Assembly: GCA_016217965.1 (NCBI GenBank)
Contig: JACRFI010000007.1
Coordinates: 1-37,814, forward strand
Direction of reading: 5' to 3'
Source: Candidatus Kaiserbacteria bacterium
GTDB lineage: Bacteria; Patescibacteriota; Minisyncoccia; Phycocordibacterales; UBA2100
DNA length: 37,814 nucleotides
Part shown: positions 1 to 37,814 of the stretch, piece by piece
How positions within the stretch are numbered: position 1 is the stretch's first letter
Layout: each line of letters starts with the position of its first letter
Made by a program: the position numbers and the translations under genes
The notes under the pieces: model-generated
Seen by the model: the letters and a program-made list of their open reading frames with translations, nothing else
Told to the model about the DNA's origin: nothing
Database searches by the model: none

Positions 1-1
1 A

Positions 2-715
2 AGCGACAGCGGAGACTCCTCAGGAGACAGCTCAGGAAGCGATAGTTCCGGAGGTGACAGTGGTGGCGATAGTGGTGGTGGCGATGGAAGCAGTCCATGT
101 TGCGACACCTATGCACAGTCAAGTTACGCAGCGGAATCGTCGTATGGGGATTGTTGCATCGTATACAGCCAAAGCGCGTACTATTCCCAAGGCTACTACC
201 AAGCAACCTACTACTCACAGGCAACATACTATTCGCAGGGGACGTACTATTCGGAAGGAAGTTACTACTCCGAGGGAAGTTACTATGCAGAAGCGTATTA
301 CGAGTCTGAGTATTATTCAGAGGGAAGTTACTATTCTGAGGGAAGCTATTATTCTGAAGGAAGTTATTACTCTGAATCTTCATATTACAACCAAGGAAAT
401 TATTACCACCAAGGCAACTATTACAACCAAGGAAATTATTATTCCCAGGGGCAATATCAGTCCCAATACCAGTCGACGTACCAGTCGCACTATCAGCCGT
501 ACTATCAGTCGCAGTACCAATCTATCTACCAATCGCTCTATAATCTTCCGTACGTTGCTCTCACACAAATTCCATACACAGGCCTCGGATTCGGACCGGC
601 AGGTGACGCTGCGGTCTGGGTTTTGATTATCACAACAGCGCTCGCAGGCATCTATGCGCTTGTTCTTGCGAAGGGGAGCGTGCTCTTGCAATATCTGAGA
701 AATGTGGTAAGGTAG
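2..715 (+). CDS. Surface protein, C-terminal part, Tyr/Ser/Gly/Gln repeats with PYTG sorting-type signal (5' truncated)
   Basis: The frame is open from the window edge with no start codon, and ends at TAG 713-715. The visible 237 residues begin with a Ser/Asp/Gly linker, then two CC pairs (SSPCCDTY, YGDCCIVY), then hexapeptide repeats such as YYSEGS, YYSQGT and YYNQGN, then a Gln/Tyr/Ser stretch. The C-terminus has LTQIPYTGLGFGPAG, a hydrophobic segment (VWVLIITTALAGIYALVLA) and a basic tail. The same ending occurs in the next two genes, which fixes the reading frame; an overlapping open frame (54-626) rich in Thr/Ile/Arg is an artefact of the repeats. By analogy with LPXTG proteins, (I/V)PYTG plus membrane segment plus basic tail suggests a sortase-type or membrane-anchored surface protein. 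Function unknown; possibly adhesion or a fibre. Confidence 0.8.
   Translation, partial: SDSGDSSGDSSGSDSSGGDSGGDSGGGDGSSPCCDTYAQSSYAAESSYGDCCIVYSQSAYYSQGYYQATYYSQATYYSQGTYYSEGSYYSEGSYYAEAYYESEYYSEGSYYSEGSYYSEGSYYSESSYYNQGNYYHQGNYYNQGNYYSQGQYQSQYQSTYQSHYQPYYQSQYQSIYQSLYNLPYVALTQIPYTGLGFGPAGDAAVWVLIITTALAGIYALVLAKGSVLLQYLRNVVR
179..454 (+). repeat. In-frame 18-nt minisatellite coding YYSEGS-like hexapeptides
   Basis: Degenerate tandem units of 18 nt, for example TACTATTCTGAGGGAAGT, encode YYS-E/Q-G-S/T/N. About a dozen units run from YYSQG through YYNQGN to YYSQGQ. The period is a whole number of codons, so copy number can change without breaking the frame. Confidence 0.85.
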
Positions 716-768
716 CTGCTCATTTGATTAATAACACTCTCAGCCGAAAGGCATAATTTGTCTATACT

Positions 769-1755
769 ATGAGCCATTATTTCAGTGTTTCAGCGAAGGG
801 GCTTGGGACAGTAGCTCTTGCACTTGCACTCGTTTCTTCGTTCGCTTCCTTTGCGGAAGCGGCGTCGTGTTCAATTTGGTCAGAAAATGCTACGAACGGG
901 TCAGCGACACTTCGCTGGACTTCAACGAGCGATGCGACATCTGCACATATCGATTACATCGGTTCCGTAAATCTCAGCGGCAGCCAATACGTGAGCGGCA
1001 TTATGTCTAATCGCACATACACGATGCGTGTGTACGACAATTCAGGCGAATCCCACACGTGCCAAACCACAGTTAATGGCAGCGGCTCATACGGCAATAC
1101 CAACTACAACAATAGTTACCAGCGCCCAACATGCTCTGTCACCTTTACGCCGAACTACAATTCCGGCTATCAGTACGGAACATCGGGCACTCTCAGCTGG
1201 TCCACCTGGAATGCTACGTCGGCAACTATCAGTCCGAATGTTGGCTCGGTCGGCCTTAATGGCTCGCAAGTTGTATACCCATCTTCTAATCAGGTCTACA
1301 CAATGACGGTGAACGGACAGGGTGGCAGCAATACATGCACGACTGATTCGTATAACTATACCCAGCCGAATTATCCGTACAGCGGGGAACTTCGCTGCCA
1401 AATAACAGCGAACCCGGTCTCCATACAGAATGGAGGGGCTTCAGCACTCTCTTGGACAAGCTACGGCGCGACACGTGCATGGCTCTCTGATGGCATCGGA
1501 ACAGTGGCAGCACAAGGTACGCTCACTGTTCGCCCGGAATCGTCTCGAAATTACACGCTCACCATCTCCGACGCTTCAGGCCGGACGCAAACGTGCCAAG
1601 CCACCGTTTCCGTTGCTGGCTCTCACGTTCCTCTTACGCAAATCCCGTACACGGGCGATTTTGGTCCGCTTGGCACTTCGCTCGCATGGCTTGCTGTAAC
1701 ACTTGCAGCGGCAGCTGGCGCAACAGTGATCGCAGCTCGAGGCGTGAGGCGGTAA
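769..1755 (+). CDS. Secreted surface protein with Ig-like/beta-sandwich repeats and PYTG anchor
   Basis: 328 aa. A signal peptide (basic start, then LGTVALALALVSSFASFAEA) is followed by three beta-rich modules, each starting near a Cys and ending in a T-C pair: about 33-100, 122-195 and 208-280. They carry LxWxxxxATxAxI and GSVxxxGSxxVxP patterns typical of bacterial Ig-like folds. The C-terminus is LTQIPYTGDFGPLGT, a hydrophobic segment and RGVRR. The middle module closely matches the one in the following gene (shared WNATS, ISP.VGSVG, QGGSNTC). ATG 769 is the only good in-frame start before the signal peptide; no Shine-Dalgarno is visible, and a CATAAT box at 752-757 would give a very short leader. 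Likely paired Cys form one disulfide per module (inference). Confidence 0.85.
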   Translation: MSHYFSVSAKGLGTVALALALVSSFASFAEAASCSIWSENATNGSATLRWTSTSDATSAHIDYIGSVNLSGSQYVSGIMSNRTYTMRVYDNSGESHTCQTTVNGSGSYGNTNYNNSYQRPTCSVTFTPNYNSGYQYGTSGTLSWSTWNATSATISPNVGSVGLNGSQVVYPSSNQVYTMTVNGQGGSNTCTTDSYNYTQPNYPYSGELRCQITANPVSIQNGGASALSWTSYGATRAWLSDGIGTVAAQGTLTVRPESSRNYTLTISDASGRTQTCQATVSVAGSHVPLTQIPYTGDFGPLGTSLAWLAVTLAAAAGATVIAARGVRR

Positions 1756-1871
1756 GAAAGGTGCTCGTATTGTTGCGTCTGTAGCAGTGGGGATACGCGC
1801 CTGATAACTTTGCTCATCATCGTGATACTATGAACGCATTAATAACCAATAAGGGAAACTGGCGGCTCACT

Positions 1872-2768
1872 ATGAGTCATATATTGGTTGCACCCGCAGG
1901 ATATAGGCGAGCGATGTCCTTTGCGGCAGCGCTTCTCCTTTCGCTCATGCTCGCAGGTCCAGCAGAGGCAAGCGGATCTTACGATTACTCGTATCCGTAC
2001 GATTACGGCTACAACAATAATTACTACTCGCAAGGAACGTACGGCGGTACCTACGATGGTAGTTACTACAATAATTATTACGGAGACAATTATTTCAACG
2101 GCTATTACGACTACAATACCAGCGGATACTACGACAATTACCATGGAGGCTACGGCTACGGCCGCCGCCCGACGTGCTCGATGACGCTTACGTACGATAC
2201 GAATAACAGCACGCACTACTACAATTCGTACATGCATTCTCCCGCGACACTGACGTGGACAACGTGGAATGCGACAAGCGGGACTATTTCGCCAGATGTT
2301 GGTTCAGTAGGCCGCAGCGGCTCGCGAACCGTATATCCGTACGGGCAGCAAACGTACACGATGACAGTCTATGGGCAAGGTGGTTCGAACACGTGCCAAG
2401 TGACGGCAGTGTCTCCGTACATCTCGAACTACTTCAATCAGTATCCGTATTATTACAATACGAGTAATTTCAACTACTCGTATCCGTACAACTACGGCAG
2501 TTACTATAACTACACATACCCAACTTCGTACACGTATCCTACGTACACGCCAGCCTACACGTACCCTGCGACGAGTTACATCGCGCTCGATAAGGTGCCG
2601 TACACCGGAGATGGATTTGGGCCTCTTGGCACGATGCTCGCCTGGTTCTCTGTGGCGCTCGCAGCGGGTATCGGCGCGACATATCTAGGCCTTCGTCTCG
2701 GTTTGGGGCAGAAAATTCTGGCACCTGTCCTTCGAAGCCTTGGCGTAGGAGGAAGAGTTCGCGGTTAG
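1872..2768 (+). CDS. Secreted Tyr/Asn-rich surface protein with one Ig-like module and PYTG anchor
   Basis: 298 aa from ATG 1872, chosen because ATGAGTCATATATT there resembles the ATGAGCCATTATTT start of the preceding paralogue; an in-frame ATG at 1830 would add 14 residues. The signal peptide (RRAMSFAAALLLSLMLAGPAEA) precedes a Tyr/Asn/Gly/Asp-rich region (YNNNYYSQGTYGG style), one Ig-like module (RPTCSMTLTY to GQGGSNTC) nearly identical in plan to the middle module of the upstream gene, a second Tyr/Pro/Thr-rich stretch, then LDKVPYTGDGFGPLGT, a membrane segment and a basic tail. The stop overlaps the thrS stop on the other strand by 3 nt. The trio probably arose by duplication and repeat shuffling. 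No sortase gene lies in the window. Confidence 0.82.
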   Translation: MSHILVAPAGYRRAMSFAAALLLSLMLAGPAEASGSYDYSYPYDYGYNNNYYSQGTYGGTYDGSYYNNYYGDNYFNGYYDYNTSGYYDNYHGGYGYGRRPTCSMTLTYDTNNSTHYYNSYMHSPATLTWTTWNATSGTISPDVGSVGRSGSRTVYPYGQQTYTMTVYGQGGSNTCQVTAVSPYISNYFNQYPYYYNTSNFNYSYPYNYGSYYNYTYPTSYTYPTYTPAYTYPATSYIALDKVPYTGDGFGPLGTMLAWFSVALAAGIGATYLGLRLGLGQKILAPVLRSLGVGGRVRG

Positions 2769-4078
2769 CGGCGCTCTTTTATCTCCGCGGAAATCGCGGA
2801 TAGAAAATCGGCAATTGGAATTGCCGCCTGCTTTCCGTCGCCTGCCCCGTTAGAGGCTGGTCGCTCTCTAATGGGGTCACGACGTTCAACAGTGACGGTT
2901 TGTGCTGCAACTTCTTGGTCGCCGACGACAAGGAGATAGGGGATTTTCTCAGTCTTTCCGTTGCGCACTTTCTTGCCCAGCGTTTCGTTTGATGCGTCTA
3001 CTTCGACGCGGACTCCTGCATTGCGAAGTAACGTTGAAATCTCATTGGCGTATGCGACATGCTTTTCCGATACCGGAAGGACTCGTACTTGCTGGGGCGA
3101 GAGCCAAAGGGGGAACGCGCCCGCATATTTCTCGATGAGGAATGCCATGATGCGCTCGATGGCACCGATAGATGAACGGTGCACAACGAACGCGCGTTTT
3201 TGAGAACCATCGGAAGCTGTGTAGGTGAGGTCAAACCTATCAGGCATGCAAAAATCGTACTGCACCGTGAACGCAGTATCTTCCTTCCCGTTCACGTTCT
3301 TCATCTGGACGTCAATTTTTGGCCCGTAGAATGCCGCCTCATCTTTTGCTTCGACGAACGTTCCACTACGCTTCTCAAGCACTTCTTTGAGGAGTCTTTC
3401 TCCCTTTTCCCACGCGGCATCATTCTTGTAATATTTCTCGGTGTTTGTGGGGTCACCGAGCGAAAGTCGATAGTGGTAGTCATTTCCATACGAGAGCCCA
3501 AATATACTCGCGACATATTCGATGAGGTCGAGTGCGCTTGATATCTCATCGGCCGCTTGCTCTTCTGAAGCGCAGACGATGTGTGCATCTGCGAGACAGA
3601 ATGTGCGTACACGCTGGAGGCCCATCAGCTCTCCTGATTGTTCATAACGGTAGAGCTGCGCCAATTCCGCGATGCGCATAGGGAGGTCGCGATAGCTACG
3701 TGGCTTCGACAGGTACAATTCAAAGTGATGCGGACAGGTCATCGGGCGGAGCATGAATTCCTCCTCGTCGATCTGTATTGGCGCATACATTGAATCCTTG
3801 TAGTGCGGGTAATGCCCGCTTTTTTTGTAGAGGTCCAATTTCGCGATGTCGGGCGTTTTTACATGTTGGTACCCGCGTTTTATCTCTTCATCAATGACGA
3901 AACGTTCGAGTTCGCGGTAGATGGCAGCACCCTTCACGGTGAAAAGGGGAAGGCCTTTTCCGACTGTGTCGGAAAACGTAAAGAGGTCAAGCTCTTTGCC
4001 CAACTTCTTATGGTCTCTCTCATTCATCCCATTAGAAGCGTTACCGTTTTTGGGTTCTTCAGGTTTTGTAGTGTTCAT
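2765..4078 (-). CDS. thrS: Threonyl-tRNA synthetase, short form without TGS and editing domains
   Basis: 437 aa; the usual bacterial enzyme is about 640 aa. The protein starts almost directly at the class II catalytic core (KELDLFTFSDTVGKGLPLFTVKG) and continues to the anticodon-binding domain (VRVLPVSEKHVAYANEI). Family Zn ligands are present: Cys115 in RPMTCPHH, His166 in LADAHIVC and His300 in VVHRSSIG. The N-terminal TGS and Ser-tRNA(Thr) editing domains are missing, so proofreading would need a separate protein. An acidic/Asn-rich 20-residue leader precedes the core. ATG 4078 has no Shine-Dalgarno. A T-box leader lies immediately upstream, which independently supports the threonine assignment. 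A palindromic repeat is embedded near the 3' end and encodes DPIRERPASNGAG. Confidence 0.95.
   Translation of the reverse strand: MNTTKPEEPKNGNASNGMNERDHKKLGKELDLFTFSDTVGKGLPLFTVKGAAIYRELERFVIDEEIKRGYQHVKTPDIAKLDLYKKSGHYPHYKDSMYAPIQIDEEEFMLRPMTCPHHFELYLSKPRSYRDLPMRIAELAQLYRYEQSGELMGLQRVRTFCLADAHIVCASEEQAADEISSALDLIEYVASIFGLSYGNDYHYRLSLGDPTNTEKYYKNDAAWEKGERLLKEVLEKRSGTFVEAKDEAAFYGPKIDVQMKNVNGKEDTAFTVQYDFCMPDRFDLTYTASDGSQKRAFVVHRSSIGAIERIMAFLIEKYAGAFPLWLSPQQVRVLPVSEKHVAYANEISTLLRNAGVRVEVDASNETLGKKVRNGKTEKIPYLLVVGDQEVAAQTVTVERRDPIRERPASNGAGDGKQAAIPIADFLSAISAEIKERR
2841..2878. repeat. REP-like palindrome inside thrS coding sequence
   Basis: CCTGCCCCGTTAGAGGC (2841-2857) and GCTCTCTAATGGGGTC (2863-2878) form an imperfect inverted repeat. 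The same two half-sites, in the opposite orientation, occur upstream of dnaG at 27434-27469. Here the element is read through as codons near the thrS C-terminus. Confidence 0.75.
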
Positions 4079-4125
4079 ACGGTATGAAATTTATGTCATT
4101 ATTGGTTGGCTTCTAACGGGACAGG
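4028..4125. repeat. Split half-sites of the same palindrome flanking the thrS start codon
   Basis: CCCATTAGAAGC (4028-4039) and GCTTCTAACGGGACAGG (4109-4125) match the half-sites of the REP-like palindrome but lie about 70 bp apart. In thrS mRNA, CCCGTTAGAAGC could pair with GCTTCTAATGGG (12 bp, one G-U), enclosing the ATG at 4078. Confidence 0.5.
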
Positions 4126-4160
4126 TCTCTGTTCTGCCATAATCTAAAATTTATGTAATT

Positions 4161-4209
4161 AAAAACGCCCGAGCGAATGCACGATCTTCATCGTGAACTC
4201 GCTAGGGCG
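4161..4209 (-). terminator. Intrinsic terminator of the thrS T-box
   Basis: On the minus strand CGCCC-AGCGA-CACGAT pairs with ATCGTG-TCGCT-GGGCG around a GAAG loop and is followed by TTTTT. It shares GCGCCCTAGC-side bases with the antiterminator, so the two folds exclude each other, as in transcriptional T-boxes. Confidence 0.88.
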
Positions 4210-4345
4210 ATCTCGTGTCGCGGTTCCACCTAGCTTTATGCCTTTCGGCATCTCTCTTTCTTCAGATTAGTCCGCCAATTTGGCGGATTCGCCTGCGCGA
4301 TTTCGGTTGGTAGCCGAAACAATCTCTGGTTTCCCAATACTACTA
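4161..4345 (-). promoter_or_regulatory. T-box riboswitch leader of thrS
   Basis: Read on the minus strand. The diagnostic T-box core AGGTGGAACCGCG is at 4231-4219, containing TGGA, which would pair with a tRNA 3' end UCCA. It lies in an antiterminator (4234-4201) closed by GCTAGG/CCTAGC with an inner GCG/CGC helix. A stem-III-like hairpin ATGCC-GAAA-GGCAT precedes it (4251-4238), and a competing intrinsic terminator follows. The 5' part holds AGATT/AATCT closing pairs and hairpins TTTCGG/CCGAAA and TCCGCCAA/TTGGCGGA. Threonine codons ACC (in loop CTACCAA) and ACT (in GGACTAATCT) are candidate specifiers; I cannot decide between them. Stem I seems short because the dnaE stop lies at 4343-4345, unless transcription starts inside dnaE. 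Confidence 0.88.
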
Positions 4346-7300
4346 AAGGGCTTTTACTCTGTCTACCACGAAACTCGATTCGCCGTTCCTGCTAGAGAAT
4401 TTTCCTTTGAGCATGACGCATGAGCCAGGTGTGAAAAGAGCCTCGTTTTCTTTGAGGGTACGGGGAAAAGCGACGATCTCGATCGAGCCCGAATAATCCG
4501 CGAGCTTAGCGAACATCATCCGCTCGCCGTTTTTTGTCAGTATCGGTTGCACGGTTTCCAGAAAGCCGGCGATGACCGTCTCGACTCCGTGTGGGAATTT
4601 TTCTTTCGCTTCTTTGAGGCTTATCTTCTGCCTTGATAATTTTTCTTTGTGTTTATCCAGCGGGTGTCCGGATACGTAAAAGCCGAGGAGCTCTTTTTCC
4701 CACGCAAGGCGCTGTTCCATTGTTGCAGGTCCGTGCTCCTTTAGCGGAAGTTCTCGAGAGATAGCCGAGCTTGCCCCGAAAAGCGAATCCTGGCCTTCCG
4801 GCGCGCTCATGCTTTCGCGGTGGTACGCGAGAAGTATTTCAATATTCCCAAGAAGTGTGGCGCGTTCGCCGTATTCATCGAGCGCGCCGGACATGATGAG
4901 CGCTTCGAGGGATTTCTTGTTGAGGTTCTTGTCGTGAATGCGGATAAGAAAATCTGTGATGCTTTCGTAGCGTCCGTTTGCCTCGCGCTCCGTGATGATG
5001 GAATCTGCGACGCCAGTGCCGAAATTCTTTATGGAATAAAGCCCAAAGCGGATTGCTTGCCCTGAGGGATTCGAAGGGTCGGGAACAACCGTGAATGTGC
5101 CTCGGCTCTCATTTACCGATGGCGGCAGTATCGTGAGTCCCATGCGCGAGCATTCTGCGACGACCTCTGCAATTTTCTCGACGTCGCCCGCATCGGCGGT
5201 GAGGACCGCCGCCATGTAATCCACTGGATAATTTGCTTTCATGTATGCGGTCTTGTACGCGAGGTTGCCGTAGCTTGCTGCGTGTGAATTGTGGACAAAA
5301 ATACCATTTGCGACAAAATTAGATGGACCAGGCACAGTGAGATCATACGTCATTTCCTCTCCATCAGGCTCGATAGTGACCACTTCATCCCAGAAAATAT
5401 CAGACCGTGCGTACTGGCGCAGTAATGACGAGTCGAGGGCATCGGCGATTCGTGTCAGTACTGAGCGCGTGTATCCTTTCTTCCGAGCATCGTATCCAAG
5501 CGTTCTTTCAGATACGTGCGCCATTTTTACTACCGACGAAATTGAGAACCCGCTTCTTACAAGTTCTCTTCGTATGTGCGTAAATATTGGTGCGGGAACA
5601 GTATCTGCCGTTCCGCGGCCACGATTATTACTGCGTACCGTGGAGTTCTTTGTGACTGCCTCGGCTGCATCTCTTTTTGTCCCGATCAAATGCTTGCCGA
5701 TCGCATTCATGAATGAAGTTAAATTCTCGCTCCCATGGATATGCACTGTCCATCCTGGCCTCAAAGAATCACGATATTTAAATTGCTTTGCATGGATCGT
5801 GCTGACAATGCCAAAACGTAAGAGCAGGTGCTGGAGGTCATCCGAAAGGCGGCGAGAACTTGTCGCATAGTAGAAAAGTTGATTCTTTACATCTGCGCAT
5901 CCATCGCCTTGCCACATTTTGCCTAGAAGAATTGCAAGCGAGTGGTTATCGGCTTGGAAAATCGCATCGGGTATGAATTTTTCTGTAGCTATTTTGTTTG
6001 CTAAACCAAGTTCTGACAGCCACACTCGAAGTGAGTTGCCTTTCTTTTGGTCAATTTGTCCGACGTATACGCTTGTGGCCGGTTTATTGCGATTTATGCT
6101 GATTTTTGTATTCGAAAATTGTGAGGCTGCCGCAATAAAATCGCGAATTTCATCTTCTTGCGTTGAATAAAAATACACTCCGTGAGGATGGCAAAGATTT
6201 CCTTCTGCGATCAGGTACCCAAGGGCTGCGGCTTTGTATGAAGCCAGCGGCCGTGCATTTTTGGGTTGAGGCAGGCGGCGAGGCGCAGCGATGCGCATCC
6301 CCGGCTGCAATTTTTCGAGCGGTGTCCATCCGTCAAATGTTCTGAAGGGGTGATTGTCTGTCGAACGGATCGTCCTTCCTGAACGCGTGCGCAACTTGTA
6401 CACTTGCTTAATGCCATTCTCGAATGGAGCGGAGGATTCTGTCGACGTAATCCGCATTCTTTTATCCAGAGCATACACGGTAGTTTTGAGTCTGTTGTCG
6501 TACATTGTGCGAAGAGGTTGAGAAACACCCGTTTCCGAATCATAAATTCGAGTGTCTCCGGCTAAGCATTTGTTGAAGCCATACGCTGCGAATGTCTCGA
6601 TCTGTTGCCACAATTTCTCTGCGGCATCTTCCCGCATTCCACCCTCTATTGCACCCTTCATCAGTTTTTCTTTCTGCGCCGCCATCTCTTTGGGGATCTT
6701 TTTGCCGATGGCTTTCCTTAGCTTGTCTGCTTCAAGCCATGAGTATCCGGCGAGCTGGATGGCTATCTCGAGGACGTCATCTTGGTACGTGATGACACCA
6801 TAGCTATTCTTGAGGATGGGCTCCATTCGGGGGTCAAGGTACTTTACGAGTTTTGGGTTGTGTTTGCGTTCGATGTACGCCGGAATGAATCCCATAGGGC
6901 CAGGGCGGTACAAGGCAACCATTGCGTTGATGTCGTGGATGGAGGAGGGCTTGAGGTCAATAAGATAGTTCGTCATCCCGCCTCCCGCGAGCTGGAAGAC
7001 ACCCAGTGTTTCTCCACGAGATAGCATTTCATACGTCGCCTTGTCTTCGAGCGATATCTTGTCGAGATCCACGTGGACGCCAAGCCGCTCGCGTACTCGC
7101 GTGACGGAATCGGCGAGGACCGACAGGTTGGTGAGCCCAAGAAAGTCGAATTTAAGAAGGCCTGCCTCTTCGACCGCGTGCATGTCGTACTGGGTGATTG
7201 TCTTGCCGCCCTTGGGGTCGCGTTGGATGGGCACAAAATCAGTGACAGCGGAAGGCGCGATGACGACACCTGCCGCATGCACGCCCACGTGCCGCGCGTT

Positions 7301-8800
7301 GCCTTCTATTTTGCGCGCGAGATCGAGGATCTCGCGCGCATCCGCATCTTTTTTGTACGCATCTTTCAATTCCGGTGTGCTCTCCAACGAACTATCTATT
7401 GTCACCGGGAATCCTTGTTTCCCGAACGGTATCATTTTCGCAATTTTGTCACCGGTTCCATATGAATGCCCAAGCGCGCGTGCGACATCGCGCACTGCCG
7501 CACGTGCCATCATCGTCCCGAACGTGCCTATCTGAGCGACATGTGTTTCGCCATATTTCTGCCGCACGTAATCAATGAGTTGGTCGCGACGGTTGTCTGC
7601 GAGGTCCATATCGATATCCGGAGGCGACGGTCTCTCAGGATTGAGAAAGCGTTCGAAGGGAAGGTTGTATTCAATTGGGTTTACCGTCGTGATGCCGCAC
7701 AGGTACGAGACGAGGGAACCTGCTGCTGAACCTCGCGTGTTTGTATAGATGCCCACGTCGCGTGCGTGGCGCAGGAGGTCTGCGACGACGAGAAAGTACG
7801 GCGAGTATCCTTTTTTTGCGATGATTGAAAGTTCATATTCGACACGCTCGATGAGAGCCGTTGTTTGCGGCAGGTTTCGAACCGAAAAGCCTGCGAATGC
7901 GAGCTCTCGCAACTCTTTGTCATGCGTGGAATCCTTTGAAACAGGAAAATCGGGGAAGACCCACGTTCCCAGTTTCAATTCGAGTTCGCACATGTCGGCG
8001 ATGCGCTTTGAATTCTCGAGCGCTTCCGGTAAGTCTTTGAACAGTTCTCCCGCGCGAGCTTGCGAAATGAATGAAAAATCATATGCGTTCTCTTCGAACT
8101 CACGGTTCAAGACGCGCCCTGTCCGTATGTTATTCACAAGCTCGCGCGCGAGCGCGTCACGCTTGTCGAGGTAATAGACTTCATGCGATGCGACAAGGGG
8201 AATCCCGGCCTCTCTCGCGCTTGAGACTATTTGCTTGCCTATCTTTTCATGTTCCTCAATTTCTGGGTGCCTTGTCACTTCCGCAAAACAGTTAGCGCCG
8301 AATACGTTTTTGTAAAATGCCAAAAGTTCCGCGGACTTTTCTTTGGACCCATCTTTCAGTGCTCTCGCATGCTCACCAGAGAATGCTGGCAGAATAGCAA
8401 TGAGCCCCTCTCGATTTGCTTCCATAAGCTCGTGGTCTATGCGCGGGCGATAGTAGAAGCCTTCTAGATGAGATTTCGTCACGAGTTGTATCAGGTTCCG
8501 ATATCCTGTCTCATTCTTCGCGAGAAGCACGAGGCGGGAATGCCGGTCGTCCACACGGTGTTCTTTGTCGTGGCGGGTCCGGGGGGAAACGAAAAAATCG
8601 ACGCCGATAATTGGCTTGATGCCGTGCTCTTTGCATTCCTTATAGAAATCTATGGCGGCGTACATGTTGCCGTTATCGGTGAGCGCGAGAGCACCTTGGC
8701 CGTCTTTTTTCGCCGCGGCGACCAATTCTGGGATCTTTGGCAGTGCCTCAAGGAGAGAGAAGTGACTGTGGGTGTGTAGATGTACAAACTCTGCTTTCAT
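4343..8800 (-). CDS. dnaE: DNA polymerase III alpha subunit, interrupted by an intein
   Basis: 1485 aa precursor; about 1058 aa after removal of the 427-aa intein, close to normal DnaE length. The N-terminal PHP domain begins FVHLHTHSHFSLLEA. The polymerase active site has PDIDMDLADNRRDQ (two Asp as in DxD of the C-family) and LLKFDFLGLTNLSVL. The intein sits in the conserved YGFNK/SHAASYGN motif. The C-terminal OB-fold is visible (VIAGFLETVQPILTKNGERM). It replicates the chromosome. ATG 8800 is supported by alignment of the PHP start; no Shine-Dalgarno is present, and translation is probably coupled to a mini-ORF whose TGA overlaps the ATG (ATGA). The thrS T-box follows immediately downstream on the same strand. 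Confidence 0.97.
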   Translation of the reverse strand: MKAEFVHLHTHSHFSLLEALPKIPELVAAAKKDGQGALALTDNGNMYAAIDFYKECKEHGIKPIIGVDFFVSPRTRHDKEHRVDDRHSRLVLLAKNETGYRNLIQLVTKSHLEGFYYRPRIDHELMEANREGLIAILPAFSGEHARALKDGSKEKSAELLAFYKNVFGANCFAEVTRHPEIEEHEKIGKQIVSSAREAGIPLVASHEVYYLDKRDALARELVNNIRTGRVLNREFEENAYDFSFISQARAGELFKDLPEALENSKRIADMCELELKLGTWVFPDFPVSKDSTHDKELRELAFAGFSVRNLPQTTALIERVEYELSIIAKKGYSPYFLVVADLLRHARDVGIYTNTRGSAAGSLVSYLCGITTVNPIEYNLPFERFLNPERPSPPDIDMDLADNRRDQLIDYVRQKYGETHVAQIGTFGTMMARAAVRDVARALGHSYGTGDKIAKMIPFGKQGFPVTIDSSLESTPELKDAYKKDADAREILDLARKIEGNARHVGVHAAGVVIAPSAVTDFVPIQRDPKGGKTITQYDMHAVEEAGLLKFDFLGLTNLSVLADSVTRVRERLGVHVDLDKISLEDKATYEMLSRGETLGVFQLAGGGMTNYLIDLKPSSIHDINAMVALYRPGPMGFIPAYIERKHNPKLVKYLDPRMEPILKNSYGVITYQDDVLEIAIQLAGYSWLEADKLRKAIGKKIPKEMAAQKEKLMKGAIEGGMREDAAEKLWQQIETFAAYGFNKCLAGDTRIYDSETGVSQPLRTMYDNRLKTTVYALDKRMRITSTESSAPFENGIKQVYKLRTRSGRTIRSTDNHPFRTFDGWTPLEKLQPGMRIAAPRRLPQPKNARPLASYKAAALGYLIAEGNLCHPHGVYFYSTQEDEIRDFIAAASQFSNTKISINRNKPATSVYVGQIDQKKGNSLRVWLSELGLANKIATEKFIPDAIFQADNHSLAILLGKMWQGDGCADVKNQLFYYATSSRRLSDDLQHLLLRFGIVSTIHAKQFKYRDSLRPGWTVHIHGSENLTSFMNAIGKHLIGTKRDAAEAVTKNSTVRSNNRGRGTADTVPAPIFTHIRRELVRSGFSISSVVKMAHVSERTLGYDARKKGYTRSVLTRIADALDSSLLRQYARSDIFWDEVVTIEPDGEEMTYDLTVPGPSNFVANGIFVHNSHAASYGNLAYKTAYMKANYPVDYMAAVLTADAGDVEKIAEVVAECSRMGLTILPPSVNESRGTFTVVPDPSNPSGQAIRFGLYSIKNFGTGVADSIITEREANGRYESITDFLIRIHDKNLNKKSLEALIMSGALDEYGERATLLGNIEILLAYHRESMSAPEGQDSLFGASSAISRELPLKEHGPATMEQRLAWEKELLGFYVSGHPLDKHKEKLSRQKISLKEAKEKFPHGVETVIAGFLETVQPILTKNGERMMFAKLADYSGSIEIVAFPRTLKENEALFTPGSCVMLKGKFSSRNGESSFVVDRVKAL
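5288..6568 (-). mobile_element. DnaE intein with LAGLIDADG homing endonuclease and HTH-like insert
   Basis: 427 residues (745-1171 of the precursor), from Cys in FNK/CLAGDTRI to Asn in IFVHN/SHA. All splicing blocks are visible: A (CLAGDTRIYD), B (STDNHPFRT), F (TYDLTVPGPSNFVANG), G (FVHN followed by Ser+1). Two LAGLIDADG motifs are seen: ALGYLIAEGN and LLGKMWQGDG. Between the endonuclease and block F is a helix-turn-helix-like stretch (FSISSVVKMAHVSERTLG). The insertion point is three residues downstream of the cyanobacterial split DnaE intein site (Y/CFNK). The acidic residues of both endonuclease motifs are kept (E and D), so activity is possible. Confidence 0.95.
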
Positions 8801-8889
8801 AATGAAATATTCCGGTGCACCCCAGTACCACAGCGCTGCGCACTGGCTACGGGGCAGGCGAAAGAAGCCTTATCCGCACGCGTGGACAT
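8797..8889 (-). CDS. 30-codon leaderless mini-ORF overlapping the dnaE start
   Basis: ATG at 8889 reads MSTRADKASFACPVASAQRC then GTGVHRNISL and stops at TGA 8797-8799, sharing ATGA with the dnaE start. An extended -10 box TGCTATACT lies 6 nt before this ATG, so the mRNA should start at or next to it. This implies that ribosomes load on the mini-ORF and reinitiate at dnaE. The peptide has two Cys and no recognised domain; the arrangement argues more for a coupling device than for a functional peptide. Inference from position, not shown experimentally. Confidence 0.55.
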   Translation of the reverse strand: MSTRADKASFACPVASAQRCGTGVHRNISL

Positions 8890-8895
8890 GGGAAA

Positions 8896-8904
8896 AGTAT
8901 AGCA
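8896..8904 (-). promoter_or_regulatory. Extended -10 promoter of dnaE transcript
   Basis: Minus strand TGC-TATACT, last base 6 nt from the mini-ORF ATG. No convincing -35, as expected for an extended -10. Confidence 0.6.
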
Positions 8905-8981
8905 GAGCGTAATCCCCACCATTTTTTGCGTTGTTCTTTGGAGCTGCTAGCATTAAGGTATTACTGATAATTCAGATTCGT

Positions 8982-9389
8982 ATGTCGCGTAACCGAATGG
9001 AAGTTCCTGAAGCTCCAGATCCTCAAGTGATCAAGGAACGTGAAGATGCAAAGGAGGCGATGAAAGCGTGGAAAGAAGATGTGGAGCAGCAGTTCGCAGA
9101 AGAAATTAAAGCAAAAAAAGGCAGTGTCGTACTGTCTGCGGATGGGGACATACTGGATGTCCTGACCCAATCCGGTCATTTTCGGATAGTCTATAATCCA
9201 AAGGATAATGCCGAGAGGCCATACCAACAATACGCGTTTCAATCAAAAGACGATTTTTATGACAAGGAGACGAATCCTTCTGAAATGCCGCGTTATGTGA
9301 ATCTTTCTAAAGAATCTGTCGGCAAATTAATATACAATCTGAAAGAGTGGCTGGAAGCACAGGAGAGGCCCGAGAAGACAGTTGAGTAA
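8982..9389 (+). CDS. Hypothetical small charged protein
   Basis: 135 aa from ATG 8982 (MSRNRMEVPEAPDPQVIKER). An upstream in-frame ATG at 8931 would add 17 hydrophobic residues that overlap the likely promoter (GATAAT at 8966-8971). The N-terminal third is a charged helix (KEAMKAWKEDVEQQFAEEIK), followed by a mixed alpha/beta part (GSVVLSADGDILDVL, FRIVYNPKDNAERPYQQYAF). No Cys, no membrane segment. I do not recognise the family. It ends 6 nt before rnhB and is probably cotranscribed with it. Confidence 0.7.
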   Translation: MSRNRMEVPEAPDPQVIKEREDAKEAMKAWKEDVEQQFAEEIKAKKGSVVLSADGDILDVLTQSGHFRIVYNPKDNAERPYQQYAFQSKDDFYDKETNPSEMPRYVNLSKESVGKLIYNLKEWLEAQERPEKTVE

Positions 9390-9395
9390 TTTGCG

Positions 9396-10010
9396 ATGTC
9401 TAACTTTTTTATTGGCATCGACGAAGCGGGGCGGGGAGCTCTCGCGGGGCCTGTGTGCGTGGGCGCGGTGTTGTACCCAGAGGATTTCGACTGGAAGGAG
9501 GTCTTCAGCTTGATAACGAAAAAGGGAAAGCCGAAATTACGAGACTCGAAGCAGCTTACCGCGCAGCAGAGGGACATTTTGTATGAATACATTGCGGCCC
9601 ACGGTAGATTGCGCCATGCAAGCGCGTTCGTGGATGCATCGACAATAGATTCTATTGGTATTGTAAATGCTGCACATGAAGCGGCTGCGGTGGCGATATC
9701 TGAGCTTGGTATCGGTCCGGCGCGCGTACAGGTTCTCCTGGATGCCGGGCTTCGTGTCCCCTCGAAATGGGACCAACAGTCGTTTGTCCGCGGAGACGAA
9801 CGCATTCCCGCCATCTCGTTCGCGTCCATTGTTGCCAAAGTTACGCGCGATAGGCACATGGAAGAGCTCTCTCTGGCGTATGCCGGCTACGGTTTCGAGC
9901 ACAACAAGGGATATGGCACCAACGGGCATTTCGAGGCTATACGGAAACTCGGCGTGCATGCGATCCACAGGACATACTTTTTGCGACGCTACCAGGTAAG
10001 TATCAAATAA
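9396..10010 (+). CDS. rnhB: Ribonuclease HII
   Basis: 204 aa, normal family length. It cleaves the RNA strand of RNA-DNA hybrids and removes misincorporated ribonucleotides. Motifs: FIGIDEAGRGALAGPV with catalytic Asp9-Glu10, LRDSKQL, LLDAGLRVP (Asp116), VRGDERIPAISFASIVAKVTRD. Start ATG 9396 places IDEAGRG at the usual distance from the N-terminus. It lies 6 nt downstream of the preceding small gene without a Shine-Dalgarno. Confidence 0.97.
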   Translation: MSNFFIGIDEAGRGALAGPVCVGAVLYPEDFDWKEVFSLITKKGKPKLRDSKQLTAQQRDILYEYIAAHGRLRHASAFVDASTIDSIGIVNAAHEAAAVAISELGIGPARVQVLLDAGLRVPSKWDQQSFVRGDERIPAISFASIVAKVTRDRHMEELSLAYAGYGFEHNKGYGTNGHFEAIRKLGVHAIHRTYFLRRYQVSIK

Positions 10011-10042
10011 GTATTTACCTCTTAATTCCAATCAGATTCCTT

Positions 10043-10070
10043 TTGATACTTGGAACTTGATACTTGATAC
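10043..10070 (+). repeat. 28-nt module of four heptamers (TTGATAC type)
   Basis: TTGATAC, TTGGAAC, TTGATAC, TTGATAC in exact tandem register. The third unit supplies the -35 box of the rpmF promoter. Confidence 0.8.
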
Positions 10071-10085
10071 TTTCCGCGCTATATT
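10057..10085 (+). promoter_or_regulatory. Leaderless promoter of rpmF
   Basis: TTGATA (10057-10062), 17-nt spacer, TATATT (10080-10085), then 7 nt to ATG 10093. The transcription start should fall at or next to the A of ATG. Confidence 0.75.
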
Positions 10086-10092
10086 GCGGGCA

Positions 10093-10371
10093 ATGGTAGT
10101 CCGAATGCGGGTGAACCGCTCAAAGACAGGAAAACGCCGAAGCCACCACGCACTGGTGGCAGCCTCGCTCGCAGTATGCGAATGTGGCGCGCCGCGCGTC
10201 AGCCATAGGGCATGCGCCGAGTGCGGCAAATACAACGGAAAGGTTGTCATTGATGTCGTCGCCAGGGCAAAAAGGGAGGCGCGACGCGACAAGAAGAAGC
10301 AAAAAGAGCTTCGAGCTGCCGGCCAAGAGAAAGACACTACTAATTCTAAAGAAGAAGCAAAAACCACGTAA
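10093..10371 (+). CDS. rpmF: Ribosomal protein bL32
   Basis: 92 aa from ATG 10093 (MVVRMRVNRSKTGKRRSHHA). The RRSHHAL motif and a CxC...CxxC zinc ribbon (CECGAPRVSHRACAECGKY) identify bL32. A longer reading from 10057 is rejected because it would begin inside the promoter. The C-terminus carries an extra Lys/Arg/Glu-rich tail (REARRDKKKQKELRAAGQEK) compared with the usual ~57-60 aa protein. Leaderless by promoter geometry. Confidence 0.93.
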   Translation: MVVRMRVNRSKTGKRRSHHALVAASLAVCECGAPRVSHRACAECGKYNGKVVIDVVARAKREARRDKKKQKELRAAGQEKDTTNSKEEAKTT

Positions 10372-10387
10372 TCTTCATTTGTTTCCG

Positions 10388-10417
10388 TTTACGCTTGTTC
10401 TTTATCCGCCATATGAT
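10388..10417 (+). promoter_or_regulatory. Possible nusB promoter
   Basis: TTTACG (10388-10393), 18-nt spacer, TATGAT (10412-10417). The predicted transcript would begin within the heptamer module that forms the 5' leader. Confidence 0.4.
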
Positions 10418-10421
10418 TCTA

Positions 10422-10449
10422 GAAGCTAGAAGCTAGTACCTAGAAGCTA
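10422..10449 (+). repeat. 28-nt heptamer module upstream of nusB
   Basis: GAAGCTA, GAAGCTA, GTACCTA, GAAGCTA. It ends exactly 6 nt before the nusB ATG, the same offset as the modules before smc and khpA. Confidence 0.85.
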
Positions 10450-10455
10450 TCTGTT

Positions 10456-11367
10456 ATGGCAAATCGCCACCTTGCTCGTTCGGTTGTCCTTCAGGTCCTG
10501 TTTGAGAAGGACCAACAAAAAGGCGCGATGAGCCTTGTCGACGCGGAAGGACGTCTCGTTGATTATTCTCGCGAATTCGGCGCGCGCGACAGCGATCTTT
10601 CTTTTATGAAAGGACTCCTTCAGACAGCGGTAGCGAAACAGAAGGAAATAGACAAAGTCATCGAAACTGCGGCGCCAGAGTGGCCGATAGATAAGATAGC
10701 AGCGATAGATAGGAACGTGCTTCGGCTCGGACTCACTGAACTCCTCTACTCAGACCGCTCCCAAGTCCCGGCGAAAGTCGCCATCAACGAGGCCATCGAG
10801 CTCGCGAAGCAATTCGGAAGCGCTTCCTCGGGCCGTTTTGTGAACGGTGTTCTTGGAGCCGTATACGTCGAGCTCGGCGAGCCAGGAAAAGGCGAAGGCA
10901 ATACCAGGAAGAAAGACATTGATCCAGGAAAAATACCGGTGCAGCATCTTGCGGGAGCTGTCGTGTATGCAAAGCATCAAGGCGATACGTACCTTGCATT
11001 CGTGCACGACATTTTTGGGCACTGGACCATCTCAAAGGGAAAGATAGAAGATGGCGAGGACGTGGAGTCCGGGGCAAAGCGCGAGATTCGCGAAGAGCTT
11101 GGTGTTGATGTCGAAATACGTGAAGAGCTCGGCGTGAACGAATACATCGCCAACGACCCGGAAATAAAAGGCGGAAAGAAGAGGAAACGTGTCACGTACT
11201 TCCTCGCGGAAGCGCCATTCTCGGAGTTGCGGCTGGGCTCGTCCGGCGGCTTGGACGATGCGCAATGGTTCCCGCTCTCGCAGGTCGGAAGTCTTAATTT
11301 TTACGACGATACGCTCAAGATAATAATACCGGCGATAAATTTGCTTGCTAAGAAGGCAAGCAAATAA
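10456..11367 (+). CDS. nusB: NusB antitermination factor fused to a Nudix hydrolase
   Basis: 303 aa, one uninterrupted frame. Residues 1-140 are NusB (ARSVVLQVLFEKDQQKGA; IDKIAAIDRNVLRLGLTELL; VAINEAIELAKQFGSASSGRFVNGVL in parts), the rRNA transcription antitermination factor. A short Lys/Gly linker (about 141-163) leads to a Nudix domain (about 164-300) with a complete Nudix box: G195, E201, R209-E210 and EELGV, matching GX5EX7REUXEEXGU. Start ATG 10456 fits the NusB N-terminus. NusB is normally a stand-alone protein of about 140 aa; the fusion suggests linkage of rRNA transcription with hydrolysis of a nucleotide, but the substrate cannot be read from the sequence. Confidence 0.93.
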   Translation: MANRHLARSVVLQVLFEKDQQKGAMSLVDAEGRLVDYSREFGARDSDLSFMKGLLQTAVAKQKEIDKVIETAAPEWPIDKIAAIDRNVLRLGLTELLYSDRSQVPAKVAINEAIELAKQFGSASSGRFVNGVLGAVYVELGEPGKGEGNTRKKDIDPGKIPVQHLAGAVVYAKHQGDTYLAFVHDIFGHWTISKGKIEDGEDVESGAKREIREELGVDVEIREELGVNEYIANDPEIKGGKKRKRVTYFLAEAPFSELRLGSSGGLDDAQWFPLSQVGSLNFYDDTLKIIIPAINLLAKKASK

Positions 11368-11369
11368 TG

Positions 11370-11483
11370 ACCAAGCACCAAGAAACAATGACCAAACAAA
11401 CTTCAAACTTCAAGTCCCAAACAAATCCCTTTTTGAATCATTGTAATTTGAAATTTGTTTGTAGCTTGTCTCTTGGTTATTGG
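11370..11483. repeat. Large palindrome built of heptamer units between nusB and rnc
   Basis: The left arm (11370-11425) is eight 7-nt units starting ACCAAGC, ACCAAGA, AACAATG, ACCAAAC. The right arm (about 11439-11483) is its imperfect inverse: its complement reads ACCAAGA, GACAAGC, TACAAAC, AAATTTC, AAATTAC. It fills almost the whole intergenic region and ends 13 nt before the rnc start. Confidence 0.75.
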
Positions 11484-11496
11484 AATTTACGCGTAT

Positions 11497-12186
11497 ATGG
11501 TTGACCTCTCAGAATTCGAGAAGAAGATTGGATATGATTTTGCCGACAAACGGTTACTAGAGTCCGCGTTCACGCACCGTTCCTATCTGAATGAGAACCG
11601 CTCTCCCGGCAAAGAGCACAATGAACGGCTGGAATTCTTAGGCGACGCGGTGTTGGAGTTGGTGGTCACAGAATTCCTGTTCTCAAAATATCCGGACAAA
11701 CCGGAAGGGGACCTGACGGCATTTCGTGCTGCACTCGTTAACACCATCAGCATATCGGATGCGGCGACGAAGCTTGGCATGAATGAGTATCTTCTCCTCT
11801 CGCGCGGCGAATCGAAAGATACTGGCCGCGCGAGGCAGATAATTCTTGCAAATGCGTTCGAGGCTCTTATTGGCGCGTTGTTTCTCGATCGTGGCTACCA
11901 GGTCGCAAAGGAGTTCATTGCTTCACAGCTCTTCCATAAAACTGATGAAGTCGTTGAGAAACGCTTGTGGCAGGATGCGAAAAGCAAATTCCAGGAGATC
12001 GCGCAAGACATTGTTGGGGTTACGCCACGCTACGAGATAGTAAGCCAATCAGGCCCCGATCATGACAAGACATTCGTGACAGGCGTCTATCTTGGTGGTG
12101 ACAGGGTCGCAACTGGCGAAGGCCGTTCGAAGCAAGAGGCGGAACAGGCAGCGGCAGAGGCTGCTCTCGCTGTAAAAGGCTGGTAG
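11497..12186 (+). CDS. rnc: Ribonuclease III
   Basis: 229 aa from ATG 11497 (MVDLSEFEKKIGYDFADKRL); a reading from 11455 would translate the palindrome and is rejected. The catalytic signature is ERLEFLGDAVLEL, with further acidic residues in NAFEALIGALFLDRGY, followed by a C-terminal dsRNA-binding domain (AKSKFQEIAQD to GEGRSKQEAEQAAAEAAL). It processes rRNA precursors and other double-stranded RNA. Its end is 2 nt before the next gene. Confidence 0.97.
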   Translation: MVDLSEFEKKIGYDFADKRLLESAFTHRSYLNENRSPGKEHNERLEFLGDAVLELVVTEFLFSKYPDKPEGDLTAFRAALVNTISISDAATKLGMNEYLLLSRGESKDTGRARQIILANAFEALIGALFLDRGYQVAKEFIASQLFHKTDEVVEKRLWQDAKSKFQEIAQDIVGVTPRYEIVSQSGPDHDKTFVTGVYLGGDRVATGEGRSKQEAEQAAAEAALAVKGW

Positions 12187-12188
12187 GT

Positions 12189-12497
12189 ATGCCTGAGTTC
12201 GACAGACCGTTCAGGAGTCGCACAGCAGAAGAACAGTTGGCAATCCGTGTGGCAAAGGGAGTTGAATTGGTCCGGGACCCGAGCAAGAAATCAGTAGAGC
12301 TTTGGCTAAAGGATACGAACTTGAGAAAGAAAGCGCTCGGTATTCTTGTAAAAGACCCCGGCATTTCAATGAAGAAATTTATTCGGGAACTCGGTAAACC
12401 TTTGGATGTATATTCTATCGAACGTCTAACGGGCAAGCGCTTTAGAGACGGCGGAAGTGAAATCCTGAAAGGAATTCTTGAACAACTAGAGAAATGA
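12189..12497 (+). CDS. Hypothetical protein downstream of rnc
   Basis: 102 aa, mostly helical and basic (MPEFDRPFRSRTAEEQLAIR; KKSVELWLKDTNLRKKALGI; MKKFIRELGKPLDVYSIERL). No Cys, no membrane segment, no recognised domain. It starts 2 nt after the rnc stop, so it is almost certainly cotranscribed and perhaps translationally coupled with rnc. The small basic helical nature would fit nucleic-acid binding, but this is only a guess. Confidence 0.7.
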   Translation: MPEFDRPFRSRTAEEQLAIRVAKGVELVRDPSKKSVELWLKDTNLRKKALGILVKDPGISMKKFIRELGKPLDVYSIERLTGKRFRDGGSEILKGILEQLEK

Positions 12498-12514
12498 GAG
12501 TTTTCCTCGCTGTC

Positions 12515-12590
12515 ACGCATAAATCGCTGCTGCGATTTTGCGCTACCCCGTCTCGACGCCGACGCGTCTCCGATCTTACGCCGCTCCTTA
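12515..12590 (+). repeat. Divergent copy of the covarying palindromic element
   Basis: Hairpin AAATCGC-TGCT-GCGATTT (12521-12538), linker with GCGCT and GTCTC, then hairpin GACGC-CGAC-GCGTC (about 12555-12568). The order, the TGCT loop and the linker words match the core of the elements at 25640, 30629 and 32660, with different but complementary stems. The long outer arms are not evident here. Confidence 0.55.
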
Positions 12591-12607
12591 TCCCGCGGCT
12601 CACCCTA

Positions 12608-12635
12608 GCAGCTACAAGCTACAAGCTGTAAGCTA
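12608..12635 (+). repeat. 28-nt heptamer module upstream of smc
   Basis: GCAGCTA, CAAGCTA, CAAGCTG, TAAGCTA, ending exactly 6 nt before the smc ATG at 12642. Confidence 0.85.
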
Positions 12636-12641
12636 TTTACG

Positions 12642-15600
12642 ATGTACCTCAGCCTGAAATCCATCGAACTCACGGGGTTCAAGTCCTTCGGAAAGAAAAC
12701 CGTACTCGAGTTCACGTCCCCGATTGCATCTATCGTAGGTCCAAATGGAAGCGGGAAATGCGTAGCGGGAGACTCTGTTGTGCAGTGTGCTGATGGGAGT
12801 CGGGTCTCAATTAAAGAGCTGTTTGACAATGCGCACGCGACTGCAAAACGAATAAAACTGTACGACGACGGGATTGCAATTTTATCGTCCGATTCTCGCG
12901 TGGAAGTGCTTGCGCTTGATTGTGAAAAGCAATTGCTTGTTCCGCGGGAGATTGCGGCATTTGTGCGCCGAAGTGCTCCCGCAAAACTCCTAACGCTCCT
13001 AATGCGGTCGGGGAGAAAAATAACTGCAACACCATATCATCCGGTGTTTGCATTGGCGAAAGGCAAAGTAACCCCTGTTCGTGCCGATTCGCTCAAAGCT
13101 GGTGCACGAATTGCATCACCTCGTAAGTTTGCTATACCGGGTTCAAAACAAGTATTGTCCATGTTTTCTGTGCTTGCCGCGTTCGCTGCAGAGGACAACG
13201 TGTATGTTCCGTATGCTCCTCATCTGGTAGCCGATCTTGTAGAGCGTGTCGGTAAAAGAAGCGCTACTCTGACAACGCGAGATACTCTAATTTCTCCAAA
13301 GATCGTCCAAGGCTTTTTTGACGGTCAAGCAATACTTTCAACGGCGGCACAAACACTGTGGCCGATGGGCGATGAAGAAGTATTATTTCCGGAGCGCATT
13401 TTGAAGTCTCGCACTGATGGAACAATACGGATCCCAGAAATCGTTGATGAACGTGTTGCCAGATTTCTTGGGTATCTTATTGCGGAAGGCAGGAATTGTC
13501 GCAACGGACAAATCCGGTTTGTTAACGATGATCTGCCGCTTGTTGACGATTTCGTCGAATGCGCACGTGCCTCATTTGACGTTAGCACGACCTTGAGGTC
13601 GTATAAGGGCCGAGGCATTATAGATGCATTCATTTCTTCAAAAACCCTCTCTTGTTTTATCGACCGAGTCTTCGGTGTTACGCGTGATGGTCATTCAAGA
13701 GTAAAAAAGATACCGCAACAGATATTCGCGTCGCCTGAAGTGGTCGTCACTGCTTTCTTGTCTGCATTATTTGAGGGTGACTCGTACATTCACGTGCCTA
13801 CAAAATCAAGCAGATCGGCATACATTGAATATGCTTCGGCGAGTGAGACGCTTGCTAGGGATGTAGCTGCCTTACTCCTTCGTCTCGGGGTACAGGCCGT
13901 AGTGAGATCGAAACTTAAGCATGCAACAAATTCTCCTGAACCGGTTCGAAAAATGTACTGGTCTGTTTTTATCTATGGTTCTCACAATCTTCGGATTTTG
14001 GCGGAAAAGTTGACTTTGAGAGGTAGAAAGAAATCCTCTCTGCAGAAATTATTGGATTTACCACAAAAAACGAATCCAAATCTCGATCTTGTTCCCGGCG
14101 CAGCTGAGCTTGTGAGAGATCTCGTTCGTGAGGCCAAAGTGTCAATAAAGAGGATACGAGCCGAATATCCGACGCTCGCCGCATATTATGAAATGCGGTG
14201 CGAGGCGACTAGAGCTGGGATCTTAAGGTGTATTGAAGCGGTGGATAAGTATGGAATTCCAACAAATCGATCGGGCGAATTGATTTCGCAATTGCGAATT
14301 CTTGCGGAATCGGATGTCCTTTGGGATGAAATAGTCTCGATTGATACCGATCGGAAAGAGGAATATGTGTACGATCTCTGCATCGCAGTAGATCATAATT
14401 TTATTGCCAACGATGTGGTGGTACATAACAGCAACGTCGCAGAGGCGTTCCGGTTCGTCCTTGGCGAACAGTCGATGAAATCTTTGCGCTCGAAACGCGG
14501 AGAAGACCTTATCTGGGGAGGGTCACCCGCGCTACCGCGGATGAACCGTGCCGGCGTTCGAGTCTCCTTCGATAATTCAAAGCGGATTCTCGATATCGAT
14601 TTTCCGGAAGTCACAGTGGAACGAGTCGTCTTTCGCGACGGGCAGAATGAGTACCTCTTGAACGGCAGCCAAGTTCGTCTCAAAGATGTCGTACGGCTCT
14701 TGGCCGGCGCGAACATTGGTGGGTCCGGCTACCAAATAATCTCGCAGGGTGAAGCAGACAGGATATTGAATGCGTCGCCAAAAGAGCGTCGCGAGATGGT
14801 GGAGGACTCACTAGGGCTCAAGCTATATCAGCACAAAAAAGCGGAGAGCGAGAGAAAATTAGAGGAAACCGCAGTCAATATAGATAAAACAAAATCACTT
14901 CGCCGAGAGCTTGCGCCGCACCTCAAATTCCTGCAAGCGCAGGTCGAGAAAATAGAGAAAGCACGGGAGATGAAAGAAGAATTGAAGGTCCTCTTGTCCG
15001 AATATCTTGCTCGCGAGCATGCATGGCAGGCGGCGCAGCGTGCGCAATTGTTTGAAGAAGGGAAGTCTCTTGAAAAAGAAGTGCAATCAATTGACACGAG
15101 GTTGCGTGACGCGCGCCGGGGAAGCAGCGGGGGTGCGGGAGAGAACGTCGCACGGCTCGAAGCGGAGCTCCGAGAAGCAGAGCGGAGGCTTGGGGATATG
15201 CGGAGGGCACGCGAGGAGATGGCGCGTGAGCTTGGGCGGGCAGAAGGAGCACTTCAAGCTACGAACGTGACAGTCGAGCAGATAGTTCCGGTTCCGCATG
15301 TTCGGCAATTTATTCGAGAAGTTGAAGGCGCGATATCGGATGCAGAGCGTGAATCAGATGTGGGCGCTATTCGGAACCTTTTAGGAACCATTCGTGGACG
15401 CATCAAGGCATTCGTGGACGACCTTACCGGTGTTGCGCCAGTCACGAACCATGAAGCCAAACAGAACGTGGACCGGCTTCTGATGCAACTTAAACGTGCG
15501 GAAGAAGACGAATCGCAAAGTGCATCGGAAGCGGAGCGCATACGCTCGGAAATAGCACACTCGCGCGAAGAGCGGTTCAGTGCGGAGAGGCAGTCTGTCG

Positions 15601-16538
15601 AATTGGAGGCGGCGCTGCGTGAAGTGCAGGGAAAACTGAACGTCACTCGCGTGGGGTTGGAGAATATGAAAGTCCTGCGCCAGAGGTTCGAAGAGGAAGT
15701 GCGCGAAGGCATCGCGCTTATCGGCGCCGATATCCGCGGCTTTGAAAATGCTGAGATACCGGAAGGTGCACTTTCAGAGGACAGGAGTGCGCAAGAAAAG
15801 AGGCGCCGTGCCATTGAGCGATTGAAGATAAAGATAGAAGAGGCAGGGGTGGGCGAGGGGGATCAGACGGTCAAAGAATTCGACCAGACGAGGCAGCGTG
15901 ATGAATTCTTGGGGCGCGAGCTGGTGGATTTGGAAAAATCAGCCGCCTCGCTGAAAGACATCATCGCGGAGTTGGAAAAAACCATTGACGAAAGGTTTAA
16001 GGATGGCCTCAAGCACATCAATGCAGCCCTAGGCGGATTCTTTTCAAAATTGTTTGGCGGTGGTGTGGCAAAGTTGGAAATTGAACTCCCAGCTAAATCA
16101 TCTCGTCAAGGACGAGATGATCGCCCGACAGATCTTCAGGATGAAGATACGGAAGATCTGTTTGGGGAAGAAGAAGAATTGTATGCGGGACTTTCCATTG
16201 ATGTCCAGTTGCCACGCAAAAAAGTGCGTGGGCTTGAAGTTCTTTCGGGAGGCGAACGCGCGCTCACATCTATCGCGCTTATCTTCGCAATGTCGCAAGT
16301 GAATCCCCCGCCATTTTTGATACTCGACGAGACGGACGCGGCGCTCGACGAGGCGAATTCGAAACGTTACGCAGACATGGTCCAGGAACTCGGTGCGAAA
16401 TCCCAGCTCATCGTCATCACTCACAACCGCGCGACGATGTCAGCCGCCGGGGAATTGTACGGCGTCACGATGGACTCAAGCGGGGTATCTAAGGTCTTGT
16501 CAGTGAAGCTTGAGGAGGCAACCAAGGTCGCAAAATAG
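12642..16538 (+). CDS. smc: Chromosome segregation SMC protein with intein in Walker A, no recognisable hinge
   Basis: 1298 aa precursor; 741 aa after removal of the 557-aa intein, against about 1150-1200 aa for usual bacterial SMC. N-terminal head: LKSIELTGFKSFGKKT and the P-loop GPNGSGK/SN, split by the intein after Lys39. Further head motifs are YQIISQGEADRILN and, at the C-terminus, the ABC signature VLSGGERALTS (about 1200) and Walker B FLILDETDAALDE. Between them are two coiled-coil stretches joined by only about 70 residues (NVTVEQIVPVPHVRQFIREV to GVAPVTNHEAKQN) without the Gly-rich SMC hinge. It compacts and segregates the chromosome as a dimer; how this form dimerises is unclear. 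A loop with many Asp/Glu (TDLQDEDTEDLFGEEEE) sits before the C-terminal head. Confidence 0.95.
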   Translation: MYLSLKSIELTGFKSFGKKTVLEFTSPIASIVGPNGSGKCVAGDSVVQCADGSRVSIKELFDNAHATAKRIKLYDDGIAILSSDSRVEVLALDCEKQLLVPREIAAFVRRSAPAKLLTLLMRSGRKITATPYHPVFALAKGKVTPVRADSLKAGARIASPRKFAIPGSKQVLSMFSVLAAFAAEDNVYVPYAPHLVADLVERVGKRSATLTTRDTLISPKIVQGFFDGQAILSTAAQTLWPMGDEEVLFPERILKSRTDGTIRIPEIVDERVARFLGYLIAEGRNCRNGQIRFVNDDLPLVDDFVECARASFDVSTTLRSYKGRGIIDAFISSKTLSCFIDRVFGVTRDGHSRVKKIPQQIFASPEVVVTAFLSALFEGDSYIHVPTKSSRSAYIEYASASETLARDVAALLLRLGVQAVVRSKLKHATNSPEPVRKMYWSVFIYGSHNLRILAEKLTLRGRKKSSLQKLLDLPQKTNPNLDLVPGAAELVRDLVREAKVSIKRIRAEYPTLAAYYEMRCEATRAGILRCIEAVDKYGIPTNRSGELISQLRILAESDVLWDEIVSIDTDRKEEYVYDLCIAVDHNFIANDVVVHNSNVAEAFRFVLGEQSMKSLRSKRGEDLIWGGSPALPRMNRAGVRVSFDNSKRILDIDFPEVTVERVVFRDGQNEYLLNGSQVRLKDVVRLLAGANIGGSGYQIISQGEADRILNASPKERREMVEDSLGLKLYQHKKAESERKLEETAVNIDKTKSLRRELAPHLKFLQAQVEKIEKAREMKEELKVLLSEYLAREHAWQAAQRAQLFEEGKSLEKEVQSIDTRLRDARRGSSGGAGENVARLEAELREAERRLGDMRRAREEMARELGRAEGALQATNVTVEQIVPVPHVRQFIREVEGAISDAERESDVGAIRNLLGTIRGRIKAFVDDLTGVAPVTNHEAKQNVDRLLMQLKRAEEDESQSASEAERIRSEIAHSREERFSAERQSVELEAALREVQGKLNVTRVGLENMKVLRQRFEEEVREGIALIGADIRGFENAEIPEGALSEDRSAQEKRRRAIERLKIKIEEAGVGEGDQTVKEFDQTRQRDEFLGRELVDLEKSAASLKDIIAELEKTIDERFKDGLKHINAALGGFFSKLFGGGVAKLEIELPAKSSRQGRDDRPTDLQDEDTEDLFGEEEELYAGLSIDVQLPRKKVRGLEVLSGGERALTSIALIFAMSQVNPPPFLILDETDAALDEANSKRYADMVQELGAKSQLIVITHNRATMSAAGELYGVTMDSSGVSKVLSVKLEEATKVAK
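12759..14429 (+). mobile_element. SMC intein inserted in the Walker A motif
   Basis: 557 residues from Cys40 (GSGK/CVAGDSVV) to Asn596 (VVVHN/SNVAEAF). Blocks A (CVAGDSVVQ), B (ITATPYHPVFA), F (YVYDLCIAVDHNFIAND) and G (VVVHN, Ser+1) are present. Homing-endonuclease motifs are FLGYLIAEGR and FLSALFEGDS. An extra segment of about 100 residues precedes the first endonuclease motif compared with the DnaE intein. The octamer LGYLIAEG is identical in the two inteins. Splicing must restore GKS before SMC can bind ATP. Confidence 0.95.
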
Positions 16539-16542
16539 TGAA

Positions 16543-16571
16543 TTGACCCTTCAGTTCAGTCCTGGTATAGT
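16543..16571 (+). promoter_or_regulatory. Leaderless promoter of rpsP
   Basis: TTGACC (16543-16548), exactly 17 nt, TATAGT (16566-16571), 8 nt to ATG 16580. Confidence 0.8.
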
Positions 16572-16579
16572 GCCGACTC

Positions 16580-16978
16580 ATGTTAATGATTCGGTTGCAG
16601 CGCGTGGGCCGCATCAACGACCCTTCCTACAGGATCGTTGTCATCGAGCACACGGAAAGCACGAAAAGCGGCAGCTTTCTTGAGCGTGTTGGCACCTATA
16701 ATCCGAGGACCAAGCAGCGCACTCTTGTTGAGGATCGCATAAAATACTGGCTCTCTGTTGGCGCAAAAGCGACTGGGACCGTGCACAATATGCTCGTTTC
16801 TGCAGGTATTGTTTCGGGAAAGAAGATGAACGTGCTCCCGAAGAAGACGGTTCCAAAAAAGGACCTGCCTGCGCAGGCAGGGGAGGCAACGACAGAAGCC
16901 CCGCCAGCCGCTGAGGCAGCGCCGGCACAGGAAGAGGCGAAAGCAGAGATCTCTGTTGAGGAGAAAACTGCCGCATAA
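16580..16978 (+). CDS. rpsP: Ribosomal protein bS16 with Ala/Glu-rich tail
   Basis: 132 aa. The first ~80 residues are typical bS16 (MIRLQRVGRINDPSYRIVVI; FLERVGTYNPRTK; RIKYWLSVGAKATGTVHNML). The remaining ~45 residues are an Ala/Pro/Glu tail absent from standard bS16. The tail contains DLPAQAGEA, encoded by an 18-bp perfect palindrome. ATG 16580 or the in-frame ATG 16586 could start; promoter geometry favours 16580. It begins the rpsP-khpA-trmD group; rimM and rplS, often found here, are absent. Confidence 0.96.
   Translation: MLMIRLQRVGRINDPSYRIVVIEHTESTKSGSFLERVGTYNPRTKQRTLVEDRIKYWLSVGAKATGTVHNMLVSAGIVSGKKMNVLPKKTVPKKDLPAQAGEATTEAPPAAEAAPAQEEAKAEISVEEKTAA
16864..16881. repeat. 18-bp perfect palindrome in rpsP
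   Basis: CCTGCCTGCGCAGGCAGG is its own complement and lies in frame in the variable tail of bS16. Confidence 0.8.
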
Positions 16979-16984
16979 ACAACT

Positions 16985-17013
16985 TTGACCTTCTTTGAAT
17001 TTCGTCGTATTAT
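16985..17013 (+). promoter_or_regulatory. Promoter of khpA
   Basis: TTGACC (16985-16990), 17-nt spacer, TATTAT (17008-17013). The predicted start near 17020 makes the heptamer module the 5' untranslated leader. Confidence 0.72.
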
Positions 17014-17026
17014 TTTTTCATTACTA

Positions 17027-17054
17027 CAAGCTAGAAGCTAGCACCTAGGAGCTA
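17027..17054 (+). repeat. 28-nt heptamer module upstream of khpA
   Basis: CAAGCTA, GAAGCTA, GCACCTA, GGAGCTA, ending exactly 6 nt before ATG 17061. Confidence 0.85.
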
Positions 17055-17060
17055 TTCTGT

Positions 17061-17435
17061 ATGGAACAAGATCAGATATTTCTCGAATATGTTGTTAAGG
17101 CACTCGTTGATAATCCGAACGACGTAAAGATAGTACGGACGGTAGATGAGATGGGAGTTCTTCTCACGCTTTCTGTCCACAAGGACGATATGGGCAAGAT
17201 AATTGGGCGAAGTGGCGCGACAGCCAAAGCCATTCGCACTATTTTGCGCGTTGTCGGCATGAAGAATGAGGCACGCGTCAATTTGAAAATTGAAGAGCCA
17301 GAAGGCTCAGACCGAGGATTCCGAGATGCAGACTCGAGTTCGAGTGACACCGGCGGTTACGTTCACGCACCAAAAGCCCGCCAGGAATCTCCTAAGGATA
17401 AATCGTTGGACGATGTGTTGGACGGGATTAAATAG
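17061..17435 (+). CDS. khpA: KH-domain RNA-binding protein KhpA
   Basis: 124 aa. The KH core is YVVKALVDNPNDVKIVRTV then LSVHKDDMGKIIGRSGATAK, with the GxxG loop GRSG and AIRTILRVVG. Family members are about 75-80 aa; this one has an extra acidic/Ser-rich tail (SDRGFRDADSSSSDTGGYV). It is a small RNA chaperone-like protein, usually encoded between rpsP and rimM/trmD, as here. Start ATG 17061 is set by the domain and by the heptamer leader. Its own promoter lies in the rpsP-khpA gap. Confidence 0.94.
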   Translation: MEQDQIFLEYVVKALVDNPNDVKIVRTVDEMGVLLTLSVHKDDMGKIIGRSGATAKAIRTILRVVGMKNEARVNLKIEEPEGSDRGFRDADSSSSDTGGYVHAPKARQESPKDKSLDDVLDGIK

Positions 17436-17463
17436 GTGCTAGGTTCGAGCTTCTAGCTGCTAG
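17436..17463 (-). repeat. 28-nt heptamer module, inverted, directly after khpA
   Basis: Plus strand GTGCTAG, GTTCGAG, CTTCTAG, CTGCTAG; the complement gives CTAGCAG, CTAGAAG, CTCGAAC, CTAGCAC. It starts one base after the khpA stop and is inverted relative to the module upstream of khpA. Confidence 0.8.
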
Positions 17464-17486
17464 GAAAATTCAAGGTTCTCATATGA

Positions 17487-17517
17487 AAGCGCCGCGGAGT
17501 TGTTGCCGCGGGCGCTT
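17487..17517. terminator. GC-rich hairpin between khpA and trmD
   Basis: AAGCGCCGCGG (17487-17497) pairs with CCGCGGGCGCTT (17506-17517), one bulged base. No T-run follows on the plus strand; on the minus strand it is followed by TTTC, so it could weakly end a minus-strand transcript. Confidence 0.4.
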
Positions 17518-17548
17518 CCGAGGGCATCGGGTTTCCCTTGCGAGAACG

Positions 17549-17626
17549 TTACTCGGGCCAGTTCAGGGCCACGAGGAACGCAACTACCAAGAGTAACCCT
17601 AAGATACCACCGACCATAGCTACCAT
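17549..17626 (-). CDS. Possible 25-aa membrane peptide, antisense in the khpA-trmD gap
   Basis: Minus-strand ATG 17626 (or GTG 17629) to TAA encodes MVAMVGGILGLLLVVAFLVA then LNWPE: a clean single membrane helix with a short polar end. A minus-strand promoter-like pair TTGACT (17695-17700), 17 nt, CATAGT (17672-17677) lies upstream, and a GC hairpin lies downstream. Without homologues it could be chance, since this gap has no other explanation of its sequence. No known family is recognised. Confidence 0.3.
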   Translation of the reverse strand: MVAMVGGILGLLLVVAFLVALNWPE

Positions 17627-17686
17627 CACCGCCGCTTCTTGGGCTGCACGGTGCCTTCTATGGGCGTGGGCACTATGCTGCGCATG

Positions 17687-17695
17687 TGATATACA
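17687..17695 (+). promoter_or_regulatory. Extended -10 leaderless promoter of trmD
   Basis: TGA-TATACA, ending 8 nt before ATG 17704. A weak -35 (TGGGCA) sits 17 nt upstream of the hexamer. Confidence 0.6.
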
Positions 17696-17703
17696 GTCAA
17701 CCT

Positions 17704-18375
17704 ATGGTGCATTTTCATATAATCACTCTTTTTCCCGACGCAATCGAGGCGTATCTTTCATCCTCGATACTTGGTCGCGCACGTGAAAAGAAATTGATAA
17801 AGATTTCGTACTACGACCCGAAAAAGTACGCTGTTGGAAAACATAAGCGAGTAGATCAGCGTCCATATGGTGGGGGCCCGGGGATGGTGTTGGAACCAAC
17901 CGCCATGCTTCGTGCTGCTGACGCAGCTCTTCGCAAGTCTAAAGTTCAAAGTCATAAGTCATTAGGAAAATCCAAAAAGCCTGAAGTCATTTTTTTCACA
18001 ACAGACGGCAAACAATTCGATGAGGAAATGGCGAAGAATTTGTCCAAGAAAAAAGATATTCTCCTGATAAGCGGAAGATACGAAGGAGTGGATGCCCGCG
18101 TTCCGAAAATCCTGAAGGCAAAATCTGTGTCGATGGGTCCGTTCGTTCTGACCGGCGGCGAATTGCCCGCTGCGATGCTTGTCGATGCTGTCGCCCGGTT
18201 TATTCCTGGAGTCCTCGGAAAGGCGGAGTCTTTGGAAAGAAGCCGTGTTTCGAGCCCTGAGGTCTACACTCGTCCGGAGATACTAGTATGGAAAGGCAAG
18301 AAACACAGGGTCCCAAAGGTCCTCCTCACGGGGCACCATGCGAAAATAAATGAGTGGAAGAAACGTCAGCCTTGA
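17704..18375 (+). CDS. trmD: tRNA (guanine-N1-)-methyltransferase
   Basis: 223 aa from ATG 17704 (MVHFHIITLFPDAIEAYLSS), which matches the family start; an in-frame ATG at 17686 would lie in the promoter. It methylates G37 of tRNAs and prevents +1 frameshifts. SPOUT trefoil-knot motifs: DQRPYGGGPGMVLEP, LISGRYEGVDARV, GPFVLTGGELPAAMLVDAVARF in parts, and RPEILVWKGKKHRVPKVLLTG in parts. Residues around RKSKVQSHKSLGKSKK are encoded by a 28-nt heptamer module. Ends with TGA, directly followed by a promoter. Confidence 0.96.
   Translation: MVHFHIITLFPDAIEAYLSSSILGRAREKKLIKISYYDPKKYAVGKHKRVDQRPYGGGPGMVLEPTAMLRAADAALRKSKVQSHKSLGKSKKPEVIFFTTDGKQFDEEMAKNLSKKKDILLISGRYEGVDARVPKILKAKSVSMGPFVLTGGELPAAMLVDAVARFIPGVLGKAESLERSRVSSPEVYTRPEILVWKGKKHRVPKVLLTGHHAKINEWKKRQP
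17935..17962 (+). repeat. 28-nt heptamer module within trmD
   Basis: AAGTCTA, AAGTTCA, AAGTCAT, AAGTCAT in exact register inside coding sequence, giving a Lys/Ser-rich loop. The length is not a multiple of three. Confidence 0.75.
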
Positions 18376-18404
18376 TTGACCTAGAGTATAGACAAATATA
18401 AGAT
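18376..18404 (+). promoter_or_regulatory. Promoter just after trmD
   Basis: TTGACC (18376-18381), 17-nt spacer, TAAGAT (18399-18404); the -35 begins at the base after the trmD stop. Confidence 0.65.
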
Positions 18405-18410
18405 CGGCCT

Positions 18411-18486
18411 GTGGTCCGCTGGCGCTAAGCAGCGCGCTTGGGAGCCCCTTTCGAGGATCAACGACGATTGGGCTCCCAATTTTTTT
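18411..18486 (+). ncRNA. Candidate ~76-nt small RNA or rpoB attenuator
   Basis: The region lies between the promoter above and a strong intrinsic terminator. It can form GCGCT-AAGC-AGCGC (18422-18435) or the alternative CGCTG/CAGCG, then the terminator hairpin with a 22-nt loop (CTTTCGAGGATCAACGACGA and following). A separate good promoter for rpoB lies downstream, so the unit could make a free small RNA. No family recognised; the start position is predicted from the -10 box. Confidence 0.5.
18438..18486 (+). terminator. Intrinsic terminator upstream of rpoB
   Basis: TTGGGAGCCC (18438-18447) and GGGCTCCCAA (18470-18479) form a perfect 10-bp stem, followed by seven T. Confidence 0.9.
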
Positions 18487-18516
18487 ACCTGAGTGTATCG
18501 GCGAGCGCAGCGTCGC

Positions 18517-18545
18517 TTGACACGAAAACCGACTTCTTGTAGACT
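18517..18545 (+). promoter_or_regulatory. Promoter of rpoBC
   Basis: TTGACA (18517-18522, perfect -35), 17-nt spacer, TAGACT (18540-18545). The predicted leader is about 120 nt. Confidence 0.8.
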
Positions 18546-18584
18546 CCTTGAACTTTGCTGATTCTCGATTGCGTTGCGGCTGAA

Positions 18585-18626
18585 ATGAAGAAGCAAAAAA
18601 AGAAGCCTGTAGTCAGGCACTTTTAA
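18585..18626 (+). CDS. Possible 13-codon leader ORF in the rpoB 5' UTR
   Basis: ATG at 18585 encodes MKKQKKKPVVRHF and stops at TAA. Its 3' half contains hairpin GCCTG-TAGT-CAGGC (18605-18618) followed by ACTTTTAA. A second hairpin TCCGCC-TTTTT-GGCGGA (18647-18663) lies just before the rpoB start. The poly-Lys content and the hairpins would suit translation-dependent control, but this is speculative. Confidence 0.25.
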   Translation: MKKQKKKPVVRHF

Positions 18627-18646
18627 TAGAGGCCGCTAGCTAATGA

Positions 18647-18663
18647 TCCGCCTTTTTGGCGGA
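18647..18663. repeat. TCCGCC/GGCGGA hairpin before rpoB
   Basis: TCCGCC-TTTTT-GGCGGA; a near copy (TCCGCCAA/TTGGCGGA) occurs in the thrS T-box leader at 4271-4287. Confidence 0.6.
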
Positions 18664-18673
18664 AGGGAATCTC

Positions 18674-21600
18674 ATGGCGAAAACAAAAACCGCAAGACCT
18701 CAGAAGTTCTTTGGGCGCTTCAAGAAGCCTCTTGTAGAACTTCCCAATCTCGTCGAGTCACAACTCGAATCGTTCCGCCAATTTGTCGAAGGCGGCGCAG
18801 AAAAAGTGTTCAAAGAATTTTCTCCGATAACGGACCACTCTGGAAAGAAGTTCGAGCTTAAGCTCACAAAATTCACCTTCGGTCCGGTTCGTTGGGACGA
18901 GTACTATGCGAAGAAAACGATGCGCACATACGAGGCGCCGCTTTCGATGGTCGCGAAACTCAAGAATAAGACGACGGGGGAGGAGCGAGAACAAGAAATT
19001 TTCCTTGCTGACTTTCCATGGATGACTGTGCACGGCACGTTCATCATCAATGGTGTCGAGCGCATTGTCGTTCCGCAACTTGCACGCTCGTACGGCGTAT
19101 TTTTTGAGAGCATCCCGCACAAAGGCAAGAACTATTTCGCAGCAAAAATAATCCCAGCACGCGGTGTGTGGATAGAAATCGAATCCGACCCCGACGGCGC
19201 AGTATATGTAAAGATCGACAGAAAGCGCCGTTTTCCCCTCACATCGCTCCTTCGCGTACTAGGCCTTACGACTGACAAGGAAATTCTTGCGAGGTTTGAG
19301 GGCTCGCAGGCTGGCCGTGACACGATACAGGCGACGCTTGCACACGACACTGCAAAGACGCTCGAAGAAGCGTGCGTTGAGATATACCGAAGGCTTCGCG
19401 ATGGCGACATCGCTACTCCGGAGAGCGCGCGTGACCATGTTCAGTCGATCCTTTCCCCAGAGCGATACGACCTCTCGCGCGTAGGACGTTTCCATTTCAA
19501 CCGCCGATTCAGCATCAAGACGGACGAGAAGAACCTTGCTGCGTCGTCTCTTTCAGAGGACGATATTGTCCGCATCGTGACGCACATCGCCGAGAGCAAC
19601 GCAAACCCAACTTCCGAGGCTGACGACATCGACCACCTCGGCTTCCGCCGCGTGCGATTCGTAGGCGAACTTCTCGAACAGCGCATGCGCATCGGGCTCT
19701 CGCGCATGAAGCGCAACATTCAGGACAGGATGGCGATGGTGGATGCAGAAACTGTTCTTCCCGTGCAATTCGTAAACCCGCGTCCGTTCCAAGCCAGCAT
19801 TCGAGAATTTTTCACAACAGACCAGCTTTCGCAGCTGATGCAGCAGTACAACACCCTGGATGAGATAGAGCACCTTCGCACGCTCTCCACGCTTGGCCGC
19901 GGCGGCCTCACATCCGAGCGCGCGGGCCTTGAGGTACGCGACGTCCACGCATCGCACTACGGCCGTGTGTGCCCGATCCACACGCCAGAAGGCAAGAACA
20001 TCGGACTTGTTCTCCACATGTCGCTCTACGCCCGTCCGAATGAATTTGGCATCATTGAGACGCCGTATGCGAAAGTAGAAAAAGGGCGCGTGACGAAGGA
20101 GATCGTGTATTTGAATGCAATAGAAGAAGAGCGCTTCGCTATCGCGCACGCAGGTACAGAAGTGAATGAAGATGGAAAGATAGTAGAAAAGCAGGTAGAA
20201 GTGCGCCGCGAAGGCGAGCCGACACTCGTCGAAAGAGACGAAGTGAACTATATGGAAGTTGCGACGAACCAACCATTCTCTGTCGCAACGTCTCTCATTC
20301 CGTTCGTCGAGAACGACGATGCGAACCGCGCACTCATGGGTTCGAACATGCAGAAGCAGGCTGTGCCACTCGTGGTGCCAGATGCGCCAGTTGTTGCAAC
20401 CGGCATCGAAGCAGAAGCAGCGCGCGATTCGGGGCGTCTCGTTCTTGCGGAAGACGGAGGGGAAGTCACCTATGCGGATGCTCGGCTCATCAAAGTGAAA
20501 AATTCTGACGGCAAGACGAAAGAATACGAGCTCGTCAATTTCTCACGAACAAACGGATTCACGACATTCCACCAGAGGCCGCTCGTTTCTGTGGGAGATA
20601 CGGTAAAGCGCGGCGGCGTCCTTGCGGACGCTTCAACATCTGTCGGCGGGCAAATGGCTATCGGGCAGAACGTGCGCGTCGCCTTCCTTCCATGGTTCGG
20701 CGCGAACTACGAAGACGCTATCGTCATTTCAGAGCGGCTCGCAAAAGAGGCTCGCTTCACTTCCATACACATGGAGGAATTTATCTGTGTTGTCCGCGAT
20801 ACCAAGCTTGGTCCTGAGGTCACGACGCACGACATCCCGAACGTATCGGAATTCAAACTTCGCAACCTTGATGAAGAGGGCATCATCCGCATCGGCGCGG
20901 AAGTGAGGCCCGGAGATATTTTGGTAGGAAAAGTGACGCCAAAAGGCGAAACACAGCTCACACCTGAAGAGCGGCTCCTCCACGCAATCTTCGGCGAGAA
21001 AGCAAAAGATGTGAAAGATACATCGCTCCGCATGGACGGCGGAAAACGCGGCCGTGTGGTTGGCGTCAAAGTATTCTCTCGCGAGACAGGCGACCAATTG
21101 GAAAGCGGCGTCATTAAGCGCGTACATATCGAAGTTGCACAGCTTCGCACTATTTCTGTCGGCGACAAGCTTGCAGGGCGCCACGGCAACAAGGGCGTTA
21201 TCTCACGCGTTCTTCCAGAAGAAGACATGCCATATGACGAGGATGGAAATCCTGTGGACATCATTCTCACACCGCTCGGCGTTCCATCCCGCATGAACCT
21301 CGGGCAGATCCTTGAGCTCCACTTGGGGCTTGCGGCGAATACGCTGGGCTACCAAGCAATCGTGCCTTCATTCGCAGGCGCAACCGAGCAAGAGATACAA
21401 GCAGAGCTGAAGAAAGCAGGCTTTGATGAGACAGGAAAATTCACGCTCTTCGATGGCAGGACAGGGGAAGCATTTGCGCAAAAAGTCTCCGTCGGCGTCA
21501 TGTACATGCTGAAACTGCACCACATGGTGGAAGACAAGATACACATGCGCTCCATCGGCCCATACAGCCTCACGACACAGCAGCCGCTCGGCGGAAAAGC

Positions 21601-21916
21601 GCAGAATGGCGGACAGCGCGTCGGTGAAATGGAAGTCTGGGCGTTCCTTGGGTATGGCGCTGCCCATTCCTTGCGCGAAATTCTCACCATCAAATCCGAC
21701 GACATTCTCGGCCGCTCCGCTGCGTTCGATGCAATTGTCTCAGGCGAGAGGATCAGCGAATCGAATACGCCCGCGACATTCAATGTTCTCGTGCGTCACC
21801 TTCGTGGCCTCGGCATTGATATTGAATTCAAGGACGGGGAAGGGCGTGAAGCCATTAGCAGGGAGTCGCGTGCGAATGTGATGCCATTTGGCAAACAGTC
21901 GCAAGCTCGAAGTTAA
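18674..21916 (+). CDS. rpoB: RNA polymerase beta subunit
   Basis: 1080 aa from ATG 18674 (MAKTKTARPQKFFGRFKKPL); a TTG at 18656 inside the hairpin is rejected as start. Family landmarks: WMTVHGTFIINGVERIVVPQ, LSRMKRNIQDRMAMV, HYGRVCPIHTPEGKNIGLV, GQNVRVAFLPWFGANYEDAI, GDKLAGRHGNKGVISRVLPE and QPLGGKAQNGGQRVGEMEVW. It forms the catalytic core with rpoC, 15 nt downstream. The usual rplJ-rplL neighbours are absent; trmD is upstream instead. Confidence 0.98.
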   Translation: MAKTKTARPQKFFGRFKKPLVELPNLVESQLESFRQFVEGGAEKVFKEFSPITDHSGKKFELKLTKFTFGPVRWDEYYAKKTMRTYEAPLSMVAKLKNKTTGEEREQEIFLADFPWMTVHGTFIINGVERIVVPQLARSYGVFFESIPHKGKNYFAAKIIPARGVWIEIESDPDGAVYVKIDRKRRFPLTSLLRVLGLTTDKEILARFEGSQAGRDTIQATLAHDTAKTLEEACVEIYRRLRDGDIATPESARDHVQSILSPERYDLSRVGRFHFNRRFSIKTDEKNLAASSLSEDDIVRIVTHIAESNANPTSEADDIDHLGFRRVRFVGELLEQRMRIGLSRMKRNIQDRMAMVDAETVLPVQFVNPRPFQASIREFFTTDQLSQLMQQYNTLDEIEHLRTLSTLGRGGLTSERAGLEVRDVHASHYGRVCPIHTPEGKNIGLVLHMSLYARPNEFGIIETPYAKVEKGRVTKEIVYLNAIEEERFAIAHAGTEVNEDGKIVEKQVEVRREGEPTLVERDEVNYMEVATNQPFSVATSLIPFVENDDANRALMGSNMQKQAVPLVVPDAPVVATGIEAEAARDSGRLVLAEDGGEVTYADARLIKVKNSDGKTKEYELVNFSRTNGFTTFHQRPLVSVGDTVKRGGVLADASTSVGGQMAIGQNVRVAFLPWFGANYEDAIVISERLAKEARFTSIHMEEFICVVRDTKLGPEVTTHDIPNVSEFKLRNLDEEGIIRIGAEVRPGDILVGKVTPKGETQLTPEERLLHAIFGEKAKDVKDTSLRMDGGKRGRVVGVKVFSRETGDQLESGVIKRVHIEVAQLRTISVGDKLAGRHGNKGVISRVLPEEDMPYDEDGNPVDIILTPLGVPSRMNLGQILELHLGLAANTLGYQAIVPSFAGATEQEIQAELKKAGFDETGKFTLFDGRTGEAFAQKVSVGVMYMLKLHHMVEDKIHMRSIGPYSLTTQQPLGGKAQNGGQRVGEMEVWAFLGYGAAHSLREILTIKSDDILGRSAAFDAIVSGERISESNTPATFNVLVRHLRGLGIDIEFKDGEGREAISRESRANVMPFGKQSQARS

Positions 21917-21931
21917 TTTTCCACAACCACT

Positions 21932-24900
21932 ATGCAAAAGAAAAAAGACATGATCCCGCAGAACTTCGAAGCAGTCGCGATGCGGCTTGCCTCTCCTGAG
22001 CGCGTGCTTGACTGGTCGCACGGTGAAATCACGAAACCTGAGACCATCAACTACCGCACACAGCGTCCGGAAAAGAACGGGCTCTTTGATGAGCGCGTTT
22101 TTGGCCCTGAAAAAGATTACGAATGTTACTGCGGCAAATATCGCGGCATTCGTTTTCGAGGCATTATCTGCGAAAAGTGTGGCGTTGAAATAACGCGCGC
22201 TATCGTGCGGCGTGAACGCATGGGTCATATTGACCTTGCGACTCCTATCGCACACATTTGGTTCCTCCGTGGCATTCCTTCGCGCATCGCCCTCATGCTG
22301 GGCCTATCCGCGGCGGATGTAGAAAAAGTTGTCTACTTTGCGGGTTACATCGTGACGCAGGTGGAAGAAGGTGAGCGAGCTCGCCTCCTTAAAGACCTTG
22401 AACAGGAATTTAAGTCTAAAACTTCTTCTGCCGCGAACGCGGATGAGAAAACTCGCCTCAAAGACCTTGTTCTCAAAGCGAAGAAAGAGATCGAATCCAT
22501 CCAAGAAGGCATCGTCCTCGATGAGGCCGCATACCACACATATGCGGTGAAGTATGGCGCCATGTTCCGCGCACAGATCGGGGCGGAAGCCTTGTACACT
22601 ATTTTGAAAAAGATCGAGCTCTCTAAACTCATCAAGGAGTTGAAAGGCTTGTACGAATCGGCTCCTGCTGCAGAGCGCGACAAACTCCGAAAGCGCCTCG
22701 CACTTGCAGAAAGCCTTGAGCGCGCGGGAGTAAGGCCCGAATGGATGTTCATCACGCGCCTTCCTGTCGTTCCGCCGGCGCTTCGCCCTATGGTCGCGCT
22801 CGAAGGGGGCAGGCACGCATCGTCAGACTTGAACGACCTGTATCGCCGCGTCATCAACCGAAACAATCGCTTGAAACGATTGCAGGCAATTCACGCGCCG
22901 GAAGTCATCCTCCGCAACGAAAAGCGAATTCTACAAGAAGCAGTGGATGCGCTTCTTGATAACTCAATGCGCCGCGGCTCAGGCGTTCTCGGCATTCTTG
23001 GCGGACGCCGACGCGCACTTAAATCACTCGCAGATTACCTGAAAGGCAAGCATGGGTATCTCCGCCAGAACCTTCTTGGAAAACGCGTGGACTACTCAGG
23101 ACGCTCTGTCATCGTCGTGGGGCCTGACCTTGCGCTCGATGAATGCGGGCTTCCAAAACACATGGTGCTTGAATTGTTCCGCCCATTCGTCATCCAGGGG
23201 CTTCTTGCTCGCGAACATGCATATAACATCCGCGGTGCCGGACGCCTTATCGAAGACGAAGCTCCAGAAGTGTGGCCAATCCTAGAAGAGGCAATACAAG
23301 GAAAATATGTTCTCCTGAACCGCGCTCCAACACTCCACCGCCAGTCTATCCAGGCATTCCGCCCGACACTTGTTGAGGGCAACGCAATTCAAGTGCACCC
23401 ATTGGTGTGCCCTGCATACAATGCGGACTTCGACGGCGACGCGATGGCAGTTCACGTGCCGCTTTCCGAAGAGGCGCAAATGGAAGCTGCGAAAATAATG
23501 TCGGCAAACAAGAACGTCTTGAAGCCTGGGTCAGGCGATGTCGTTGTGGCATCGAAACTTCTAGATATCGTTCTCGGCTGTTACTGGATGACACGCGCAG
23601 TTCCGGGAGTGAAGGGAGAGGGAAGCGCGTTTCCTTCGACGAACGCCGCTATCACTGCATACGATTTCCGTGCGGTAGACCTGCGCGCGCTCGTTAAAGT
23701 GTTGCCATCTGACAGCAAGAAATACGCAGCATTCGGCGGCAAAGTATTCGAGACGACGGTGGGCCGGCTTCTTTTCAACTCGGTCCTCCCAAGCGATTTC
23801 CCATTCATGAATGAAGAGATAACGAACAAGCGAATGCTGGCGCTCGTCCATAATCTCGCCAACCACTACTCACTCGATGGCATCCCAGCGATTCTCGACA
23901 AGATAAAAGCATTCGGATTCCGTTACGCGACGCACGCTGGGATCACTTGGGCTATCTCTGACGTGACTGTGCCTGCAGCGAAAGAAAAACTTGTAAAGGA
24001 AGGCCGCGCAGCTGTAGCAAAAGAGCGCGAGAACTACGAGAACGGGCTTCTTACCGACGAAGAGCGAAAGCGCATGACCATCGAGATCTGGGGTAAAGTA
24101 TCCAGCGAACTCCGAAAGCACGTGCTCGAGACGCTTGATAGCCAAGGGCCGGTCCACAATATGATCACATCCGGCGCCCGCGGTAGCGCAGTGCAGCTGC
24201 ACCAAATGGTGGGCATGAAAGGGCTCATTACGAACCCGCGCGGCGAGATCATTGAATTCCCTATTACCTCATCTCTCAAGGAAGGCTTGACGCCTATCGA
24301 GTACTTCATTTCGACGCACGGTGCGCGCAAAGGGCTTGCCGACACTGCCTTGAACACAGCGCGCGCAGGGTACCTCACGCGGCGCCTCTTCGACGTCGCG
24401 CACGATGTTGTTATCCTCGAGGATGATTGTGGCACGAAAGAAGGCGTGACGATTCTACGGCCAGGAAAGGAAAATATTGGCGGCTCATTCGCTGATCGCG
24501 TTGTCGGGCGTGTGTTGTCCGAAGATGTTGTCACAGGAGATAAAAAAGTTGTATTCAAAAGGAACCACCTCCTCAATCGTGATGATGCGCAGGCTATCGA
24601 GAATAGCGATGCGAAAGAAGCAGTCGTCCGTTCTCCGATGACCTGCAAAGTCTATCGCGGCGTGTGCCAGAAGTGCTATGGAACGGACCTGACGACGGGC
24701 GACATGATTGATCTGGGCGAAGCGGTTGGTGTTGTCGCCGCGCAAGCTATCGGAGAGCCGGGCACGCAACTCACAATGCGTACGTTCCACACGGGAGGCG
24801 TCGCGACAGCCGGGGGCGACATTACGATGGGTCTGCCGCGTGTTGAAGAAGTGTTCGAATCCCGCATGCCAAAACTTCCTGCCACCATCGCACGTGTCTC

Positions 24901-25630
24901 TGGCGCCATTGGCGACATAGTCCGCGATGGCCAGGAGAGTGTCATCGCAATAATTCCTGAAGACGTGTCCACAAAGACTGGGAAGGCTGCAAAGAAAGAA
25001 GTTGAATATCGAGTCCATCCTGCCCGCCAGATTTTGGTGAAGCAGGGCGACGCCGTGCGGAAAGGTGACTTCCTCACTGACGGCTCGGCGGACATCGAAG
25101 ATTTGTTCCTTCTCGCAGGAAAAGAGACTACGCAGCAATACATCATCAATGAAATCACGCGCATCTACGAATTGCAGGGTGTCTCGACGGCAAGGAAACA
25201 CCTCGAAATAATCGTGAAGCAAATGTTCAGCCGCATGTCCATCACATCTCCAGGAGATACGAAGATTTCTGCGGGCGACATTATTGCGGACTTCGAGTAT
25301 GACCGCCTCAACAAAGAAATGAAGGACGCGGATAAGGAGCCGGCAAAAGGAAAAGCGCTTCTTCTTGGTATCACCGAGGTGTCGCTTACCCGCGCGTCGT
25401 TCCTCTCTGCTATCTCGTTCCAGAACACGCCTCGAAAATTGGCGGAAGCGGCTGTCTCCGGTGCCATCGACCGGCTTGTTGGGCTCAAGGAGAACGTCAT
25501 CATCGGCCGCCTCATTCCAGCAGGGACCGGATTCAAGGGAAGCAAGAAGCACGCGATGATAACCGAACTTCAGGAAAAATTGGCGGCAAATGTTGTCGCA
25601 GAGGCTAGCGCGGAAACTCCTGCTGCGTAA
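21932..25630 (+). CDS. rpoC: RNA polymerase beta' subunit
   Basis: 1232 aa. N-terminal zinc site CYCGKYRGIRFRGIICEKCG; catalytic NADFDGDAMAVHVPLS; second zinc site with CGTKEG, CKVYRGVCQKCYG; QAIGEPGTQLTMRTFHTGGV of the trigger-loop region. It starts 15 nt after rpoB, without a Shine-Dalgarno, and is surely cotranscribed. No intein interrupts it. It ends TAA, followed by the first complete copy of the palindromic element. Confidence 0.98.
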   Translation: MQKKKDMIPQNFEAVAMRLASPERVLDWSHGEITKPETINYRTQRPEKNGLFDERVFGPEKDYECYCGKYRGIRFRGIICEKCGVEITRAIVRRERMGHIDLATPIAHIWFLRGIPSRIALMLGLSAADVEKVVYFAGYIVTQVEEGERARLLKDLEQEFKSKTSSAANADEKTRLKDLVLKAKKEIESIQEGIVLDEAAYHTYAVKYGAMFRAQIGAEALYTILKKIELSKLIKELKGLYESAPAAERDKLRKRLALAESLERAGVRPEWMFITRLPVVPPALRPMVALEGGRHASSDLNDLYRRVINRNNRLKRLQAIHAPEVILRNEKRILQEAVDALLDNSMRRGSGVLGILGGRRRALKSLADYLKGKHGYLRQNLLGKRVDYSGRSVIVVGPDLALDECGLPKHMVLELFRPFVIQGLLAREHAYNIRGAGRLIEDEAPEVWPILEEAIQGKYVLLNRAPTLHRQSIQAFRPTLVEGNAIQVHPLVCPAYNADFDGDAMAVHVPLSEEAQMEAAKIMSANKNVLKPGSGDVVVASKLLDIVLGCYWMTRAVPGVKGEGSAFPSTNAAITAYDFRAVDLRALVKVLPSDSKKYAAFGGKVFETTVGRLLFNSVLPSDFPFMNEEITNKRMLALVHNLANHYSLDGIPAILDKIKAFGFRYATHAGITWAISDVTVPAAKEKLVKEGRAAVAKERENYENGLLTDEERKRMTIEIWGKVSSELRKHVLETLDSQGPVHNMITSGARGSAVQLHQMVGMKGLITNPRGEIIEFPITSSLKEGLTPIEYFISTHGARKGLADTALNTARAGYLTRRLFDVAHDVVILEDDCGTKEGVTILRPGKENIGGSFADRVVGRVLSEDVVTGDKKVVFKRNHLLNRDDAQAIENSDAKEAVVRSPMTCKVYRGVCQKCYGTDLTTGDMIDLGEAVGVVAAQAIGEPGTQLTMRTFHTGGVATAGGDITMGLPRVEEVFESRMPKLPATIARVSGAIGDIVRDGQESVIAIIPEDVSTKTGKAAKKEVEYRVHPARQILVKQGDAVRKGDFLTDGSADIEDLFLLAGKETTQQYIINEITRIYELQGVSTARKHLEIIVKQMFSRMSITSPGDTKISAGDIIADFEYDRLNKEMKDADKEPAKGKALLLGITEVSLTRASFLSAISFQNTPRKLAEAAVSGAIDRLVGLKENVIIGRLIPAGTGFKGSKKHAMITELQEKLAANVVAEASAETPAA

Positions 25631-25639
25631 ATCGTGCGA

Positions 25640-25756
25640 ACTCTTTCTCGGCGTAACTTTTTTTGCCGTCGCTATCTGGGCCTGCTGGCCCAGCGCTCGG
25701 TCTCGGCGCCAGTCGCGCCTGCGAAGACGGCAAAAAAGTTACGCCCTCAAAGAGTC
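25640..25756. repeat. Covarying palindromic element, copy 1
   Basis: Outer arms of about 32 bp run from AACTCTTTCTCGGCGTAAC to GTTACGCCCTCAAAGAGTC, with GCCGTC/GACGGC inside. Core: hairpin GGGCC-TGCT-GGCCC, linker AGCGCTCGGTCTC, hairpin GGCGC-CAGTC-GCGCC. Located between rpoC and the acetyltransferase gene. Confidence 0.9.
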
Positions 25757-25795
25757 TCGCATATAGCATGAATACTACGGCCGTGAGTTTCAAAC

Positions 25796-25801
25796 TATAT
25801 T
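25796..25801 (+). promoter_or_regulatory. Leaderless -10 of the acetyltransferase gene
   Basis: TATATT, 7 nt before ATG 25809. No clear -35. Confidence 0.5.
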
Positions 25802-25808
25802 CTGATAT

Positions 25809-26189
25809 ATGACAACGATACGAACAGCCAAAGAATCAGACTGGAAGGAAATAAGGAAACTCATCAGGAGTTTCCCGAAGCAGCTTGCACAGGAACATCT
25901 TCCTGCTGCGAAGGATTTTTTCGTTGCGGAGATAGATGGAAAAATAGTGGGGTGCTGCGCAGTGGAGATATATTCGAGGAAAATTGCAGAGGTGCGCAGC
26001 CTTGCGATTAAGCCTGGGTTTAGAGGGAGGGGAATTGCAAGTGCGCTAGTGAAGCGATGTGTCGCGAAAGCAAAAGCGAAAGGGGTATTAGAAGTCCTCG
26101 CCATCACAGGTGCCCTAGAATTCTTCGACAAACTCGGCTTCAAGGCGTTCAATAGGGAGAAGTTCGCGCTCTTTAAGGTGTTGCGATAA
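25809..26189 (+). CDS. GNAT-family N-acetyltransferase
   Basis: 126 aa. GNAT motif A is AEVRSLAIKPGFRGRGIASA, with the acetyl-CoA pyrophosphate-binding R-G-R-G-I-A loop. The first strand is TTIRTAKESDWKEIRKLI, and VLAITGALEFFDKLGFKAF is the typical C-terminal part. The overall look resembles the single-domain N-acetylglutamate-synthase-like/ArgA-type branch, but the substrate cannot be assigned. It lies alone between a palindromic element and a convergent gene. Confidence 0.85.
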   Translation: MTTIRTAKESDWKEIRKLIRSFPKQLAQEHLPAAKDFFVAEIDGKIVGCCAVEIYSRKIAEVRSLAIKPGFRGRGIASALVKRCVAKAKAKGVLEVLAITGALEFFDKLGFKAFNREKFALFKVLR

Positions 26190-26227
26190 TCGGGAGTCTG
26201 CTTTCGCAGGTCAAGTTTTTCCGGTGT

Positions 26228-27361
26228 TTAGACCATAGTACGGAGCAGTGCCATGAGATTGATAAGAGTGCCGTGCTTGCGGACGAGATCGGCGAGTACT
26301 TTCTGCCGGACACCTATATTTCCCGCGACCTCTCCTAATACGCCCCCAACCTCGTCAATGCGGGTCAATTCGGACAAAAGGAACCTTGCACGTTTTGGGT
26401 CCTCGCGGATCGCTTTTTCCAGCTCATCTGCGGATGTGACCTGAGGAAACGATGCGCGTTCGACACGAGGCAGGCGCGCACGTTTCTCACGCGGTGGTGT
26501 GAAGCGTTCGCTCCTAACCCCGTTATCGGACTCCTCATTCTCAACGCGATCAAATGGATATCGATCGATGACCTCTTTTGCGTACTCAATCAAAGCATCC
26601 GTTGCTTCTTTACCGACACGGCTCTGGAGATGCATCGTTAACGCTTCAGTAGGAGTGAGAGCTTTTTGAGTTATATCGAGTACCTCTTTTCGTGTTTTCG
26701 AGACGATGACTTTGAGCGTTTGCTCGGCCAACATTGATTTATGGTCCGCAAGCACTTGCATGACCTGCTTGTACCGCAAACCGACTCCGAGGCCACACGC
26801 AAGTAGAGCGCGGGGGAACGCGTACGTGCGCATATTTTCTGGTGTGCTGACTCTAGAGTGTTTCGTAACGAGCGGTGCAATGTCAGCCATAGCATCATCA
26901 GCGGTTTTGATAAGCATTTCATTTGGGATTTTTTCCATCAATATGCCGACGGCGAATTCAAGGGCTTTTAATACGTTTGCCCCTTCTTCGCCACGATGCG
27001 CCAGAACTTGCTCAATATTTTTTCTAAGGTCGATCGCCGGATGCTCCACTTTTCGATTCCATGCCCCATAGCTCTTGTCAGAATTTACTATTTTGAAAAG
27101 CTCCTCTGCAGACGATTTGTTCAAAGAGATTTCGCATGCTTTCGCGATGCGAACAAAACGCGCTTCGTCGTACGCAATCCCTTTTTCTACTAGTTTGAGA
27201 AGAATCATCTGGGACCACAGACTTGATGTGCCATGACCTTGTCCTTGAAATAGGTTTCTGAGGTTGGGAGACAATCTGCGCTCGAACGCGTCTCTTAAAT
27301 TGCTGGCTTGAGGGACCGTGGGGGTTCGCTCAAGAGGCGGCGCATCGAAACTTTTGACCAT
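26228..27361 (-). CDS. Hypothetical helical protein
   Basis: 377 aa, predicted largely helical and soluble, one Cys-containing segment (ALLACGLGVGLRYKQVMQVL), no signal peptide. An Arg/Pro-rich hinge (SERFTPPREKRARLPRVERA) divides a large N-terminal part from a ~80-residue C-terminal part (SADELEKAIREDPKRARFLL). I recognise no domain. It starts at ATG 27361, 6 nt after an extended -10 (TGC-TAGGAT), and is divergent from dnaG. Convergent with the acetyltransferase gene. Confidence 0.8.
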   Translation of the reverse strand: MVKSFDAPPLERTPTVPQASNLRDAFERRLSPNLRNLFQGQGHGTSSLWSQMILLKLVEKGIAYDEARFVRIAKACEISLNKSSAEELFKIVNSDKSYGAWNRKVEHPAIDLRKNIEQVLAHRGEEGANVLKALEFAVGILMEKIPNEMLIKTADDAMADIAPLVTKHSRVSTPENMRTYAFPRALLACGLGVGLRYKQVMQVLADHKSMLAEQTLKVIVSKTRKEVLDITQKALTPTEALTMHLQSRVGKEATDALIEYAKEVIDRYPFDRVENEESDNGVRSERFTPPREKRARLPRVERASFPQVTSADELEKAIREDPKRARFLLSELTRIDEVGGVLGEVAGNIGVRQKVLADLVRKHGTLINLMALLRTMV

Positions 27362-27367
27362 GGGAAA

Positions 27368-27376
27368 ATCCTAGCA
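27368..27376 (-). promoter_or_regulatory. Extended -10 leaderless promoter
   Basis: Minus strand TGC-TAGGAT, ending 6 nt before ATG 27361. Confidence 0.5.
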
Positions 27377-27415
27377 TAGGTCGGGCCTTTTTTAGCGCGC
27401 AAAGAAAAGGAGCTG

Positions 27416-27421
27416 TATGAT
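27416..27421 (+). promoter_or_regulatory. Leaderless -10 of the dnaG transcript
   Basis: TATGAT, 6 nt before the mini-ORF ATG at 27428. No clear -35. Confidence 0.45.
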
Positions 27422-27427
27422 GCTTGC

Positions 27428-27460
27428 ATGGCAGACCCCATTAGAGAGCTTCGCCTCTAA
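27428..27460 (+). CDS. 10-codon leaderless mini-ORF upstream of dnaG
   Basis: ATG GCA GAC... encodes MADPIRELRL and ends at TAA 27458-27460, 21 nt before the dnaG ATG. It runs through the REP-like palindrome. Position relative to the -10 box matches other leaderless starts of the window. It may deliver ribosomes to dnaG. Confidence 0.35.
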   Translation: MADPIRELRL

Positions 27461-27469
27461 CGGGGCAGG
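27434..27469. repeat. REP-like palindrome upstream of dnaG
   Basis: GACCCCATTAGAGAGC (27434-27449), 3-nt loop, GCCTCTAACGGGGCAGG (27453-27469). The complement of the copy in thrS (2841-2878) has the same half-sites with a slightly longer loop. Confidence 0.8.
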
Positions 27470-27481
27470 CACGGTATATAT

Positions 27482-29173
27482 ATGAGCGATACTGTTCAAC
27501 AAATAAAGGATAGGTTGTCTATTTCCGATGTAGTAAGCGGCTACGTCAAATTGGAGCGTGCTGGCTCGACGTGGCGAGCACGGTGCCCGTTCCATGCCGA
27601 GAAGACGCCATCGTTTTTTGTCTCGCCAGAGCGAGGGACATACCACTGTTTCGGTTGTGGGGTTGGGGGAGATATCTTCTCCTTCGTCCAAGCGGTAGAG
27701 GGGCTCGATTTTAAGGGGGCGCTTAAACTTCTTGCTGAAAAAGCCGGGGTACCCCTCGACTACGCTCGGGGTAAAAAAACTGACACAGACCACAGAGATC
27801 GATTGTTTGAACTTCTAGAAGCAGCGACAATTTTCTTTCAGAACAAGTTGGATGATGTCGCGGAGAAGTATCTGAAAGAGAGAGGGCTTGAGAAAAAGAC
27901 CATCAAAGAATTTCGATTGGGGTACGTCGGAGATGAATGGAGCGAGCTCTCGGATTTCCTGAAAAGTAAGAAATTCACGGAACGAGACATGCTCGATGCA
28001 GGTGTTTCCAAAAAAAATGAAAGGGGAGGGATTACCGATAAGTTCCGTAACCGCATCATGTTCCCGATTTCCGACAGCGCAGGGCGCGTCATCGGGTTCT
28101 CGGGCAGGATATTTGGAGAGAAGGCGTCGCCCGATGCGCCGAAGTATCTGAATTCGCCAGAGACACCGCTGTTCCAAAAATCACGCATTCTGTATGGTTT
28201 CGACAAGGCAAAACAGTCTATCCGAAAACATAATTTTGCCGTGCTTGTAGAGGGGCAAATGGATCTTCTAATGTCGCATCAAGCGGGGTGGGGGAATACG
28301 GTCGCAGTTTCCGGCACTGCCTTTACTGCAGGGCATGCGGACCTTGTGAAGCGAATGGCCGAGAACCTCGTTATCGCGCTCGACGCAGACGAAGCCGGTA
28401 TCAAAGCGGCAGGACGTGCCGCTCGTGCCGCGCTTACGGCGGGGCTGAATGTAAAAGTTGCTGCGCTTCCCAGCGAAACAGATCCCGCGGACCTTATCCA
28501 GAAAGAGGGGCCGGATGCGTGGAAAAAGGCTATTCGCGAAGCGAAAGACATCATCACGTTCCTTTTGGACGTCCTTGAAGAACGTTCTCCGCAGCGAGAC
28601 AAATTCCGTCGGCTTGTTGAGGCAGCGGTCTTGCCGTTCCTTTCAGATGTGCAGAGTCCCATCGCGCGGGAACAGTATCAGCGAGAAATCGCAGAGCGGC
28701 TCGGTGTGTCAGAGCGCGCCGTCGCAGAGGCTTTGAAAAAAATCCCGACTGTCTACCAGAGCGCCACTCCTCCGACGCAGGAAATTAAGAAGATGAAATC
28801 GGATCGTGCAAGGCAAGCTTTTTCTATCCTCATCTGGCAAGAATCGTTAGAGAAGCCGCACCTCGATGTAAAAGAGTTCGAAAAACATTTAAAGCATGCG
28901 CTCGGAGAGAAAGCGTTTAGAGAGCTCCGGGAGCTTCCCGAATCCGAACAAGAGCCGATGCGCTTTCTTGCCGAGCGCCAGCATGGAAAGAGCGCGGGGC
29001 TGAAGCGCGAAGTGGGCCCACTTCTCCGCGTTCTTCAAAAAGAGCGGTTATCGGCGGAATTGCAGGAAACGTCCCAGGAACTGCAGAAGGCGGAGAGGGA
29101 GGGCGATGAGGCGAGCGAGAAGCGCTTGATGGAACGCTGCCGGGTCTTAACGGCAGAAATAGCGAAGCTATGA
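27482..29173 (+). CDS. dnaG: DNA primase
   Basis: 563 aa. N-terminal zinc-binding domain: ARCPFHAEKTPSFFVSPERG and YHCFGCGVGGD (Cys/His and CxxC ligands). The RNA polymerase core follows, with the Toprim motif AVLVEGQMDLLMSHQAGW and the metal-binding acidic motif VIALDADEAG. The C-terminal ~190 residues are helical and charged and would be the DnaB-interaction part. ATG 27482 fits the family start (MSDTVQQIKDRLSISDVV). No Shine-Dalgarno. Followed by rpoD, the conserved macromolecular-synthesis pairing dnaG-rpoD. Confidence 0.97.
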   Translation: MSDTVQQIKDRLSISDVVSGYVKLERAGSTWRARCPFHAEKTPSFFVSPERGTYHCFGCGVGGDIFSFVQAVEGLDFKGALKLLAEKAGVPLDYARGKKTDTDHRDRLFELLEAATIFFQNKLDDVAEKYLKERGLEKKTIKEFRLGYVGDEWSELSDFLKSKKFTERDMLDAGVSKKNERGGITDKFRNRIMFPISDSAGRVIGFSGRIFGEKASPDAPKYLNSPETPLFQKSRILYGFDKAKQSIRKHNFAVLVEGQMDLLMSHQAGWGNTVAVSGTAFTAGHADLVKRMAENLVIALDADEAGIKAAGRAARAALTAGLNVKVAALPSETDPADLIQKEGPDAWKKAIREAKDIITFLLDVLEERSPQRDKFRRLVEAAVLPFLSDVQSPIAREQYQREIAERLGVSERAVAEALKKIPTVYQSATPPTQEIKKMKSDRARQAFSILIWQESLEKPHLDVKEFEKHLKHALGEKAFRELRELPESEQEPMRFLAERQHGKSAGLKREVGPLLRVLQKERLSAELQETSQELQKAEREGDEASEKRLMERCRVLTAEIAKL

Positions 29174-29227
29174 GTTGTACACACCTTTATCCTCACAATA
29201 TCCTCTCTTTTTCCTAGATACGGAACG

Positions 29228-29256
29228 TTGCCAATCGGGCGATTTCAGGGTATAGT
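29228..29256 (+). promoter_or_regulatory. Promoter of rpoD
   Basis: TTGCCA (29228-29233), 17-nt spacer, TATAGT (29251-29256). The leader is about 100 nt and holds hairpin CCGC/GCGG near 29267-29284. Confidence 0.75.
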
Positions 29257-29363
29257 TCGCCGTCCAGCCGCTAAGGGAAGGCGGTCTGTGTTTTGTGTTC
29301 CTACAATTTTCATAATTCATAGGTAATACATGTAGAAGGCGGCAAGGTGAAATTTGAAAGGCC

Positions 29364-30626
29364 ATGGCAAAAAAAGCAAAAAACAAAAAGAAAAAAGCAA
29401 CGAGCAAAGCAAGAAGGGCGCCCAGGGCAGCTCGACGCAATTTGCGCGTAAGGTCCGAAAAGCCAGGGAAACCGGTCGCGAAGAAAAGCAAGAAGCACGC
29501 TCTTTCCCGCATGCAGGCCGCTCGGCCAGGAAAGAATGGCTCCGCCCGCAATAAGAAAGACCACAAGGTAGAGGCGCTTATTAATCTTGGACGCGAGCGC
29601 GGGTACATCACGTTTGATGAGATCTTGCGCGAGTTCCCGACGATTGAAGACGATGTCCTCTTGTTGGAGGAAATGTACGAGCGATTCGGCACTGCAGGCA
29701 TCGATGTCCTCGAAAGTGGCAATCTCCTTGAGGAAACTGCCTCGGATGATGTTCTCGAGAAAAAGAAATTGCAGCACCGCCGCTCTGACAGCTCGTATGA
29801 TTCGGTGCAGATGTATCTCCGCGAGATAGGCCAGTACCCGCTTCTCAATGCGACGCAGGAAAAAGACCTCGCGAAGCGCATTCTTGCAGGCGATGAAGAG
29901 GCGCGCAGCATTCTTGCCCGCTCGAACCTCCGCCTTGTCGTGTCTATCGCGAAAAAATATGTGAACCGCTCGCCTGATTTGACGCTTCTCGATCTCATTC
30001 AAGAGGGAAACCTTGGGCTTTTCAAGGCGGTCGACAAATTCGACTACCAGAAGGGATTTAAATTCTCGACATACGCTACGTGGTGGATTCGCCAGGCTAT
30101 TACGCGCGCACTCGCAGATCAGAGCCGCACCATCCGCATTCCGGTGCACATGGTGGAAACTATTGCCAAATACAAACAGAAAGTGCGCGAACTCTCCCAG
30201 CACCTCGGCCGTGACCCGCTTCCGGAGGAAATCGCTGCAGAAATGGGCACAGAGGTGGACAAAATTTACACAATTCAGAAAATCTCGCAGGACACCGTTT
30301 CTCTTGAGTCCCCTGTGGGTGAAGACGATGACGAGCGTTCGACACTCGGAAGCTTTATCGCAGACGAAACAATAGCAACGCCCGACCAAGACGCATCTCG
30401 TCGCATCCTCACGGAGCAGATGGGAGCGATCCTCGATGAACTTTCTCCGAAAGAGCGCAAGATCTTAGAGATGCGTAACGGACTCACTGAAGATGCGATT
30501 TGCTACACGCTTGAAGAAGTCGGTCGCGAATTCGGCGTTACCCGCGAACGCATCCGCCAGATCGAAGCGAAAGCGCTTGAGCGCATCCGATTGCACGAAC
30601 GAGCAAAACAGTTGAGGAGTTATTAG
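29364..30626 (+). CDS. rpoD: Primary sigma factor RpoD
   Basis: 420 aa. A Lys/Arg-rich N-terminal extension of about 65 residues precedes region 1.1 ([20 protein letters not shown]). Region 1.2: [19 protein letters not shown]. Region 2: [52 protein letters not shown] (-10 recognition). Region 3 then region 4 with [20 protein letters not shown] (-35 recognition). It directs housekeeping transcription, consistent with the TTGACA/TATAAT-like promoters of this window. Located 190 nt after dnaG with its own promoter. Confidence 0.97.
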
Positions 30627-30628
30627 TA

Positions 30629-30749
30629 GAAACTCTTTCTCGGCATAACTTTTTTGCCGTCGCTATCTGCGCGTGCTCGCGCAGCGCTCGGTCTCGGCGC
30701 CAGTCGCGCCTGCGAAGACGGCAAAAAAGTTAAGCCTTCAACGAGTTTC
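30629..30749. repeat. Covarying palindromic element, copy 2
   Basis: Arms GAAACTCTTTCTCGGCATAA and TTAAGCCTTCAACGAGTTTC with GCCGTC/GACGGC; core hairpin GCGCG-TGCT-CGCGC, linker AGCGCTCGGTCTC, hairpin GGCGC-CAGTC-GCGCC. Directly after the rpoD stop. Confidence 0.9.
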
Positions 30750-30787
30750 TAGCTGTGATTCAAGGTAGGGAAGGATGACTCATGGTG

Positions 30788-30810
30788 GAATGACTGCTTC
30801 TCAATCATTC
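30788..30810. repeat. Companion hairpin downstream of copy 2
   Basis: GAATGACTG-CTTCT-CAATCATTC, one mismatch. A similar hairpin follows copy 3 at 32815-32833. The rest of 30750-30887 shows no further feature I can support. Confidence 0.5.
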
Positions 30811-30887
30811 AAAATTGTCTCTCGGGCAAGGGGAGTCAACGGGGCGCAATTTCGACGTCATGATACCATTTTGGCATTGCTGAGCAG

Positions 30888-31874
30888 ATGCGACCTAGCG
30901 GGGAACAGATAAAAGATCCAGGAAATGTCATCGAAGTACCTGACAAAGCCATTGAGGGAGTGACTGATAGGTTAATTCTCGAAGTTCATACTACGCCTAT
31001 AACAGAGAAGCAAATAGGAGACGATGTCCTGTTATTTTCCGGCGAATCAGTCTCGCCTTTGGTTCATACAGATCCAAGACTTGCGCCAATGATTGTGAGT
31101 CTTGAGAAACTTCACAGAAAGATATACGAAAAAGCATGCAAGGACGGAATATCGGTGTATTTCGCGGACATGCATATTAGCCCCGATACGGTAGCTTTCG
31201 AAAAGCGTCGAACTTTTTTAAAAGTGTTAGGCGGAGGAGCATCTGCTTTAGGAACACAAGCATCATTTTTGCCCAATAGTGCAAGGTATGCAGCAGTTGC
31301 AGCTGTTGCGTGGCTTATGGGTCCAAGAATAGTGCGCAATACGATGGCTCTTTGGTCTGGAGATGAAATAACCGATTTTCGAACTACCTATGGCAAAACA
31401 TGGAAAGGGGTCAATAAGGTGCAGAATGCTTTGCACCCTGACGAAACGCGATTCACGATCACGCTCCGAAATGCGCTCATATCATATAAACACAGAGCAG
31501 CGACCAGGATTGCACAAGGACAGGTAAAGAAAAAAGATATTCCACAACCAAAAAATGCCGTACTCTCTGTCGGAGACGGACACAATGAGATCAGCGAATT
31601 ATTGCATACCAAGTCAGATGATGAATTGCTCGAAACAATTCGCAAGGAACTGTTGCAGTTAAAGAATGTGGATCCTGACAACGATGAGATGTGGTCAAGT
31701 ATTTCACATTTTCCCGAGGTTTGGTTTTCGGAGAAAGGGAAAGATGGTAGAGCTCAAGCGATTTTTCCTCTGACTGCAGAGCTTCAGGGAGATCATGGTA
31801 TGAATTTTATTTGCTCACGTATTCACGAAGATCGACGTCTTGCAGAACTAGTAAGAGAAATCAGGGGCAGATGA
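30888..31874 (+). CDS. Hypothetical protein
   Basis: 328 aa. The first ~110 residues are soluble alpha/beta (VTDRLILEVHTTPITEKQIG), followed by a moderately hydrophobic stretch (ARYAAVAAVAWLMGPRIV, about 131-148) that could be a membrane or buried helix. A C-terminal alpha/beta part contains NAVLSVGDGHNEISELLHTK. The GDGHNE segment faintly recalls TraB/PrgY-like proteins, but I cannot support that assignment. An extended -10-like TGA-TACCAT lies at 30861-30869. It precedes rlmB by about 50 nt. Confidence 0.75.
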   Translation: MRPSGEQIKDPGNVIEVPDKAIEGVTDRLILEVHTTPITEKQIGDDVLLFSGESVSPLVHTDPRLAPMIVSLEKLHRKIYEKACKDGISVYFADMHISPDTVAFEKRRTFLKVLGGGASALGTQASFLPNSARYAAVAAVAWLMGPRIVRNTMALWSGDEITDFRTTYGKTWKGVNKVQNALHPDETRFTITLRNALISYKHRAATRIAQGQVKKKDIPQPKNAVLSVGDGHNEISELLHTKSDDELLETIRKELLQLKNVDPDNDEMWSSISHFPEVWFSEKGKDGRAQAIFPLTAELQGDHGMNFICSRIHEDRRLAELVREIRGR

Positions 31875-31912
31875 AATTGATGGCCTGAGCAAGGGGGGTC
31901 AACTCGTGCTAG

Positions 31913-31918
31913 TATACT
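31913..31918 (+). promoter_or_regulatory. Leaderless -10 of rlmB
   Basis: TATACT, 6 nt before ATG 31925. Confidence 0.6.
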
Positions 31919-31924
31919 GACCCT

Positions 31925-32659
31925 ATGTCCACTGCCTTCATATACGGCCGTCATGCGGTCCTGGCGCTCCTTAGCGCAGCACCAGAGAGGATTCAGATTC
32001 TCTTCGTGTCGACGGGCTCGGAAAAAGAATTCCGACCGCTTGCGCAAAAGCATAATATCCGCGTCGAGGAGATGAATCGCAAACTCTCGCAAGAACTTGA
32101 AGGTGCGGTTCACCAAGGCATCGTTGCGCGCGTCGTCACGACTGGTGTCGTCCGTGACTATGCGGAGTTCATGAATAAACTTGAGCCGACTGCTTCGACA
32201 GCACTTGTCCTTCTCAACGAAATAACGGACCCCCACAATGTGGGCGCTATCATCCGCTCTGCGGCTGCATTTGGCGCGGCTGCGGTTCTTCTGCCCGCAC
32301 ACAACCAGGCGCCGATCACGGGTGTTGTTGCAAAGGCTTCGGCGGGGACCGTGTTCACGATTCCTATAGTTGGGATAGGGAATGAGAATCAGGCGATACT
32401 CGATCTCAAAGAACGCCGGTATTGGATTTACGGGCTCGATACGGAAGGAAAGAATGTGCTATCGAAAGAGAAATTTGATGCCCCGGCAGTGTTTGTCATC
32501 GGCAGCGAAGGCGAAGGGCTCCGCCAAAAAACCCGCGAGCATTGCGACATTTTGCTTCGCATCCCGATGCATGAACGGGCGGAATCGTTGAATGCGTCTG
32601 TATCGGCAGGAGTAGTACTTTCCGCCTGGAGCACGCAGCATTCAGAGGCTCTAAAATAG
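31925..32659 (+). CDS. rlmB: SpoU-family 23S rRNA (guanosine-2'-O-)-methyltransferase
   Basis: 244 aa. An N-terminal L30e-like substrate-binding domain (FIYGRHAVLALLSAAPERIQ) is followed by the SPOUT catalytic domain with motif 1 LNEITDPHNVGAIIRSAAAFG in parts, motif 2 FVIGSEGEGLR, and motif 3 IPMHERAESLNASVSAGVVL. It would 2'-O-methylate a guanosine in 23S rRNA using S-adenosylmethionine. RlmB/TrmH-like is certain at family level; the exact target position is inferred. The stop overlaps the first base of repeat copy 3. Confidence 0.92.
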   Translation: MSTAFIYGRHAVLALLSAAPERIQILFVSTGSEKEFRPLAQKHNIRVEEMNRKLSQELEGAVHQGIVARVVTTGVVRDYAEFMNKLEPTASTALVLLNEITDPHNVGAIIRSAAAFGAAAVLLPAHNQAPITGVVAKASAGTVFTIPIVGIGNENQAILDLKERRYWIYGLDTEGKNVLSKEKFDAPAVFVIGSEGEGLRQKTREHCDILLRIPMHERAESLNASVSAGVVLSAWSTQHSEALK

Positions 32660-32777
32660 AAACTCTTTCTCGGCACAGGTATTTTGCCGTCGCTATCTGG
32701 CAATGCTGTGCCAGCGCTCGGTCTCGGCGCCGTCGCGCCTGCGAAGACGGCAAAATACCTGTGCCTTCGACGAGTTT
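32660..32777. repeat. Covarying palindromic element, copy 3
   Basis: Arms AAACTCTTTCTCGGCACAGG and CCTGTGCCTTCGACGAGTTT. The arm segment between GGC and GCCGTC (ACAGGTATTTT) differs from copies 1 and 2 (GTAACTTTTTTT) but is again fully complementary to its partner. Core hairpin GGCAA-TGCT-GTGCC (one mismatch), linker AGCGCTCGGTCTC, hairpin GGCGC-CGTC-GCGCC. Confidence 0.9.
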
Positions 32778-32814
32778 TTCCTCGATTCAATAAAGGGAAG
32801 ATATTGAAAGCGGA

Positions 32815-32833
32815 ATGATTGCTGCGCAATCAT
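32815..32833. repeat. Companion hairpin downstream of copy 3
   Basis: ATGATTGC-TGC-GCAATCAT, perfect 8-bp stem, also lying just after the pcp stop on the other strand. Confidence 0.55.
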
Positions 32834-32837
32834 GCAT

Positions 32838-33491
32838 CTACCTTCGCTGAGACTCAATAATGATTTCGAGCGCCTTTAGCAAATCCTCATTCTTGACAAG
32901 AACTTTATTCTTTCGGTCAAAATCGGGAATGAATTCAATGGCATTCTCTGTACACGCGGTGTGAACGAACAGATAGGCGATTGGGGAGTTTGTTTTTCTA
33001 AGCTCGACAAGTGTTCTGTAAATCCAGCTGTTGCATGAGTATCGTCCCGCATCGTCAGAGAGTTTTGCATCAAATGGGATCTTTGCCTCGGAAAAAAGTC
33101 GCTGCATCTTTTCGATATCCCACTGCGTAGGGTCAGTTTGCACTTGTTCTTTTTCTGGTCGCGATGGGTCAAGTGGTCGGTTGTTTTCGACCGTAAGATA
33201 TTTTTCGTTCAGTACCCAGTTCCACCCCGACCGCTCTATCCGAAATCCTTTTACGTCCGACGCCATTCCAAACGAAATAATCATGTCTGCACCTATCTCT
33301 TGGGCTTTCTTAACGACTGTCTCGCCGGGGTTCTCTCCGCCTTGGGGAATTAGCACGACCGAAGGAAAGACCAAGGAGTGAATCTCACGGTCGGCAACCA
33401 CCTTTCCGTCGGCGGCAAGAGCCAGCCATTTAGTAGGATTGGTTATGTATTTCCCAAAAGTCTCTGAGCCTGTGACGACTGCCTTTTTCAC
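32838..33491 (-). CDS. pcp: Pyroglutamyl-peptidase I-like cysteine peptidase
   Basis: 217 aa, family C15 length. The start VVTGSETFGKYITNPTKWLA matches the family G-x-E/S-x-F-G...NP pattern. The catalytic triad is readable: Glu86 in GFRIERSGW, Cys153 in DDAGRYSCNSW, His177 in YLFVHTAC. It removes N-terminal pyroglutamate from peptides in the cytoplasm. The sequence is divergent (SETFG rather than FEPFG; FVHTAC rather than FIHVP). Start is GTG 33491, set by the family N-terminus and by an extended -10 placed 6 nt upstream. Confidence 0.85.
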   Translation of the reverse strand: MKKAVVTGSETFGKYITNPTKWLALAADGKVVADREIHSLVFPSVVLIPQGGENPGETVVKKAQEIGADMIISFGMASDVKGFRIERSGWNWVLNEKYLTVENNRPLDPSRPEKEQVQTDPTQWDIEKMQRLFSEAKIPFDAKLSDDAGRYSCNSWIYRTLVELRKTNSPIAYLFVHTACTENAIEFIPDFDRKNKVLVKNEDLLKALEIIIESQRR

Positions 33492-33497
33492 CGCCCA

Positions 33498-33506
33498 ACT
33501 ATATCA
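33498..33506 (-). promoter_or_regulatory. Extended -10 leaderless promoter of pcp
   Basis: Minus strand TGA-TATAGT, ending 6 nt before the GTG start. Confidence 0.6.
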
Positions 33507-33581
33507 GATACGGCGCGAAGCCCGCCTTCTTCGCGCCTAGAACTGCACTCAGATTCGGAAGTCGTATTGTCCACATATTAC

Positions 33582-33609
33582 TTGGTTTTTTACCACGGAA
33601 GTGTAGTAT
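33582..33609 (+). promoter_or_regulatory. Promoter of the NYN-domain gene
   Basis: TTGGTT (33582-33587), 16-nt spacer, TAGTAT (33604-33609); leader about 10 nt to ATG 33626. Confidence 0.5.
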
Positions 33610-33625
33610 TTTGTGTACCCACTAT

Positions 33626-34279
33626 ATGAATCCAGAAGCAATCAGGGCATTTCTCGAGTTTTTCGAACCCAAAAAGGGGCGAACGGTTGTTATTATCGAT
33701 TTCGCGAATGTTGATAAATGGGAGAATACTCTCCATTGGAAGGTTGGGATACAAGAGTTGGCCCGTTTGCTGAGACATTTTTCGGTTGGCTCCCAGGTCT
33801 TACGCCGTTTTTATTATGGAGCTGATTATGGTCCGTCGGAGAAATCTGAAACACTCACTCTTTGGTCAGGGGGTATTTTGCAGCGTGCGGGATATAACAG
33901 ATTTGAGGTCATAAAAAAGAGGGTCAAATATATCCACGATCCCCTTAGGCCTGCCGGTCAATACCAAAAGAAATGTGATTTTGACGTTGAAATGGCACTT
34001 GATTTGATAAAAATGCGAGACAACTATGACAATGTCATACTTTTCTCCGGCGACGGAGATTTAGTTTGCGCTTTTGATTACCTAAATAAAGAGTATGGAA
34101 AGACAGAATTTTTTGTCTTTGCTGCAAGAGGGCACATCGGCAAAGAGATTGTCGATGCAGAATCAAGTGGGTTGATAAAGAAAATACTTTACGCGGACGA
34201 TTTTGAGTACAGATTGAATCCTGACCATGGTCGTGGCGGAGGTGCGCATGCCACAGTCTTTAGGCCTCCGAGGCGGTAG
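33626..34279 (+). CDS. NYN/LabA-like PIN-fold protein, putative RNase
   Basis: 217 aa from ATG 33626 (MNPEAIRAFLEFFEPKKGRT); a TTG at 33611 is less likely. NYN-domain acidic motifs: VVIIDFANVDKWENT (Asp25, Asn28, Asp30), KKCDFDVEMALDLI and VILFSGDGDLVCAFDYL, the arrangement of metal-binding acids in PIN-like nucleases. The C-terminal tail is Arg/Gly/His-rich (NPDHGRGGGAHATVFRPPRR). Divergent from pcp. The substrate is unknown; RNA is the usual target in the superfamily. Confidence 0.88.
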   Translation: MNPEAIRAFLEFFEPKKGRTVVIIDFANVDKWENTLHWKVGIQELARLLRHFSVGSQVLRRFYYGADYGPSEKSETLTLWSGGILQRAGYNRFEVIKKRVKYIHDPLRPAGQYQKKCDFDVEMALDLIKMRDNYDNVILFSGDGDLVCAFDYLNKEYGKTEFFVFAARGHIGKEIVDAESSGLIKKILYADDFEYRLNPDHGRGGGAHATVFRPPRR

Positions 34280-34290
34280 GTTAATTCAGA

Positions 34291-34312
34291 AACCCGCCGG
34301 TTAAGGCGGGTT
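34291..34312. terminator. Bidirectional terminator between convergent genes
   Basis: AACCCGCC-GGTTAA-GGCGGGTT; the flanks give short A/T runs on both sides, suiting both the NYN gene and the convergent DUF1905-like gene. Confidence 0.6.
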
Positions 34313-34371
34313 TCGATCAAAGTCCGGTAAGCTTTTTTAGGGCCTACATCGGCATTATACATGTCAGTATG

Positions 34372-34394
34372 GATTGTCAATGAATTTGACAATC
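34372..34394. repeat. 9-bp inverted repeat
   Basis: GATTGTCAA (34372-34380) and TTGACAATC (34386-34394), 5-nt loop. Confidence 0.6.
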
Positions 34395-34395
34395 T

Positions 34396-34436
34396 ACCTG
34401 TGGATTTGTTACGCTACGCGTAACAAATCCACAGGT
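34396..34436. repeat. Perfect 19-bp inverted repeat
   Basis: ACCTGTGGATTTGTTACGC (34396-34414), loop TAC, GCGTAACAAATCCACAGGT (34418-34436). No T-run follows. It lies in the convergent NYN/DUF1905 gap, next to the 9-bp repeat. Confidence 0.8.
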
Positions 34437-34493
34437 TAGAATTGTGTTCTAATTAATATTCGTTTTTGTAAAATTCCCCAGGCGTGGAGCCAA

Positions 34494-34784
34494 TCAGAGG
34501 ATAGTGCATTCGAGCTTTACCACATCGCCATCGTCGATTCCTTCTTTCCGTCGGACAGACGATTTAATTGGTAGAACATATGGGCCTTCTTTTGTAGGGA
34601 ATAGGGAAGTGTCCCAGCTGGTTTTTCCGACCTTAATGCGCACTTTTATCGAACCGAATCCGCGCTGTTTCGGGCGTGGTAGAGCGCGCAGAGCTTTAGA
34701 TTCTTTGTCAGGAATATAGGCAAAAAACCACGCCGCGGGACCCTCCCATTTCCATACTTTTGCTTTGACAACAAAGCGCTTCAT
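34494..34784 (-). CDS. DUF1905-like small protein
   Basis: 96 aa from ATG 34784 (MKRFVVKAKVWKWEGPAAWF); much longer upstream readings cross the promoter and are rejected. Features of the DUF1905 beta-barrel family: W-x-x-EGPAAWFF near the start, GFGSIKVRIKVGKTSWDTSLF in parts, LPIKSSVRRKEGIDDGDVV. Function is not established for the family. The promoter TATACT lies 6 nt before the ATG, within one arm of a long inverted repeat. Confidence 0.85.
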   Translation of the reverse strand: MKRFVVKAKVWKWEGPAAWFFAYIPDKESKALRALPRPKQRGFGSIKVRIKVGKTSWDTSLFPTKEGPYVLPIKSSVRRKEGIDDGDVVKLECTIL

Positions 34785-34790
34785 ATGCCT

Positions 34791-34796
34791 AGTATA
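34791..34796 (-). promoter_or_regulatory. Leaderless -10 of the DUF1905-like gene
   Basis: Minus strand TATACT, ending 6 nt before ATG 34784. Confidence 0.6.
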
Positions 34797-34861
34797 CCCC
34801 GTGAGATAAATGGTATTTTTTCTCCCCGGGCTTAGGAGGGTGTATATCTCATGGGGTATAC
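34792..34861. repeat. 17-bp inverted repeat, possible operator, in the divergent intergenic region
   Basis: GTATACCCCGTGAGATA (34792-34808) and TATCTCATGGGGTATAC (34845-34861), one mismatch, 36-nt spacer. The left arm contains the -10 box of the DUF1905-like gene; the right arm lies upstream of the hydrogenase-like operon. A smaller hairpin CTCCC-TAGAC-GGGAG is at about 34884-34898. Confidence 0.65.
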
Positions 34862-34944
34862 GGGCAAAAAATATGGTGCACATCTCCCTAGACGGGAGGT
34901 CAGGACAGGAGTAGAGTATTCCCCATTTATAGCCGAATATCGAT

Positions 34945-35460
34945 ATGCTAAGGCTTTTGACGCAGATAATCCGCACGGGAAAGAAGACAGAAAAGGCGCC
35001 TTCAATAGACCCAATTGAAGTGGTCGGAGAGAACCTCCGGAAAACCATCCATACGCTCTATGGTGGTCGCTCACTCCGCATACGTCATGTGGATGCAGGT
35101 TCTACCAATGGTGAAGAATATGAGATGACAGCACTCGGGAATGCCTACTACGATGTTGAACGGTTCGGGCTTTCGTTCGTCGCATCGCCACGACACGCAG
35201 ATATTTTGACTGTTTCGGGTCCTGTGACGCGCAATATGGAACATGCGCTGAAGACTGCGTACGAGATGACACCAGAGCCGCGCATCGTTATTGCTGTCGG
35301 GGATGGGGCAATTGATGGCGGCATTTGGAAAGGCTCATATGCAGTTGTCGGGGGAGTGAAAGACGTGATCCCTGTTGATGCTGAAATTCCAGGAGATCCG
35401 CCTTCACCTGTCGACGTGTTAAAAGAATTCCTGAGGATACTGGAGGGGGCCAGGAAATAA
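34945..35460 (+). CDS. Group-4 hydrogenase / NuoB-type small subunit lacking all Fe-S cysteines
   Basis: 171 aa, HycG/HyfI/EchC-like. The family scaffold is clear: LRIRHVDAGSTNGEEYEM, NAYYDVERFGLSFVASPRHA, ILTVSGPVTRNM, EPRIVIAVGDGAIDGGIWKG and IPVDAEIPGDPPSPVDVL. In HycG the corresponding sites are CGGCNGCE, YGACG and PGCPP. Here they read AGSTNGEE (Ala51, Thr54, Glu57), VGDGA (Gly121) and PGDPP (Asp151); the protein contains no Cys at all, so the proximal/N2 [4Fe-4S] cluster cannot be bound in the normal way. The frame and motifs are otherwise intact, which argues against a decaying gene. It ends 3 nt before the HyfB-like gene. Confidence 0.88.
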   Translation: MLRLLTQIIRTGKKTEKAPSIDPIEVVGENLRKTIHTLYGGRSLRIRHVDAGSTNGEEYEMTALGNAYYDVERFGLSFVASPRHADILTVSGPVTRNMEHALKTAYEMTPEPRIVIAVGDGAIDGGIWKGSYAVVGGVKDVIPVDAEIPGDPPSPVDVLKEFLRILEGARK

Positions 35461-35463
35461 GAT

Positions 35464-37428
35464 ATGACGGAATCCCTTTTTATGCTCTCGTTCGTTTTTC
35501 CGGGTATCGCGGCGTTTGTCGCGCTCATATCGAGAAAAGGAGATATAGGGAACATTGCATCGCAGTCACTCTTTGCACTCGGCGGCCTCTGCGGCATCCT
35601 CGGAGCTGCTCTCTTTTACGCGAGTGGGGAAGCGGGAATAGCGGTTCTTGATGTTCCGCTTTTCGGCTTGGTAGTTGGGCGCTTGTCCGTTTTCTTTTTT
35701 GCCATTATTTCGGTGGGTGTTCTCCTCACGTCTTTGTATGCGATAGAGGGCCTTCGACCGTATAAAAATGCGTACTCGCTGCATTGGCTCGCCGTCGCCT
35801 CGGCGTTTTTCATTGTTGGCATGCAAGGAGTTGTTCTGGCCTCTTCAGTTGTCGGATTTCTTATTGCGTGGGAACTCATGTCTGTCGCTGCATATTTCCT
35901 CGTCATCGCAGATAGAAGCGATGATTCGCTCCAAGCGGGCTTGTTCTATTTCGTTATGACGCACATTGGTTTTGCGAGCCTCGTTGCCGGGTTCCTCGTT
36001 CTCTCTGGCGGAAATGCATTCGCCAACTGGCAACAAGTGGCACTCACAGCCTCTGCGCTCTCGCCCGCGGTGCTTGCCGCGGCGTTCGCGCTTCTTTTCG
36101 TCGGATTCGGTTCCAAGGCAGGCCTCGTGCCTCTGCATCAGTGGCTGCCGATGGCGCATCCGCAGGCGCCAAGCCACGCCTCTGCGCTCCTCTCCGGCGT
36201 CATGCTAAAAGTAGCCATTTTTGGATTTATCCAGTCACTGTTTCTTTTCCCCGCAATCCCTGCTTCGTGGGGCGCGGTAGTCCTTGTTGTGGGACTCTCG
36301 TCAGCGTTTTTCGGCGTGCTGCATGCGGTCGTCGAGAGCGATATCAAGCGTGTGCTCGCGTGGAGCAGCATAGAGAACATGGGCCTCATTTTCTCCGGCA
36401 TTGGGGCAGCGATGATTCTGCGCACGCTTCCTTTTGAAGCAGGGCCAGCTCTTGCATCCGCCATCGCCATCTTCATTGCGCTTCACATCGTGAACCACTT
36501 CCTTTTCAAAAGTGGGCTATTCATGGCAGCTGGCGCAATTGTTTCGAGCGTGCATTCGAGGGACATGGACGTGATGGGCGGGCTCGCGCAAAAATGGCCG
36601 CTATTTTCCGGCATCTTTCTTGCTCTCGCACTTTCCGCTGCGGCACTTCCTCCATTTGGCACGTTCTTCGGAGAATGGATGTATCTGCAGTCAGTCGCGC
36701 TGGCCTTGGTCGGACTTCCTCTTCCGTATTCAGTCGGCGCCGGGCTTGTCCTTGCCATCATCGCCGGTGTGAGCGGACTCGCCATATTTGCGTTCGTTAA
36801 AATGTTCTCAAGCGTATTTTTGGGAAGGGCGCGAGACGAAAGCGCGGAACATGTCCGACCTCTGCCATCTCTCGTGTTGCTTTCACCGGGTATCACAGCG
36901 TTCGCACTCGCTCTTTCGGGCGTTCTTGCATTTCCATTCTTCTCGGCCCGATTCATTTTAAATGAGAGCGTGTTCCAGCATGTTGCAATTGTGGAAGGCG
37001 CCTCAATCAATTCTTGGATTGTGTGGGGGCTCGTTGCGGGGCTCTTTGGCCTCGCATTCCTTTTCTCGCGCGCTATAGGTGCACGTATTCGGATCACGGA
37101 TACGTGGGATTGCGGGCAGCCGCTTACGCCGAGGATGCAGTACACGGCAACCGGATTTTCCGCACCCATCCGTTTTTTCTTTAGGTCATTCCTCGTATCA
37201 CGAAAAGAAATGTTGGTTGTCCCTATCTCGCCCGAGAATCCATGGATAGCGCGGCGCTCGCTTGATTGGATCGTCACTTCAGCATGGGAGCGGTTTTTGT
37301 ATCGTCCCATCACGAGCGGCATCCTGTACCTTGCCGGATATGCTCGAAAGTTGCAGAGCGGCGTCATCCAACTGTACCTTCTTCTCGTCGTGCTGACGCT
37401 CGTCGCTGCATTCATCTTCGCACTATAA
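35464..37428 (+). CDS. hyfB: HyfB/NuoL-type antiporter-like membrane subunit
   Basis: 654 aa, about 15 or more hydrophobic segments. Proton-pathway features of the Mrp/NuoL family are kept: a Glu in the membrane (VGFLIAWELMSVAAYF), a Lys in GFGSKAGLVPLHQWLPMAHP, and SHASALLSGVMLKVAIFGF. The C-terminal DTWDCGQPLTPRMQYTATGF motif is typical of the HycC/HyfB branch rather than of complex-I NuoL. ATG 35464 is 3 nt after the small-subunit stop, so the two are tightly coupled. It would translocate H+ or Na+ in a membrane-bound complex. Confidence 0.92.
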   Translation: MTESLFMLSFVFPGIAAFVALISRKGDIGNIASQSLFALGGLCGILGAALFYASGEAGIAVLDVPLFGLVVGRLSVFFFAIISVGVLLTSLYAIEGLRPYKNAYSLHWLAVASAFFIVGMQGVVLASSVVGFLIAWELMSVAAYFLVIADRSDDSLQAGLFYFVMTHIGFASLVAGFLVLSGGNAFANWQQVALTASALSPAVLAAAFALLFVGFGSKAGLVPLHQWLPMAHPQAPSHASALLSGVMLKVAIFGFIQSLFLFPAIPASWGAVVLVVGLSSAFFGVLHAVVESDIKRVLAWSSIENMGLIFSGIGAAMILRTLPFEAGPALASAIAIFIALHIVNHFLFKSGLFMAAGAIVSSVHSRDMDVMGGLAQKWPLFSGIFLALALSAAALPPFGTFFGEWMYLQSVALALVGLPLPYSVGAGLVLAIIAGVSGLAIFAFVKMFSSVFLGRARDESAEHVRPLPSLVLLSPGITAFALALSGVLAFPFFSARFILNESVFQHVAIVEGASINSWIVWGLVAGLFGLAFLFSRAIGARIRITDTWDCGQPLTPRMQYTATGFSAPIRFFFRSFLVSRKEMLVVPISPENPWIARRSLDWIVTSAWERFLYRPITSGILYLAGYARKLQSGVIQLYLLLVVLTLVAAFIFAL

Positions 37429-37456
37429 CAATATGGTTTTTTCCATTACCAACTCA

Positions 37457-37551
37457 AGCGAGCGTAGGGCGGCAAGGCGCAGCGAGGTTGGAAGACTTGG
37501 CCTAGCGGCCCGGAGCGCAACCGAGTCGTGCCTTGCCGCCCCTAGCGAGCG
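37457..37551. repeat. MITE-like inverted repeat element between hyfB and hyfC homologues
   Basis: Inverted arms GGGCGGCAAGGC (37467-37478) and GCCTTGCCGCCC (37530-37541), internal stems GGTTG/CAACC and GGCC-TAGC-GGCC. The 8-bp direct repeat AGCGAGCG flanks the element (37457-37464 and 37544-37551), which resembles a target-site duplication. It fills nearly all of the 129-nt gap. Confidence 0.65.
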
Positions 37552-37557
37552 ACACCT

Positions 37558-37814
37558 ATGACCTTCGCCCTCATTACATTTCAAACACTCCTTGTGCTCG
37601 CGGCGGCGCCTGCCGTTATCGGCATGATTCGGAAGATGAAGGCGCGATTCCAGAATAGGCAGGGCGCATCGATTTTCCTTCCGTATTGGTCGCTTCTCTC
37701 GCTCTTCAAAAAAGAAATGACCGTCACGCGGCATAGCTCGTGGGTGTTCCGCGTCGTGCCATTCGTCGTATTTGGAAGTGCGCTCTTTCTTGCGATAGCA
37801 ATACCAAGTTTTGC
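37558..37814 (+). CDS. hyfC: HyfC/HycD (NuoH-like) membrane subunit, 3' truncated by window end
   Basis: The first 85 residues are visible. A membrane helix (TFALITFQTLLVLAAAPAVI) is followed by the conserved cytoplasmic loop MIRKMKARFQNRQGASIFLP (K-x-R-x-Q-x-RQG of HycD/NuoH proteins), then YWSLLSLFKKEMTVTRHSSW and a second helix. NuoH-type subunits anchor the peripheral redox arm and link it to ion transfer. Operon order small subunit-HyfB-HyfC suggests more subunits downstream, outside the window. Confidence 0.88.
   Translation, partial: MTFALITFQTLLVLAAAPAVIGMIRKMKARFQNRQGASIFLPYWSLLSLFKKEMTVTRHSSWVFRVVPFVVFGSALFLAIAIPSF

Follow-up and report, generated by a model that had tools for sequence, protein, structure and literature searches.

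An Ehr operon of Candidatus Kaiserbacteria with the ligands of both the NiFe site and the small-subunit cluster replaced

The conversion of electron transfer into ion pumping is the defining feature of complex I and its relatives, and the occurrence among them of a small subunit without a single cysteine raises the question of what such a complex does and whether it still handles electrons. The subunit is encoded at 34945-35460 on the forward strand of the window, which is the whole stretch of DNA analysed and covers bases 1 to 37,814 of a contig of 119,058 bases. The gene starts with ATG and specifies a 171-residue Ehr (energy-converting-hydrogenase-related) small subunit of the NuoB/HycG/MbhJ type, matched by the Pfam family PF01058 (Oxidored_q6; 87.6 bits, where the cut-off is 27; E 7.2e-25). 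Alignment to MbhJ (6cfw_J, E 3.5e-27) and HycG (7z0s_G, E 2.9e-25) places T54, E57, G121 and D151 at the positions of Cys1 to Cys4. The original prediction of a cysteine-free protein with every Fe-S ligand replaced is borne out; its rendering of the first motif as Ala/Thr/Glu was right as to replacement and slightly loose as to the residues, the first two of those four being the CxxC positions. The scaffold around the ligand sites is invariant with or without the cysteines (e.g. G52, S53, N55, E58, G119 and D120), as are G125, G126, P152 and P153. An AlphaFold2 model of moderate confidence has its best matches in complex I PSST chains and MbhJ; its pLDDT is 60.8, with the poorest values in the cluster-site loops (residues 55-67 and 124-137), and the geometry was left uninterpreted.

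No second PF01058 match was found in the genome (0.98 Mb, 94% complete), which therefore holds no second, cysteine-bearing small subunit, a possibility that the prediction had raised against itself. It had likewise allowed for sequencing error, which was rejected because the same substitutions are found in close relatives from independent assemblies. More distant relatives keep the cysteines, indicating that the loss is derived.

The small-subunit gene opens a six-gene operon in the order small subunit, HyfB, HyfC, HyfE, HyfF and large subunit, which extends past the end of the window. More specifically, a HyfB-like antiporter-type membrane subunit of 654 residues is encoded at 35464-37428 and the 5' part of a HyfC/NuoH-like membrane subunit (314 residues in full) at 37558-37814, both on the forward strand. 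In the longer locus L002, where the window position equals the L002 position plus 33000, the HyfC-like gene spans 4558-5502 and is followed, outside the window, by a HyfE-like gene (5639-6304), a HyfF-like gene (6297-7769) and the gene for the large subunit, a NuoC-NuoD fusion like HycE (7778-9298). This gene order is common to most of the loci compared. Many members of the Moranbacteria-like branch (L012-L016, L063-L067) have a HyfC reading frame of about 530 residues, and no separate HyfE was found in them; similarity to HyfE inside this frame in L012, L013 and L015, together with its length, suggests a HyfC-HyfE fusion. Upstream of the operon, the window encodes an NYN-domain protein (33611-34279, forward strand; PF01936, E 2.2e-15) that was not found beside the operon in the other loci. 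A 184-residue reading frame on the reverse strand (34494-35048) overlaps the 5' end of the small-subunit gene and is probably a shorter gene beginning at an inner Met. Within the window's own clade, a search of the flanks revealed no other conserved partner gene beyond general neighbours common to close relatives.

The large subunit extends the pattern of ligand loss. All four NiFe ligands are gone, as the alignment with HycE puts S212/M215 and S500/G503 in place of the two CxxC pairs, and no HypD match was found in the genome; the complex is, as had been predicted, not a classical hydrogenase. Hydrogenase maturation removes a C-terminal extension from the large subunit, and this extension is absent here, the protein ending in SYSGTDL. 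For a model of the orthologous large subunit from the related locus L004, the first structural match is HycE (7z0s_E). The cavity motifs GPIH, GD and NKSxNxSYSGxD are near-invariant in Ehr complexes with N2 and in those without it, and any ligand bound in the large-subunit cavity thus appears to be independent of N2.

In the membrane arm, by residue numbers taken from motif positions, the antiporter-type TM5 Glu, TM7 Lys and TM12 Lys/Glu are kept in both HyfB (E137, K218, E404) and HyfF (E137, K226, E399), and K249 of the HyfB ion path is likewise kept. The HyfC motif DNPATHLELTMxHEAMxLEYSG, common to N2-bearing Ehr, is also retained. The HyfB and HyfF residues match those through which complex I translocates ions, and their retention counts in favour of the predicted transport by the window complex. 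In the HyfB of one Kaiserbacteria genome (L005, 7690-9687), a Lys replaces the otherwise conserved TM5 Glu (FWKVMS).

None of the cysteine-less Ehr operons, L002 included, contains a reading frame with a 4Fe-4S motif, and the operon that starts in the window encodes no ferredoxin-type subunit. The sole invariant cysteine in the five aligned subunits is C550 of HyfB, in the membrane arm, so that a hidden Fe-S cluster in these five is excluded. The loss of all known redox cofactor ligands, those of NiFe and N2 alike, is well supported; a flavin or other cofactor held without cysteine would escape such tests of ligand loss. HypD, COX1, H+-PPase, UbiA and cytochrome bd gave no match in the window genome; each was sought with a single Pfam family in this one genome, which is 94% complete, and controls were detected each time.

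The alternative that survives best is that the complex is still a redox enzyme, in which a soluble partner feeds the cavity directly and a flavin, quinone or thiol takes the place of N2 and NiFe. Fold and cavity are indeed kept, cysteines 465, 473 and 493 of the large subunit are common in the window's clade, and the wider, N2-bearing Ehr family is thought to be redox-active (PMC6349859). However, these cysteines are not invariant even inside that clade, the operon has no flavin or Fe-S subunit, and UbiA was not found in the genome. Redox activity of this kind is judged unlikely.

In two separate branches, Ehr genes are linked to F1Fo-ATP synthase. In ten loci (L012-L016, L063, L065, L066, L067 and L080) the Ehr genes lie 30-900 bases downstream of the F1Fo operon and on the same strand; these loci form one branch and may represent one event. 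A second linkage event, separate from that branch, is represented by L074, which belongs to the other CPR clade: its six Ehr genes (2553-10894) stand inside the ATP synthase operon, between atpG and atpD, and are separated from them by 19 and 30 bases. The L074 genome has a single atpB match and no other ATP synthase operon was found there; the Ehr small subunit of L074 reads D-A-D-D at the ligand positions. Within the class sample, atpB was detected in 18 of 19 genomes with strong Ehr matches versus 162 of 365 others, which include the weaker or complex-I-like matches G007, G037, G266 and G276 (Fisher p 1.2e-5, uncorrected for relatedness). Linkage is not universal, as the F1Fo operon of the window genome, which is complete, lies on a different contig; its c subunit exhibits no obvious Na+ signature and we take the enzyme to use H+.

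With every known metal centre gone, the ion-moving parts retained, and Ehr genes standing beside or inside the ATP synthase cluster in several lineages, ion movement without electron transfer is probable. The reading that we favour, at about even chances, is that of a six-subunit Ehr complex acting as a complex-I-like transporter of H+ or another cation, free of redox cofactors and operating on the same gradient as F1Fo. A more specific and more tentative proposal is that such a machine, functionally coupled to F1Fo, pumps or exchanges ions through chemistry at the former NiFe/quinone site that involves a non-redox ligand or protonation. In the favoured reading, the large-subunit cavity would either bind a ligand without redox function or serve as a protonation switch; the effect would be relayed via HyfC to HyfB and HyfF; and H+, or perhaps another cation, would cross the membrane without electron transfer. 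The complex might then serve as an Mrp-like antiporter or as a gated ion path on the proton gradient that F1Fo makes or uses, in a cell where no quinone prenyltransferase, oxidase or hydrogenase maturation was detected.

The same adjacency to, or insertion into, the atp operon and the same co-occurrence with atpB could also indicate a mainly structural or regulatory role for F1Fo in assembly, as a brake or in leak control, with little transport by the Ehr complex itself. Such a role would not need the ion-path residues to be kept, and most other loci, the window included, have F1Fo elsewhere or outside the stretch read; we regard it as rather improbable.

The distribution of the lost ligands among relatives bears on what may have replaced the cluster. 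The N2 cysteine set is lost, with none or one of the four left, in 37 related loci, nearly all of them CPR (each contig counted once, and another sequence being truncated). The ligand positions read (T/S/N)-E-(G/A)-(D/N) in the window's clade and mostly (D/T/S)-C-D-(D/N) in a second CPR clade, where the second cysteine is kept in ten sequences and a residual role for it is possible. As the replacements are mostly polar or acidic in both clades, another metal might be held by carboxylates (E57/D121, D151 and sometimes D54), either as a non-cysteine centre or as a structural metal. However, position 121 is Gly here, position 151 is sometimes Asn, and the variation among relatives leaves no constant ligand set; the model is also weak in just the two loops of the cluster site. 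A substitute metal is consequently judged improbable.

In a divergent Ehr-like operon of L088 (9659-16984), the small subunit reads D-A-D-N and lacks N2 ligands, but a ferredoxin-like stretch (CSFCGECAFKC) is fused to it and may offer electrons another route. Two further CPR loci, L078 and L079 (class family f24), encode a cysteine-bearing NuoB-type subunit (FGIACCSLEM) near ATP synthase genes and possibly represent a real complex I in CPR.

The order of the two losses can be read from sequences that retain one ligand set. L075 is the sole CPR copy with all four cysteines (CCCC), and its large subunit lacks the NiFe pairs. The pattern CCCC also occurs in 30 of 30 Pseudomonadota small subunits examined, and the adjoining large subunits (29 recovered) finish with N-x-SY-(S/A)-G at the place of the hydrogenase motif DPCxxC. 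Because L075 and the Pseudomonadota keep CCCC without NiFe ligands, the N2 loss is, on the sequences compared, a derived step that came after the NiFe loss, and it is seen only in CPR. The tree resolves into three groups: L075 falls in the second CPR clade, and the window's clade and the Pseudomonadota form the other two. This placement of L075 implies two N2 losses; a single loss was not rejected (AU test on a quick tree, p 0.22). Two of the four NiFe columns meant for exclusion from the alignment were off by one, which did not materially change the outcome.

Conservation within the operon argues against decay. Between the window genome and L004, identity is 88% for the small subunit and 70-79% for the other five. 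For the same pair, dN of the small subunit is 0.076 with dS saturated, as it is in all small-subunit comparisons, which precludes a precise dN/dS; for HyfB and HyfC the ratio is about 0.1. The small subunit is thus the most conserved part of the complex despite its loss of the cofactor, which is not what would be seen in a relic, and local decay was rejected, given also the agreement of independent genomes. That the whole complex is a decaying Ehr relic, as the disappearance of two cofactor-ligand sets and the patchy distribution (small-subunit profile matches in 23 of 384 class genomes and 17 of 380 phylum genomes) might suggest, is very improbable when the operon is intact in almost every locus of sufficient length, its proteins are strongly conserved against saturated dS, and it is kept in genomes of roughly 1 Mb.

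With regard to known systems, the window complex is of the Ehr type: a group 4-type large subunit without NiFe CxxC pairs is encoded in one operon with HyfB, HyfC, HyfE, HyfF and a small subunit. The four N2-type cysteines, usual in Ehr and perhaps not defining, are missing, which places the complex one step beyond other Ehr, as had been proposed. It has neither the CxxC pairs nor the HypD match expected of a group 4 [NiFe] hydrogenase. Respiratory complex I combines an N2 cluster with a NuoI-type Fe-S subunit that supplies a quinone site, whereas here the N2 ligands are lost, L002 has no 4Fe-4S-motif reading frame and no UbiA was detected. Ehr complexes without NiFe motifs, whose function is not known, have been described previously (PMC6349859, PMC10284858, PMC7894505, PMC10432482). 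Those of Geobacter, Nitrospira, Saganbacteria and Pseudomonadota resemble the window complex in their lost NiFe ligands and HyfB/C/E/F-type membrane subunits; those of Pseudomonadota differ in keeping the four N2 cysteines. The main text of Jaffe et al. 2020 (PMC7304191) describes a monophyletic CPR Ehr clade in the group 4 tree that lacks metal-cofactor-binding cysteines and is likely unable to interact with H2, and the window complex almost certainly belongs to this clade. That text addresses the large-subunit tree and metal cofactors and does not treat small-subunit cluster loss, intermediates or ATP synthase linkage; relative to it, the loss of the small-subunit cluster with its intermediates and the linkage to F1Fo-ATP synthase are new. 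No description of either was found in the open-access literature, which does not by itself prove novelty.

The best sequence and fold matches of the window subunits are in E. coli formate hydrogenlyase and hydrogenase 4 (HycE, HycG, HyfB-HyfF). Unlike these, the window complex has no NiFe site, Fe-S cluster or ferredoxin-type subunits, and its genome has no HypD. The findings bear on the management of the proton gradient in fermenting, probably host-dependent bacteria. Mrp Na+/H+ antiporters and DAB CO2-uptake systems contain NuoL-type membrane subunits that work without redox chemistry, and both lack the NuoB and NuoC/D-type soluble subunits. In the window complex, by contrast, these soluble subunits are strongly conserved, and a conserved member of the family without a recognisable redox centre would offer a natural test of whether, in the absence of electrons, a soluble cavity suffices to drive the membrane arm or to gate it.
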